NCBI GenBank assembly: GCA_946699065.1
Contig: CAMPDV010001423.1
Coordinates: 62,001-126,000, forward strand
Reading direction: 5' to 3'
DNA from: Loxodes magnus
Taxonomy: Eukaryota > Ciliophora > Karyorelictea > Loxodida > Loxodidae
Length of the DNA: 64,000 bases
Position numbers and translations under genes: made by a program
Shown here: positions 1-64,000 of the stretch, one piece after another
Layout of the letters: each line of letters starts with the position of its first letter
How positions within the stretch are numbered: the first letter of the stretch is position 1
Notes under the pieces: generated by a model
What the model was told of the DNA's origin: nothing
What the model saw: only the letters and a program-made list of their open reading frames with translations
Database searches by the model: none

Positions 1-760
1 GTCCTTAAAACACTTTATGAATCTGATATTCTTTATTTTTTTCAAAATAAGAAGAAAAAATATTGGTTATCCTTAATCAGCTGAAGGTAAGTTTTTCTAA
101 AGCAGTTGGAAAGAAGGATATTAGTATTTTGACAACTTTAAAAATGCTGAGGTATTCTATAATATTTAATTGGATAATTCAGAACAAAATAGTAATTTAA
201 AAGCATTTATTAGATATAATGTAAATTTAGCATTTTATACAAATGCAACTTAATTATTTCAAAGAAACACCTATTGCTAATATATACACTAATTAATTTC
301 AAAATATATATTAATTTCCAGGAATTAACTATATTAGATTAAATAAATCATATAGAAGAAAAATTATAAGAATACATAAGCTCAGAACCTAATCATTCAA
401 TTTCCGAAACTATCTTTAAGACTGTCATTATACTATTAATAACCCTCTTTGCATCTGTGGAGATTATGGTATTTTCGACCTTATAATGGAATGTAATTAT
501 TATTCAGATACAATATATGACTATAGTATAAAATTAGGAATTTTGAAATAAAACATTTGACTCTCTAAAAAAATGTACATAAATAAGTTTCCTAACAGTC
601 AAACAATATAGATAGATTTGCAAATAAAGCTATTTCGCAGATTGAAACTAGATAGAAGAATTAAGATGTTTAAATAGAAAAGAAAAAATAAATAAAAGAT
701 GATTAGATTAAAAAAAGCAATGAAAAGGAAGAGATGTGAAGAAATATTTTAAATTGAAAT
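1..760 (+). pseudogene. LINE ORF2 C-terminal fragment (degenerate)
   Basis: Remnant of the 3' half of a non-LTR retrotransposon ORF2, downstream of the reverse transcriptase. Read with TAA/TAG = Gln, positions about 437-515 give a Cys-rich motif CICGDYGIFDLIMECNYY. The same motif occurs in a better preserved copy near 8280-8350 (CICGESDKFQHIMDCNCY). Cys-Cys-His-Cys motifs at this place are known for ORF2 C-termini of LINE elements. Flanking sequence is too eroded for one continuous frame and the left end lies outside the window. The assignment rests on similarity between copies inside this window, not on a database match. Confidence 0.5.
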
Positions 761-1523
761 ATCTTTAACTGAAAGATGAAATTCTGACAATTAAAGATAA
801 CCAAAAATTTTTTTAGTTAAATTTTAAATTTAAGCCCAATTTATATATTTATCAACTATTTATTATTAATTAATTTCCATTTTCAGATTCAGATAGATAT
901 TAAATAAAAAATTATCTTAGCATCTTATCTCAATATATTTGAAATGAAAATAATTAAAAAATAGCAGCAAATGAACAAAATAAAGTTAATAAATAAAGGG
1001 AACAAAAAATTACATTCTAATAGTAAATTAAATATAATTAATTAGTTACTTATTGATAAATATTTTAATACATCACTTAAAATTATCTATTATCTATAAG
1101 ATTGTTTTCAATTATATATAGCTATATCAATTAATTACTATATAGTTTGGTTATAAAATGATGATGATTTTATTAATTGTGAAGATATAAATATTTAATA
1201 CAAAAATTGAAACAACTATACTTTTACTTTTATTTAATAATCATTTTATTTTTAATCTTTTATTAACTAAGCAGCAAACTAAAATCTAGCAAGTATTATT
1301 ATATGTTTTCTATCATATTGGATAAATAAAAATTCTCTTTATTTTTTAATTTTTATTAGAGTATTAAAATAATAATTAAAAGAACATCTAAATTTAGATT
1401 TTATTGAGTCATATTATCTTTAATATTTGTAATTTTAATTAGAATATGCTTTAAAATAGATTTAGTTGAATATCCATTTAATTTTTAATAAAAACTATTA
1501 AGTGAAAATGTTAAAAAGTTTCT
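761..1523. other. AT-rich intergenic sequence
   Basis: More than 80% A+T with homopolymer runs. Nothing could be recognised in any frame. It presumably contains the 3' flank of the LRR gene that ends at 1524. Confidence 0.5.
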
Positions 1524-3830
1524 TCAAAATCTTTGCCATCCCAATTCAATATCCTCTTCATCAGATTCAGTTTATTCTTCATTTTATAATTCAATGTGCA
1601 ACTTTTTAAATTTAAAGGTTATATAATTTACTCATAAAGTACTTATTTATGAGCAATCTTATAAAAATAATTATCTTAAATTATTCCAAATAGGGTATTT
1701 TAATCCTTTCTCATCTTTTAAAGGAAATCCTTGTTCTGTAATATTTTGATTATTAAATAGTTATAATTCTTTAAGATTAGCACAATTTTTTATAATTAAA
1801 GCAACATCTTCATTTCTTAAGTAAAATAATCTAAGTTTTAATGTTTTCAGTTTATCCAGTCTAACTATTTGTTTTATCACATCACTTATTTTTTATTCCT
1901 TTTCTAAGGAAGTTAAATATTCTATCAATGAATATCTATTATTAGTTATCTCATTTGCTTTGTTTGCTTCATTTACTTTGTTTGCTTAAGTAAAATCATA
2001 CCCCTTTAATATATTTTATTCTATTCATTCATATTAGCATACCGAAATGTTAACTTTCTTTAAATTAGAGCAGTTTTATAGTATAAAGCAGATAGTTTCA
2101 TCTGTTATTTGATATGAATCTCATATTGATATTTCCTCTAGTTTTGTTGAATAGATTCCTATTTATTTTAGCGTTTCATTACTTAATTGATCTAAATTTT
2201 AAACATTCAAAATTTTTAAGTTAGGAGCTTTTTAGAATAGTTAGTTAATAATATAATCTCTTATTACTGTACATCCAGCTAAAGAAATATGTTCTAACTT
2301 ATTAAATGTAAAAGGAATTAAATATTACTACTACTAGTAAATTTCTAGTCTTTCATTATCTAACTTTTCTTCCTCATACTCTTGGAAATTATTAAAAAAT
2401 ATTCATTTTATATTAGGAGCTTTTAAAAGCAATTACCCTAAAACTTACTCACTTTCTTCCTCTATTCCATAAAAAGAAATATCCTCTAGTTTAGTAAGTA
2501 ATTTATCCTAAACATTAATTTAGCTTAATAAAGAACTACTTTATTGCTAACTGTCAAACTAGTTTAAATATTGTTGTCAGTATATATTTCGAATATTAGG
2601 AACATTAGAAATAATTTACTTAAACACTTCTATTTAGAAGGTAGATTAGCTTCTAATATCCATATCATCAAGTTTGGTATATTCCCTAGAAAATAAATCT
2701 AATAATGATTGACTTGAGAAGTTAGTTATATCAATGGATAATCTTTGAAGATCGATTCTTTTTATTTTATCTATAATTTAATCCTATTAATCTCTAATTT
2801 GCTATAAGTCTATTGAAACTAGATTGGGACAGAAATCTAAAAACTAATCAATATGCTAATTATATTTAATTTCAATCTCTCTAAGTTATTTTCCTTTTAA
2901 TTTTAAATATTATATTACTATCCTGTCATTTAGAGATTAGCACTGTAATTTTAGCACTTCTATATTAAGTTTTAGACAGTAATCCATTAAAAATTAGCCT
3001 GTAATATCTAGATGATCAAACTCAATAACTCTTAAATTTATTAAATCTTTCAAGAACCATAAATTTGAGTCTCTTAACTTGATATGCAATATGCTTATTT
3101 CTACTAAACTTTACATATTAGATAGATTAGGTAAATCTAATTTCCTAACAGACCAACTTAATATTTTAATTCTTTCTAATTTAATGAGAGAAGAATTTAT
3201 CATTTTTTCTTTTCTCTGCTAGATAGATTAGTCAAGATTTTTCTAAATAAATTAGCGAAAACTTGGATAAAAACCTTATACATCTAGTCTGATTTCTTTA
3301 ACATCAGATGTGACTATTTACTTAAGCAACCATTTGATTTTTTATTTATTCTTTTGTTGATCCCCATAGATATTACTTATATCTAGTCTCTAAAAGTAAT
3401 AGTTGTATCAATAAAAGTATTTATTTACTTTCTATAAGTTAGCTATCTCTATTTAGTCTAAATGCAAAGCTATCTAATCTAGAATATATTTATTTCTTCA
3501 AAAGTTCTATTGTGCTTTTGAAGGATTTGCAATTTCTATTTCTAGCTGTTATTTCTTATTTTTCTATTCATTCTAAAAGCTAATTTCTTACTTATTTTAC
3601 TATTTAGCTTCCTATATGTTTTCTTCTTATTTTTATAGTTACTAAATTTCCTAATTTTATAAGGCTTACATTTCTTCCGTTGCTTAAATAATTTCAGCTT
3701 TTTACTCCAATTGAGTTTTAAATGTAAGGCAGTCTTAACTCAAATTATCCAAAGATTTTGATAGATACTTTTTCCTTTGCGGTAATGGTTTTTAGCATTT
3801 GGTACTTGAACTACTAGTATTTGCGTACAT
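1524..3830 (-). CDS. Leucine-rich repeat protein, paralogue A
   Basis: 768-residue protein starting at ATG 3828-3830, with start and TGA stop (1524-1526) in the same frame under TAA/TAG = Gln and TGA = Trp. Order: a short N-terminus with a decayed CxxC...CxxC element (only Cys12 and Cys34 of four remain), a Gln-rich coiled-coil-like stretch to about residue 100, then many irregular LRRs of the F-box/AMN1 type, and an acidic tail. In-frame TGA at codon 111 is shared with paralogue B. Codons 167 and 226 are TGG here and TGA in B. Near the C-terminus GFPLKDEKGLKYPIWNNL is shared with B and with the short gene at 34613. The final TGA could be read through, since the frame stays open into AT-rich sequence. 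LRR proteins bind other proteins; no specific role can be given. Confidence 0.8.
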
Positions 3831-5829
3831 ATTTAGGTGGTAAGTGATTAATAAAAGGAAATTATAAAATAAATGATTTACGTTGGTTATAAATGAAGAG
3901 AAAAGCAAACTTTATAAAATAATTTATTTATAATTAGCTTTTATAAAGTAAATCCTATATATATTATCACTATCAAATATAACAAAAAGGATTATACTCT
4001 TTTCGTAACTTTATTTGTTTATTTGAAGGATAAAAGTTAGATATTTTGGTTAATAAATATTTTATTTTAAAAATATAAAGCAAAAATGAATAATTATTTA
4101 TATACAAAAAAGAATTGAAAGTGGAATTAAAAATATCTACTGTTGTATATGTTTGCATGAGTTTTATATTTAAGAGCAAATCTTAAAATAAAATGGTAGT
4201 AACTATGAGTAATTATCTTAAACCCTTATAAGTTAAATTATATCTATAGAAGTTTTTATTTTTCATCCAACTTATAAAAAAAAGGTTCAATTAACTATTT
4301 GTTTGTTTTCATTTGTCTTAAATATTTATAGATATTTAAAACCAAAATAATATTAATTAAACCTAAAATTTTAAAATAAATTATTATTATAGAAGCATTT
4401 AAACAAGATACTATATGATAGCTTTATGAGTAAATAGCTTAGTTAACTCTTTATGAAGTTATAAAATTACTCTTTAGAGTATATAGTTGTATTTACAATT
4501 ATAACTAGCTACTGCTTTAAAATTTAAATATATTTAGAAAGATCTCTTTGATTCTTTTTATCGCAGCATAATTAATTTTTACTTTTGTAACTTGTTTAAG
4601 GAAAATTATTTTTATTATTATCAATTTCTTTATGCAAAATCTTCTATAAGAAGAAATCTATTATATAGAGCCTGAAGTTACAATAAATAGTGATAGACAT
4701 AAACTAAAATTATTAGCAATTCATACATGAAAATAAGCTGGACTGGAACAATAATACATAAAGAATTTGAATATCCATAAGCTTTTATATATCTCATGAA
4801 GAATATAAAGTCACAAAAGAAGCAAAAGATGAGACATTTATAAATATAAACTTTAAAAAATTAAACTGTTGCAGAGTTAAACTATAATCAATTATATATA
4901 TTACTATTAAAACTTTAAGACTAAAGATCTAATAGATTATCCCTATTTATTAAAAGTAAAGCATTTTATTTATTTCTCAAAGCAAATTTAAGCTAAAATT
5001 TATATTTAGAATAAACTTTAATTTATAAATTTTAGATAAATCTTAAAGCTTTCAACCTATTTATTATTTAACTGATTTATAGATAATTCTAGTTTTGGAT
5101 AATAGATATTTTTAAGAAAGAATAGCAAAGATATTAGAGAAGATCTAAAATAAAAAGATGTGAAGTATGATATTTAGCATCTATTAGTTTTGTTTAGGCT
5201 TTATAAATAATAATTTATCTAGTTGCTAAAGTCTAAACTTAGCTTAGATGAATATAAAAGAAGTAACTAGAAGAAAATAAAATATAAACTTATATGCATA
5301 TAACATTTATTTAGCACCTTTGATTTATACTACATAGTTAATTAAAATAGATTATTTAATTAATCTAGCTACTTAGATATTTAATTTATTCATATTGTTC
5401 ATATTAGACTATATTAAAATATTTAACATTATATATAAATAAATAGAAAGAATAATGTAGTAAGGTATTGAAGTTAATAAAGAGAAAGTAGTAAATGAAG
5501 ATTGTATGAGTTAGTATACTTAGTACATAAATGATAGTTTAATAAGTATTAAATGATTAGAATAATAATTTTAATATAATTATCATCACTAATTAATTTA
5601 AGTGTCAATATACAGAATTATTATACTCTAATTATAAATAAATTAGCTTTAATGGACATTCATTATTATCTATTATCCATCAAACTTTATTTATTTATCA
5701 AAGAGATAATTTTTTTACCTTTGTTAACTCTTTTTTATTATATACAAAAGAAAGGTTAAATAAAGAGAACTTTTTAAAAATTTCTAAGCGTTTAAAAAAT
5801 AAAATATTAGACTAGCTCAAAGTAGATAA
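3831..5829. other. AT-rich sequence with shared 5' flank of the LRR genes
   Basis: The first 130 bp (3835-3965) resemble the upstream flanks of the LRR copies at 25510-25695 and 15535-15724, so the duplication carried the promoter region with it. The rest is AT-rich. A 148-codon open stretch begins at 4727, but its length and composition are not beyond chance for this code and base composition. Confidence 0.45.
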
Positions 5830-6310
5830 ATTAATATTGCATATTATTGACAGAAATAAGTTTAATATATTTCTTCAAATGTTACCAAGAATTTTCAAAC
5901 TCATTAAGAAAGAATAAAAGTGAAAACCAATTCGTTGATTCATGAGAGAACTTTGTTTTTAACTCGTATTAAAATCTTACTTAATAATAGCTTGACAATT
6001 GTAACAAAAATTTTAATCTGGTTTACTAAATATTAAAGAAATTTAAGAGTAAATATCTCCCTATTTACAAGAATTCCAACTCTTTACGATTCAAAAAATT
6101 TAAGAAATTATGCAATAAATCCCTAATATAAAAGCAGCTGGTCCAGATGGTATAAAGGGAGAATTATTGAAGTATGGAGGTTATTATCTTACTTTGATTC
6201 TTTATTCTTTCTTGAATAATATGCTGAGGTTAGGTAAAATACCTCCTTTCTTATAGATGGAACCTAATCTAGGAAGATAAAATACAATAATGGAGTTATG
6301 TAAGGTAGCT
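5830..6310 (+). pseudogene. LINE ORF2 reverse transcriptase, N-terminal part
   Basis: Around 6121-6180 the plus strand encodes KAAGPDGIKGELLKYGG, the conserved 'K..GPD.I..E..K' block before the finger domain of non-LTR reverse transcriptases. The preceding Asn/Lys-rich sequence fits the linker between endonuclease and RT. The frame is lost a little downstream, before the YxDD catalytic motif, so this is an internal fragment. It is followed by an ORF1 copy on the opposite strand, showing that several insertions overlap here. Confidence 0.65.
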
Positions 6311-6639
6311 CACATAGTCTAGTGCTTGCTTTGCAGTACTATGATATTGTAATTAGACATTTAGAAAGTAAAAGTAACATAAAAGGATTCAAATGTAATA
6401 CTATTGACAGAAGCTTCGTTTGTAGAGTATGGGAAGTGGATTTAATTCTCCTATCCAAATTTGAAAAATTGATGCAGATTTTAAAAAAAAAGTTAAAGTT
6501 AAAAAGCTTTGTTAAAGCCTTAGTAGTCAGCCATCTGACCTATTCTATCAGCTTGTCTCCATTAGTTTTTCTTGAATTTCTACTAGACTTAGTTAGGCGG
6601 TGTAGCACTTCATTAGCGCACCATCCTTTAATATTCTGA

Positions 6640-7346
6640 ATAGTCTTCATCTTGCATGTAGCGTTCCTAACTATTTCTCCAAGGATTAAGATTTGAATTA
6701 AAGAATTTTTTCTATAAATTTTTCCGCTTTATGTTGGATATATCCTAAATAGTTTTCTAAAAATATCTTATTTATTCTTTCTTTAAATTTCGCTTAGTTA
6801 GTAGCAGTATTTTCATTGGTGTTATTTATTGCACACGTAGCATTTTATTCTTCTTTTAACCTATTATTCCTGTAACACTTATTTAATTTAAATTTACTAC
6901 TTATTTTAAATAAACGTTTACTGTTTATTTTAATTTGAGGCTTCATTTTCTATTTCCATAGGATCTGATTAATTCTGTTAAATCGAAAATGGTGTTACCT
7001 GAATTTATTATTAAATTTAAAGAATTCTTTGTTCCAGTTTGTTTTCTATTTCTTATGATGATTAATATTGTTTCTCAAGTAAAGACGTTATTAGTTTTTC
7101 TAATTTTTCTACTTTATCAGTGAGGTATCTATTTTTAAACATAAACTCTTTTAATGACTTAGATAGTATTTCTATTTGAGTTTGTGTCGGAAGTTTTTTT
7201 AGTTCTGGATTTCCAAGTGGTTAATGTTCGTCATATCAATCATATTTCTCACTTTCACTCATTGTAATTATTTCGCTTTTTTATTTTTTAGAGAATTTTC
7301 CTGTTTAAATATTTTGTTCAAAGTTCTGATTTTTCTTAGAAGCCAT
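6640..7346 (-). CDS. LINE ORF1 protein, copy a (coiled coil + zinc knuckle)
   Basis: Open from ATG 7344-7346 with TGA read as Trp. Order: basic N-terminus (MASKKNQNFEQN), a coiled coil in the first third (KVEKLEKLITSLLEKQ), a linker with the family motif DPMEIENE, and a CCHC-like zinc knuckle at 6804-6842 (CYVCNKQHQWKYC, spacing CX2CX3HX4C) whose Trp is TGA. Proteins of this type are nucleic-acid-binding ORF1 (Gag-like) products of LINE elements. The 3' boundary is uncertain because the frame runs into sequence also claimed by other element fragments. The frame is intact from start to knuckle, so this copy is either young or under selection. Confidence 0.6.
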
Positions 7347-7490
7347 TTGATATTATATTAAATAAAAAATAAAAAGTATTCGAATTAACTTAATTGAATA
7401 TTAATACTTCAAAATAATAAGTATTTAATTCTTAAAATAGAAACAAAAAGAAGTGAAGTTAAACTTAAAAATAAAAAACAACCCAATTAT
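7347..7490. other. 5' flank of ORF1 copy a
   Basis: AT-rich sequence between the ORF1 start on the minus strand and the ORF2 fragment on the plus strand; no motif recognised. Confidence 0.3.
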
Positions 7491-8740
7491 TTAGAAGTAA
7501 TAAGTAACATATTTAGGAATAATTTTTCATAAAAAAATAACCTAATTAATCACGCCAAATCGGCTTCAATTAATTATCTGTCTGCTATGAAGAAAGTTAA
7601 TATATATTTTCAAGGTATAAAAATGTAACACTTTGACATTTTAAGATTTTGTGCCGAATGTTCACGCTCCCTAAAGTAGAATATGGAGGAGAATTAATAC
7701 ATTGAGCAATCTAAAATGGAGATACTGGAGCAATTAATAAAATTGATTAAAGTATGAGATTAATAGCAAAGAAAGCCTTCTAAGCATCTGAAAACACTTT
7801 AATGAGTCTTGTTTTATAGAACTTAACTGAATACATTTAAACATACTATAACTTTGAGATTTTTTAGATTTTTTTATAAAATGCGATAAGAAAGTATTAG
7901 TCTTCCATAATCAGCAATAGGAACTCTCTTTATGAATAATTGATAGGAAGGATATTAATATAGATATTAATTAACAAGACTATCTGAATACTACGAAATT
8001 GAAAATAATAATTAGGAATATAATAGTAGCTTAATTACCTTTTCGAAATATGTAAAGAACTAGATTCAACATAATTTCTATAAAGTAACTTCGTAAAGAC
8101 ATAACAGCATTCTAACTCCAAAGACCTTCATAGAATAATTTTGTAATTAACGATTATTCCCAGAAATTACCTATCCGAAACTTAATAAATAAAAAGAAGA
8201 GAAATAATTAGCATATACAAACTAAAAACTTAAAGCTACAACTTTCGGAAAGATCTTCAAGACAGACATTATCTTATCGAGAATCCTCATTGTATTTGTG
8301 GAGAATCGGACAAATTCCAACATATTATGGATTGCAATTGTTACATAGATATAAGAGAATGGTTAATAACAAAGATTGAATAAGGCGATATAAGAAGATT
8401 AATAACCTATGATTAAAATAATATCCACTAATTCCCTTAAAAAAGATAGAATATATAGATTTACAAATAAAAATATTCCATAGAATACTACTCAAAAGGA
8501 GATTGGAATTATTCGAACTGGAAAAAAGATTAATAATTGAAAGTCTTGAATCTATGGAAGAGGAAGTAAAAGATCAAAGAAAGAGTGAAGAGAATGAGGA
8601 AGAAAACGAATAAAAAGAAGAGCTAAAAGAGCTGAAAGAGTAAGTGGAAGAATAGAACAAATAAATTGATAACTAAGATGATCCAGCCGGAGCATAAGAT
8701 GAAGATGAAAGCGGGAGATGAAAATCTTATTACTAGTTCT
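7491..8740 (+). pseudogene. LINE ORF2, RT thumb to C-terminus
   Basis: Encodes a conserved block, ILCRMFTLPKVEYGGELIHW, at about 7645-7710, equivalent to the 'YG.E.W' motif that follows the palm in non-LTR reverse transcriptases. The terminal Cys-rich motif is at about 8280-8350. A second copy at about 29640-29850 has NLCRLFTLPKVENRGKLMPW. In both copies the Trp residues (VTLWHF / VTPWYF and HW / PW) are TGA, so TGA was already Trp when the element was active. The C-terminal part after about 8520 is rich in Lys/Glu. The frame is not continuous throughout. Confidence 0.6.
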
Positions 8741-8799
8741 ATAGCATCTTTAATTGAAGGAAGTAATTCTAACACTTAATGTCACAAGACTATTTTAAT

Positions 8800-10260
8800 T
8801 TAGTTTAAGTTTAATATCAATAAATATTACAAAAACATCTTTTTCGTTCCGCATTGATCATTCATATACTATTCTTAGATTGAAGATTTATAGTTCACAT
8901 GATTTAACCTTTTTTGAAACCATATTAGTATTCACTTTCATCATTATGTAGATATCCTTACAATTGATACAAAATTCATGAATCTAACAATTTTTAAATC
9001 ATGATTCAATAAGGAGATTTGTCTATAGTTCATTGGGAACATTATCCTCCTTTTTTGTATATTAATATTATGTATTATTATTTCATCTCTTAAGTTATTA
9101 TTCTCTCTTAAATTATCTTAGCTATCATTTTGCAAGTTATTATATTAATTTTTTCCCACCAACTAAAATTGTTCCTACTTATATTTCATCAGGTCCTGCC
9201 ACTTTTCATTTCGCCAACTAGTTAATATTTTCTCAAATTTCATATTCTTTACCACTATTTGTCTCTTGTTTAAGAATTTAGTTGGTAATGTATTATCATC
9301 ATCTTCATATAACTACTATCATTCATCCCTGAAAATCTTAACATCTTCTTTTTATAAGGGTACTAATTAATTATTTTTTCTATTAAGCAAGCTTTTTAAT
9401 ATCTTCCACATTTCTATCAGGTTTCCTTTATTAAAATTGTCCATAAATAGGTTAAGTTGGTTTCATTTATCTTTTTTCTGGATTAAATGGATTCTTGTCT
9501 TCCTCTTTGGTATTTTTATATTTCTCATTTTATTTATTTTCATTTCTTCGTTGTTATTTATCCTTTATTTTAATTGTTTGCTGCATTTTCATAAAATTTT
9601 ATTACTCTACTTTTTTGTTTCTGAGTATTTATATTTTTTAAAGTTTTATGTTTTAACTGTTCCACATACCATTTTAATTCCTTCTTACATCCTTTTCTTT
9701 CATCATTTATAGGTCTACGTACCGTTTAGATTATAAATTTCTTCTTTTTAGATATTTTCTTATATAAATCTTTAAATTTTTCTTAGATCTCTGTTTTCTT
9801 TAATACTAGGTAATTTATTTTTGCTATCTTTTACGGTTTTTATTACTTATTTATCTATCTTTACCTATAAAATACCAAGTCTATGGTCTATATTAAGTAT
9901 GAGTAATAAAAATAACTTTTTATCACCATTTCTCTCATTATCTCTTCAATTGAAAAGTATTCTATTTTATACTAATTGTTTTAGTGAATAAAAGTATCTA
10001 TTTCAATTGTGTCTAGGCATATTAAATTATTCTGTTCAATGAACTGAAGCATTTTCTTTCCAGCTGAGTTTGTTTTCTTTGGTAATCATTTCTCTATGTG
10101 CGCATTTAAATCTTCTATGATAATTGCATTATAAATATGGATATATTGTTGCAAATAATATAAAGATTGGTAAAACTGGATAGAACTAGTATTTATTTTC
10201 TATTTTAGAAGTAAATTAAGTATTCATGAGATAAAAGGATCACATTTAGAAAATTGAGTT
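8800..10260 (-). pseudogene. LINE ORF2, endonuclease and RT N-terminal part
   Basis: On the minus strand, at about 10080-10130, the sequence IIIEDLNAH resembles the catalytic 'GDFNAH' strand of APE-type endonucleases, followed by NSAGKKMLQFIEQNN, the usual next block. Further on, near 9020-9200, come VAGPDEI and NYRQISLLNHDLKI, RT blocks before and within the fingers. Together these give the N-terminal two thirds of ORF2. It lies downstream of, and in the same orientation as, ORF1 copy b (10600-11468), so the two are probably one 5' part of a LINE whose 3' part is missing. Several frame changes occur. Confidence 0.65.
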
Positions 10261-10599
10261 TTTTAATTATTTCTTTAAATAACCTAAAAGTATTTCTACA
10301 AGTATATTTTTTAAATAAAAACTTTTCATTTTTAAAGTATTTTATTACACTATTTAATTTTTATTTATTTAGTCAAATCTAAATCTTGTAAATAGAAAGT
10401 GTATCAAACTTGTTCTTCTACTTATGAACTTATACTTTAAGATTATTTTTATTTTCTTATAAAATCCTTTGACAGATACATAAAATAAGTGATTTGCTTA
10501 ATTTAAATATAAAGATTTTAATAGTATAAATTTGGCTTTTATAGATTAATTTTAAAATGGCATATTCCACAAGATTAATTAGAATAGAACACAGTGAAA

Positions 10600-11468
10600 C
10601 TTACATAAAAACAATTTATAAAAGAAATTAATTTCCGTTAATTGCGCTAATAATAATAATAATAATATACTTAAAGTTAGTAGAGTTTTGCATTCTCTGG
10701 AATTGCAACCAGTTCCTGCGGACAGTTTTTTTAACGTGGGTGTGATCCATGACCTTTTTATTAAGTGGAAGGTTACCACTGCAACCGTTCAAGTGGTCTT
10801 GCAAAAAGCTTTTATTTGTAGATCCCTGTTGGAGTTATTCATATTTTATTGAGTTGTTTCCATGTTCTTTTCTGCTCTTATTCGTTTATTTTCTTTCATT
10901 ATCAACAGTTTTTTAAAATATGTTGATTTGATTTGCAACATCAACAAAGTTTGTATTATTGTCTTTATTTCGTTCTTTTTTATGTTAATTTATTTTCTAT
11001 ATTTTCTAATCTTTTAATGAAACTTGTAGCAATCATTTCTTTTTCTGGATTCAATTCTATTGGTATTTTTTCTATTTCCATTTTTGTGTCGTATTTAAAA
11101 TTTTATTATGATTAAGTTCAGAGTTATTCTTCCGTTATTAATTTGCTACAAATAAGTTATCTTCTAAGTATTAGTAATTCGTTGTTCTAATCTTCTATGT
11201 TACTCATTAGTTCCCGTATTTTTTCGCCTAAGTTGTAAGTTGTTTCTTCATAATTTGAGATTACTTTTTACATTTGATCTAATTAAATTTAAAGTTTTTG
11301 ATTAGTTTCGTTTTTAGGTTAACTTATCTCTATTTATCCTACCATAACTTTACCTTCTGAAGAAGAGCTTGACTCCTCCTATTGTTATTATTTTTTCTAA
11401 ATTTCTTTTGCCGCTTTTCTCTTTAGGTTTCTAAGTTAATTTTTTGAGAGTCGAAGAGATTAATCCAT
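10600..11468 (-). CDS. LINE ORF1 protein, copy b (coiled coil + CCHC knuckle)
   Basis: Open from ATG 11466-11468 when TGA is Trp; start and knuckle share one frame. Order: MDQSLRLSKNQ basic start, Ser/Glu stretch, coiled coil (about residues 60-115, ELMSNIEDQNNELLILRRQL), family motif KMEIEKIPIE, then a perfect CX2CX4HX4C knuckle CWCCKSNQHILKNC at 10905-10946 with Trp encoded by TGA. A basic tail GHGSHPRQKNC follows. The tail resembles that of copy f at 21220-21290. It stands about 340 bp upstream of an ORF2 fragment in the same orientation, the normal ORF1-ORF2 order. The C-terminal end is uncertain. A (TTA)n microsatellite lies at about 10648-10672. Confidence 0.65.
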
Positions 11469-11599
11469 TTTTTTTCCTACAATTATTTAATTGCGCTAAT
11501 ATAAATAAGTTATTGCTTTATAAAGTATTTCTTTAAATGAGATTCTGATCAAAGGAATTATTATTTTATCTTGTAAATAAAAAATAATAATAATGAATG

Positions 11600-11850
11600 A
11601 GATTATATAGTGTGTAACACCTCCCTTGTGAGTCTAATTTTCTATAGGGCCGTAATAGGAATGCTTTCTAAGAGACCTTAGTATCTGGCATTTTTCATCA
11701 ATATTTTCACTTGATGTTTCTCCAGAATTTTCTTCTCTTGACTCCTACCAAGATTCTTGCTCAGTTCTTCGCCCATGGTTACTTCCTGGTTCCAGAATTT
11801 AAATAAATCTAAGTTGGAGGATTATTCCTCTCTATTTATTAATTTTTATA
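11600..11850 (-). repeat. LINE-derived 3'-end repeat, copy 1
   Basis: Member of a dispersed family, also seen at 26570-26900, 26918-27160 and, more distantly, 19400-19690 and 28218-28600. Shared words on the minus strand are CCAGGAAGTA, CTGAGCAAGAATCTTGG and the terminal GGTGTTACACACTATATAAT, the last also at 19655-19680. The segment is GC-richer than its surroundings and stays open (TEQESWQE is shared with the 26570 copy), so it looks like the 3' end of a coding element. Confidence 0.5.
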
Positions 11851-13210
11851 TATATAATATCACAATATAAGTTATAATCTATTATTCATTTTTTTAATTC
11901 TCTAATTAGCACTCCATTCCTCTTTAAATTCAAAACTTTTAACTTAAAAAATAAAGAAAATTTTAAGCCAAAAAAAGTTAAAATAAACTTAAAAACTAAA
12001 AAGATATTTAAACTTAAAATGTAGCTTAATTATTTAGCACATCAATATGGAAATAAAAGTATATAAAATAATTTAATTAGAAAAAATGATTTACAATAAT
12101 AAAAAAATTAGATATAATTAATATTTAGCAGTTCTAATTTAGTTATATTAATAATCTATTATTATTACTAATTAATTCTTATAACTTTAAAATTTCCTTA
12201 GTACAGACTAGCACTTAGAATTATTTTAGTATTATTATTTTAAAGTAAAAGTAAATATTAAAGATTATTATATATCTAAACTTAAAATTATATGGTTTAT
12301 ATTCTTAAGTTAGAAACTAATTTATTAATAAAACTAAAAAGTTATATATTAAAGTATAACTATTTGGGAAATGTTATTATTGTAATTCAAGAGATAAATA
12401 TATAGTAATTCAAGCTAGTAATTAATAATAAACTTAAATAAAGCAGAAAGTTAAACCTAATGAAGTAATGAAATCAAAGTTTTAATTCAAACAAATAGAA
12501 TATTGAAGAAACTTAAAATAATAGGTTAAATATTTAAAATTCTTAAATAAATTTCTTGCTATTATCAAACAAATAATATTCATTTAAAATTAATTAAAAT
12601 AAGCTTACATTGAATAAGTTGCTAAGGAAAAAAAGGCAAAATACATTTTCAAAAGTTATAAAGGAAGGGAATTATGATTGTTTATTGAAAATTTATTATT
12701 TATTCAACAATAACTCTTTTTAGTTCAAATAAAAGCTTAATAAAGATAAAAAAAGCAAATAATTAAAATTATTTAAACTTAGTCGGAATTTGAGCAAACA
12801 ATATATTTTTAACTACTTTATTTTTAAAATTAATGAATAAATTAAAAAAAATTCTAAAATAATAATTATTTAAAATCAATAAATACTTAATAATATAATA
12901 TCTGGAGTGAAAAAAAAACTTTATCTACTATAAAATTAGATTTAGTATTAAAACTTACATTTTATATATAATATATTGTTGAGTAGAAATTACAAAGCAT
13001 TGGAATATTTAAAATAATGATAATATTAAAAATAGTTTAATTAGATTATTAATTCCTTATAATTAAAGTTTCATTAGTTATTAACAATTCAGATAGATTA
13101 GCAAATTATGTAATTTATTTGCTTTATAATAGTTTATTTATTTATGAAAATTATATGCTAAAGGCTTTAATAATTTAAAGCACAATTAATCATTTTTTTC
13201 TTAATTAATT
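11851..13210. other. AT-rich intergenic sequence
   Basis: Nothing recognised; no GC-richer island, no conserved frame. Confidence 0.5.
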
Positions 13211-13702
13211 ATGTATTTTGTTATCAGCAAGCAGGACGAGTTATTCTATAGTCTTTCAAAGCGAATTTAGGACTTTGATTTATATTGAAAAATAAATTAT
13301 GAAACTACATATTTACAAGAGTAAATGTTTCTAAATAAATTATAAAAAGAAGAACGGATATATTATTAATTATAATACAACTTAATTGATGAAGTTTGGA
13401 AGATTAAAGGAGTAATTTAAATTCTTCTTATGTACGTAAATGATTAAATAAAAATATAAAGAACTGAATTAACTAAAATATTAGTTAAGCTTAAGAATTT
13501 TATTCTACTAAAATCATTACAGAAATAGAAGTTAAAGAGACTTTAATTTAAGCCAATAATACAGCGCTACTTTGAGATCAAAATATTTATAAGACATAGG
13601 ATTGAAGAATTTGAAGAAAGTTAACAAGATTTAAATTAGAAAAAATGAAACCTAAAAAAGTATTATAGACAAAAAAGATCTAGCTTAAATAAAGAGAAGT
13701 GA
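13211..13702 (+). CDS. Hypothetical protein, 163 residues
   Basis: ATG at 13211-13213, closed by the tandem TGA TAA at 13700-13705, in one frame. The composition is protein-like (many Lys, Glu, Asp and Gln, with aromatic residues spread evenly) and unlike translated intergenic AT-rich DNA. Trp codons are mixed: TGA in LYWKIN and KKWNLKKYY, TGG in DEVWKIKG. The protein is basic and probably helical, with a Lys/Arg-rich second half; no signal peptide or membrane segment is seen. I do not recognise a family. It stands alone between AT-rich DNA and a TE ORF, so it could also be a degenerate TE product. Confidence 0.4.
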
Positions 13703-14062
13703 TAACCATCCACATATAAAAATAGTAGAGGATTTCAGCATTGATAAAAATATACAGCTTGAAATGGTTGAAATTCAAGAAATAGAAAGCATTATTTAAA
13801 CTTTAAGTTGATAATAATTATAAATAATAGAAATAAATTGAAAGAAATTAAATAAAATAATTTAGAAAAAGTTAATTTAGATTTTAACTGGATTAAAATA
13901 GGAATTTTAAGATATAATTTTTAACTGCTAAATTAAGAGGTATTTTTTACTAAGTTTTTAAATAAAGTAATTATGAGATATATTAATTAATTAAGCTAAT
14001 TAAGTTCAAATTGAGTTTACCTATCGGCTAGAATTTTGAAAAGTTTTTAAATTTTGCAGGGC

Positions 14063-14880
14063 ACTTCTTTTTCTAATAGTAAATAGGTTTCCGTTCAGTG
14101 TTTCTTGTTTTTCCCGTCAGATATTCCCATCGCTCGATGGAAAGAAAGCCTTTGTCTTGCATCAGATTGATCGTCAGATTTCTCTTCTTGTTTTCTCTTG
14201 CTAAGGACATTTCTGTCATAGGTACCATTGACTTTTGCAAATTTTGCATAGTTTTCTAATTTCTTTTGAGTTTTAGTTCTGTTTTTTCTTTCTCTGTTTG
14301 CATTAGAAATCTGCCACTCTATTAGGATTCTTGTCGGATTTATTCAAGTTTTATTTCAATCTCTGTATTAATATATTTTTCGCTCATAATTTTTTGTCTT
14401 ATTCTTCAAAATTTATATGTCATTTTCCATTATCCAATCTCTTTCTCTGGCCATATTTTGTCCAGTAATGTTTCTAAATTTTCATCCTAAATGTGATTCA
14501 TCATCTTCAATGTGGTTCTCAACTTCTTCTTTTAATGCATTTGATTTTATTCAAGAGTTCGGACTCTTATTATCAGTGTTTATATTAGGTCTTGCTCCTA
14601 AGTTGTATTCATATTTTTTATATCTTTCTCGCCCAATTCGTTCCAATTTGTTCTGGAGTTAAAGTGACTTATTCCAAGTTATTAATATTATTAATTTCTC
14701 TTAAATTATTTTGGCTTAATTTAAACGTCTCTATCTATTGTTGTTTTCTCTTTTCAGATGGAGGGTTAGGCCTATGATGAATTTTATAGCATGACCTTTT
14801 TACTTTGGACCTTAATCTTTTTGTGTTTCTCCTTTCCAAGAGTTACCCATCTTAAAGAACTCCCATTTTGATTTATATAT
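14063..14880 (-). CDS. TE-encoded ORF of unknown type, copy c
   Basis: With TGA as Trp this stretch stays open for over 200 codons. Recognisable blocks are ERIGRERYKKYEYNLGARP, GWKFRNITGQ, INPTRILIEWQISNANR, YAKFAKVNGTYDRNV and FHRAMGISDG. The last four blocks have counterparts in the inverted copy at 17500-18310. GC content is higher than in flanking DNA. The protein is basic, rich in Asn and Arg, with no zinc knuckle seen. It may be an ORF1 of a different LINE lineage or another element's protein; no family could be named. Trp codons are both TGA (GWKF) and TGG (IEWQ). Confidence 0.5.
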
Positions 14881-15534
14881 TTATGAGATAGATAATTATA
14901 AAAATTCTTTATGATAATATAGATTTAGTCTAATTCACTATTAAGCTTCCATATTAATCAATATTTCTAAACCAAATGTAAAGCTTACTGAAAATGCTAA
15001 TTCTGCTATCATCCAATCTAGTTTAAGATATTATCAAAACTAAGATTAAAGCAGAATAAAATCTGCACTTTTCTAAAATAAGGTAATTAATTATATTAGT
15101 AACTTATTGAATCAATATAGTTTTAAATCTTACAAATAATATAAAAATATTATAATTTTCACTTTTCCTACAACTTTTAACCTAATTGCCTTTATATCCA
15201 AAGGTTTTGCAATAATTAGGTTTAGTTATTTGTAAAAATAAATAATTTTAGGTTTTTTATATTATATAATTGAACTTTTATAGTTTTAAATTTTATTTAG
15301 TTATTAATAATCTATTACCCTAATATAATTTATCTATATCTGCTCATTTAGATTTAATATTGACAAATTAACTAATTTTTCTACTTATTTATTCTTTACC
15401 TAAATTTATTAAAATTATTCATTAAAATAGAATTAGTAATCTAAATTTCTATCCTTCCAAATTAAAAAGACTATGTAATATGTAAATACACATTTATTTA
15501 ATTTATATTGTAAATATCTTTTTATAAAGGATTA
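14881..15534. other. AT-rich sequence
   Basis: No coding or structural signal recognised between the TE ORF and the duplicated LRR flank that begins near 15535. Confidence 0.4.
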
Positions 15535-15724
15535 AATATAATGAATCTATATAAATGAATGATATAGCTTAATTACTTTATAACAATATAAGGATTTACT
15601 TTATAAAGCTAAACTATAAAATAATTTATTTTATAAACTTTATTTTCTTTTCAGTTATAACCAAATTAAGCCATTTATTTTATAATTCGCCTTTATTAAT
15701 CACTCACCATCTATTATTATAAAA
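15535..15724 (+). repeat. Duplicated 5' flank of the LRR gene family
   Basis: Nearly collinear with the reverse complement of 25510-25695, the DNA immediately upstream of LRR paralogue B, and more distantly with 3835-3965 upstream of paralogue A. The duplication unit therefore included about 190 bp of presumed promoter and leader. Confidence 0.7.
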
Positions 15725-16050
15725 ATTAATCTTAATAATACCCTTTGTACTAAATGCTAAAAATCATTCTAAAAAAGTAAAAACCATCTAGCAAGTTCTT
15801 TGGATGACATATGCTAAGACTGCCTTACGTTTGAACCTCAATTGAAGAAAGAAGCTAAATATACTTAAAAAGCTGAAGAAACTTAAGATAATTAATATAA
15901 GGAAATGTAGTAACTATAGAAGTAAGAAGAAAAGATATAGGAAGTAAAATAATAAATAAATAATAAATAAATATTAAAAATGAATAATAAATAAGAAATA
16001 ACAGCTTTAAACAGTCATTGCTAATCCTTCAGCAGTACAGTAGAACTTTT
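15725..16050 (+). pseudogene. LRR paralogue C, start lost and truncated
   Basis: N-terminal end of the same gene as 23062-25506. NTLCTKCQKSFQKS and DDICQDCLTFEPQ match NTLSCTKCLKQFQQS and DGICQDCLTFEPQ of paralogue B, keeping all four Cys of the CX2C...CX2C element. The initiator is ATT (15725-15727) where B has ATG. A frame change occurs around 15990, after which ANPSAVQQNF still matches. At about 16050, just before conserved Trp111, similarity stops abruptly where ORF1-type retroelement sequence on the other strand begins. This copy is dead. Confidence 0.75.
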
Positions 16051-16560
16051 CTTCTTTTCACAGTATGGACATGATTCTTTATGTTTGGAGAGTCGTTTCC
16101 ACCTCAGGTATTTTAGGTTTAAATTCCATCGTTACTCCAGGAAAGTTGAGGTCTGAGCCTTTCAATTTTGTTAGTTCTTCTTTCAAATAATAAAAAAAAA
16201 TGTATGTCTTAAAAGTCCGCCTTCTCTTGAGAGATTAAGTCTACTCGTTCTCGTAATAAGATATTTTCAATAAGTTTTTTTAATTCTTCAACTTAAAATG
16301 GAATGTCTCAATCTTCTTCATATTCGAATTGGTAGTATTCTTCGTTATGAGCACGAAATGGTCTTATTAGTTGAAATTTTTAGAATTTTTTCTTATTAAT
16401 TGAGATCCCAGTTTATCCAGAACTGTGCATATGCTTCTCTGTCTTGTGAGGAGAAATTATTTCATGAGTAACATCAATTCTCTTCAACTTATTTTCGGTT
16501 CCAAAAATCCTTTTCGAAACCCTACCATTTTTATTTTTTAAGACTCAATAATTAAAATTT
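16050..16560 (-). pseudogene. LINE ORF1 fragment, copy e
   Basis: Minus-strand coding-like segment. RPFRAHNEEYYQFEYEED and VEELKKLIENILLRER (coiled coil) are joined through an in-frame TGA (Trp). After a T-rich run the frame changes to LKEELTKLKGSDLNFPG and VTMEFKPKIPEV, the family 'MEIEK' linker. A CxxC (HKESCPYCEKKK) is then found in a third frame, in the place of the zinc knuckle. Its junction at about 16050 cuts LRR copy C. Confidence 0.55.
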
Positions 16561-17499
16561 TATTACTTTTATGAAATCTTTAATGCGTTAGGTTGAACTA
16601 AGTTTTTAAAAATATAAAACTATAATTAATTGATTCTCTAATTAGACTCTTATATTTAGAGGATTAATAAAAAAGATTTGAAAGTAGTAATAATTTTTTA
16701 AAAAATGTATTTAATACTTTATACTTAGTAATAAAATAAAAGTGTAGCTTATATTTCTATGCATAAAATATTTATATTACAAATAATAAATTTAACAAAA
16801 ATAAGCAATTTGTATGTTTACAAGGATTAAAGAATATTTATTTAAAAGTTTATTATTTTAATTCTTTCTTATAGTTTCAATAATTAAATTCTTATTATAT
16901 TAAATATGCTTCATTTCCCTTTCATTTTTAAGTGTAAATATATAAATTATTTCCATTGCGCTTTATATAAGCCTTGCTATTTTTACACTTCATTTTACTC
17001 TTATAATTTTTGGAATTTTATAAGGCAATATCCTCATTAATATATCTTACTCATTAATGCACACTATCTTTAAAATAATTTTTTAAATAATAAGCATCTT
17101 ATCAAATAGAATTTCAGATATTTTAGAAATAATAGAATGTGTTTATTAATAGAAATTAAATAGATAAAGCATAAATATATAATAATAGAAGCTATTTCTT
17201 AATATTTCTTGGTAACAATTCTTAGACTAGTATTAGAAAGCTAATTTTATAAAATATAAATGAAAGAAAATAATTAAATTGAAAGTAATTAAGTACTTTC
17301 ATAGATTAGTATATGCATAACTTTATATGATGCTATACTAAAAAGTTATATTTAATTCTTTATTAAAATTATTTTAAATTGATTATTTAATAAAGTTTAT
17401 TTTATTTTAGTTTTCAGTTAAAAAATATTAAGTAAATAATTAATGATCAAGTCTATTTAAATAACTTTGATAATTAAATAAAAAATATTAAAAAAGTTA
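16561..17499. other. AT-rich sequence between TE fragments
   Basis: Nothing recognised. Confidence 0.4.
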
Positions 17500-18310
17500 A
17501 AGCTCTTAACGGCGGATTTATCTTGGGAGAACGCAAGAAGGTTAAGACACAAAGTTAAGAAACCAGGATATAAAACCTCCATAGGTGTGACTCTTTCTGA
17601 CACATCACCTGAAAAGAGAAAATAATGATAAGCGAGAAAAACTGGAACTCTGCCAAAGAAATTTATAAAAATCCCACCTATTAATAACCAGGAATAAGAC
17701 AAATTATTGCCGTAACAAATGGAACGACTTGGATGAGAAAGCTATAAAAGCATAGATCCAACTTAAATGCAAAAACTAATATTAGCACTGATAAAAAGAG
17801 TCTGAATACTGGAAGAAGGCCAAATACAACAAAATTAAAAAGTTGAAATCATATTTAAGATGATTAATCACATTTTGCTGAAAATTTAGAAACATTACTG
17901 GACAAAAACGACCAGAGAAAGAGTTCAGATAACGACACCTGAATTTTTTAAAGAATAAGATAAAAAATTGTGGGCGAAGAACAATTTAATATATAGAATG
18001 AAATAAATTTGGAAAAAATCCGACAAGAATCTAAATAGAATGGTTGTGTTCCAATGGAAATAGAAAATATAATAAGTAAATTAAAACCAAAAGAAATTAG
18101 AAAGCTATGCAAAATTTGTAAAAATCGATGGAACCCTTGACAAAAATGTCCGTAACTTGAGAAAATGAGAAGAGAAATTTAAAGATCGATCTGACTCAAG
18201 CCAATAATTTACTTTCCGATCGAACGATGGGAAGATCTGACGGAGAAAATAAGAATTGCTGATGAAAGCCTATTTACTATTAGAAAAATGAGACTTATAC
18301 AAATATTATA
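17500..18310 (+). pseudogene. TE-encoded ORF of unknown type, copy d (inverted relative to copy c)
   Basis: Homologous to 14063-14880 on the opposite strand. Shared blocks are NISTDKKSLN, HIQDDQSHF, CWKFRNITGQ and KNPTRIQIEWLCSNGNR. At least one frame change separates HIQDDQSHF from CWKFRNITGQ, so this copy is broken while copy c is not. The TGA Trp of WKFRNITGQ and the TGG Trp of IEW are conserved between the copies. The two copies point away from each other and enclose LRR fragment C and ORF1 copy e. Confidence 0.55.
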
Positions 18311-19399
18311 AAATTTTTAAAACTTCTAGCAAAAAGGCAAATTTTATTTGAGCTGTATTATTTATTAATAAAACGAATTTTTTTAGAAAAGAGTTTAGAT
18401 AAGTAAAATTAGGTACTAATGAAATTATATAAGCTTTGGATATAAAATTAATTATTTACTAAATAGGTAAAAATATTTTATTTATCAAATTTAATCTTAC
18501 TATGAATAAAAATTCCAATAAAAATACATATTGTATTATAGTAATCATATTCTTTTTAATAACATACATAAAATGTTTAAAACTTGTTAATAAATTAAAT
18601 TAAATATAGGATAATAAATTGAATGCAAATAATAAATTTCTTAGTTAAAATCAATAAAAATATTAAATTTTATTACTATCTTTTTGGAAACAAATATTTA
18701 TAATATTTATACAAATTAAAATTTTATAATATTAGTATTTTTTACTTAAAAATGCTAAATATAATATTTAGTTTTAAAAGGGAAAAAAGGATTTGAATGA
18801 AGATTGAATAAAAGAATACTTGTAAAATCAACTTTATTTATTTTAAAAGTATAAGGATTTCATTTTATTATAATTATTCTGATTCTTATCAAATAAATAA
18901 AGTTAAGAATTTAAAATTTTAAGTTCTTATATCTTAAAAAAAAATTAGTTATTGAATACTTAGATTTCCAGGTAATTATGTATTGTTTAATGATAAAGTT
19001 AAAGACATATTTTGGATATGTATAAATGAATATTTAAACAAAAAAACCAATTTTAATTCTTAAAATGAAATTTATTAATTATCTATTTAAGCTTGTTAGA
19101 TTAAATAAATATAAATGCCTGTTAAAGCATTAAAAGTTAATTATTATATTATTTGGTTTAATATAAGTAGAAATTGAGAATAAAAAAATTAAATTAGAAC
19201 TAAACTAAATGCTTATAGATTTTTCTCTTTTTCTTGATAATCAACCCTTTCGAAGCAGTCAATTTCTCTCCGTGGTTGGAACCACCCTCTCCACTCCACT
19301 CTTTGTGCTGTTTAAGTTCTAGATTAAATATTAATTTTCTCTTATACAGCTTACCTTAAAATATAAAGTATTTTATTCTAAATTATTATAATTAATTTA
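18311..19399. other. AT-rich sequence
   Basis: Nothing recognised. Confidence 0.45.
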
Positions 19400-19690
19400 A
19401 GTAAGATGTACCTTGCCTCTAAAGGTTAAAAGAAAAATTTCTCAAAGATGAACTGACTGAGAAGCAAGTTCTCTATTTTTTGGATCAGACTAATCTCCTC
19501 ATTATGGGTTGGAAATCTACCTGTAATCGCCTGTTGGCATCCTAATCTTTAGAGAATTGGAACTGCAACATTGCCCGCAATTAAAAGAGAAAATGCTATA
19601 GGAATAATGAGGTTTAAAGTGAATTAAAAATTGACTTTTTAAAGAGATGCGCCCTATTGAAGGGTTACACACTATATAATAACCTTTTTT
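19400..19690 (+). repeat. LINE-derived 3'-end repeat, copy 2
   Basis: Coding-like, GC-richer segment (DELTEKQVLYFLDQTNLL, then IARNQKRKCYRNNEV). A short DNA stretch (GTAATCGC...GCATCCTA...CTTT) is shared with 28400-28440. It ends in GGGTTACACACTATATAAT, shared with 11600-11625. Probably the 3' end of an element. Confidence 0.45.
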
Positions 19691-20260
19691 ATGTCTTCTA
19701 TTTTTCTCTTCATTAACTCTCTTGCCAATATGATTTTACATTACTGGAATATTTAATACTGTCAATTTTAATTTTTTTCACTCCTACAACAGTAGGATTT
19801 CTTTAAAATTGGCTTAGCTAGTATCTCGAAAAAATAAAGGTAGTTTTATTTAATTTTTTAAAGCTTTTTCCTAGTTATATCTGCTGCTATTAATAGGTCT
19901 ATTTTGACTACTTTAGTCTTGAGAAAAATTCAAAAGGTGTTCACTTCTCTTTCATGGTCGTTCGCTAGATTCGATGTTTTATGCTATTTTAAGTTTTTCC
20001 ATAAGCGTTTTATTATCTTTTATTGCTTTCTGACATCTTCCTCTAGATACAAAATCACTTAAATATACTAATCATAGAATATTTATGCTGATTGGCGAAA
20101 TCAGATATTTCCGAAACAATTTACTGGCCTTCTTTAAAGGCTTCTCTTCAGAAGTAGAGATCTCGACTTGGTGGACAATATTAGATATTCAAAATTCCCG
20201 TTTACTCCTACTTTTTGAGAATAAGAAAACTTTTACATAATCCTTCCATATTTTCCAATT
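19691..20260 (-). pseudogene. Retroelement-derived coding remnant
   Basis: GC-richer than flanks and partly open on the minus strand, with helical, Lys/Glu-rich pieces such as KAIKDNKTLMEKLKIAQNIE that resemble ORF1 coiled coils. Frames are broken and no zinc knuckle was found, so the identification is tentative. Confidence 0.3.
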
Positions 20261-20479
20261 TTAATTTATAAAATGAGAGGTTTTTATTTGTTTTTCTATA
20301 AATTATAAAATGAAACTATTATTCTTTTAACTAAAATATTATAAATTAAGCCTGACTAGCAAATCAAGTAGAGTGTCAGAATCTTAATCTATTTACAAAG
20401 TTGTGGATTTTTAATTTTAATGTTTAAATTATAAAAATAGCAAAATATATAAAATAATTTTAAACTATGCAAAAATTCA

Positions 20480-21310
20480 TAAAATAAAATAGCTTTAAAA
20501 AAAGATGCAACAAAACATCTGCCTTTCTAAAAATTAAATAAGGAAAGCTAAAAAAGGCGCTGCAGGAGTCACGTAAATAGGAAAGGTAGGAATTAGAGTC
20601 AAGTTCATCTTCACAAATCAAAATTATGACAGGTATAGTTGAATCAAATAAACATAAAATAAAAATCCAAGAAAATCTACAAGTCAAGATTGAGGCAAAG
20701 CAAGCGCAAATATTTAAATACGAAGAAAAAATTAAAATCTATAAAAAAGGGGCTAAAAATTTTCATAGAAGACTAAAATAATGAGCATACAATATTGAAA
20801 AATTAACTCATCAAAAATAAATTAGTAACAGAAAATTAATTCTTAAAATAATTCTAATAAAATTTTAAATATTCTTCAAAATGGAAGTCAAAAAATAGCC
20901 ACTATCGTGTGAAAAAGAATTTAATCCATAAAAATAATATACAAATATCAAATGTAACATAATTAAAATACTTGAAAAAAAAAAGATTTTTAACTTAAGT
21001 ACAAATTAACAATAATAAAAAAGCTCTGTAAGTACCGCCAATCAATTATCTTCTACTAAGAAACTGCCAATAAATGAAAAAAATTGAACGAAAAAGACAA
21101 ACAAAAAAATTGAAGTCGACTTAATAAATTATGAATAAAGAAAACAGGAATATATAGATAAAAACTCCTTGTGAGACCTACTGAAGTATATTAGTTGTAA
21201 GCTGCCATTTTTTAAAAAGGATCATGGTATATATCCATATATAAAATGGCAGAGTGAAACTGGTTGCAACCCCAGCAATCTCAAAAACTCTTAAAATTTA
21301 GTTAAAAATA
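20480..21310 (+). CDS. LINE ORF1-like protein, copy f
   Basis: One open frame across the segment with TAA/TAG = Gln and TGA = Trp. A helical N-terminal part (KIEAKQAQIFKYEEKIKIYK) is followed by the family linker KMEVKKQPLSCEKEFNPQ and a C-terminal tail KKDHGIYPYIKWQSETGC. The tail parallels that of copy b. No clear CCHC knuckle is visible, so the copy may be diverged at that point. Start and end are uncertain. It probably encodes a nucleic-acid-binding ORF1 product. Confidence 0.45.
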
Positions 21311-23061
21311 ATAATAAAATAACTTTATTAATCAAAAAAATATTAATTAAATATAAATTAGAAACTAAAAGCTTAATTTAAGTTTTATTTTAATAATATA
21401 ATAAAAGTTTAAATTTCCTTTTTAAAACTCTTGGAGATATTTAATCATTGCTTTTATAAATATTTTAATCCACTAACTAATTAATAGATTCAACCTCTTC
21501 TTTATAATCAAAAACTAAAGTTTATTCTATTTTCATTTACCATCTCTTTCTTATATAAATTAAGTAATAGAATGCATATAAGTACAATTTATGTAATTTA
21601 AATAAAAGGATCTTAAGACTTATGCTTAGATAAATAGTTAATAATTAACATTACCCTAACATAAATAAAAAAGCTGCTAATTAGAAGAAAAGCACAAAAG
21701 ATAAAAATTAGTTTAAATAAATTAAATTTAAATGTTCTATACATTAATAAAAATGTTCTTATAAAGCAAAAGTTTATTTATTTTTGCTTTTTACTACTAA
21801 AATACTTTTTATTTATCTACAAGTTGTAAATTTATTGCTTAATTTAATAAACTTTATAATTTTAATAAATTAGAGTAAAATCACATCTATTTACTATAAT
21901 ACTCACCATTTATTACGGAGGATTATATAAAAATGAGTAGAATATATTTATAAAAGATTTAATTTAAACATTTAATTAAATAATTCTAAAATAAAAAGAA
22001 ACTAGTAAATTATATAGGAAGGAAATTAAAATTATAAGTAATAAGATAATTATAAAGAAGCTATAGTTATAGATTAATAGTATAACTATTAATCTTTAAA
22101 TATTTTTGGTAAATTAATTATTATTTAGTTTTAAATTATTATAAATCTAAATAAATATTATCTATAAAGAGTATAAAACATTTAAATCAATCTTTAAATA
22201 ATTTTTAGCAATAAAAAAGGTTGTTTTTCTTTAAATTAGAACAGATTATTCTAGGAATTATAATTCTTTTATAAGGTAGTTGAAACTGGAAATTGAAGAG
22301 TCTTATTTTGAATTTAATATATTTTTTTGCATCTTGAAGTTAATAACTGAAAAAGGAATATTTTATTAAATTTACTTTTTAAAAGAATTAAAATTTAAAT
22401 ATAATTTTCTGATATTAACTTAAAAATAAAAAATATAACCAAATTTTCATTTTTAAACTTAACTATTAAAAAATTGTTCTAAAAATAAACTTCTACAAAT
22501 GAAGTTAAATCAATCCAAAAGCAAAATATTCATATTAAATAGAAAAATTTAAAAAGTTATAAAATATAAAAATTAAAAACATAAAGATAAAGATAAAGAG
22601 CAATCTGATAAAATAAATAACCCTCATAAAAATTAAAACATAAATATTTATTGTAATAATTTAATCCATTTTCTGAAGAAAAAAATTTTACTTTTAAATT
22701 ATAAAATAATAATAATGTTTATAATTATCTTATATCATTAATGGAGTGATATTATTATATAAAAATATTTTTTATTTTATATATTAAGGTACCTTTTAAT
22801 TATTATATAACAAATTTCTATAATCATTTATTAATTATTTTAAAAAATATAAAAAATAAATTGTAATCATTATAAACTAAATTATTAATCTTATTCTTTT
22901 TGCTATATATTTTATATTAAAATATTTTAACCATTGTTGCATTAACAAAAAACTAAAGTTTATATTATTTTATTTGATTTTAGGTTTTATAATGCTTGGC
23001 TTACTAGTAAATAATTTTAGTATTAGATAAGATTTTAACATTATAAATAACTTTTATAAAA
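21311..23061. other. AT-rich intergenic sequence
   Basis: Nothing recognised; includes the 3' flank of LRR paralogue B. Confidence 0.5.
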
Positions 23062-25506
23062 TCATTGTTATTTTTTTATTTTCGAAATATATTATTTTGT
23101 ATCATTTTTAAATTTATATTAGTATTTAATATAAAATAACTTATATGATTTGATTAAAAATAGTTTTAATTAATTTTTCTTTTTATTTTGATTAAAAACT
23201 TTAAAGTTAAAATGTTAAAAATAGTTCTCTTCAGAATCTTCATCATTCAATTCAAATTCCGCTTCTTCAGATGATTCAGTCCAATTCAAATCGATTTATT
23301 AAAACTTTAACGCTTTAAATTATAAGGTTATTTAATTTACTCATTAAGTACTTATTTTCGAGCAATTCGAAAAAGATAAATTTCTTAAATTATTCCAAAT
23401 AGGATAATACAAGCCTTATTCATCTTTTAAAGGTAATCCTTCTTCAGTAATATCTTTATTTTTTTCTAAATGTAATTATTTTAATTTAACACAATTTTTT
23501 ATAATTAGACTTAGATCTTCATTTCTTAAGTTACATTATATAAAATGTAATTCTTCTAATTTATTAAGCTTTGTTATTTATTCTATTCAATTCCTTTACT
23601 CACTTTCTAAAATTGAGAAATCTTCATTTTATGAATATTTATTTTGAATTATCTCATTTGATTCACTAGCTTAAGCATTAATTTATATTTTTTATCCTTT
23701 TTATGTATTTTAATAGAGTTTAATGGTTATTTTCTTTAAATGAGAGCAGTTTTATAAAATAAAGGTGATACTTTCATCTGTTATTTACTATAAATTTCAT
23801 ATTCTTATTTCTTCTAACTTTGTTGAATAAATTCCTATTCATTTAAGTGTTTCATTGCTTAGTTAATCTTAATTTTAAATTATCAATGTTTTTAAGTTAG
23901 GAACTCTTTAAAATAGTTGGAGAATAATGTCATCTCTTATTGATGTACATATATCAATACAAACATATTCTAATTTAGTAAATGAAAATGGTATTTAATA
24001 TTACTAATTCTAGTAAATTTATAGTTTTTAATTATCTTAATCGCCTCTATTTCAAGTAGAGCTACTAATTAATTCTAGTCTTTTTATGTTAGGAGCTTAT
24101 AAAAGCAATTACATTAATACTCATTCACTTTCTTCCCTTAATCTATAAAGTTTAATTTCTTCTAGTTTAGTAAGTATCTTCTCTTGAACATTAGTTTAAC
24201 TTAATAAAGTATTTATTTATTGCTACTATTAAACAATCTAAAAGTATTAACTTCAATCTATTTTTTTAATATTGGGAGCATTAAATAGAATTTATTTAAA
24301 AACTTATACTTCAATACTAGCTAAGTTTGCAACTCTAATAATATCTAGTTTAGGATATTCCATAGAAAATAAATCCAATAATGTTTTATTTGAGTAGCTA
24401 TTTATATTAATGGATTATAATTAAAGATTAAGTCTTTTTATTTTATCTATAGTTTAGTCATTTTAATCTAATTCTTCATTTAAATCTATTTAAACTAGAT
24501 TATGACAGAAATCTAGGTATTAACTAATGTGCTTATTTTAGTTAATTTCAATTACCTTAAGTTACTTTCCTTTTGTTTTTAAATATTCTATTATTTTCTA
24601 GTTTTCTATCTTTTTGCATTACAATTTTAGCACTTCTATGTGTAGATTTATACAGTAATCTAATAAAAATTAACCTGTAATATTTAGATAATTAAACTCA
24701 ATAACTCTTATATTTACTAATTCTTTAATGAATCATAAATCTGAGTCCTATAAATCAATTCAAGATAATTTTATTTCTTATAAACTTTATAAATTAGATA
24801 AATTTGGTAAAGCCAATTCACTAATATGTCAGTCAGATATTTAAATACTTTCTAATTTCAAGAGAGATGAATTTTGTTAATTCTATTTTCTTTGCTGGAT
24901 GGATTAATCAAACATTTTCTAAATTTATTAAATCTATTCTAGAGATTCATTCAATATAAAAAGAATAATTTCTTTAACATCAGATTTTACTATTTACTTA
25001 AAATATCAATCAGTTTATTATTAATTTTTTAATTAAGAACTATAGCAACCAACTAATTTAATTGTCTGGAATTAATAATTAAATCAATAGAAGTATTTAT
25101 TAACCTACTATAACTAAGCTATTTCTATTTAGTCTAAATACAAAGCTATCTAATCTAGAATATATTTATTTCTTCAAAAGTTCTATTATATAGTTGAAGG
25201 ATTAGCAATTACTATTTAAAGCTGTTATTTCTTATTTAGTTATTAATTGTTAGTGTTTATTTCTTATTTATTTTATTATTATACTTCCTATATCTTTTCT
25301 TCTTATTCTTTTAGTTATTTAATTTCCTAATATTATTGGTCTTAAACTTCTTCAGTTTTTTAAGTCTATTTAGCTTTTTATTTCGATTGAGGTTCAAACG
25401 TAAGACAGTCTTAGCATATGCCATCCAAAGAATTTTCTTGATTTGTTTTACTTTGTTGGAATTATTTTAAGCATTTAGTACAAGAAAGGGTATTATTAGA
25501 GTTCAT
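23062..25506 (-). CDS. Leucine-rich repeat protein, paralogue B
   Basis: 814-residue protein from ATG 25504-25506 to TGA 23062-23064. It starts MNSNNTLSCTKCLKQF and has a four-Cys zinc-ribbon-like element (Cys9, 12, 31, 34; CX2C-X18-CX2C), a Gln-rich helical stretch to about residue 100, then irregular F-box/AMN1-type LRRs and an acidic Asp/Glu tail. Internal TGA codons are read as Trp at 111 (NFWRN), 167 (DWYFKQIV) and 226 (SDWHISEL). Paralogue A has TGG at 167 and 226. Alignment with A is gap-free from the start to at least codon 226. The last 40 residues after the acidic tail are low complexity, so the true stop is not certain. Likely a protein-interaction scaffold; partner unknown. Confidence 0.8.
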
Positions 25507-25744
25507 TTTTATAATAATAGATAGTGAGTGATTAATAAAGGCGAATTATAAAATAAATGGCTTAATTTGGTTATAACTGAAGAGAAAATAAAGCTTATAA
25601 AATAAATTATTTTATAGTTTAGCTTTATAAAGTAAATCCCTATATTGTTATAAAGTAATTAAGCTATATCATTCATTTATATTTAAACTTTTTATCTATA
25701 AATAATATTGAGACCAAGTCTTTTAAGGATTTTTCGCATTAAAA
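25507..25744 (-). repeat. 5' flank of LRR paralogue B, duplicated at 15535 and 3835
   Basis: About 190 bp immediately upstream of the start codon, shared with LRR copy C and more weakly with A. Presumed promoter and 5' leader; no defined motif was recognised beyond AT-rich runs. Confidence 0.55.
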
Positions 25745-26480
25745 AATTAGTAACTAAACGAATTCTAGGAAGAATAGGAATAGTAAAAGGGTATTAGAAG
25801 GACTAACTACCAGACCTGAATCCCTACCTCTTTATAAAAGCCTTGAAAATTGGTTAAGAACACTATTCAATCAGAAATATCAGAGAAGTTAAATTTCTGA
25901 AAAAGTTAAAAATAATAATGGATAAATTAGGAATATCGGAAAAAATAAATACGAAAATAATGTTTTAAGAATGAGAATTTAATGCTTTTAAAACATATCA
26001 TTAGACTAAGCAATTAATCATACAATATCAATAAGAAATAAAAGGAACTAATCAACATTATAGTTTAAATAATAAATTAATGAAAAAGCAATATTATATT
26101 GATAAAAATAACAAAGAAACGATATTAAGATATTAGAGGAATATAAAATCCAGTAGCCAAGCTCAATAAAAATAGCACAAGAAAAGCTGTTATTTTAATT
26201 TAGAAAATATCTATGAAGAAGATACAAGATTTTATTAATTAGAAATAAAAATAAGAAATAACAAAAATACATAAAAAAGATAGTATCTAGTTTATTAAGG
26301 AGAAGAAATTAAGACTAAAATGTGATGTGCTAGGATAAATTTACAAGAAAAAAAGGCAAGTATTGACAGAAAAATATGAGCTCTCAAAGGATGCATGCAA
26401 AACAGGAAGTAAGAGCATAGAAACATTTTACTTTTCTATTTTTTGTTTCACGAACAATCTGGCGTAAAAAGGCTGAAAAT
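25745..26480 (+). CDS. Unrecognised coding stretch, possibly TE-derived
   Basis: Over 200 codons remain open with protein-like composition: ILGRIGIVKGYQKDQLPDLN, then EHYSIRNIREVKFLKKLKII, then NLENIYEEDTRFYQLEIKI and VYQGEEIKTKMWCARINL. TGA occurs within (KMWCAR, RKIWAL), consistent with Trp. The protein is strongly basic. No family could be named. The location between an LRR gene and retroelement 3' repeats makes a LINE ORF2 or ORF1 origin likely. No convincing start codon was found. Confidence 0.35.
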
Positions 26481-26569
26481 TTTCCAAGAATGGTAAACTT
26501 TTAATTATCTATTTTTTAATTAATTTTAGTAAATAAATTAATATTTTTATTATAAAATATTTTAAATAG

Positions 26570-26900
26570 GAAGGAGCAATCTTCAACTGAGATTAACTTA
26601 ACTCAAGTACCAGGAAGTACTTCAGGAGCGACAAACTGAGCAAGAATCTTGGCAGGAGCCTAGCAAGAAAGAACTAGAGGCATTGAATAATAGTTGATAA
26701 AAGATGCCAGACGATTAGATTTCTTGGGGCAACACACCAACCATGCCCTATTTGAAGACAGAATTTCCAAAGGAGTGAAGCACTGGAGGAAACTTCCAAG
26801 GAGAAATTTTATTAGCTTTAAATAAAATTAATTTAAAGAGTTGCAGACCATGAAGAGTGCTACGCGCTCTATAGCAGAATTTTTTTATTATTTATTTATC
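26570..26900 (+). repeat. LINE-derived 3'-end repeat, copy 3, with terminal hairpin
   Basis: Starts TAAATAGGAAGGAGCAATC and carries the shared words CCAGGAAGTA and CTGAGCAAGAATCTTGG. It ends with a GC-rich hairpin at about 26836-26872 (AGAG...GCA...TGC...CTCT), followed by an ATT/TTA-rich tail. The same hairpin closes the copy at 28218-28600. Probably the 3' end of a mobile element. Confidence 0.55.
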
Positions 26901-26917
26901 TAATTAAATTTTAAATA

Positions 26918-27160
26918 GGAAGGAGCAATCCTTCAACTGAGATTGACTTGTGCTTTTTTCCATAAAATATCCCAAATGAGAAATAGCAATCAAGAATCTT
27001 AGCAGGAGCCAAGAGGGATAAAAATGGGACATCAATAAGCGTTAATGTTGAAAGATGCAATATATTAAGGTCTCTTAGGGTGGCTTTCCTATCACTGTCT
27101 TAAGAAGAAAAGATTTGCAAGGGAATGCTAGCATTGGGGAAGATGTTACATAATCTATAA
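26918..27160 (+). repeat. LINE-derived 3'-end repeat, copy 4
   Basis: Begins with the same TAAATAGGAAGGAGCAATCC immediately after copy 3, in the same orientation, so the two form a tandem pair. It retains CAAGAATCTTAGCAGGAGCC and AAGGTCTCTTAG (shared with copy 1) and ends GATGTTACATAATCTATAAT, a variant of the terminal word. Confidence 0.5.
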
Positions 27161-28217
27161 TCTGAGTTTTTATAAATAAATAGAGATAAAAGTACTCCTT
27201 TCATATTATTATTGGGTTATTTGGAAGTAAGAAAATTAGAGTATTAAACTTGATTTTCATAAATATATTAACTGTATAAATGATAAAAAGATGTAATAAG
27301 TAGAAAACTAAATTATTAAAAGTATTTATGTTAAAATTAAATTATTTTTATTGGATAAGATATAGTGTTGGAAATAAGATTCTAAGAAAGATATACAATT
27401 ATAAAAAATGCTAAGATTTCAATTATCAAATATGTAAAACCTGATCTAACTCAGATTTACAGTAAAAATATAAATAAAATAATTAAAAATTAAATTGTTA
27501 TAAAAGGTATTTAAGTTAAAAGTAGTAGAATAGTGAAAGTTAAAACTTTTGTTTCAATTGACAGATTTAAATTTATTTTGATTCAATAAGTTATAAATAC
27601 TAAACAATTAAAATTCCTAAAAAATATTAATTATTTTTACTTTATATTTAATTATATGTGTTCAGAAAGTAGATTTGATAATAAAAAAATAATAATCAAT
27701 TGTAAAGGTTTTATATTGATTATAGAAGAGGGACTTAATATGATAATGAATCAAACTTGAATTTAAATATGTACTTTAAGTTTTTATTATATATCCACAA
27801 AAACTTTATTTAATTTTTTGTTATAAAGTATCTATAATTGTACTAGTTTAAATTATATATTTATAATATCTATCTAATTCGAGAATGTTTTAAGTTAATA
27901 TAGTTAAAAATCTTTATCTTTCCTTTATTATTTATTTAGCTTCTTCCAGATTTTATTTCATAAAATAATTAAAAATATTTATGAGAAATTACATTCAGGA
28001 ATTTATTGAATTGTTGTAAATTTAAAATTTATAAAAAATTACTTTTTTAATTTAATTAAATAGATTATTTAATTTTCTTTTAGGAATCTATTTTTCATTT
28101 ATACTCTTTCTGTTCTTAACTTTATCAACATTATATCAATTTATTTTCTTTCTTCTTATTTACTTCTGTAATCCAGATTATTCTTTTACATTTTGGTTCC
28201 AATTTATTTAATTATTT
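27161..28217. other. AT-rich sequence
   Basis: Nothing recognised. Confidence 0.45.
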
Positions 28218-28600
28218 TAAATAGGGTGGAAAGCCCTTTCCTTCGGATGCTGCTTGGTGGTCCAGCAAGGCAACTAAAAAATGAGCGCGGACGAGTATAA
28301 ATTGGAGTAAGAGAAACCAATAACAAGAGAAGGAAGATTCGACAAGCTGGAGAACTCTGAATACCAGGAGGAAACCTTCTTCATCATAGTTCGGGGAAAG
28401 ATGTTCCGTAATCGCATATTGCATCCTATGCTTTGGAAGGAAAAATTACAGGGAAGTACTGCAGGAAGGGGAAATGAGGATAGAGAAACCCATAAAATTT
28501 TATTTTTCGACATTAAATAAAATTATTTTAAAGAGCTGCGCATCAACGAGAGTGCTACGAGCTCTATAATAGAATTTATTTATTATTTATTTATATTTTT
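28218..28600 (+). repeat. LINE-derived 3'-end repeat, copy 5, coding and hairpin-terminated
   Basis: GC-rich island open from ATG 28281: MSADEYKLEQEKPITREGRF, then TFFIIVRGKMFRNRILHPML, then ILFFDIK. It is followed by the terminal hairpin AGAGCT...GCA...TGC...AGCTCT at about 28534-28568 and an ATT-rich tail. A related but diverged coding segment is at 19400-19690. The function of the encoded 80-120 residues is unknown; it is probably the C-terminus of an element protein. Confidence 0.5.
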
Positions 28601-28980
28601 TAAATTTTACTTTTATAGTTTTCAGATTAAATAGAATGTTAGTTTTTTAAACATTGTTTGAAATAGCCTTTTTTCCAAACTCTCCATATAATATAAATCT
28701 AGACGAAAAACTATAAAATGATAAAGGTATCTGATATTAAGATAATATGAAAAGAGTAATAACCTAAAATTCTTTTAATGTTTTAGATTTAAGCTTATTC
28801 TCTCATAGCAACTTTCATTAAAGTAACAAAGTGAAAATTCTTAATTTAAATGTACATACTTTATGAACTAATAAGATACCAAAAGTAAATTTATTAACTA
28901 TTATATTTTTATAAATATGTAAGAAAATGAATAAATAACTCTTTCTAACATAAAATTAAACTTTTATTACTAATTTATTC
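28601..28980. other. AT-rich sequence
   Basis: Nothing recognised. Confidence 0.4.
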
Positions 28981-30230
28981 TAAATCATCTAGTTCATTTT
29001 AAATTATATTTACAAATCTTTATTGCTAATAAATATCACTCTGAAGAAATAGTAGACTTCTCTAAATTAATACCAAAAATAAGAATACCAATCTAATTTA
29101 ATTTTATAATCGCCTTAATAAAATAAAGGCCAATCATCTCAGGAATCTTTTGCCTTATCAGTTCAGTAAAGGATATCAAATATAAAATATGAATTAAAAC
29201 AACAAGATTAAAGATTTAAAAATTAGAAAAGATACTAGAAAAAATATCGAAGAACTAAACCTTTAATTTCCATTTATAGAGAATGCAATAAATAGCATAT
29301 ATTTGTAAATGGGATATAAACTGGAGGAGATTGGCAAATAATTTAATTAAATTCCTCTAATGTTTTAATTTTATTTTCTAGATTCAAATATCAAATAAAA
29401 CAACTTTAAAAAAATATATAATTTTCAATAAGGATACGCTATTTACTTAATCCTACTATCTAAATCGGAAAGAAGTATATAAAATCTAATAAATGAAACA
29501 AGTAGAGGTTTAGATAAGCATGCTTTAATATAAATATTACCAAATGTGAATCTATTTAATTTTTAAAAAAAAGGAAAAGTAACCAAACTAGAATTATAGA
29601 TTAACAATAAGCCAATCACTTAAAAACAATAAGTCACATATTTAAGAATATTATTCCATGAAAAAAAGAACCTTCATTTTGATCACTGTAAGGAAGCAGG
29701 TTTTAAATATTTGGCTACAGTAAAGAAAGTTTTATACTAGTTGATAAGACATAAAAACGTGACACCTTGATATTTTAAAAACCTATGTCGACTTTTTACT
29801 TTACCTAAAGTAGAGAATAGAGGAAAATTAATGCCTTGAACTGTTTAAAAAGGTATCACTTCAATATTGAATAAAATTGATTCAAGTATGAGATTCATAT
29901 CAAGAAAAGTTTTCTAAACAGAATTAATATTTCAATAAATCATGCTATGATGATTTAAACTGACTTTCCTTCAAACATTCTATGGCTCTAAGGTTTTCAA
30001 ATTTTTTTACAAAAGAAAATTTAGAAAAAAATTATTCGACAATTGTAAAAATATTTGAAAATAACTGAAAAGAAGGGTTTTATACTATGATAACGTGACG
30101 AAGATGGTCCATTTTTATGATATTGATTTAAGTGACAAAAATATAAGCATAAATATAAAAATATTTGGCAAACACGTTAAAAAATAAAAGCTAGATTTAT
30201 TAGAGAAATGATTCAAAGATTTAACAGAAT
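28981..30230 (+). pseudogene. LINE ORF2 fragment, RT thumb region
   Basis: Second copy of the post-palm block: RHKNVTPWYFKNLCRLFTLP and LNKIDSSMRFISRKVFQ, matching RYKNVTLWHFKILCRMFTLP and INKIDQSMRLIAKKAFQ at 7600-7790. Both Trp residues of PW and LMPW are TGA here. The upstream part (28980-29560) is Asn/Ile-rich and could be palm sequence, but no YxDD motif was found. Frame continuity is partial. Confidence 0.55.
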
Positions 30231-30239
30231 GACTTTACA

Positions 30240-30620
30240 AGATTTATTCAATCTGCTAACTATAATCTTGTATCCTTTTCACTTAGGAGTTAGTCTGGCT
30301 AAACTGTTCCTAATGATGCTTCCTTAGGATATCAATCTCCCTTTCCTATTTAGCCATTCTGAGGTCTAAGGTATCTTGCAATTTATACTGGATCTGCTAT
30401 GATAGTTTCTCGTTCTCCTTTCTGACCTCTTCCTAGAGGTTTAGGAACACTTTGATGAGCTATTATACTCAATTAGACAGAAGGATTTATCTTAGAGACT
30501 TCTTGGTGAATGGCAGACATCATCTACTACCTTGGCTACTCTCCCTCGTTGGCGTTTTAGTGTATATCGTTTTTTTAGGCTTTTTCCATTTTTTTGTTAT
30601 ATTACAGGTAGAAAAAGGTT
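30240..30620 (-). pseudogene. LINE ORF1 fragment, copy i (coiled coil)
   Basis: GC-richer minus-strand segment. An N-terminal frame starts MEKAQKNDIHQNANEGEQP near 30583. After a frame change a clear coiled coil follows: LNLQEEVRKENEKLSQQIQY, then RMAKQEREIDILRKHHQEQF. No zinc knuckle was found before the frame ends near 30240. Probably a broken ORF1. Confidence 0.5.
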
Positions 30621-31249
30621 AGAGTTTAGTGTAAGAAGACTGATGATAAGTGTTTTCTGGATTTCTCTCCTTCTTCGCGGAGGTGATATAAAATCCCTTT
30701 GAAGCCTTCAACTATTTATTGATTACTATAATCCTTTTATTAAGTTCAGATGCAGAAATAAATAATTAATTATTTAGTTTTTTAAAGTTATTTTATAGTT
30801 AAATTCAATGAGTTTTACAATTTATACTTGCTTTCAAAATATAAGTCTATATTAGAGAAGAGAGCTATGGTAATTAATAATCTTAATTTGGTCTTAAATA
30901 TTGATTGCTTATATTAGGAATATTAAAGTTATAAAGCTATACAATAATCTTAACTTATTTCTTAATTTTAATATTTAGAAGCATCTTTATCTATATTTTA
31001 GTGAAATTCCATGTATTAGAGATTACTGTTAATAAGCAGCTTTTATCTTTATAATCTTATTTATTTTCAATGTAATATTCATATATAAATTAATATTTTA
31101 TTCATAATGCGCTAATAAACTTTTATTTCTTAGAAAATTTAAAGTTGTAAGAATCTAAAAAATACAAATAAAGCTTTGAAGTTAGCTAATAAAAAATAAA
31201 TCTAAGAAATATAAACTAAGCAATATATAATAATAGGATTATAAAAAAG
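30621..31249. other. 5' flanks of two ORF1 copies, otherwise AT-rich
   Basis: 30621-30720 is GC-richer and probably still element leader sequence. 30721-31249 is AT-rich with nothing recognised. Confidence 0.35.
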
Positions 31250-32060
31250 ATGGATAGTTGGAACAAAGGTTTTCTTATCGAAAAGATTACTCCTAATACT
31301 ACTGATTAATCTTTCTAAAATTAACAAACATCAACTAAGATTTAAAAGAAAAAATATTACTAAATATCAGAAGAAAAATAACTACCTGCAAAAATTCCTA
31401 AAAAGAGGCATATATTTAATCAACTAATGAATTTAGACAAGGAATAACTCGTGGAGATTATTTTCGACTACACAGATAAAATCGAGAATCTCGAGCATTA
31501 TGTTATCAGTTTATAACAAGATTTATAAGATCATGTGGACGATGAGAAGCCACACACTGAATTTGTTACAAAATAGGATATTAATAACAGATATAAATAA
31601 ATAGAATGCGATATTGTTAGACTAGATGAATAAATGGGAATAGACTTTTAAAAATATGAAAATGCCTTTTAGCAAGTTAAAGAAATTAAGCAAAGGTTAG
31701 AGAAATTAGAGAGCTAATAGCCATAAAAAAATCAAGATTCAATGATAATAGAAGAACAACCATGACTTAAGAAAAATACTTCAAAAAAAAGTTCTACATA
31801 TGTGGCAGTCAATATCATCTTTGAAGAAGATGCTAGGGAAATAAGGAAATTAGAAAAAAGATTTGAAATGAATTGACCATGTTTTATCCTTCCTCGGATG
31901 GTTAATTATGACGTAAGAAGATAACTCCAAGACCGTTCGGAAAGCTCGGAAGTGAACTTGGGTGGAGACACCGGGGAGCCCGAGACCCTGTAAAAGGTAA
32001 TACAAAGGGTTATGGATCTTTTAAGGGAACATTTTATTAACCTTAAAATTTGTAATTTAA
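31250..32060 (+). CDS. LINE ORF1 protein, copy g, in two overlapping frames
   Basis: ATG 31250-31252 opens a 171-residue ORF ending at TGA 31763-31765: MDSWNKGFLIEKITPN, a coiled coil (DKEQLVEIIFDYTDKIENLE, then KEIKQRLEKLES) and the linker DSMIIEEQP. The zinc knuckle follows in another frame whose ATG (31762-31764) overlaps the stop as ATGA: YICGSQYHLWRRC at about 31795-31833. Its Trp is TGA and its first Cys is replaced by Phe. A basic tail comes next (RKKITPRPFGKLGSELGWR). This is either a frameshifted single ORF1 or a genuine coupled two-frame arrangement. The segment is GC-richer after 31880. Confidence 0.6.
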
Positions 32061-34612
32061 TTTAATATAATAATAGGATTGGAAACATATTCTAACGATT
32101 AAGATATTTATAATAGATCTTAAATTTCATGTAAGAATCTTATTAACTATCCATTTTGCTCTTTCTTAGTTCAGTTCTAAATTTTGAGTTGTTTATAAAA
32201 GTTTAAATATAATATAGTTTAAATTAGCAAGATAAATAGCAAATAAAAATAAATAAATAATAATATTTCAAAATGATATATAATTTGTGAATATGATATG
32301 CTTATTTTTAAATTAATAGTTTAAGTTATTATCATAAATATAACACTATAATTATTAAAACATATTTTATATAGCATTAGATTATAATCTTAAATGCATT
32401 TATGATTATCTTAGATATTATGCTAGATTTAATAATTTTAAATAACTAAAAGTATTATATAATTAAATTAAAAATATCTATTTTATAAACTTTATTTTAA
32501 TATCTCTTCCAAACTGCATAACTTATTATAATTTTAGCTATAGATGTACCATCATTTTTACGTAATTTATATAATAGCAATTTAGTAATTAATAAACTAA
32601 ACAAGTCATACAAATACTTAAAGCAAACGTAGTCTAAATGTTAGAATAAATATAGTTTGGCTTTATATAAAACTTTTGTATGGAAACTATTAAAAGTGAG
32701 AAAGGGGTTACTATATATAGTTGTGGATTCAATATCCTTATTTTAAAGAATAAGTTTAAATATCATTTATATAATTTTTGTTAAATAAATCTATAATAAA
32801 ATTTTAGATAAATCGTGCTATCCATTTTGTAAAAGATCGCAATAAATAGTCTTAATAAATTTTAAAGAACAAGTAATTCTTATTAAAATAGTATATTAAA
32901 AGAAATAATAAATATTAAGTTTATCAATCCTAATCTAAAAGCTTAATTATAAATTTAGAAAAATTAATTAAATTATCTTAAAATATTAACTAAAATACTT
33001 TGACTTTATAAATGTTTTCTATCTTATTAAGGTTTTTTCAATTTATCACAAAGCAAGAATTAAAATATTATAATACTTTATAAGAATTTTTATCATAAAA
33101 CTTATTATATTTCCTTAGAAATAAAAAATGTAAAGCTTATAAATTAAAGCAATACCTTAGAATAATTCCGTATTTTCAAAATGAGTATATACATAGAAAC
33201 TTAAAAGAATAAATATAAAACTTCTTAATACACAAAATCATAATAATTATCTCTTTTAAGAATTATTTTTGCAAATGAGTTAAAATTATAAAAATGCTTT
33301 TTATTTAGAATATTTATTTATATAAGTTAGTATGAAAGTAAAATAAGTTTTTATTCAAAATTTTGTTTAAAGATTAGGTAAATGATTTTTATTAATTTGA
33401 TTTAAGTATAATAATAATTATTTTTATTTTAAACTTTTCTATTATATAGTTATTATTATTAGCTTATATATAGAATTCTTTTTTCGAATTTGCTGAATTT
33501 TACAATTTTCTTTATCCAATAGATTCATTTTAGGTTAATAATTTATTTTAATCTTAAATTACTAATAATTTCTTTATAGATATTTTACTTATATCTTTTA
33601 TAAACTTATCTATATTTTATTTTATATTTGCATTTATCTTTTATTTTTTAAGAACATTAACTAAGAGGTTATTAACTATTTTATTAGATTTTCAAAAGGA
33701 ATTTAAAATTATAGATTTAACTAATATAGCTTTAAAAATCCTTCTCTCTTTATGTTTTTTTAATCTAGTTAAGATTTTAAATTAAATTATAGATTTTATA
33801 TATGCTTTTACTTCTAATTTAATCCTACTTATCATAAACGTCTTTTTAAATTTATTTAGATTAATTAATAAATCTAGTGTCTTTCTTTTGTTTAATATTT
33901 CAACTATTTTTATTTGTTTGATATCTTAAAAATCAATTCTTAAACAGTCTTTTACCTAATTTTTTTTATAAACTATTAAATAATAAAATAAATGGATATA
34001 TCTCCTCTAATATCCTTCTAACATATTAATTATAATTATTATAATTAGCTATACAAGTATACTAACTTTTGTGATTATTCTTCAATATATTAAATATTGG
34101 TTAGGAAATTAAAATTTATTTACTCTCTAATTCTTAATACTTCAAAAGTTTAAAATATCATCTGAAAGATTCTTAATTTTTATTGTTTTTCTAAATTAAT
34201 TAATAAATTATTTAGCTATAAAATTTTCTTACGAATCTAGATTATTTTGAATTTTATAAAACTGAAGAGTAAAAATTTTAATTAAAGTTTATAAAAATGA
34301 TTAATATCTCTAGGTTTTATGTATACAATTATCAGATGTCTAGTAATAAAATTCTTAATTTTGATCTAATCATTTTATCTTTTTTTGGTATGCTTAATCA
34401 ATTAATTTTGATTAATTATTTGAAATTAAATAATGTATACTTCCCAGAAAAGTCGTTTAAAAAAAATTTTAGAGAAGGTGAAAATAAAAGTTATGCTTTT
34501 ATATGAAATTTGATATGATTTTCTTAATTTAAGAATTTGATTATTAATTATAGTGTTTTTATTAATTTATTTTTTAGTTAAAATAAAGGATTTAATGGAA
34601 TTTTCAGCTTGG
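32061..34612. other. Long AT-rich intergenic stretch
   Basis: About 2.5 kb of AT-rich DNA in which I recognise nothing. A 69-codon plus-strand frame at 34297-34506 has no protein-like features. Confidence 0.5.
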
Positions 34613-35485
34613 TCAAATTTCATTTAGCTCAAAATTAATTAAGTCATTTTTTACTTCTTCTGAGTTATCCTTTATCTATATTTTTTTTAATTATATCCTT
34701 AGTTCTTTAGTTTACTCCTAGGTAATTTATGAACACATATATAAATCTAAAGATTTTAAGTTATTATAAATTGGACAAGCTAGACCTCATTTATCTTTTA
34801 AAGGAAATCCATTTTCAGTAATATCTTAATTTTGACTTAAATCCAACTTGTTAAGAAGCTTGCAGTTGTATAATAATTATGCTACTTATGAATCTTTAAG
34901 GGAGCAACGATTTAAGCTCAACTATTTAAGTCTTTATATTCTAATTATATCTTAGATTCAGTTTTCTCCATATACTTTACAGTCTTTCAGTTTTAAATAT
35001 TCTATTTATTGACAGTTTTAGTTCAGGATTTCTAAAGTTTTTTTCTTAATTTCCTTTATAGCTTTTAGCTCAATATACTTAAGCTATTTGCAATAAGAAG
35101 AAATGAATCTAGGTATCTCATCTTTTATCTATTTAATGCTTTAGATTGTTATTTACTATTTATTAACTCCATAAACTCCTATCTTTTAAAAAGCTTCTTT
35201 TGTAATTTACTTCAGCTCTGATAGTCATTATTGATATAAATTAGTAGCAAAAGAAAGAACTTGAAAGTATAATAAATAAATGCTTTGATTGAGTATTCAA
35301 GTAATTTTGGATATTTGGCAATTAAATTTGACTTTTTCCTATTAATTTGATGTACATGAATAAAATTAAATAAACTAGATAAAAACACTATACTAAGATA
35401 TGATAGTAGTATGATATAAATTTGATAAAATATATGCCAAAATATTAAAACATAAAGAATATAAAAACTAAGTAGGAGTCATCAT
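34613..35485 (-). CDS. Short leucine-rich repeat protein, paralogue D
   Basis: 290 residues from ATG 35483-35485 (MMTPTQFLYS) to TGA 34613-34615, all in one frame. An alternative stop lies 9 bp further at 34604-34606. It consists almost only of LRRs, e.g. LKQLSLNRCSLKDSQVAQLL and LLNKLDLSQN. The C-terminal module GFPLKDKWGLACPIYNNL is collinear with GFPLKDEKGLKYPIWNNL of paralogue A. It lacks the Cys-rich start of A and B. TGA Trp codons are present (YGENWIQD, KDKWGL). Divergent from the large LRR gene at 35688 with about 200 bp between starts, so the two may share a promoter region. Confidence 0.7.
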
Positions 35486-35687
35486 ATTTAATAATATTAA
35501 AATAATTAAAAGATTAAAGAAGGAAATAGAGTATGATAAGGAGTGGTAATCATTTTTGAGAAAAAGCTGCACTAGAACATACTTTAAATGCTATAATGAA
35601 GACAAATACTTATTATATTTAATGTTTATTTTTATAATTATAAAGACTAATAGAGTATAACCAAAAAGATTAAATATATATCTTAAA
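35486..35687. promoter_or_regulatory. Divergent intergenic region between two LRR genes
   Basis: 202 bp separating two ATG codons that face away from each other. It must hold both 5' leaders and any promoter elements. No specific motif is recognised; GC content is low throughout. Inferred from gene layout only. Confidence 0.4.
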
Positions 35688-38108
35688 ATGGAATCACAAG
35701 AAATATTTTTTGACTAATATAATTCTCCTAACAATCAACATATCACCACACATCTCTTTTGATAAAACTAAAACTTATTGAATAAAGTATTCTTTTTACT
35801 GAGAACTAGAGATATAAGCAGTATGTAATAAGTAAATAAATATTTCTATAAGTTTGACTATACATTTAGTGAAATAACAATCGAAAAAATAGAATTCTGT
35901 CTATTAGATCAATTAAAAAACTAATAAGAGTGGATTTTCAAATAAATTGCATGCTAAGATGTATAAAGACTTTGTGTCAACTCAATGAGTTTATCAGAAA
36001 ATCTATGTAGCTAGATTTAGAAGGAGTTAAGCAAATGTTTCCAATATAAATAGTGAAATAGAAGATTAATAAAGCTGTAAGAAGTTCAAATATCATACTG
36101 GCCTGTTAATATAATATCTCTGCCTGATATCTCACTCTGCAGAAATCTAAAGAAGCTTTAACTTCTTAACATGAATCTAGATGACCAAAATTTATCTTTC
36201 ATTTAATATCTACCAAACCTAGATTTTATTGAGCTATATTACATAAAAAAAATAAGTGGTAAGTTTCTAAAGGAATACTGTTTGGAATTACCTCTAAAAA
36301 CGTTGATTATAGTAAGTAGAAAAATAAACTATGAGGATCTAATTTCTTTTTTAAGAATAAAAGGAAATTTATTAAAAGAAATAAATATCAATTGAAATAA
36401 GCAAATGGACCAATTCATTAACTTTTGTCCCTCTCTATCAAAAATTAACTTAGCAAAAGCTCAAAAGTTATCAGATTAGTTTTTAGTTAATTTAAGTCAG
36501 TTAAATTTAACTCATCTTAGTCTAGAGAAAATCAGTTTTACTTCTTGAGCTTTTACTTAATTTTTTGCTTAGAAGTAATTCAAACTTGTTGAAGTTAAAA
36601 TTGAAGAAAGTTAGAGTTTCAATATCATAAACTTATTTTAGCTGCTAATAAACTCTCCATTCTTGAAGGAAATAACTTTATGTAACATAAACTAAGAATA
36701 GCAGCAAAGTAAATAGTATGATTAATATTAGGAAGATTAGTTGAAGGTAAATCTTTTATCCCTAAAAAGCATTTATCTTGAGAAAGTAAACATTTCAAAT
36801 TGAAGCAATTTCAAAAAAGAAGTAATAAGCATTTTACTTCAAATCGCTCCTAATTTAAAGTATCTCGATATGGACTTATTAAAAAGAGAAACAAATTAAG
36901 TAGCTTAATCGAATCAAATTAAAAATGAAAACAGCTAAGAAATTAAAAGTTAACTTCCAATTTTAAAGTCTCAGTGCAACAGTAAATTAATATCAGTAAA
37001 AATACAAAGAAGTGACTGCTTTAGTGAGCTTGATATTGTACACTTACTTCAAATAGCTCCTAATTTGAGATAATTAGTTTTATTCCAACTTGACTTAGTA
37101 GAAATTCCTCCTCAATAATTAGAAGTTGTTTAGAGTAAATAGTTGATACAATCTAGAGATTGTTACCTTTACTATACAGAGATTATTTTTTCTCAACTTT
37201 AAAATTTAACTTTATGAAACTGCAAGAACTTGAGCTCAAATTTCTGATGATTAATATATAATTCTCCTAATCTAAAATAATTATCCATTAACAATTTAGA
37301 TTTAATCAAAACTAAGACAAAGGAAGAAGAAGAATAAAGTGATTTAGATATCGAAGCATTTAGAACTAAGTAATTAAACTAACTAGAAGCAATAAAGATA
37401 TCAAACTGCACTAATTTAGAAGATAAATATCTTAGTCTGCTACTTTAAAATGCGCCTAACTTAAAATCACTAAGTCTTAGCAAGCTTAATGATTTATAAA
37501 ACCTATTCTTTAGATAAATAGGAGACCGAGGATAAAGCTACGAGTAGATTTCCATTCTAAATATGAATTAAGTTTAAGAGCAAGATTTGATAAACATTTT
37601 CCAAAACTGTAAAAGACTAAAGGGTATCTGTCTTTCAGATATAAAATAAATAGGAAATCACATGCTAGAGTTAATAAATAAAAATTGTTTTTTTTTGGAA
37701 ATATTTAAGCTTTAAAGATGTAACTTTGTGAATAAAAACTGAATAGATTATATAGTCAGTATTCCAAGATTGAAGCATTTGTGTATTAGTAGTTGCTAGA
37801 TAGAAAATTAAGATGTAGTTGAAATAGTAACAAAATGCTAAAATTTATCTAGTTTAAATTTGAGTAATAACTAAGAAATCTCTCAAGAGGCATTTCCAAT
37901 AAAAAACTAATTAGGATAAATTTATCCTATCTACTAAAAGCTAAGAAATTTAGATCTGCTTAAATGTATAAAGTTAAGTGTGTAGTGAGCCTAGAATCTA
38001 TTTTAAAGCTTCCGATAAATTTAGATAAATTTTGGAAATTTTGAAAGAGCAGATGACAATTAAGAAATCGATTTTATATTGAAAGTAGACCTTAGTAAAA
38101 AGATTTGA
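35688..38108 (+). CDS. Large leucine-rich repeat protein, paralogue E
   Basis: 806 residues from ATG 35688-35690 (MESQEIFFDQYNSPNN) to TGA 38106-38108. The N-terminal module aligns with A and B beyond their Cys-rich start: HLFWQNQNLLNKVFF with NFWRNKYILDQIALHL, MQQVNKYFYKF with LQQVNKYFYWF, and EWIFKQIACQDV with KWLLKQIVTSDV. About twenty irregular LRRs follow, e.g. APNLKSLSLSKLNDLQNLFF and IPRLKHLCISSCQ. The frame holds about nine internal TGA codons and two TGG (EWIF, SYWPV) with no frameshift, strong evidence that TGA is Trp. The stop could also be the earlier TGA at 37986. The protein lacks the zinc element of B. Likely a protein-interaction scaffold. Confidence 0.75.
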
Positions 38109-38689
38109 TTCCATATGCTATCAAACTTAAGTTACTTATTAATAAACTTTAAGTTCTAACTGCTATATCTTTAATAGCTATTCTATTAATACCTTCATAC
38201 TAAAACATAAAAGCATTGTAATTGTTAATTTTAAAGAGAAAAATTAAATAAATTATTTATGTAAAAATCTTTATTTAAGTATCAAATTTCCATATATTAT
38301 TTAATTTAAAAGTAAATGCATACCTTCTAATTTATATAGGCAAATCTTAGTAAAATTAATATAAGGATTAAACAAATTATTGGCATGCTATTTATAAATA
38401 GCTTAGCATTTTGATTCTACTCTTAATTTATCCTTTTTTATTTTTAATCGTCTACAATATAATTTAACTTAGCTTTATCTTAAATAAAATCTAAATAGTC
38501 CATGAATAAATAGCTTTTAGCTTTAAATTTAATGAACAGATTGAAAAATAAAAGATTAAAAGCTTAAAAGCTTAAATTAAATAAAACTCCTAACTAATGA
38601 CTGGGTTAATAAAGCACTTTGGAATACTTTACTCATATATCTTAACTTACTTCTTAAATTCTAAATAGATACTTAAGAAGCTCATTTAT
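38109..38689. other. AT-rich spacer
   Basis: Contains the 3' end of the preceding LRR gene and possibly the start of the next coding stretch, which could not be fixed. Nothing else recognised. Confidence 0.35.
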
Positions 38690-39816
38690 GCTTTACCTTG
38701 CTTATCTTGCTTATATTGCTTATTCCATTTATTTATTAAAAATACTGAGAAATAATCTTCAAAGGCTTTCTCAAAAGAATGTTGATTGGAACTTTCTGGT
38801 GATATAAAGAGATACCTAGATAATCACTTTTTCTAAATGATTTATGCAAAAATATTTTCTAATCTAAGTTGCTTAGAATTTGAAAATACCCTCGAAAATT
38901 CAGTAAAGCTATGAATTAATACTCTCAATTAAGTGACTATTACATAATTGAAAGATTTATTATTCAAAGGTTTAATAAAATAGTATATTTGGTATTATTA
39001 AGCATGACTAGCATGAGGAAAAAGATAAACATTCTTTATTGAATATCTGTAAAATAAAGCTTATCTTATATAGCTTAAGAGTATTGAAATAGCTGCTATA
39101 AACTGAAGATAAAAAAAGGTAAGTATATTAAGAAAGAAGCAAAATTGCTTATGCCAATAAGTTAATAAATACTAAATGCTTAGGATGAAGAAAAACTTTA
39201 ACAGTTCTACTCTGAAATTCTCCAAAAATTTACAACTGAGAGTTCTTATAAGATTAGCAAACCTTGTTGAATCAGACGGTCTAATGAGCAAGATTCGCTT
39301 ATAAATCCTCTTGCTGATTCAGCAATCTTATTGATTTAAAACTAGCCATAGAAAATTTGAAAATTGTCTCTAATTAATATCCATAAATTTAAAATAGTTT
39401 GGCTATGATAAGATACATTTGCTAGAGGTTGAAATAAACTCTTAAGAGGTTTTAAAATATTTACTTATTACCTTTTACTAGTTAGATAATTAAGTCTTAA
39501 TAATTATAATTCATTTAGCTATAAGAAGAGCTATAAAGTTAACTGAAGAAGCTCTTTAGATTGCTTAACTTAAATTTAAGTCTAAACTTTATTATTTAAC
39601 TTATTAAATAAAAGATTTTTCTACTGATATTCAAATTAGAGAATTTCATGAATGAATCAAAGGGGTTTTGAGTGAATTCTAATTATACTAAATTAATAGT
39701 GCTTAAAGACAAGCATATTAGAAAGTAGATTATATTAATAATTAATAAGCAATTTATATATTTAATCCCATTAATTTAAATAAGGCTAACTTCAAAACCA
39801 GATTTGAATGTTTTGA
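38690..39816 (+). CDS. LRR-like coding stretch F, start and exon structure unresolved
   Basis: Protein-like sequence on the plus strand: LELSGDIKRYLDNHFFQ and FSNLSCLEFENTLENSVKLW in one frame, DEEKLQQFYSEILQKFTTES in a second, then AIRRAIKLTEEALQIAQLKF and REFHEWIKGVLSEF back in the first. The last part resembles AMN1-type LRRs. A candidate splice donor, GTAAGTATATTAAG, lies near 39119, so the frame changes may be short introns rather than damage. Several TGA codons would be Trp. No reliable start. It converges with the kinase gene, whose stop is at 39860; the proposed end here (TGA 39814-39816) is a guess. Confidence 0.4.
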
Positions 39817-39859
39817 GTAAATTTTAAATTAAAAATAAATAAGATAAATAATCTCTTTT

Positions 39860-41669
39860 TCACTTTTCTAGCATCATTCTTTTGAACTAATATGTAGAAA
39901 TTCTTTCCTAGTTATCAAACTAAATTTCTTAAATTAAATCCTTTATCTGGCTTTTATCTAAGTTGCCTTGAAAGAATTTATAGAAGCATTTTTTCTTAAT
40001 TTAGTCAGTTTCTTTGTATCGCAGTTTTTGGATTACAAGATCTAGGTAATTGTTTTCCCTTAGGATTTTATCTCACTACAGACAGGCAATTAGAAATTTA
40101 CTTCACTCTAAATGCCCACTGTTGTTTATATCTAACGAATTGAAGATTTCTTCAGCATCCTGTTGCTATATTTTCTACTAGTATACCTTTTTTAAAGACT
40201 TTATCAGATCTTATAAAGAAATCTTTCCGTCTTAATTATAATCAACGAAAGCGAAGACATCTCCAATATGCATATTCTCTTAAGAATCCATCAGCTAAGT
40301 AACTATATATCAGTAAACTGCGATTTTTATTTTCTTGTTAACTTAAAATTGTAGCATTCTATCTAAGTACTCTTCAATTAAATTGAAGTTTACCTTTAGA
40401 CAGTTTTTAAATCATTCGTGCTTTAAAGCCTGTTAAGCGCTGATTCTTTCTTACTGATCTAATTATAGCAATTAAGTAACTAAATCCTTTGCTTGCTCTG
40501 ACACTTCTTATCATACTTTTTCCTCAAACTTAAGACTGAATTTCTTAGTTTTAACTTTCATATTTTCAGGTTAATTTAATTCTTTTGCTAAATCTTTTAT
40601 TTTTTAACTTCTAAAAGGAAAGTTATGGGATAAAAGAAGATACATTATGACTCCACAGCTTCATATATCGCTTTTAAATTAATACTGTCCTGCATATGCT
40701 TCAGGAGCTAGGTACTTAGGCGTTCCTATTATCTTTTTATCTTTTGCCTTTTAGTGAGCTATTGATAATCCAAAGTCTATTATTTTGACTTATAGTTTAT
40801 CTGGATCTTCAATATTCTAGCATATGATATTATCAAGCTTTAGATCTCTATGCAAGATTCCATTTTAATGGAAGTAAGAAACTCCTTGAAGAATTTATTT
40901 CATTATTTTCTTAACTTTATTCTAGTTTAGCTAGTTACCTTCATTCACTATATCAACCAAATTCTATCCCCTAATGTATTCTGTTACAAATTGAGTATAT
41001 TACTCATCCTAGTATATTTCAAACAGCTTTACTATGTTAGGATGATCCTGAAATAGAGTTACTTACAAAATTTTTTAATATTTGATACTCCCTCCTAGCT
41101 ACTTTTTTATTCTTCTAAGTGTTTATTATTTTGATAGCATAGGTTTTTTAGCTAAACTTGCTTTTTGCAATGAACACTTTGCCATAGCTGCCTTCTCCTA
41201 TCTTCTTTTCCAGTGTGTATGAATTTTCTAATTTACTTTTTCTTTTTTGAATGAAAGAAGAGCTACTGATGCTGATTTTGTAGTTCTACAATGGCTTGAG
41301 ACTTTAAGCTCTTTTTCAAAAGAAAGATTTTTTGGTATTTTAGATAACTTGGTTATAGGAAATGGGCTAATTAATTAATTTGCTTTCTGGTTGCTTCTAA
41401 GACTAGTTAGTTTCATTTAATGTCTAAGCTTTAAAAAACTTTAAGTTCTTTTACTTTCTTTCCTTTTCTTCTTGCTTTACATTTTTATTATCTCCTATCT
41501 AGCTCATCTTATCTTCATTCTCTCCATTTAGTTTTAATGTAAACTCATGCTAACTTGCAACTTAGTCAATCGTTTATTCAAGCTATTAGTTTTTCTTTTC
41601 ATTATTTTAATTGAGGAAGCATTTAGTAAAGCAGTTGATTAAAGTTTAATGATATTAGTTATTTCCCAT
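39860..41669 (-). CDS. Calcium-dependent protein kinase-like (CDPK) gene with one 19-nt intron
   Basis: Spliced product of 596 residues from ATG 41667-41669 to TGA 39860-39862 (exons 41067-41669 and 39860-41047). It starts MGNNQYHQT, a possible N-myristoylation signal, followed by a Gln/Lys-rich region. The Ser/Thr kinase domain has all key motifs: GEGSYGKV (glycine loop), YAIKII (Lys), HRDLKLDN (catalytic loop), IIDFGLS (DFG), GTPKYLAPE. TGA stands at three conserved Trp positions: SDIWSCGV (40661-40663), EKVWQEVSEQAKDL (40511-40513) and HEWF (40412-40414). C-terminal to it are EF-hands: DYNQDGKISLQD is canonical and DINNSGHLEWSK lacks the acidic residue 12, with two further poor ones. Predicted to phosphorylate Ser/Thr in response to Ca2+, perhaps at membranes. 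Confidence 0.9.
41048..41066 (-). other. 19-nt spliceosomal intron in the kinase gene
   Basis: GTAAGTAACTCTATTTCAG sits between codons 201 and 202. Removing it joins YQILKNF to DHPNIVKLFEIY, the expected kinase subdomain III-IV sequence; retaining it shifts the frame. It has GT-AG ends and a pyrimidine-rich 3' end. Confidence 0.85.
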
Positions 41670-42219
41670 TTATAAATTATCTATTAGCTTAAATTAAATT
41701 AATGCTTTATCTGTCTATCTTTATATACTAAAGCACTATTTCCTAATAGTGTGTTGTAGATATCAATCTAACAAATTGCTTATTCTGTATTCCTTTCTAA
41801 TATATACCTTACTTTTTACTTTTTAAGCTTCTGCCACTTTTTTCAGACTCTAATCTCTTATTTCACTTCCTTATTTAACCTTTATTAAATTAGCTGCATT
41901 TTTTAGGATAAAATGATAGAGATAGCCAAGATACTAAGTTCTTTAGCTATGAATACATAGGAGTAAATAAAGGAAAGTCTAATGAGTTTAAAACTGACTG
42001 TAGCTAGTGATAGTGTTGATTGAAAGTAAAGCTAATTGTATTTATTTATTCTTAAGTGGTTGGTAAATTGTTTTGGACCTATATAAGTAAAAGCTTTTCT
42101 GGATTTTAATATAATATTGAGAAGCAAAGAGACAGAGAACAATTTAAATAAAAGATAGTAAGTTTGATTAGTTCTTGGAAAAAAACTAGATTTTGGGTAA
42201 TAACGAAGATAAATTTATT
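41670..42219. other. Kinase 5' flank
   Basis: AT-rich; presumed promoter of the kinase. Nothing specific recognised. Confidence 0.35.
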
Positions 42220-43260
42220 CCAGTTTCTGCTTAAGAAAATATGATAATAGTAGTATTTTTGAATATATTGGCTTAAATAAATTAAAGGAAATAATCATGC
42301 AACTCTAAAGTTTAATCTAACTATATTGATTGAACTTAAATTAGAGCAACTAAGAAATATTTATTCTTAAGAACAATAAGCAAAAAATAATCTATTAGCT
42401 TCAGTTTGACTTAATAAGAACCTACTTCATCATGTGATCTTGAGAAAATATCGAATAGATAAGTAATAAATAGAGATAGTTCATCTTATTGGAACATTTA
42501 AGCAGTTTAGAAATTATCATAAAAGAGATAAGAAGTATGTATCTCGTAAGAAACTTCAAAAGAACTTTACTTAAGCTGAAAGTAAATTAGCAAATTCTGT
42601 CTCATCTAAATATTCATTAATAAATCTAATTTCTAAATTTAAAGGCATAGAAGTTGCTACTAAGAACAAGAAGATAAATTCGAGAAGGAGTAAAATGAAG
42701 CAAGTAGAAGCAAAGTATGTATAGCTAGCTAATCACAAGTATTAATTATTTAATATGTCAAGAAATTTTAAATATTAAGACAGTTTGCTGAATGCCTTTT
42801 AGCAAAGATATAATCGTAAAGAAAAACACTTTTGCATATAAATAAAGGATCTATAAATACCTATAATCTATTTCTATCCAAACATGCTTGATAATAAAGC
42901 TCAAATACTTTGAAACTTTTGATGCAAGCATTCTGGTATTATTAAGATATAATAATAATCATATAAAAGAAAGTCAAGGTGAAGACAATATTCTATATAT
43001 ACACTTAACTAAGATACTCTAATAGATGGCATTAAAGTGTTTAGAATGATAAAAATAGTTTCTATTTATTTAAAGTACCATGAAATGAATATTGATAGAA
43101 TAATGTAATCATAATATAGGATAAATTATATCTAGTTTTCTATCTATTTAATAATATAAACTCATTCTAAGTTGATAAAAGTAAATAAAAAAATAGTAGT
43201 AGCAAGATACAAAGCATAAAAGAATAGAGATTTAGAAAATAGTTTAGGAGTGTAAACTTA
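42220..43260 (+). CDS. Hypothetical basic protein
   Basis: A long plus-strand frame with protein-like content: LIELKLEQLRNIYSQEQQ, LHHVILRKYRIDKQQIEIVH, FRNYHKRDKKYVSRKKLQ, GIEVATKNKKINSRRSKMKQ. Later NAFQQRYNRKEKHF resembles NAFQQRSQFNSKQRKEFW at about 58555-58610, hinting at a small family. Strongly basic, Gln/Lys-rich. No trustworthy start. TGA codons near 42910-42930 could be stops, so the real gene may be shorter. No function can be proposed. Confidence 0.35.
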
Positions 43261-46200
43261 GTTTTTTTTAAGTTAATTTTATAAATCTAATTATGCGAAA
43301 AAGTTACTATTTAATTTCAAAACAATTATTATTAATATTAAAAGTGGCCTATAGTTTAAATTGTTGTCAGATCAAATATACCCCTTTAAAAAATAAAATA
43401 AGATGCTATTTATATAAATATTCTCCTTAGCTTTAAAATAATTTGAAAGCAGGGATATAAAAATTTAAACCATAAAATATCTTTGCTCAATTTTTCCAAC
43501 TAGATATATGTTAATTAGTAACTAAACATCATTGATAAGCTATATCAATTTCCTTATACTATTTATGTAGGTATTAACTAAGTACTTTTCTCTTAAATTA
43601 CTTAGATTGTAGTGGCTTTCTTTTGTTTATTAAACACATTTATAGATATTGCTATTATTTATAATAATACTAAAGGTCTTAAAGCTTCATTTTCTTAAGC
43701 TTTAAGATTTAAAGTTATTAACCCAATTCAACTTTATCTTACAAAATACCTTCATAGCAAAGTTACTATAAACTTTATTTTAATAATTTAACTTCCATAA
43801 TTTAATAACTTTATGCCTTTGTTTACATAATATATGATACTTGCAATTCATTCTTATAAATAATTCCACCTAAAAGAATAAAATTATCTCTAGAATAGTT
43901 TTAGTTAGTTAATCTTAAAAGCAATATTCAAGAATAAAACAATAATATCCAATGGGATTTAAATCATCTTCATTATCTAAAAAGTACTTGAAATCATTTA
44001 CTTGCGATTTGAATTAAATTTTTTTTATAATTGTTGTTATATTTTAAACTGACTAAGTTTTGCAAACCAAAAACCCATAAATCATAGAAAAAATCCTTAT
44101 TCATGCTTAGATCATAGTTATTTTTACTTATTTAGAAAAAAGCAACAATCTAAGAAATAAAATCTTAAAGCTAACTAGAAATCTTAAGGATATACAAAAT
44201 TTTTAGTGTTAGATTCAAGCAAATAAAATGCTAACTATGAGCTTCTATGATTAAATCACTAGATTTGCTACTAGTTTATCATTTTATGAATATATATAAA
44301 TTCTTCACAAACTAGTCTATTATTAGAATAGCTTCTGGTTATTAGAGCTTTTAATCTAAATCATTTAATCGAAAGAATTTTAATTATTAATGAAAAAATT
44401 ATTTTTATCTTCTTGATTTCGCATAAAGATTGAGTTTCTAATGCCAAATTTTTATTGCTTTGCTGAGCTTAGCATCAAAAATGATATACGTAAAGTTTAT
44501 TGATTAATGACTAAAAAGGCAATAATTACAATATATTCATTATAATAGAGACAATTGCTTGGTAGTGCTATACTCTAATTTGCATACATTTTAATGTAAA
44601 TTAAGAGATACCTTTGATTTATTTGTTTATATGTATAGATATATAAAACCCTCTAAGAAAATCTATTAACCTTCTAATTTAAAGTAGAAATTAACTATAT
44701 AAATTAAAAAGGAATGCTTATTATTTAATATTTGCATAGCAAAATTATCATCTGATATATTTTTGTGTTACCGAGGTATAGTTTAAAAAAGCGTATTCAA
44801 TATTGAATTTCAATTAAATCTGGAAAACTCGGCAGTACTCAATCAAAGTAATTTGATATTCTAACTTAATAACAAGAAGTTTATATTTTTAGTTTAGTCT
44901 TTTCTGCATCTGTCTCTTTGTTTTTAAGATATCAAATACCTTTATAATAAGTTATAAAGGCATTAAAGCAAGTATGCTTATCTGTTACTATAATAAGTGT
45001 TAGATTAAGAGAAAAAGGGTAAAGAGAGTTGATTCAAAAGAGGTTTTTATTTAATACACTTATGCTTGAAAGCTAAAAGGTATCCTTTAAAAACGTAAAA
45101 TTAATAATGAAGCTATAAAAGATCTTAAAATAAGTCCTTAAGTTATTGAGTTCATTAAATCAAAGGATATTATACATTTAAATTGCTTAGAGTTAAATTT
45201 AATTACGAAGTTTACCTGTTTTTTTAAAATAAAGCTGAAATCTAGAAGAAATATCAAAGTTCAGAGTAAGTAATTTATCTTGCATGAAATTTCTTAACTA
45301 ATTAAGCTTTAATTTATACTCATTAATATGAAATAATTTTAAAACCTTTATATCCCCAAATAGTTTAAAGGAGTTCTTCCTACTTTCTTTAGCTTACTTT
45401 TTATATTTTTGCATTTAATGGTATTAGTAGTAAAGATTGATAGGCTATTAATCATTTATTAATAACTAATCCAATTTTAATTTTTTCACTTAGCTTTGTT
45501 TATTGAAATAACTACCTAGATATTCTTTCTGTTTAACCTATTAAATCTAATTCTTAAATTGCCTTACTCTACTTTTTTAACCTTTAATATACTCATTTAA
45601 TAGCTAAGGATAATTAAAATAATTTATTAGGTATCTTGATATAATGGTGTAATATTATTTTGGAGATATATAGTAAGAATTTAAATATTACTTTTCTTAT
45701 AGACAGACAGCTTAGCTTTAAATTAAAGAAGCCAGTCTTACAATTAATTTATCAAACTAAAGCTTGTAAAAAGTTATAGCCCTAGTTAAGTTCTTTATAG
45801 CACTATAATCTGAAATGGTAATTTGCTTAATTAATTTCAAATTAGTTAAGATTAAGCTATATAAAACGATTATATCTAAAGTTATCTTTTTATTTCAAAC
45901 TAATTAAAGGAGATTTAAACACTATTCTGGTAAAATAATAGTTAACAATATTTTTCTTTATTTTCCAAGAGAACTTAAATATCTAGTTTAAGTAAAATAG
46001 ATATATTTGATTAAAATTATCACAATTATCCTCAAACCAGAGTTTCGGTAATCATGTAAAATTATTCCAAATAGAGTTGTCGTTTGATGAAAAATTAAGT
46101 CAGAAGTTTTGGATTATTTTTGGCATGAAAAAGTTGTAAATAGATTTCGAAAATATGACTAATATAATAAAGAAACATAAAAGCCAAAAGAACACATAGT

Positions 46201-46758
46201 AGAAATAATTAGATTTATTAGGTTATCTATTATCTAATATCTAGAAATTAAACATTTATAAAATATGGTTATTTTCACTATATATATTAACTTGATTTAT
46301 ACGTTTAAATTATGCTGAGCAGTTGGATGTAAGAATAATAAAAAATTCCTTTATTGGAATTCAATTTATTAATTATGTAAATCTTTCTAATTAAGCAAGT
46401 CTTTTAAATTTTTGTTTAATCAACGTTAAGTATCTGAGATGAAGTATTCCCTTAAAATGTAAATTATTTATCAAATTTAAATTTAAATATTTAGAAATTT
46501 TAAATATAAAAATCCTAAATTCAAATAATTTAAATAAAGATCCCATTAGTTTTAAAAAATTTTAATTTGTGTATGAAAAATTAATTTATCTAGTTAAATT
46601 AAAATTAAACAAAATATCAGAAAAAGATGATTTTTTAAATATATTTAAAATATATATGGGAAGAAATAAAATAAATGTTTCGAAAGAAGCTTAATTCAGA
46701 AATAAACTCAAAGTTTATTTCCTCTTGAAAGTCTTCCTTCTAATTCTCCTTCACTCAC
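43261..46758. other. AT-rich region with weak coding traces
   Basis: Mostly featureless AT-rich DNA. Between about 45000 and 46300 the plus strand has LRR-like phrases (e.g. IKSKDIIHLNCLELNL) but no conserved module and no usable start, so no gene is called. A short inverted pair CCGAG/CTCGG flanks 44770-44830. Confidence 0.35.
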
Positions 46759-47050
46759 TCAAAAACATTTTCTGTGTACGATTCCTGGTCCTGATTCATC
46801 GTACTCGCTCTTTGTAATCCACATTTGCTAGAAAGTGCTCAAACTTGATAAAATAGATCCTCCAATCCAGTTTTATTTTCAGAACTAGATCAAACTTTCA
46901 TGCAGATCTTTGCTTTATCTCAAAGTTTAACTTTCAAGCCTTTCATTTCTTTAGATAGTTTCATTTTTCAGCTTTTTTTAAATAGATCAAACTCACCTCT
47001 CAGTACTTAATCTAAATTGTTAGAACTAGAAAGCCTCAGTTATATAAGAA
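46759..47050 (-). pseudogene. Actin 3' fragment
   Basis: At 46762-46869 the minus strand encodes WIGGSILSSLSTFQQMW followed by ITKSEYDESGPGIVHRKCF and TGA (46759-46761). This is unmistakably the actin C-terminus, which ends in KCF in nearly all actins. A TAG codon supplies a Gln of FQQM and TGA is the stop. Upstream, in a different frame, KLSKEMKGLKVKLW resembles the actin 'ERLSKEL..LKVKV' segment, so the fragment extends to about 47050 with one frame change. No N-terminal actin sequence is found upstream. Best read as a partial actin-family pseudogene or a piece of a broken gene; an unrecognised intron is possible. Confidence 0.75.
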
Positions 47051-47467
47051 GCCTAGAAGGAAGGAATGAGAAATTAAGAAGGGAAATAGAGCAGCAAGAC
47101 AGGATTTTCTAGAGATAGTGAAGGAAGTTAAGTAAAGTCTAACTGGGAATTTAATAATTGAAATAGCAGAGTAAAGAAACATTATAGAATGATTTGATGG
47201 AATAAGTAACTTTAATATTTAAAAATCAAGATATTTAAAAAAAGCAAAACAAAGCTTCAACTGTGAAAGGTTAAGCATTACGTAGTCAAATCCAGAAAAA
47301 ATAATTGTAGCAGGCCTGGATACAGTAAGAAGTATCAAATCAGCAAGAAGTACTAATAATAGAAAAATAAAGATAAACATCTTAATTGCAGAAGCGATAA
47401 TTTGAAAAACAATAAACATAAGCGAATCAATAAATATAGGAATCCTAAATTTCAGCTACTAATTAAA
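47051..47467. other. Spacer upstream of the actin fragment and OTU-RING gene
   Basis: The minus strand translates to a very hydrophobic stretch (47219-47419), but this follows from T-rich DNA and no membrane protein family is recognised. Confidence 0.3.
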
Positions 47468-49995
47468 ATGACATTTTATCATATACCAATAGATTTATAA
47501 ACAAAAAGACTATTTAGCTTTAATCAAGATAAGTAATTTCATGCTTATTTGATAAATACAACCATAAAAATTTAAAGGAAGAGCAAATTCAAAGAATAAA
47601 GTAATAATTTGACGTTTATAGGCCATTAGGCAAAGATGGGAATAGTTACTATAGAGCTGTAGGATTTGCATACTTAGAGCATCTTATTAGACCCACTACT
47701 CATTTAAATGAGATTTAAGAGTTTATAAAATTAAGGAAAAGCAAAAAGGGATATTCTTCCATAAAGCCTGGAAGTAATGCAAAAGCAAATGAAGAGCATT
47801 AATTCTTAAGGAAATAGTTCATACAATTATTGCTAAACCTCCATCAGAAAAAAAAACATTAATCTAATCCAGGAGCTAGAAACTTTCTTTGCTGAAAATT
47901 AGAATAATTATGATCAAGCTTTAGTCTGGAAAATGAGAACACTTGCTGCTAACTATTTGGAGATACATTAGGATGCTTTCAAACATCGAAGAGAAAACTT
48001 TGAAGAGCAGATTAAGGACATTTTAACAATGGGAAAAGAGGCTGATAAGTTAGCAATAGGCACCTTACAAGTAGTTCTAAAATTTAAGATGCAGGTTGTA
48101 GTGATAGATACTGAATATCTCAACTCCCTATAGTTAGATTCAATAGTTGTGACAGGCAACTTACCAGTTATTTTTATTCTATATAAGCCTGTACGCTTTG
48201 ACTTGATATAGGACAAATATCAATCCAAAGTTGATGGATTGAAAGAGGGAATCTACATAAGTTAGAGGATAATTCCGCAAGGATATGACTGGTATAAACA
48301 ACCATTTTATATAGAAGTATAAAGCTAAAAAGAGCAATCACTTATATTAAAGGACTAAAACTACCAATTTTTAGCAAAAGTAATCAAGGATTATGAATGC
48401 TTAGCAAAGTGAATTTAGAAAAAAGATTTGAAAAAAAGGAACTCTGATAAGTATCTGTATCATATATAAAAAGAGGATTATCAATCAAAAAAAGAGGATT
48501 AAATCAATCAAAATTAAAAGAAAAATAGCTGTATAAGCAATAAATGCTAGAAGCTAATTGAAGAAGACGAAATTATTTTACTAGAGTGCTAGCATTACTT
48601 CTGTAAAGAGTGCTTCAATGAATATATTAAATAAACTACTGATGGAAAGTATATATGATATGAAGGAGAGTTGGAAAATAGTTTTCAATGTTAGATGTAG
48701 AAATGCTAAAATCTGGTTAGAATTGAAGACGTGTCAAGGAACTTGGAAAAAAGTGAGTTTGAATTTTACCAAAAGCTTGTTAATATCAGGAAGTCTAATT
48801 TATAGATATCTCAATAATAAAAATCTGAGCAAAAGTAAGATAAGACTGAAGAATCTCAAAATCAAACAATAAAAATTAAGTAAAAGAAAGTAAAATAATA
48901 ATGATGCGATAGTGACAAGTGCTTGAAATAATCAGCAGAAGAAATTGATTTAATTACACTTCATTGCAAACATTCGTATTGTAAAGAATGCTTTATAGAG
49001 CATATAAAGATAGCAACTAATGATAGATATATATGCTATGAAGGAGAGTTGGAAATTAACTTGAAGTGCTAAATACAATATTGTAATTATATCATTAGAG
49101 TTCAAGATATTCAAGGAGTTCTAAATAAGCAGGACTTTGATAAGTATTCATCCATGACCTTTAAAAGATGGCAATATTTATAAAGAGTAATATAGGGATC
49201 AGAAGCATAAACTTAGTAGATTATTAATTCGAAAGAGTAAGTAAAAGAGACAGTATCAGAATAAAAGCAGTAAATCTAATCTATCAGTAAATAAAGCTAT
49301 AAAGGGAAACAGAATGAAGGTGATCAATTAATACTAGAATGTGGACATCAATTTAGCAAAAAATTATTAATTAACTATTTAATGCTAGTCACTGAAGATT
49401 TACTAATATGCAACGAAGGAGAGAAAGGTTACAAAGCGAAATGCCAAGTTAAAAGTTGATAATATATTATATAATTAACTGATATCAAATAGGCTGTTGG
49501 TTAGGAAGAATTTGATAAATATAGTACATAAGCTGCTTAAAGAAAGCTGATCAAAGAAAATAGGTAGAGTATAATTAATCAAAGTCAGTAGTAGATATAA
49601 TAAATCTCTTCTTAGTGCCAAATGAGAAATTGTAAATAGCAAAACTAGAACAACTAAATAATTTAGCTAGATTGTAGCCATTAATTCTGCAAGTAATGTT
49701 TATGGTTCAAATTTAATTAGGCAACAGCTGGGTTTTTGGAATTGTTAGAAACAGATAGAATTTAAAAACCGGTGTGTGATCTGTGTACTTTACAATTGAC
49801 TGAGAATGATTACGTTAAAGTTTTTGGAAATTAGTTTTAGAAAAGAGAAAAAGCAAAGATACTCATGATTGAAGAAAGCCAGCAAGTGATTAATTAAGCT
49901 CTAATGGCTAAATAGCCAAATCAATAATAATTAGTACATTAGTAATAAAGTGATTAGAATTTCCATTGTGACTTACTCAAATGCTAGAATATTAA
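47468..49995 (+). CDS. Otubain-like / tandem RING fusion protein, 5' part
   Basis: Proposed start ATG 47468 (MTFYHIPIDLQ); the true 5' end is unresolved. From about 47545 the sequence follows the otubain (peptidase C65) fold: VYRPLGKDGNSYYRAVGFAY (47611-47670), then RTLAANYLEIHQDAFKHRR, MGKEADKLAIGTLQVVLKF and VIFILYKPVRFDLIQ. The catalytic Cys of 'DGNC' is Ser (AGT 47644-47646) and the His of 'RPGHYD' is Arg, so it is probably an inactive deubiquitinase. A nine-A run at 47848-47856 holds a one-base slip. RING-like units follow, e.g. ECQHYFCKECF, HCKHSYCKECF and DCSHQFCKQCL, separated by Gln-rich linkers, in one frame from about 47860 to 49995. TGA is Trp in AKWIQ and KSWQY. A retroelement interrupts the gene at 49996; coding resumes at 50942. 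Confidence 0.75.
49977..49995. repeat. Target-site duplication, left copy (19 bp)
   Basis: TCAAATGCTAGAATATTAA, identical to 50942-50960. The two copies flank the ORF1-type insertion exactly. Confidence 0.85.
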
Positions 49996-50028
49996 TTAAT
50001 TAATTTTAACTATAAGGGTTAGGGTCAT

Positions 50029-50062
50029 CTTTAATTAGAGGAAATGTTTCCTCAAATTAAAG
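50029..50062. repeat. Palindrome in the 3' region of the element
   Basis: Arms CTTTAATTAGAGGAAA and TTTCCTCAAATTAAAG with a 2-nt TG loop and one A-A mismatch. It lies 27 bp past the ORF1 stop on the minus strand, so in the element RNA it would form a 3'-UTR hairpin, possibly for recognition by the reverse transcriptase (inference). Confidence 0.7.
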
Positions 50063-50088
50063 ACTATAAAAGTTTTTATATTCAATAC

Positions 50089-50941
50089 TCAACTGTACAT
50101 GTCTTCATCTGAATCAATTTCAAACTGAGATAATTCTCCTTTCTCTTCAATAAGCTCATAGAATTGTTCTTCCATCTCCTTGTAATTTTTCTCCAGCTTC
50201 TCTAAACAAATTCTAAGGTCATTGTTGTCCTTTTAAAGCTATTAATTCTGTTACTATTAATTATTAAGATCCTGTTTGATTAGTGTCACACTTGAATCAT
50301 TTAATATCAGTTTCTTTCTGTAAATACCTCCAGAGTAGTTACAATATAGCCTCCTCGATGTTCCAAATTCTTTACGGTGCTGCTCAACCACTCTTCTTCA
50401 CTTCGGACATTACCTCCAAAAATGTCCAGCCTTTTGACAACAATAGCAACGTTTTATTAAAGGTTTGAATTAAAATTTTGATTCTGTTTACATTTTTTCA
50501 ATTTCCATCTTATCTGTTTGAGGTTAGTTTTTTTTGATTGGTAATTAATTTTCTTCTTTAATTTTCTATTGATTTGCTACTAGGTTTTTTTCTAATAGTT
50601 CAAATTAGGAAGTTAAGGCTTCAATTTAAAACTAAACTTTATTTCCCAAGTCTTGATCTTCCTTTTTTCTATCTTACAAAAGAAGCCGAAGATTCAAGTT
50701 TTCCGCCTTCAGGATCTATATTTCGGTATTCATTTTCTCAATTAATGAATAAAGCTAAATAATGTCTTGCTCGTGGGGTTTCTCAAGTTTTTTCAGTTTG
50801 CTAGGAAATTCCGTATTTACCAATCCTTAACAGGAGTAGATTTATCTTTTTTGAATTCTTGGTTCTTGTTAGTTAATTGAGACTTAAGATTGATCTTTAA
50901 GGTTAGAATTTAAGGTTTAGTTTCCCGGGTTTTTTCCATTT
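50089..50941 (-). CDS. LINE ORF1 protein, copy h (coiled coil, CCHC knuckle, acidic tail)
   Basis: From the element's 5' end to TGA 50089-50091. A first coiled coil (LYSLIEKMNTEIQILKAENL, then ALTSQFELLEKNLV) is followed by the family linker DKMEIEKMQTES and a perfect CCHC knuckle CYCCQKAGHFWRQC at 50407-50448, with Trp as TGG where copies a and g have TGA. A second coiled coil (DLRICLEKLEKNYKEMEEQF) leads to the acidic end DSDEDMYS. One frame change near 50820 separates the ATG-initiated first 40 residues from the coil frame. It is the most complete ORF1 in the window and defines the domain order for the others. Predicted to coat and chaperone element RNA. Confidence 0.75.
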
Positions 50942-50960
50942 TCAAATGCTAGAATATTAA
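50942..50960. repeat. Target-site duplication, right copy (19 bp)
   Basis: Identical to 49977-49995; here it is part of the host reading frame. Confidence 0.85.
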
Positions 50961-52247
50961 AGGCAGTAAAAAGATGATGTAAGAAGATCTAATTTATTTA
51001 TAGTGTAAGCATACGTTTTGCAAGAGTTTTATGATTAATAAATTATACAAAGAAACCTCAGAAAAAATGATAATATTTTAGGACTAAAAGGGATATAAAC
51101 CTTTTAAATGTTTTAACTGTAAGTATTAGCTAAAATTTAGATTAAGAAATCAAATATATTTAAGGGAAGAAAATTATAACTTTTTATATCAAGAAGCAAT
51201 CAATAGATATAATTGCATTCAAAAGAACTAAACTCAAGAATGATAATTCAATCAATGGCAATCAGAATAGCTTTTTAAATGCTTGTGGCCAAAGTGTGAA
51301 AAAACAATCTTATAAAACTTAAAAGTAACTTTAGCATGCTAGCACTCTTTTTGCAGAGTTTGTTTAATAAATTAAATTTCTAAAAACTTGGAAAACATAG
51401 ATATAGTTTGAGACCAGCAGCTGAGTCTGTATTATCTTTTTTAATGTCCCTAATACTTAAAGAAAAGGCAACAGTAAGAGCTGAATAGTATAATAGGTGA
51501 GAATATAATGAATTGGTACTTTTCAGCAATAATTGAAGAAGTTTAAGGCAAGCAGTAGTTGAAATAATATTTTAACAATATCAGAAAAACTAGCTAAGCG
51601 AGAAAAAATGCTTTAATTGCTAAAAACTACTAGATAATGAAGTGGCGTTCTAGGGTTTCAAGTAATCTTGTCAACATTAAATTTGCGATGAATGTCTCTA
51701 TTAAGAGTTTAACACTAATCCTTCGAAGCCTAAATGTTGCTGATGTAAAAAGAGTTATAATAAGCAAGTGGTTTAGGATATAAAAGAGTATCTAGAAAAG
51801 ATAGAAAAATGGTGAAATTGCTAGAATTCTGATAAAGATGTGCAGCAAAATCCTAAAATTCTATTACACTACTAGCATAAATTTTGCATCTGCTGTTTAT
51901 CTTACAATACAGGAAGTAAGTACATAGTATGCAAGCAAAAATATTCTAAAGAAGATATAAGTTAAATTGAAGAAGCTCAGTTTAAAATTTTAAATAAGAT
52001 GCAACCAAAGAGACTAGAATGCTAGTTATTCTTAGATTGCTTGCAAAAGAAGTAAAATATACAAAAGTATGTGATAATAAGCCTAGGCTGTGGACATGCT
52101 TTTAGTGATAATTGCTTAAGAATTTATTTACAAATGAGAATAAATCAGAACCTTAATATAAACTAAAGTATAATAAAGTGTTTGGCTAGTTATTGTAGTC
52201 ATTAACTGACATAAGAAGAAATAGAGAAAATTCTGAATCCGTTCTGA
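50942..52247 (+). CDS. Otubain-like / tandem RING fusion protein, 3' part
   Basis: Continuation of the gene from 47468. At the second target-site copy the frame reads CQNIKGSKKMMQEDL and completes the RING unit begun at HCDLLKC with QCKHTFC. Further units are CLWPKCEKTIL...CQHSFCRVC, CFNCQKLLDN...CQHQICDECL...CCWCKK, HYQHKFCICC and GCGHAFSDNCL. TGA is Trp in CCWCKK and KWWNC. A frame change lies between about 51500 and 51600 and can be repaired by an intron such as GTACTTTTCAG...TTGAAG. The stop is probably TGA 52245-52247. RING units bind E2 enzymes in E3 ligases; many Cys/His ligands are missing here, so activity is uncertain. Confidence 0.7.
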
Positions 52248-52313
52248 TTAAATGAAACCTTCAAATTTTTTTGCTAATTAATTTAATTTTTAAGTTTAAT
52301 ATAAGCTAAAAAA

Positions 52314-52343
52314 GGGATAGTCGCGGATGATCTTGGCCTATCC
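52314..52343. other. Small GC-rich hairpin downstream of the OTU-RING gene
   Basis: GGGATAG and CTATCC pair across a 17-nt GC-rich loop (contains CGCGGATGATC). It is an isolated GC island about 65 bp past the proposed stop, flanked by A runs. It could be a 3'-end processing signal or a small RNA element; no known class recognised. Confidence 0.35.
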
Positions 52344-54913
52344 AAAAATTTCTTCAAATTGAAACTTTATTTTTAATTTTTGTAACTATAATTAAAATCT
52401 AAAGCATTCTAAAGCTTTTATATTAAATATAAATTTAGAGATATTAGATAAGTTAATAACTATCAATTATACAGTTTATCATTTAAAGGAAAGGGGTAAA
52501 CCTTAAAGATTTTAAAATGTTTTATATATTTTTAAGGAAATATGAAGTTTTGTAAGTTTATAAATCTTTAGTATTTATTAACCCTTTAAAGCATATAATA
52601 AAAAATGCTTTATTTACTAAGAATTTAAGTTTCTTGTAGCAAGAGATAATATTTAAAATCCCTTGGATAAATTAGTTAAAAAACCTTGGATATTATGTTT
52701 AAATATTGCATAATTAGTAAATAAACTTAGATATTTAAGCTAAAAATATCCACAAAATTTAAGAAGCAACCAAGTATAAAACAAAAGCATATTAAATTTA
52801 GAATTACATCTGTCTAATTTTGACTTTAAGCTAAATTTCAATCCCATTTGTCAATTATATAGGCAATTTAAGTTTTAAGCATTATAATACCTTTTTCTTT
52901 ACATTTTTTCAGTTTATTAATATAAAAGCTAGGAACATAAAATCAGACTATTGCATATGAAAATTTAAGTGATTGACTTTATTCAATTTCTATTATACAG
53001 AAAATAATTTGGCTTCTCTTAATTCTATGATAGATCTCTTTTAACTTATCTTTTTCAATTTCTTGTTTAAAAGATTAAATACAATCTAAAGATTTATTCA
53101 CACTTTCAATTTCTAGAATCAAATGTTAAAAAGAGACTTAGTATCTTTATTATGAACATTTGTTGGTTTTTGCTTGTATTTTTAGCCTCTTTTATATTTA
53201 ACGCTTTGAGCATAATGATATCTAAACATATTTACAGATTTTGGGAATAAATGACAAAGGCTTTTTAGTTATTTCCTTTGCTATTTAATTTTGGAATCCT
53301 CATATTTTAACTGTTTTTTCTTAGAAGGTTCTTTAGATATGCTTTAATACAATGAACTATGGTTTTATAAGTATTGGTAACTATCTTTAGCAGCTATTTT
53401 TATTTAAAATAAAGCATATAAAAAATATTAAGTTAATAAACATATAAATATCAGGAAATTGAAAAGATAGAAGAGTATATAATGTATTTTATGGTTTACC
53501 TTACAATGAATTAATAAAAGAAACTAATATCTTTATATAAATTTAGTTTTAATCTATATAGATTAAATAATTAAGCTAAAGCAAATTACTTATATAAGGT
53601 TAAGTTGCATTATTTAGCAATAAGTGTAAGGTTATAAAGTTAGTGAGATATTAAATAAAGAAGTTGCATATTATTTAGCCTTCTAAATAATTTCCTCAAA
53701 GATTCAGTTTAATATAATACTTTTTAAGAAGAAATGTTCATTAAATCAGTTTAAAAGATAAGGTTAGACTATAATTTCTTAATAAATAGCTTTATTATAA
53801 TAGTTAGAAGGTAGTTAAAAATAAATTATAATAAAGAAAATAAAACAAAGTAATTAAACTTGAGTTTAAAGCAAGAATAATAGTAAAATTCATATGCATA
53901 TATAACAAATGTATAAGTAAACTGGAAAAATATTTATTTTAGAAAATTTAAAGGAATTAAAAAGTAAACTCAAATAACTAGAAATATAAGATTAGATAGA
54001 TTTTAAAATAAGAGATAAAAACTGAACTGTATGAGGACTCATATTTGATTCTTTGAATATTCATTTACATTTAATTCATTTTTGTAAGCAAGTTTTCTTA
54101 AGTTGATATTTAAAAAAATTATCTTATAAGCTTTGGTATTTAGACATTTTATCTTATTTAAGCATAATAAATTAAAGAGAGTCTTTTAATTCAAAGTAAC
54201 TGTAGAATTTAATTAGTTTTTTATTTAGATTAAATAGAGGATATAGTTCTATTCTTTTTCAGTAATCATAAATTCATAATACAACCTTTATAAAAATCCT
54301 AAAAAATTAGATAATTGAATTCTAAAATGTGTTAGCTTTTTACTATAAAGCCCAAATAGATTCTAAAAAGCATAATAATTAAATAAATAAATATCTTGTC
54401 TATTATTTTCTTTAATTTTCTATTTGTTATATATAAGGATGTATTAAAGATTGTAATTAATATGTTTTGGTATGTTATAAGCTGTATGTTAGTATCTGAA
54501 TAATGATAATATTTGAATAATAGATTTTTAAAGATGTTTATATAAAATTTGATTATTTATTTATTTAAGCTTTAAAAAGAGTTAGTAAGGAAAGTAATGT
54601 TTAGAAAATAGTATAGGAAATCATAATTTATCTAATACATTTTGATAATCATTTAATTAATATACTAAATTATTACTAAGTCTTTATTGTCAACTATATA
54701 GCTATAACTACATTACCTAATATATTCATATATACACTTAAACATACAAAAAAACTTAGTTATAAAAATACAACATAAATAAGTATAGATTAACCATATT
54801 AATAAGTAGTAACATATTTACTTAATTATATATATTTAAACTACTTCTTTTTATATATAAAACTATATTTATTATAAATAATATTAATAATATAAATATT
54901 ATTATTATGTTTA
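52344..54913. other. AT-rich intergenic stretch
   Basis: About 2.5 kb; nothing recognised. Confidence 0.5.
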
Positions 54914-56380
54914 TCAGTTATGGCTTTTAATACTTCTATAACTCAATTTTTCTAAATCAATCCTCATTATTGAAACTCTTGGCTTTTCTAAGGCAAAAAC
55001 ATATCCATAGACACCTCTTATTTTCATCTCCGTTAAAGATTCAACATCTTTAAATATTTAACTTTATTGCCATTATTCTTTCTTTCTTTTATATATTCTT
55101 CTTGAACATTCTTCTGTAGAAAAATTCTTTATTCCTCCAAATATGACAAAAAGTTCTAAACAAACTATAGGATAAATAACAGCTTCAGGAAGATTAAAAT
55201 TTTACTTACTCCATCTATCATTCTATATGTTATACTTTCATATATCTTTTAAAGCTTATTCTTTCTAATTCATCCCTCCAAAAGAATAAATATTTTATTC
55301 ATATTTATCTACTACTAAAGTTTAGCATGTTATTTAGAATGGAAATTAAGAGCATTTTTATCATTTACTTTAGTTTCCTATCTATAACTTTACTACTGAT
55401 TATAGCATTTGATTTTTACTAGTAAATCCTCCAACCACATAAAGATGATTTTAAGCTGCAGCTATTCCAAATCCTGCTCTTCCCTCATTTAAATCACTAA
55501 GTTTTATACCATTACCTTCGAAATCAAATTATCAAGTTTCTTTTATTTCTTTATTTTAATTTAAATTTTATCCTCCAATTAAATATAACTTATCTTAATA
55601 CTCCATACTTTTAGCGCCAGCAGGAATTTAAATTTAAACTTAAATTTATCGTAATTACTCTGTTTAAATATTAAATAAGCTTAATTTTTAAATTCTTCAA
55701 TTAAAGTAGTGAATATAGTTAGATTACATAAAATGTAACTATTAGCTTAGTCTATCTTTATTAGTCTGTATAATGTTTAGTTTTTGCTGCTTAGTATTCT
55801 ATTATAGTTTGTATCTTATTTGTGTGATATAATTTGAAGTTAATTTAGATAGGTTTTGTATTAAAGGTGGTTATATAGTGGAATATAGTTAGACTGTTAT
55901 AGTTAGATTAGATTATAGTTGGTTTTAGATATTAGTAAATAGGGAATTAGGATGATTGTATAATATTTGAGTGTTATTAGTTGTAGATAAAAGTAGGTTA
56001 ATGATAGTAGTGTATTGGATGATATTAGTATATGGTATAATGAGAGTATTAGTAATGTTAGATAATTTGGTTGTAATGGTTTTAGATTTTTGCATAATTT
56101 ACTTCCTTATCTCTTTTAATTTCTATCTAGCATCTTAAATCTTTTATATGTATTATTAGTTTTAAAATATCATTCTTATTAAATCACTTTCTTAAGGTAA
56201 GTCTTCAAATCTAAAATGGAATCCTTTTTAACAAATAGGACATTACATTATGCCTTATAATCAGTACTCAGTATTCAAACACAAACCACAGTAAATATGT
56301 CCACAAGGTAAGACAGTTGGAAGAGCATTAGTTAAGTTGTAATCTTCTAAGCAGATTAAGCATTTTGGTAACGCTTACAT
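54914..56380 (-). CDS. RING-finger kelch-repeat protein
   Basis: 488 residues from ATG 56378-56380 (MQALPKCLICLEDYNL) to TGA 54914-54916, one frame, no intron. An N-terminal C3HC4 RING has Cys7, Cys10, Cys26, His28, Cys31, Cys34, Cys47 and Cys50 (e.g. LPCGHIYCGLC, QCPIC). A low-complexity linker of about 200 residues rich in Thr, Ile, Asn and Gln follows. Then come kelch blades: YLIGGQNLNQ, LYVVGGFTSKNQM, IYSFGGMNQKEQAL and LFVIFGGIKNF, with conserved Trp. Trp is TGA in TEYWLQ (56261-56263), KETWQF, SKWQKC and DIWKYN (55238-55240), and TGG in NDRWSK (55211-55213) and EQWQQ. The stop is followed by TAA ACA TAA TAA TAA. Probably an E3 ubiquitin ligase whose kelch propeller selects substrates (inference). 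Confidence 0.88.
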
Positions 56381-56949
56381 TTTTATTATTATTTAGATTA
56401 AAAAAGCTTATAAAGGTAATTTATAACAGTTACCATCAAAAATTATTATTAACCATTATAAATTCAAATATCTATCATTACATACATACTACAATATTAG
56501 TCTCTTATATCAAGTACCTATCTACAATCTGCATGCCGCCTATCTTGATAGCTAAGTAAATTTAAAAAAGCCATGAAAGAGATTTACAACTTAATCAGAT
56601 TTTTGATAATATTTTCAAGAAAAACATCTTTATCATAAAATCTTGCACAAAAAAAAGAGACAGAATCTGTAAACTAATCTTACTATCAAAAAAAGTAGGT
56701 AAATTAGAGCATTTACTAAGACGAAAGCTCTGTGAAAAATTTTAAGATGTAGGAAGAAAAGAATGAGAAAAGAAAAAAATAGACGAGAATATGAAGCTTG
56801 GAAATGCTAAAAGAGAAAAATTTATCTATTTAAAAAACTTTAGAAGAAAAGAACTACAACCAAAGACTCCTTCTAGCAGAAATGCTAGCAAATGAAATTA
56901 TTTAGCATTTCTAAAAAATCTTAAATAAAAATATGGTAAAAAGAATGAG
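56381..56949. other. 5' flank of the RING-kelch gene
   Basis: 56381-56560 is AT-rich and presumably carries the promoter. 56600-56940 is Lys/Glu-codon rich but has no recognisable gene. Confidence 0.35.
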
Positions 56950-58185
56950 AGCTTGAAAATTCTTAGACAGGGCAGAACGGAGTTTTTATTCAAAGTTCTA
57001 CTTTCAATCTTCTAGGTTCTTCAGCTTTATCATAATGAGACTCATTTTGAGAACTGGACCAAAGCTCTCAAGCAGAAACTATTCTTAACTAAATGGTCAA
57101 CCTTAAAATCTTACGCTTTTAAAATTTATTACTAATAATTTAAGAACTGGATATAAACTCTCAAACAGAATGGAGTTTTTAGTCAAAGTTCTTCTTTCAA
57201 TTTTTAGGTTCTTCAACTTTATCACGATAAAATTTTTAGAACTAAACCAAAGTTCTCAAGTGAAACGGAGTATATACAACAAGTAGTACTTTCATTCTTT
57301 AATTACTTCAGCTTTTTCGCAACTCAAACTTATTTTGAGAACAAGAAACAATACCTAAGAATAACGAATTCCAAATCTAAATTCTTCTCACAACCTTACA
57401 GTTTTTTAGCTTTACCTCTACTGATACTTTTTTGGATAACTTGGAAAGAGCTCTCAAGGAAAACGGATTCAAAAATACTAATTCTTCCTTTAGTCTTTTA
57501 GTATTTCAGCACATTCGATTCTCAAATTATTTTTGAGAAAATATCCGAGTTCTCAAGGATAACGGATTCCAATGTTAATTTTCTTCTAGCAATCTTGAAG
57601 TTCTTAAGCTTATTCTCTACACAGACATTATGGAGAACATGGAAAGAGCTCTCAAGGAAAATGGATCCCAAACTTAAAGTTCTTCTTTTAGTCTTTTAGT
57701 ATTTCAGCACAATCGATTCACAGATTATATTTGAGAAAACGATTAGAAGTTCAAGAATTACGGATTCCATACTTAAAATTTCTTCTTACAGTCTTAAGTT
57801 TATTAGCTTTACCTCTACTAAGACTTTAATTGAGAACTTGGAAAGAGTTCTCAATGATAACGGATTCCAAATTTTAAATTCTGTTTTTTGTCTTTTAGTA
57901 TTTCATCACATTCAATTCTCAGATTATATTTTAGTCAAATAACAAGGATAACTGTTTCAAAATTTAAGTTCTTCTATCAATCTTTAAGTTATTAAGCTTT
58001 ACCTCTACTAAGAATTTTTGGAGAACTTGGAAAGAGCTCTCAAGGTTTACGGATTCCAAATTTTAATTTCTGCTTTTAGTCTTTTAGTATTTCATCACAT
58101 TTATTTCTCAGATTATATTTTAGAAAAATATCTGGGCTCTCAAGGATAACGGAACTCAACTCCAAAGTTCTTCTTTGTCGTGACA
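56950..58185. repeat. Tandem repeat array, units of about 100 bp with a palindrome
   Basis: Twelve or thirteen diverged units follow each other at about 95-100 bp. The landmark '(G)AGCTCTCAAGGANAACGGATTCC' or a variant recurs near 57065, 57160, 57255, 57350, 57450, 57550, 57648, 57746, 57848, 57940, 58033 and 58136. Many units contain GAGAAC...GTTCTC; the best is TTGAGAAC / GTTCTCAA at 57830-57854 with a 9-nt spacer. Alternate units are more alike (AAAGAGCTCTC against GAGTTCTC), suggesting a 200-bp higher-order unit. No reading frame is conserved across all units. Confidence 0.8.
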
Positions 58186-58539
58186 CATAGGTTAGAAAAG
58201 AGATGCTTATCATACATAACAAGAAGTGTTTTTTAAAAGCTCTACTTGATACATAATAAAAATAATAAGTCTTAATCTAGCATCTTAACTCTATCTTTTC
58301 TTAAATATAGCAATAAATAAATGCTTTATAAGTAAATTTAGATATACAAACTAAAATAAAAAGGTTATATTATAAATATAAGGATTGAAAAAGATATTTT
58401 ATATTTTCATTAAGAGCACAGAAGATTAAAAAGATATTAAGTAAGTTAAAACCTGTTTTAGCACTCTTTTGCTTTCAAGTAGCCCTTAGATTGAAGAGTT
58501 TTGGTTTATAACGAAAATATAAGCTTTAAATTATATTAA
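58186..58539. other. AT-rich spacer
   Basis: Nothing recognised between the tandem array and the next coding-like region. Confidence 0.35.
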
Positions 58540-60950
58540 AGAGTGAGAAACGCCTTTCAGCAAAGAAGCCAATTCAATTCTAAGTAAAGAAAAGAGTTTT
58601 GGGATTGAAAAAGGGAATCTAAATGAAGGAAAGATTAGAAAGATCAGTCAGTTATTAATCTAATTGAGGAATGCAATTATAAAATTGGTATTGAAAACTG
58701 TCAGTTTTAAAATTCAGTGTTGGAATTGATAATTATTATTCAGTCTAGCTCTAAAGAAGATGTAAAACGAGTTATTTTCAAACAGCAGCAAAAATATCAC
58801 GTTAAAAGTATTCTTAGTTTTCTGTCTTTTTAAGATAAAAAAGTTGAGAATAAAGAAATAATTAGTAAAATATATATTATTAAAATAAGATAATTAGAAT
58901 CAATATAATTACTTTAGATAAAAAGTTTAATTCTAATTATGCAAGTATAAGGGATCTTATTTCAGTTTTTCTAAATATTATCCTTCATGTAGGCATTTAA
59001 TACTTTTTACTATAAATAAATATCAAAATAATTTAGATATCAGTGAATTTAAGTCCGAAAAATAGAAAAAAAGGTCAGTATTTAGTAGTAATAGAAACAA
59101 CTATCTTGTGCCAAAATTTCATAATTTAAGTATGCAAATTAGTCATGAAATCTGAGCATTAACTTACAAAATAAGTATAATTAATCATGTAAAAATATCA
59201 ATACAGCAAGAACTTGTGGGAAGAACTCGAAATAATTATAATTCAGGTGGTAAATTATAAAGATAAGTAATTAATCCTATTTAGCTTTAGAAGAGTTTAC
59301 TTAAAAGCAAGTATATCTAAAGTAAACAACTTCAATAAATCAAGCTTTGTGCTAACAGCTAAGCAAGAGGAATGCGATACTTTTAAAACTAATCTGATGG
59401 TGAAATAGACAACAAAAATAAAACATTAAACTAATCCAAATCTAACTATCTAACTATATAAAAAAACCAGCTTAATAAGAACGTATAAAGTTATTTTTTA
59501 ATAGTGGATTTATTCTTTACTAAAGGTTAATATAACTATCAGTAAGATATAAGCAATTTTTAGAACTAAGATTAGTAGGAAGAATATAACCGAGAAAAAG
59601 AAATCTGATACTTTAAGAAAAATTCAGCATTTTCATATAAATGGTGATAATCAAGATTTTAAGTCTCAATACTAGGAAAAAAAGGAGAACATGAAGTTTA
59701 AAGAAGATATAGAAATAGAACGTAAAATAATAGCCAAAAGCAGTAACTTGGAAGCAGAGATAAAAGAAAAATTCAGAAATTATTGTAGGCAAGCAAATGA
59801 TATTCGTCCAATATAATCAATTGACCTTATTCAACTCAGATTACTATAATTGACAGGAGAAAGAAATTAATATGAAGTCTTAAAACATAAATGTAACTAA
59901 GGAATACCAAATTAGCTAGAGGATAAGCAAATAAATCATATAAATAAAAATTATTCCTATAACCAAATGCACTTGCTATAGTTTGTAAATATAATTTAAA
60001 GATTATAATGGCTATAAAAACTCCTTGAATAAACATTATTTAAAGTATTTTGAAACTTTCTTTTCCTTCTCTGAAGTTGGCTTTAGAAACTTGTGTGTTT
60101 TTTCAACTGTTAATAGTAAATAAGACTAATCAGGTCTTACTTATGAATGTTGGCAAGACAATTCTGTGTAAGAGAATAACTTATCAGTGATAGAGTAAAG
60201 GACTTTAGAAAAGATTTAAGAACTAAATTCTTAAGTCTCTTTCTCAATAATAAAATATCTCAAAGAAGCTATTATCTAATTATTTTTTGGACGATCCAAG
60301 TAAATTTCAATCTGAAAGCTTTGCAGATGAATTAAAGCCTGATTTCTTAATAAAAATTTAATATTTATCTGATAAATTATTTAGAGTGCTTTATGAAGGA
60401 TAGCACTTTAAAATTTGAAATAATAGAGTACTTAAAGTAGCGAAGAAAAAAATTAATAAAGATTCAGAGATTACTGTTATAATGAGATGTACAAGAGTGT
60501 AGAGGAGGAGAATAAGAATAGACAAAATAAAGAAGTTAAAATTTTATTAGAAAGTAGCGATAGATCTGTCATATGGCAAATCAAATATATTTACATAATA
60601 TACGAGGCAGAGGATGCCGAAACATTATAAAGTTATAGGAAAGCAAAAATAAGAATAAAAGAATTAAGTAAAAGAAAACTTAAGAAATCTAGAAATTTAA
60701 TTTTGGAAAAGTTAAGAATAAAAAGAAATTTTAGAGAAAATTAACATGAATAGAGAAGATAAAAGCACTTAATATGAAATCCATGTATTTAAAGACGCAA
60801 ACTCATATTAGCTTAATCAAATATTAAATCATAAATTAAGCAAAAATAACGTTTGAAAATATTAAACCTAGATCTTTGTAAGTAAAATAAACAAAGCTGA
60901 AAAAGAGAAAAATAAAGAAAGAAATAAGATAGTTAATATATTATATATCT
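58540..60950 (+). CDS. Unrecognised protein-coding region, exon structure unresolved
   Basis: Plus-strand segments with clear protein character but in different frames: NAFQQRSQFNSKQRKEFW, then DQSVINLIEECNYKIGIENC and KEDVKRVIFKQQQKYHVKS (58560-58840); DDPSKFQSESFADELKPDF (about 60290-60350); then FRDYCYNEMYKSVEEENKN, VKILLESSDRSVIWQIKYIY and YEAEDAETLQSYRKAKIRI (about 60465-60640). The changes of frame suggest short introns, which I could not place. The middle (58900-60250) is Gln/Lys-rich and less convincing. The start motif resembles 42790-42830. No domain recognised. There may be more than one gene. Confidence 0.4.
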
Positions 60951-61759
60951 ATATTTTAGAACAATAATTTTAAATAATTTATATCTAACTAAAGACAAAA
61001 ATAAACAAAAATAATATAGATACATATACACAAATAGGATAAATTACTTAATTAAAAATCTTAGCTTATATTTTAGAAATTACGAAACTTTTTTTAAAAT
61101 TTTACAATATAAATAATATTTATTTTCGTTGCTTGTTTATTTACATAAAATAAAATAATTTTATGATTTAATATTTTAAATTTGATTTCCTTTCTTATTT
61201 TGCTATAAAGTCAAACCAATTTCATATAGATGAAATTTTATTTTTAGTATTTTTTCTAGTTAAAAAATATTAATTTTCAATCTTCAATATAATACATTTA
61301 TTTATTTTTAAATACTTATATTCTGCTAAAAAATTACAAATTTAAAAATTATAAAATAATAATTAAAAAATAAGTTAGATTTTTATGTTTAAAATAAACT
61401 CTTAGTTTTAAAACTGTTTAACTTAGCATTTTATTTTTTTATTAAATTTTAATCTGATTTTTATATTGTTTTTTCTAATATATTGTTATTTTTAATTAAT
61501 ACATTATTTTATTTTTTCATATTTACTCTAATTATTTATTATTTAAAAATTAAATCTTTCAAAGCTATGTGGTATTTAAAAAAATATAAAGATTCAATTA
61601 CTGTATATATTTCTTAACTTTATCTATATTTTAAAATGTTTTAATTTTTTTCCGTTAGAACTAGAAAAACTTTATCTAGATAAAAAAAGCAAATAGATAT
61701 GATTTAACAACTTACTAAGATGTTATATTATTATTTATGATACAGAGAGTTAATTAGTT
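60951..61759. other. AT-rich sequence
   Basis: Nothing recognised. Confidence 0.45.
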
Positions 61760-62460
61760 TGCTATAGAGTGTGTTTCACTTCTTATCAATTTTGTCGGGT
61801 TTCTCCTCTTCTGATTTCCTTCAGTCCTGCACTTATTCTCATTAGTTTACAGTCCATGTATAAGTTCTTGACGTCAAAAGGGAAGTTTATTCCCGTAATA
61901 GATTCTGTCATAGAAAGTGATCAGATTCTTCTTTGTTAGTTCAATAAACGTCAAATTTCTCTCGATTTATCTAATATTTACATATGAACGAAAGTGTCAT
62001 CCCCTAACTTAGTTCTAATTTGGGAGATAATCAGGTTGGCTAGTGAAAAGGAGGCGGTGGAGAGCAGAAAGAGTACAATGACTTGACAAATAATAATTCG
62101 TTCTGGTTTTAGTTGAAGAGCTCGCTTTTGCTAAGACCTGGATATTCTATTTTCCAATCTTACGATATGCCTTCCTTAATTTCTGAGGGTGTACTGAGAC
62201 AGTGGACCAGCGCGCATATCAGCTCTTTCTCCATTCCTGCCTCTAGCTCCTTATCGTGCTAATATAGGAAGGCAGATTCTGCTAGATGTAATTTCATCTG
62301 AAATGGAAGCCGAAACTTCTCTTTCAGGTGTGCCTTCCGAACAATGTCTACCCATCCAAATGTCAAATGGAACCATTACTTAGGAGAAGATTGAGATTTA
62401 TCTTCATTTTAAGTTTGTTTCGCTCCCAAATCCTTTCAGTTGCTATAATTTATTACGAGT
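61760..62460 (-). pseudogene. GC-richer island with Gag-like coding traces
   Basis: This 700-bp block is much richer in G+C than its flanks and open on the minus strand. First frame: WFHLTFGWVDIVRKAHLKEK, then ELEAGMEKELICALVHCLST. Second frame: SFSLANLIISQIRTKLGDD, VHMQILDKSREIWRLLNQQ and VKNLYMDCKLMRISAGLKEI. The second part has the pattern of the Gag domain of copia-type LTR elements ('...TA.E.W..L.....L...L..LKM..G'). That similarity is judged by eye and is weak. At least one frame change is needed. It could equally be another ORF of the local LINE family. Confidence 0.35.
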
Positions 62461-63861
62461 AAGTTCCTTCTTCAACATCTTACAACTTATTAAGTTTTTA
62501 TATGAACAAAAATTTTTCGTATAGATAGTAAATGATTTTTCTTTGTTAATGAATATAATTTTTATAGTTTTTAGTTCTAATTCCTGTTAGTCCTTCAATA
62601 TTAAGGATTGTTTCTTTCTTGAAGTTTCTAATTTTGTAATTTTTTCTTACGATATTATATATCTATAAAATTATCCCTTAAATTTACTATAATGACGCTT
62701 TATAGATATATTTTATCTTACCATTGAGTTTTTTTATTTTAAAATTTCATTCAAAACTTAAAAAATCATAGTTTAAATAAGAAATTTATATTTTTATATT
62801 TTTTAATTTTTAAACATCTTAAAAAAAGCAAAATATCGTTTTCTCATTTTTACTGTATAAAATTTAATTTTTTAAAGCTGAGAGTTCATTTGTTAATTTC
62901 AGATTTAAAAAAAGGAAGAGTTAAAATATTTTTAAGAATAAATTGGAAAATCTACATATTTTATATTCTAAAATATTTTAGTATGAGATTTGAACATGAG
63001 AAGTTATAAAAGAATTTGGAATTTATTTTAGTAGAAAAATTCCTGATAATACTTATTTTTCTTAATTGTTAGTCTTAAAAATGTATTTAAAGCGATATAC
63101 AACTTTCTACGAATATTTTACCAAAGGGTAAATTAAATTATAAAATTTGTCTACTGCTAGATTCAGCATTATTATTTAATTCTAACAAATATCTTTAATA
63201 TTAGATTTATTTATTTTATTCTAATATGTTTTTTATTTTGTTTTTACGAGATATTTTTAAATTGATTTTAATTCATAATTTTTTTTTCATTATGAGTTTT
63301 GAATAAAAATAAAAAAATATACTTTTTTTAATTTTTTTATATCATGTTTATAAAGGAATTTTATAATTTTTTAATTAAGTAATTTAGTTTATTTAAAGAA
63401 TTTGATTACATTTTTTAATTTCTAAAATTGATTATTTAAAATTTTTTTGTAATCTTTTTAATATATATTTTAGATTTAGAATTATTAATATATTTAAAAA
63501 CTCATATTTTTTTAATTTCTTGATTAGTAATTTTTTAAAATTTTTAGATATTTTTTTATAAGATATTTCTATTTTTTACTAATTATTTTTTACAAATTAT
63601 TTTTAAATATTAATATTTTTATATAAAAGGTTTATACTTTATTACTTTTTTATATAGTTTGTAGTTATAATCACATTAATTATTTTCTTGTTATTAAATT
63701 TAGTTTATTTAAAGTAATTCTAATTAAAATAATTTTATTATAATAAATTACTTTTTTTATTATGATATTTTCTTTATTATTTATTATTATTATTTAACCT
63801 ATACATACGTGTATTTTGTTTATAAGCAAAAGTTTTTCTTAAATTAATAATGTAATCTGAA
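62461..63861. other. Very AT-rich intergenic stretch
   Basis: Mostly above 85% A+T with long T runs; nothing recognised. It holds the promoter of the RING gene at 63862. Confidence 0.5.
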
Positions 63862-64000
63862 ATGTCCTAGACTGCTAAATGTTATTAGTGTCAAGGAGAT
63901 TTCGATAGGTAGATGAAAATCCCAATGTTGCTACCATGTAAGCATAAGATTTGTGCAATCTGTACTTTTGATTAGTTTTAGAAAAGTTAGGAGATCAAAT
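63862..64000 (+). CDS. RING-finger protein, N-terminal part (runs off the window)
   Basis: ATG 63862-63864: MSQTAKCYQCQGDFDRQMK, then PMLLPCKHKICAICTFDQF. Cys7, Cys10, Cys28, His30, Cys33 and Cys36 match the first six ligands of a C3HC4 RING. Coding composition begins exactly at the ATG after a long AT-rich stretch, supporting this start. Glutamines are encoded mainly by TAG and TAA. The rest lies beyond the window, so partner domains are unknown; a RING suggests ubiquitin ligase function. Confidence 0.75.

Follow-up and report, generated by a model that had tools for sequence, protein, structure and literature searches.

In the window (the 64-kb stretch of Loxodes magnus DNA analysed here, contig C1423, bases 62001-126000), a RING gene is interrupted by a 946-bp insert that belongs to a young family of the non-LTR type. 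It is probably a start-broken copy of a young, non-autonomous ORF1-only element, which would have been copied in trans by a LINE into the coding sequence of this gene.

The insert is bounded by two copies of an exact 19-bp direct repeat, TCAAATGCTAGAATATTAA (Table 1), whose identity ends at 19 bp with no extension on either side. The copies start 965 bp apart, a distance that leaves a remainder of 2 when divided by three, so that the host changes frame across the insert; both the repeats and the frame shift had been claimed in the initial annotation and were confirmed exactly. When all exact 19-mer pairs of the window with a distance of 100-3000 bases are considered, this spacing is unique to TCAAATGCTAGAATATTAA; the remaining pairs are located at 57.4-57.9 kb (a tandem array), 26.6 kb and 48.7 kb (between RING units). 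The insert carries no long terminal repeats of its own, either direct or inverted, the only boundary repeat being the 19-bp duplication.

Table 1. Features of the interrupted gene, the insert and its relatives in the window (positions counted from the first base of the window).
Feature	Position	Strand	Basis or remark
Host gene, left part	47267..49976	+	RING units, one frame under table 27
Target-site duplication, left copy (TCAAATGCTAGAATATTAA)	49977..49995	.	exact repeat; single copy in empty paralogue
946-bp ORF1-only retroelement	49996..50941	-	5' end 50941, 3' end 49996; full-length matches and end counts
Target-site duplication, right copy (TCAAATGCTAGAATATTAA)	50942..50960	.	exact repeat; single copy in empty paralogue
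Host gene, right part	50961..52260	+	more RING units; frame change near 51582
ORF1-type frame	50092..50937	-	282 codons (table 27): coiled coil, CCHC knuckle, G-x-IYRKK, second coiled coil
CCHC zinc knuckle (CYCCQKAGHFWRQC)	50407..50448	-	sequence; Pfam zf-CCHC E 0.21, short of the Pfam threshold
In-frame TGA read as Trp (table 27)	50398..50400	-	reading frame
GGIYRKK motif, common to divergent relatives	50311..50331	-	comparison with relatives
Terminal TGA (probable stop)	50089..50091	-	preceding 100 codons without other in-frame TGA
3' UTR hairpin	50028..50063	-	16 pairs, one internal mismatch; z -3.7 for 96-nt 3' end
(TTAA)n 3' tail	49992..50003	-	overlaps duplication in part
Second ORF1-only element, 834 bp	10653..11486	-	15-bp duplications TATTAGCGCAATTAA at 11487-11501 and 10638-10652
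Third ORF1-only element, 824 bp, frame-broken	31241..32064	+	16-bp duplications ATATAATAATAGGATT at 31225-31240 and 32065-32080
Relic of related ORF (knuckle and G-x-IWREK)	14066..14437	-	profile seed
Relic of related ORF	6687..7031	-	profile seed
Relic of related ORF, frame-broken	17947..18282	+	not a seed, best E 8.5e-10
Relic of related ORF	21009..21194	+	not a seed, E 3.2e-8

Searches with 37-base patterns, allowing up to three mismatches, located 655 five-prime and 670 three-prime ends as well as 585 mid-ORF sites (reversed-pattern controls, 0), and 5' truncation is thus nearly absent. The insert is a discrete unit: 40 of 42 genome matches, one of them the window copy, span 940-946 of the 946 bases at 96-100% identity, while the other two are pieces of one sister copy at 82-86% identity; these matches come from 40 scored candidates, the best-scoring of 1611, and are biased accordingly. 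Thirty copies were fetched, of which six were dropped for a flank common to another copy, leaving 24 sites (including the pair L023/L025, which is also the same site). Exact duplications of at least 14 bp flank 15 of the 24 sites versus 1 of 552 mis-paired flank controls, and those of at least 10 bp flank 19 of 24 versus 24 of 552; at five sites the longest flank match is below 10 bp. Most fetched copies begin with an A-run directly followed by ATG, and all 30 have the same 3' end, closed by a variable number of TTAA repeats; the 96-nt 3' end folds into a hairpin (z -3.7 versus shuffles). Variable target-site duplications at dispersed sites, the lack of long terminal repeats and a fixed 3' end with a short-repeat tail place the family among non-LTR-type elements, while frequent 5' truncation, a usual though not required trait of this class, is not seen. 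SINEs have no coding capacity; here, a 283-codon ORF is open in 12 of 30 copies and has related ORFs at 17-26% identity. In turn, an autonomous LINE encodes reverse transcriptase (RT) and endonuclease, neither of which is found in this element, most of which is filled by the 283-codon ORF.

The consensus ORF of 283 codons is read under genetic code table 27 and holds one mid-frame TGA (Trp), with two or three in some copies. The 12 copies that keep it from the ATG to the C-terminus, with TGA read as Trp, remained after one spurious case (nine TGA codons) was removed from 13 flagged by an ORF scan, which required a near-exact C-terminal motif and may therefore undercount. The window copy falls outside this set, its ORF being out of frame with the first ATG (50939-50937) by an A-run of six instead of the majority seven. 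The lone final TGA in the last 100 codons agrees with the depletion of TGA just ahead of true stops described for L. magnus (PMC11441545).

No enzyme domain above the Pfam cut-off was found in the element's ORF, in line with the earlier claim of a retroelement with an ORF1-type protein only. At E values up to 1, Pfam searches with five window ORFs gave weak, chance-like matches only, e.g., Peptidase_U49 (E 0.03) in one of them, and for a profile of these five ORFs, knuckle matches were found to TUT7 (terminal uridylyltransferase 7) at E 0.0017 and to retroviral nucleocapsids at E 0.045. A single-sequence search of solved structures gave 0 matches. An AlphaFold model of low confidence (mean pLDDT 65, pTM 0.25) predicts a coiled coil, a post-knuckle helix, a small hairpin located at IYRKK, and another coiled coil; used as a Foldseek query, it gave 36 matches at E 10 and none at 0.001. 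The designation as ORF1p rests on the plan of coiled coil plus knuckle and not on homology. Within the family, nonsynonymous and synonymous changes (139/60 private, 38/18 shared; 2.7 expected) showed no clear departure from neutrality, as counted on 23 of the 30 copies in an alignment that is unreliable at the A-run beside the ATG; for the 82-86% sister copy around L003 the counts were 87 and 45. The persistence of knuckle and IYRKK at 17-26% identity could reflect a protein that has been kept, which is suggestive only because substitutions within the family look neutral. A codon-position signal between families (second positions differing least in 38 of 45 comparisons among those listed) was discarded, since out-of-frame comparisons showed the same and the alignments had been picked by protein similarity.

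The interrupted gene, with its RING units, is ubiquitin-ligase-like. An otubain-like (C65) match at about 47527-47856, upstream, may belong with the RING frame; as it sits in a different frame, this link is only inferred. Both flanks were joined with a single repeat copy into a query of 600 bases, which gave five matches: two pieces on C1423, two on C3008 and one unbroken match on C708. The latter covers all 600 bases at 89% identity, has no insert and carries one repeat copy with 18 of 19 bases matching TCAAATGCTAGAATATTAA, and its RING unit reads through. The empty site therefore shows that the lineage of C1423 and C3008 has gained DNA here, in line with the initial annotation, which had taken the 19-bp repeat for a target-site duplication and had placed the insertion within a coding RING unit.

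Its further proposal that excision would restore the frame holds in part. Locally, the RING unit is continuous once the window flanks are joined, as it is on C708. Beyond that, the coding signal of the window copy switches frame near 51582, about 620 bp downstream of the insert, where C3008 differs, and the continuity of the joined flanks is for this reason local only. The gene copy on C3008 has indels of its own, and each insert-bearing copy carries frame-changing indels relative to the other, so that removal of the insert would not yield a whole frame. The interrupted host gene thus looks to be decaying, and taking out the insert would leave its frame still broken.

The age of the insertion bears on the suggestion that the insert is a fresh, strain-specific null allele. 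The reading frame is indeed interrupted by the insert. However, C1423 and C3008 share the insert and are 97.2% identical in the left flank, 97.7% in the insert and 97.6% in the right flank; divergence inside equals divergence outside, and the insert is therefore older than the separation of the two contigs. This divergence exceeds the heterozygosity of 0.6% given for L. magnus (PMC11441545), and the window copy has lost two RING cysteines that are present in the empty paralogue. A fresh null allele is consequently very improbable. Two elements with outer ends 19.7 kb apart in the window are spaced by 19.6 kb on C3008, and this near-equal spacing marks C1423 and C3008 as long homologous segments, either haplotypes or duplicates.

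The second suggestion of the initial annotation, an internally eliminated sequence (IES) that is removed during macronuclear development, could draw on the coding location, on direct repeats with TA at both bounds and on the local continuity of the joined flanks. Against this stands the nature of the assembly. It comprises 705,730,643 bases, and its RT frames contain TGA, TAA and TAG codons alike, as in table 27, while the published macronuclear assembly of L. magnus has 706 Mbp and the same code (PMC11441545); by size and code, the assembly analysed here is probably the macronuclear one. It holds the insert and hundreds of its siblings, and provided that this assignment holds, the insert is present in the very DNA from which an IES would be absent. 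Furthermore, the published comparison of sorted nuclei found no classical IESs in this species, and 504 interspersed repeats coincide there with monoallelic indels, the form in which mobile-element insertions were seen (PMC11441545). Together with the other frame-changing indels by which the two insert-bearing gene copies differ from each other, this renders an IES scarcely credible.

The insert is not the only element of its kind in the window. Blast, followed by a profile from seven seeds, placed the protein or divergent relatives at seven sites of the window: the insert, three sites that served as seeds (10794-11201, 14066-14437 and 6687-7031) and three that did not; the latter lie at 31654-31926 (E 4e-16), 17947-18282 and 21009-21194 (Table 1). 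A profile scan revealed further divergent relatives in the flanks of fetched loci, and a motif regular expression run on six-frame translations gave 32 matches, comprising four divergent relatives and copies of the 946-bp family, versus 0 in five shuffles. Two of the window sites are elements of 834 and 824 bp, each between duplications of its own; the four other places show no clear duplication, and chance matches in this search reached at best 12-13 bp there. All 40 scored matches of the 834-bp element (best of 1967 candidates) cover 822 bases or more out of 834, with 97-100% identity, many other copies stopping 8-12 bases short on the 5' side of the window copy, and all 40 of the 824-bp element (best of 668 candidates) span at least 819 of 824 bases at 95-100%; both sets include the window copy, and some entries seem to be a single insertion present on homologous contigs. 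The 834- and 824-bp elements are separate young, full-length families, whose proteins share 20% and 25% identity, respectively, with that of the insert, and 3' ends differ from family to family. What is new is the occurrence of several divergent ORF1-only families, uniformly of full length, in one genome: among the literature titles and abstract beginnings surveyed, none described ORF1-only elements in Loxodes, and the main text of PMC11441545 contains none of the terms 'ORF1', 'SINE', 'zinc knuckle' and 'nonautonomous'.

RT domains, of which about 2,700 RVT_1 copies were counted in L. magnus (PMC11441545), are abundant in the assembly and were found in all 150 candidates scored out of 3403. 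Our survey of 30 RT loci and eight longer stretches, two of which overlap those loci, covers about four LINE families; the 30 loci represent a single family, with L031 aligning to the other 29 at 96-99%, to which the eight stretches add about three more. A LINE sharing the ORF1 or the 3' end of the 946-bp element was not found among these families. In blastn searches, an element copy gave no match to the 30 RT loci at E 0.01 and only matches of up to 34 bases (E 0.05 or worse) to the eight stretches, and its 3' end, compared with all fetched loci, hit AT-rich fragments, with no convincing LINE match among the matches listed. L066 was rejected as a LINE with the element's ORF1, since the ORF lies on the opposite strand and belongs to a separate element; the endonuclease region of L066 is apparently cut short. 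At the 3' end of the dominant LINE lie a hairpin (z -3.6) and ATTT repeats, while two other LINEs, L064 and L066, end in TTAA repeats with 3' folds (z -0.4 and -1.2) no better than shuffles, as is also the case for the 834-bp element (z +0.8). Due to these weak folds, a shared 3' hairpin is no general rule.

Copying in trans by a LINE is suggested by the duplications, the short-repeat tail, the 3' hairpin, the lack of an own enzyme and the many LINEs of the genome. In such a scenario, the element RNA, ending in hairpin and TTAA tail, would be taken up in trans by the endonuclease and reverse transcriptase of a putative LINE partner, and target-primed reverse transcription into the RING gene would produce the 19-bp duplication. 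The ORF1-type protein could bind RNA and might thereby help its own RNA to get copied. The empty site on C708, the full-length high-copy family and the existence of several divergent families with this layout count in favour of this explanation; the lack of a LINE match in about four families, a hairpin that is not general, the rare 5' truncation, substitutions without clear departure from neutrality and the five of 24 sites with less than 10 bp count against it. Elements copied by LINEs are usually 5'-truncated, and the near-absence of truncation is unusual, which may result from the short length of the element.

Two other origins deserve consideration. The element could be a recent derivative of one LINE in the manner of HAL1, i.e., with the ORF1 and 3' end of that LINE and a deleted ORF2, in favour of which HAL1 as an L1 derivative with ORF1p only (PMC5753468) and the TTAA-tailed LINEs L064 and L066 can be cited. 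However, no fetched LINE of the about four families shares its ORF1 or 3' end, five of the eight LINE stretches have an ORF1 knuckle but, in the residues shown, no G-x-IYRKK after it, and wherever the ends of relatives are known, down to an identity of about 25%, these too are ORF1-only. Since only about four LINE families were surveyed, a parent LINE may exist, and we consider such a derivation possible, if rather unlikely. Repeated retroposition of mRNA from a host gene family encoding CCHC coiled-coil proteins would instead yield processed pseudogenes, and a unit with a short 3' UTR and hardly any 5' UTR would fit this, as L. magnus genes have short 3' UTRs (PMC11441545). The tail of TTAA repeats in place of poly(A), separate families each with recurring and different 3' ends, and copies in the hundreds speak against this origin and make it improbable.

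Beyond the single insert, a tentative and rather speculative extension of copying in trans would be a split retrotransposon system in Loxodes, in which long-diversified, self-replicating ORF1-only families have 3' ends matched to enzyme-supplying LINEs and are kept coding as the protein favours its own RNA. Unclassified repeats amount to 757 thousand copies and 366 Mbp in the L. magnus genome (PMC11441545). If ORF1-only families form a large part of them, they would account for some of that mass and offer a natural test of the use of ORF1 to an element without RT. These elements also illustrate how gene-interrupting insertions are carried in the working nucleus of a ciliate without extensive DNA elimination.

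In their way of working, HAL1 and HeT-A appear to be the nearest known systems, by resemblance and not by membership in either. HAL1 (half-L1) of mammals is copied in trans by L1. Like the Loxodes element, it is non-autonomous and encodes ORF1p only (PMC5753468), but HAL1 derives from L1, whereas the Loxodes element is without a parent among about four LINE families, is nearly never truncated at its 5' end and has a protein that recurs in several ORF1-only families of high divergence. The Drosophila element HeT-A likewise has a single ORF1, no RT and a dependence on another element (PMC4700185), a likeness drawn from its description only; HeT-A is found at chromosome ends, while the Loxodes elements occupy dispersed internal sites with target-site duplications. 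The L. magnus LINEs rnd-1_family-27 and rnd-1_family-19, which span 5-6 kb and encode endonuclease and RT (PMC11441545), presumably reside in the same genome, and the dominant LINE among the loci analysed here likewise closes with a hairpin and a tail of 4-nt repeats; size and enzymes set the two named LINEs apart, and none of the LINE loci analysed was found to share the ORF1 or the 3' end of the element. Finally, the EKA effectors of powdery mildew also form a large family of LINE-ORF1 copies apart from ORF2 (PMC4641428), but these are LINE copies, degenerate and truncated, that the host has recruited, whereas the Loxodes elements are uniform, full-length and equipped with their own ends.

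In the host-gene region around the 946-bp insert, an otubain-like peptidase match (PF10275, E 3.8e-11) was found at about 47527-47856 of the window, and several RING units follow 3' of this domain in frames other than its own. The otubain-like domain and the RING units appear to be combined in one host gene.

Features in the window and at two fetched genomic loci, L003 and L066
Feature	Position	Strand	Description
Host gene	47122-52260	+	apparent combination of otubain-like peptidase domain and several RING units
Tandem array	57357-58153		198-bp unit, about 4 copies, sub-period 99 bp
Sister copy of 946-bp element	L003 724-1498 and 2438-2638		82-86% identity, two pieces
Further ORF1-only-like ORF	L066 about 900-1150	+	adjoins LINE

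The sister copy at L003 is split by a young copy of the 946-bp element, i.e., a nested insertion, and the ORF at L066 resembles, as judged by eye, the 10.65-11.49 kb element at its 3' end.

Among the matches listed, the 31241-32064 element recurs at 98-100% identity on contigs C3077, C1493, C7784 and C3008, which suggests that the assembly holds several homologous contigs of the surrounding region. Since reverse transcriptase matches, again among those listed, are repeatedly spaced at 2.5 kb on contigs C5131 and C20, LINE fragments seem to be arranged there as tandem arrays.

If the otubain-like domain and RING units indeed belong to a single gene, this would represent a deubiquitinase plus ligase arrangement.
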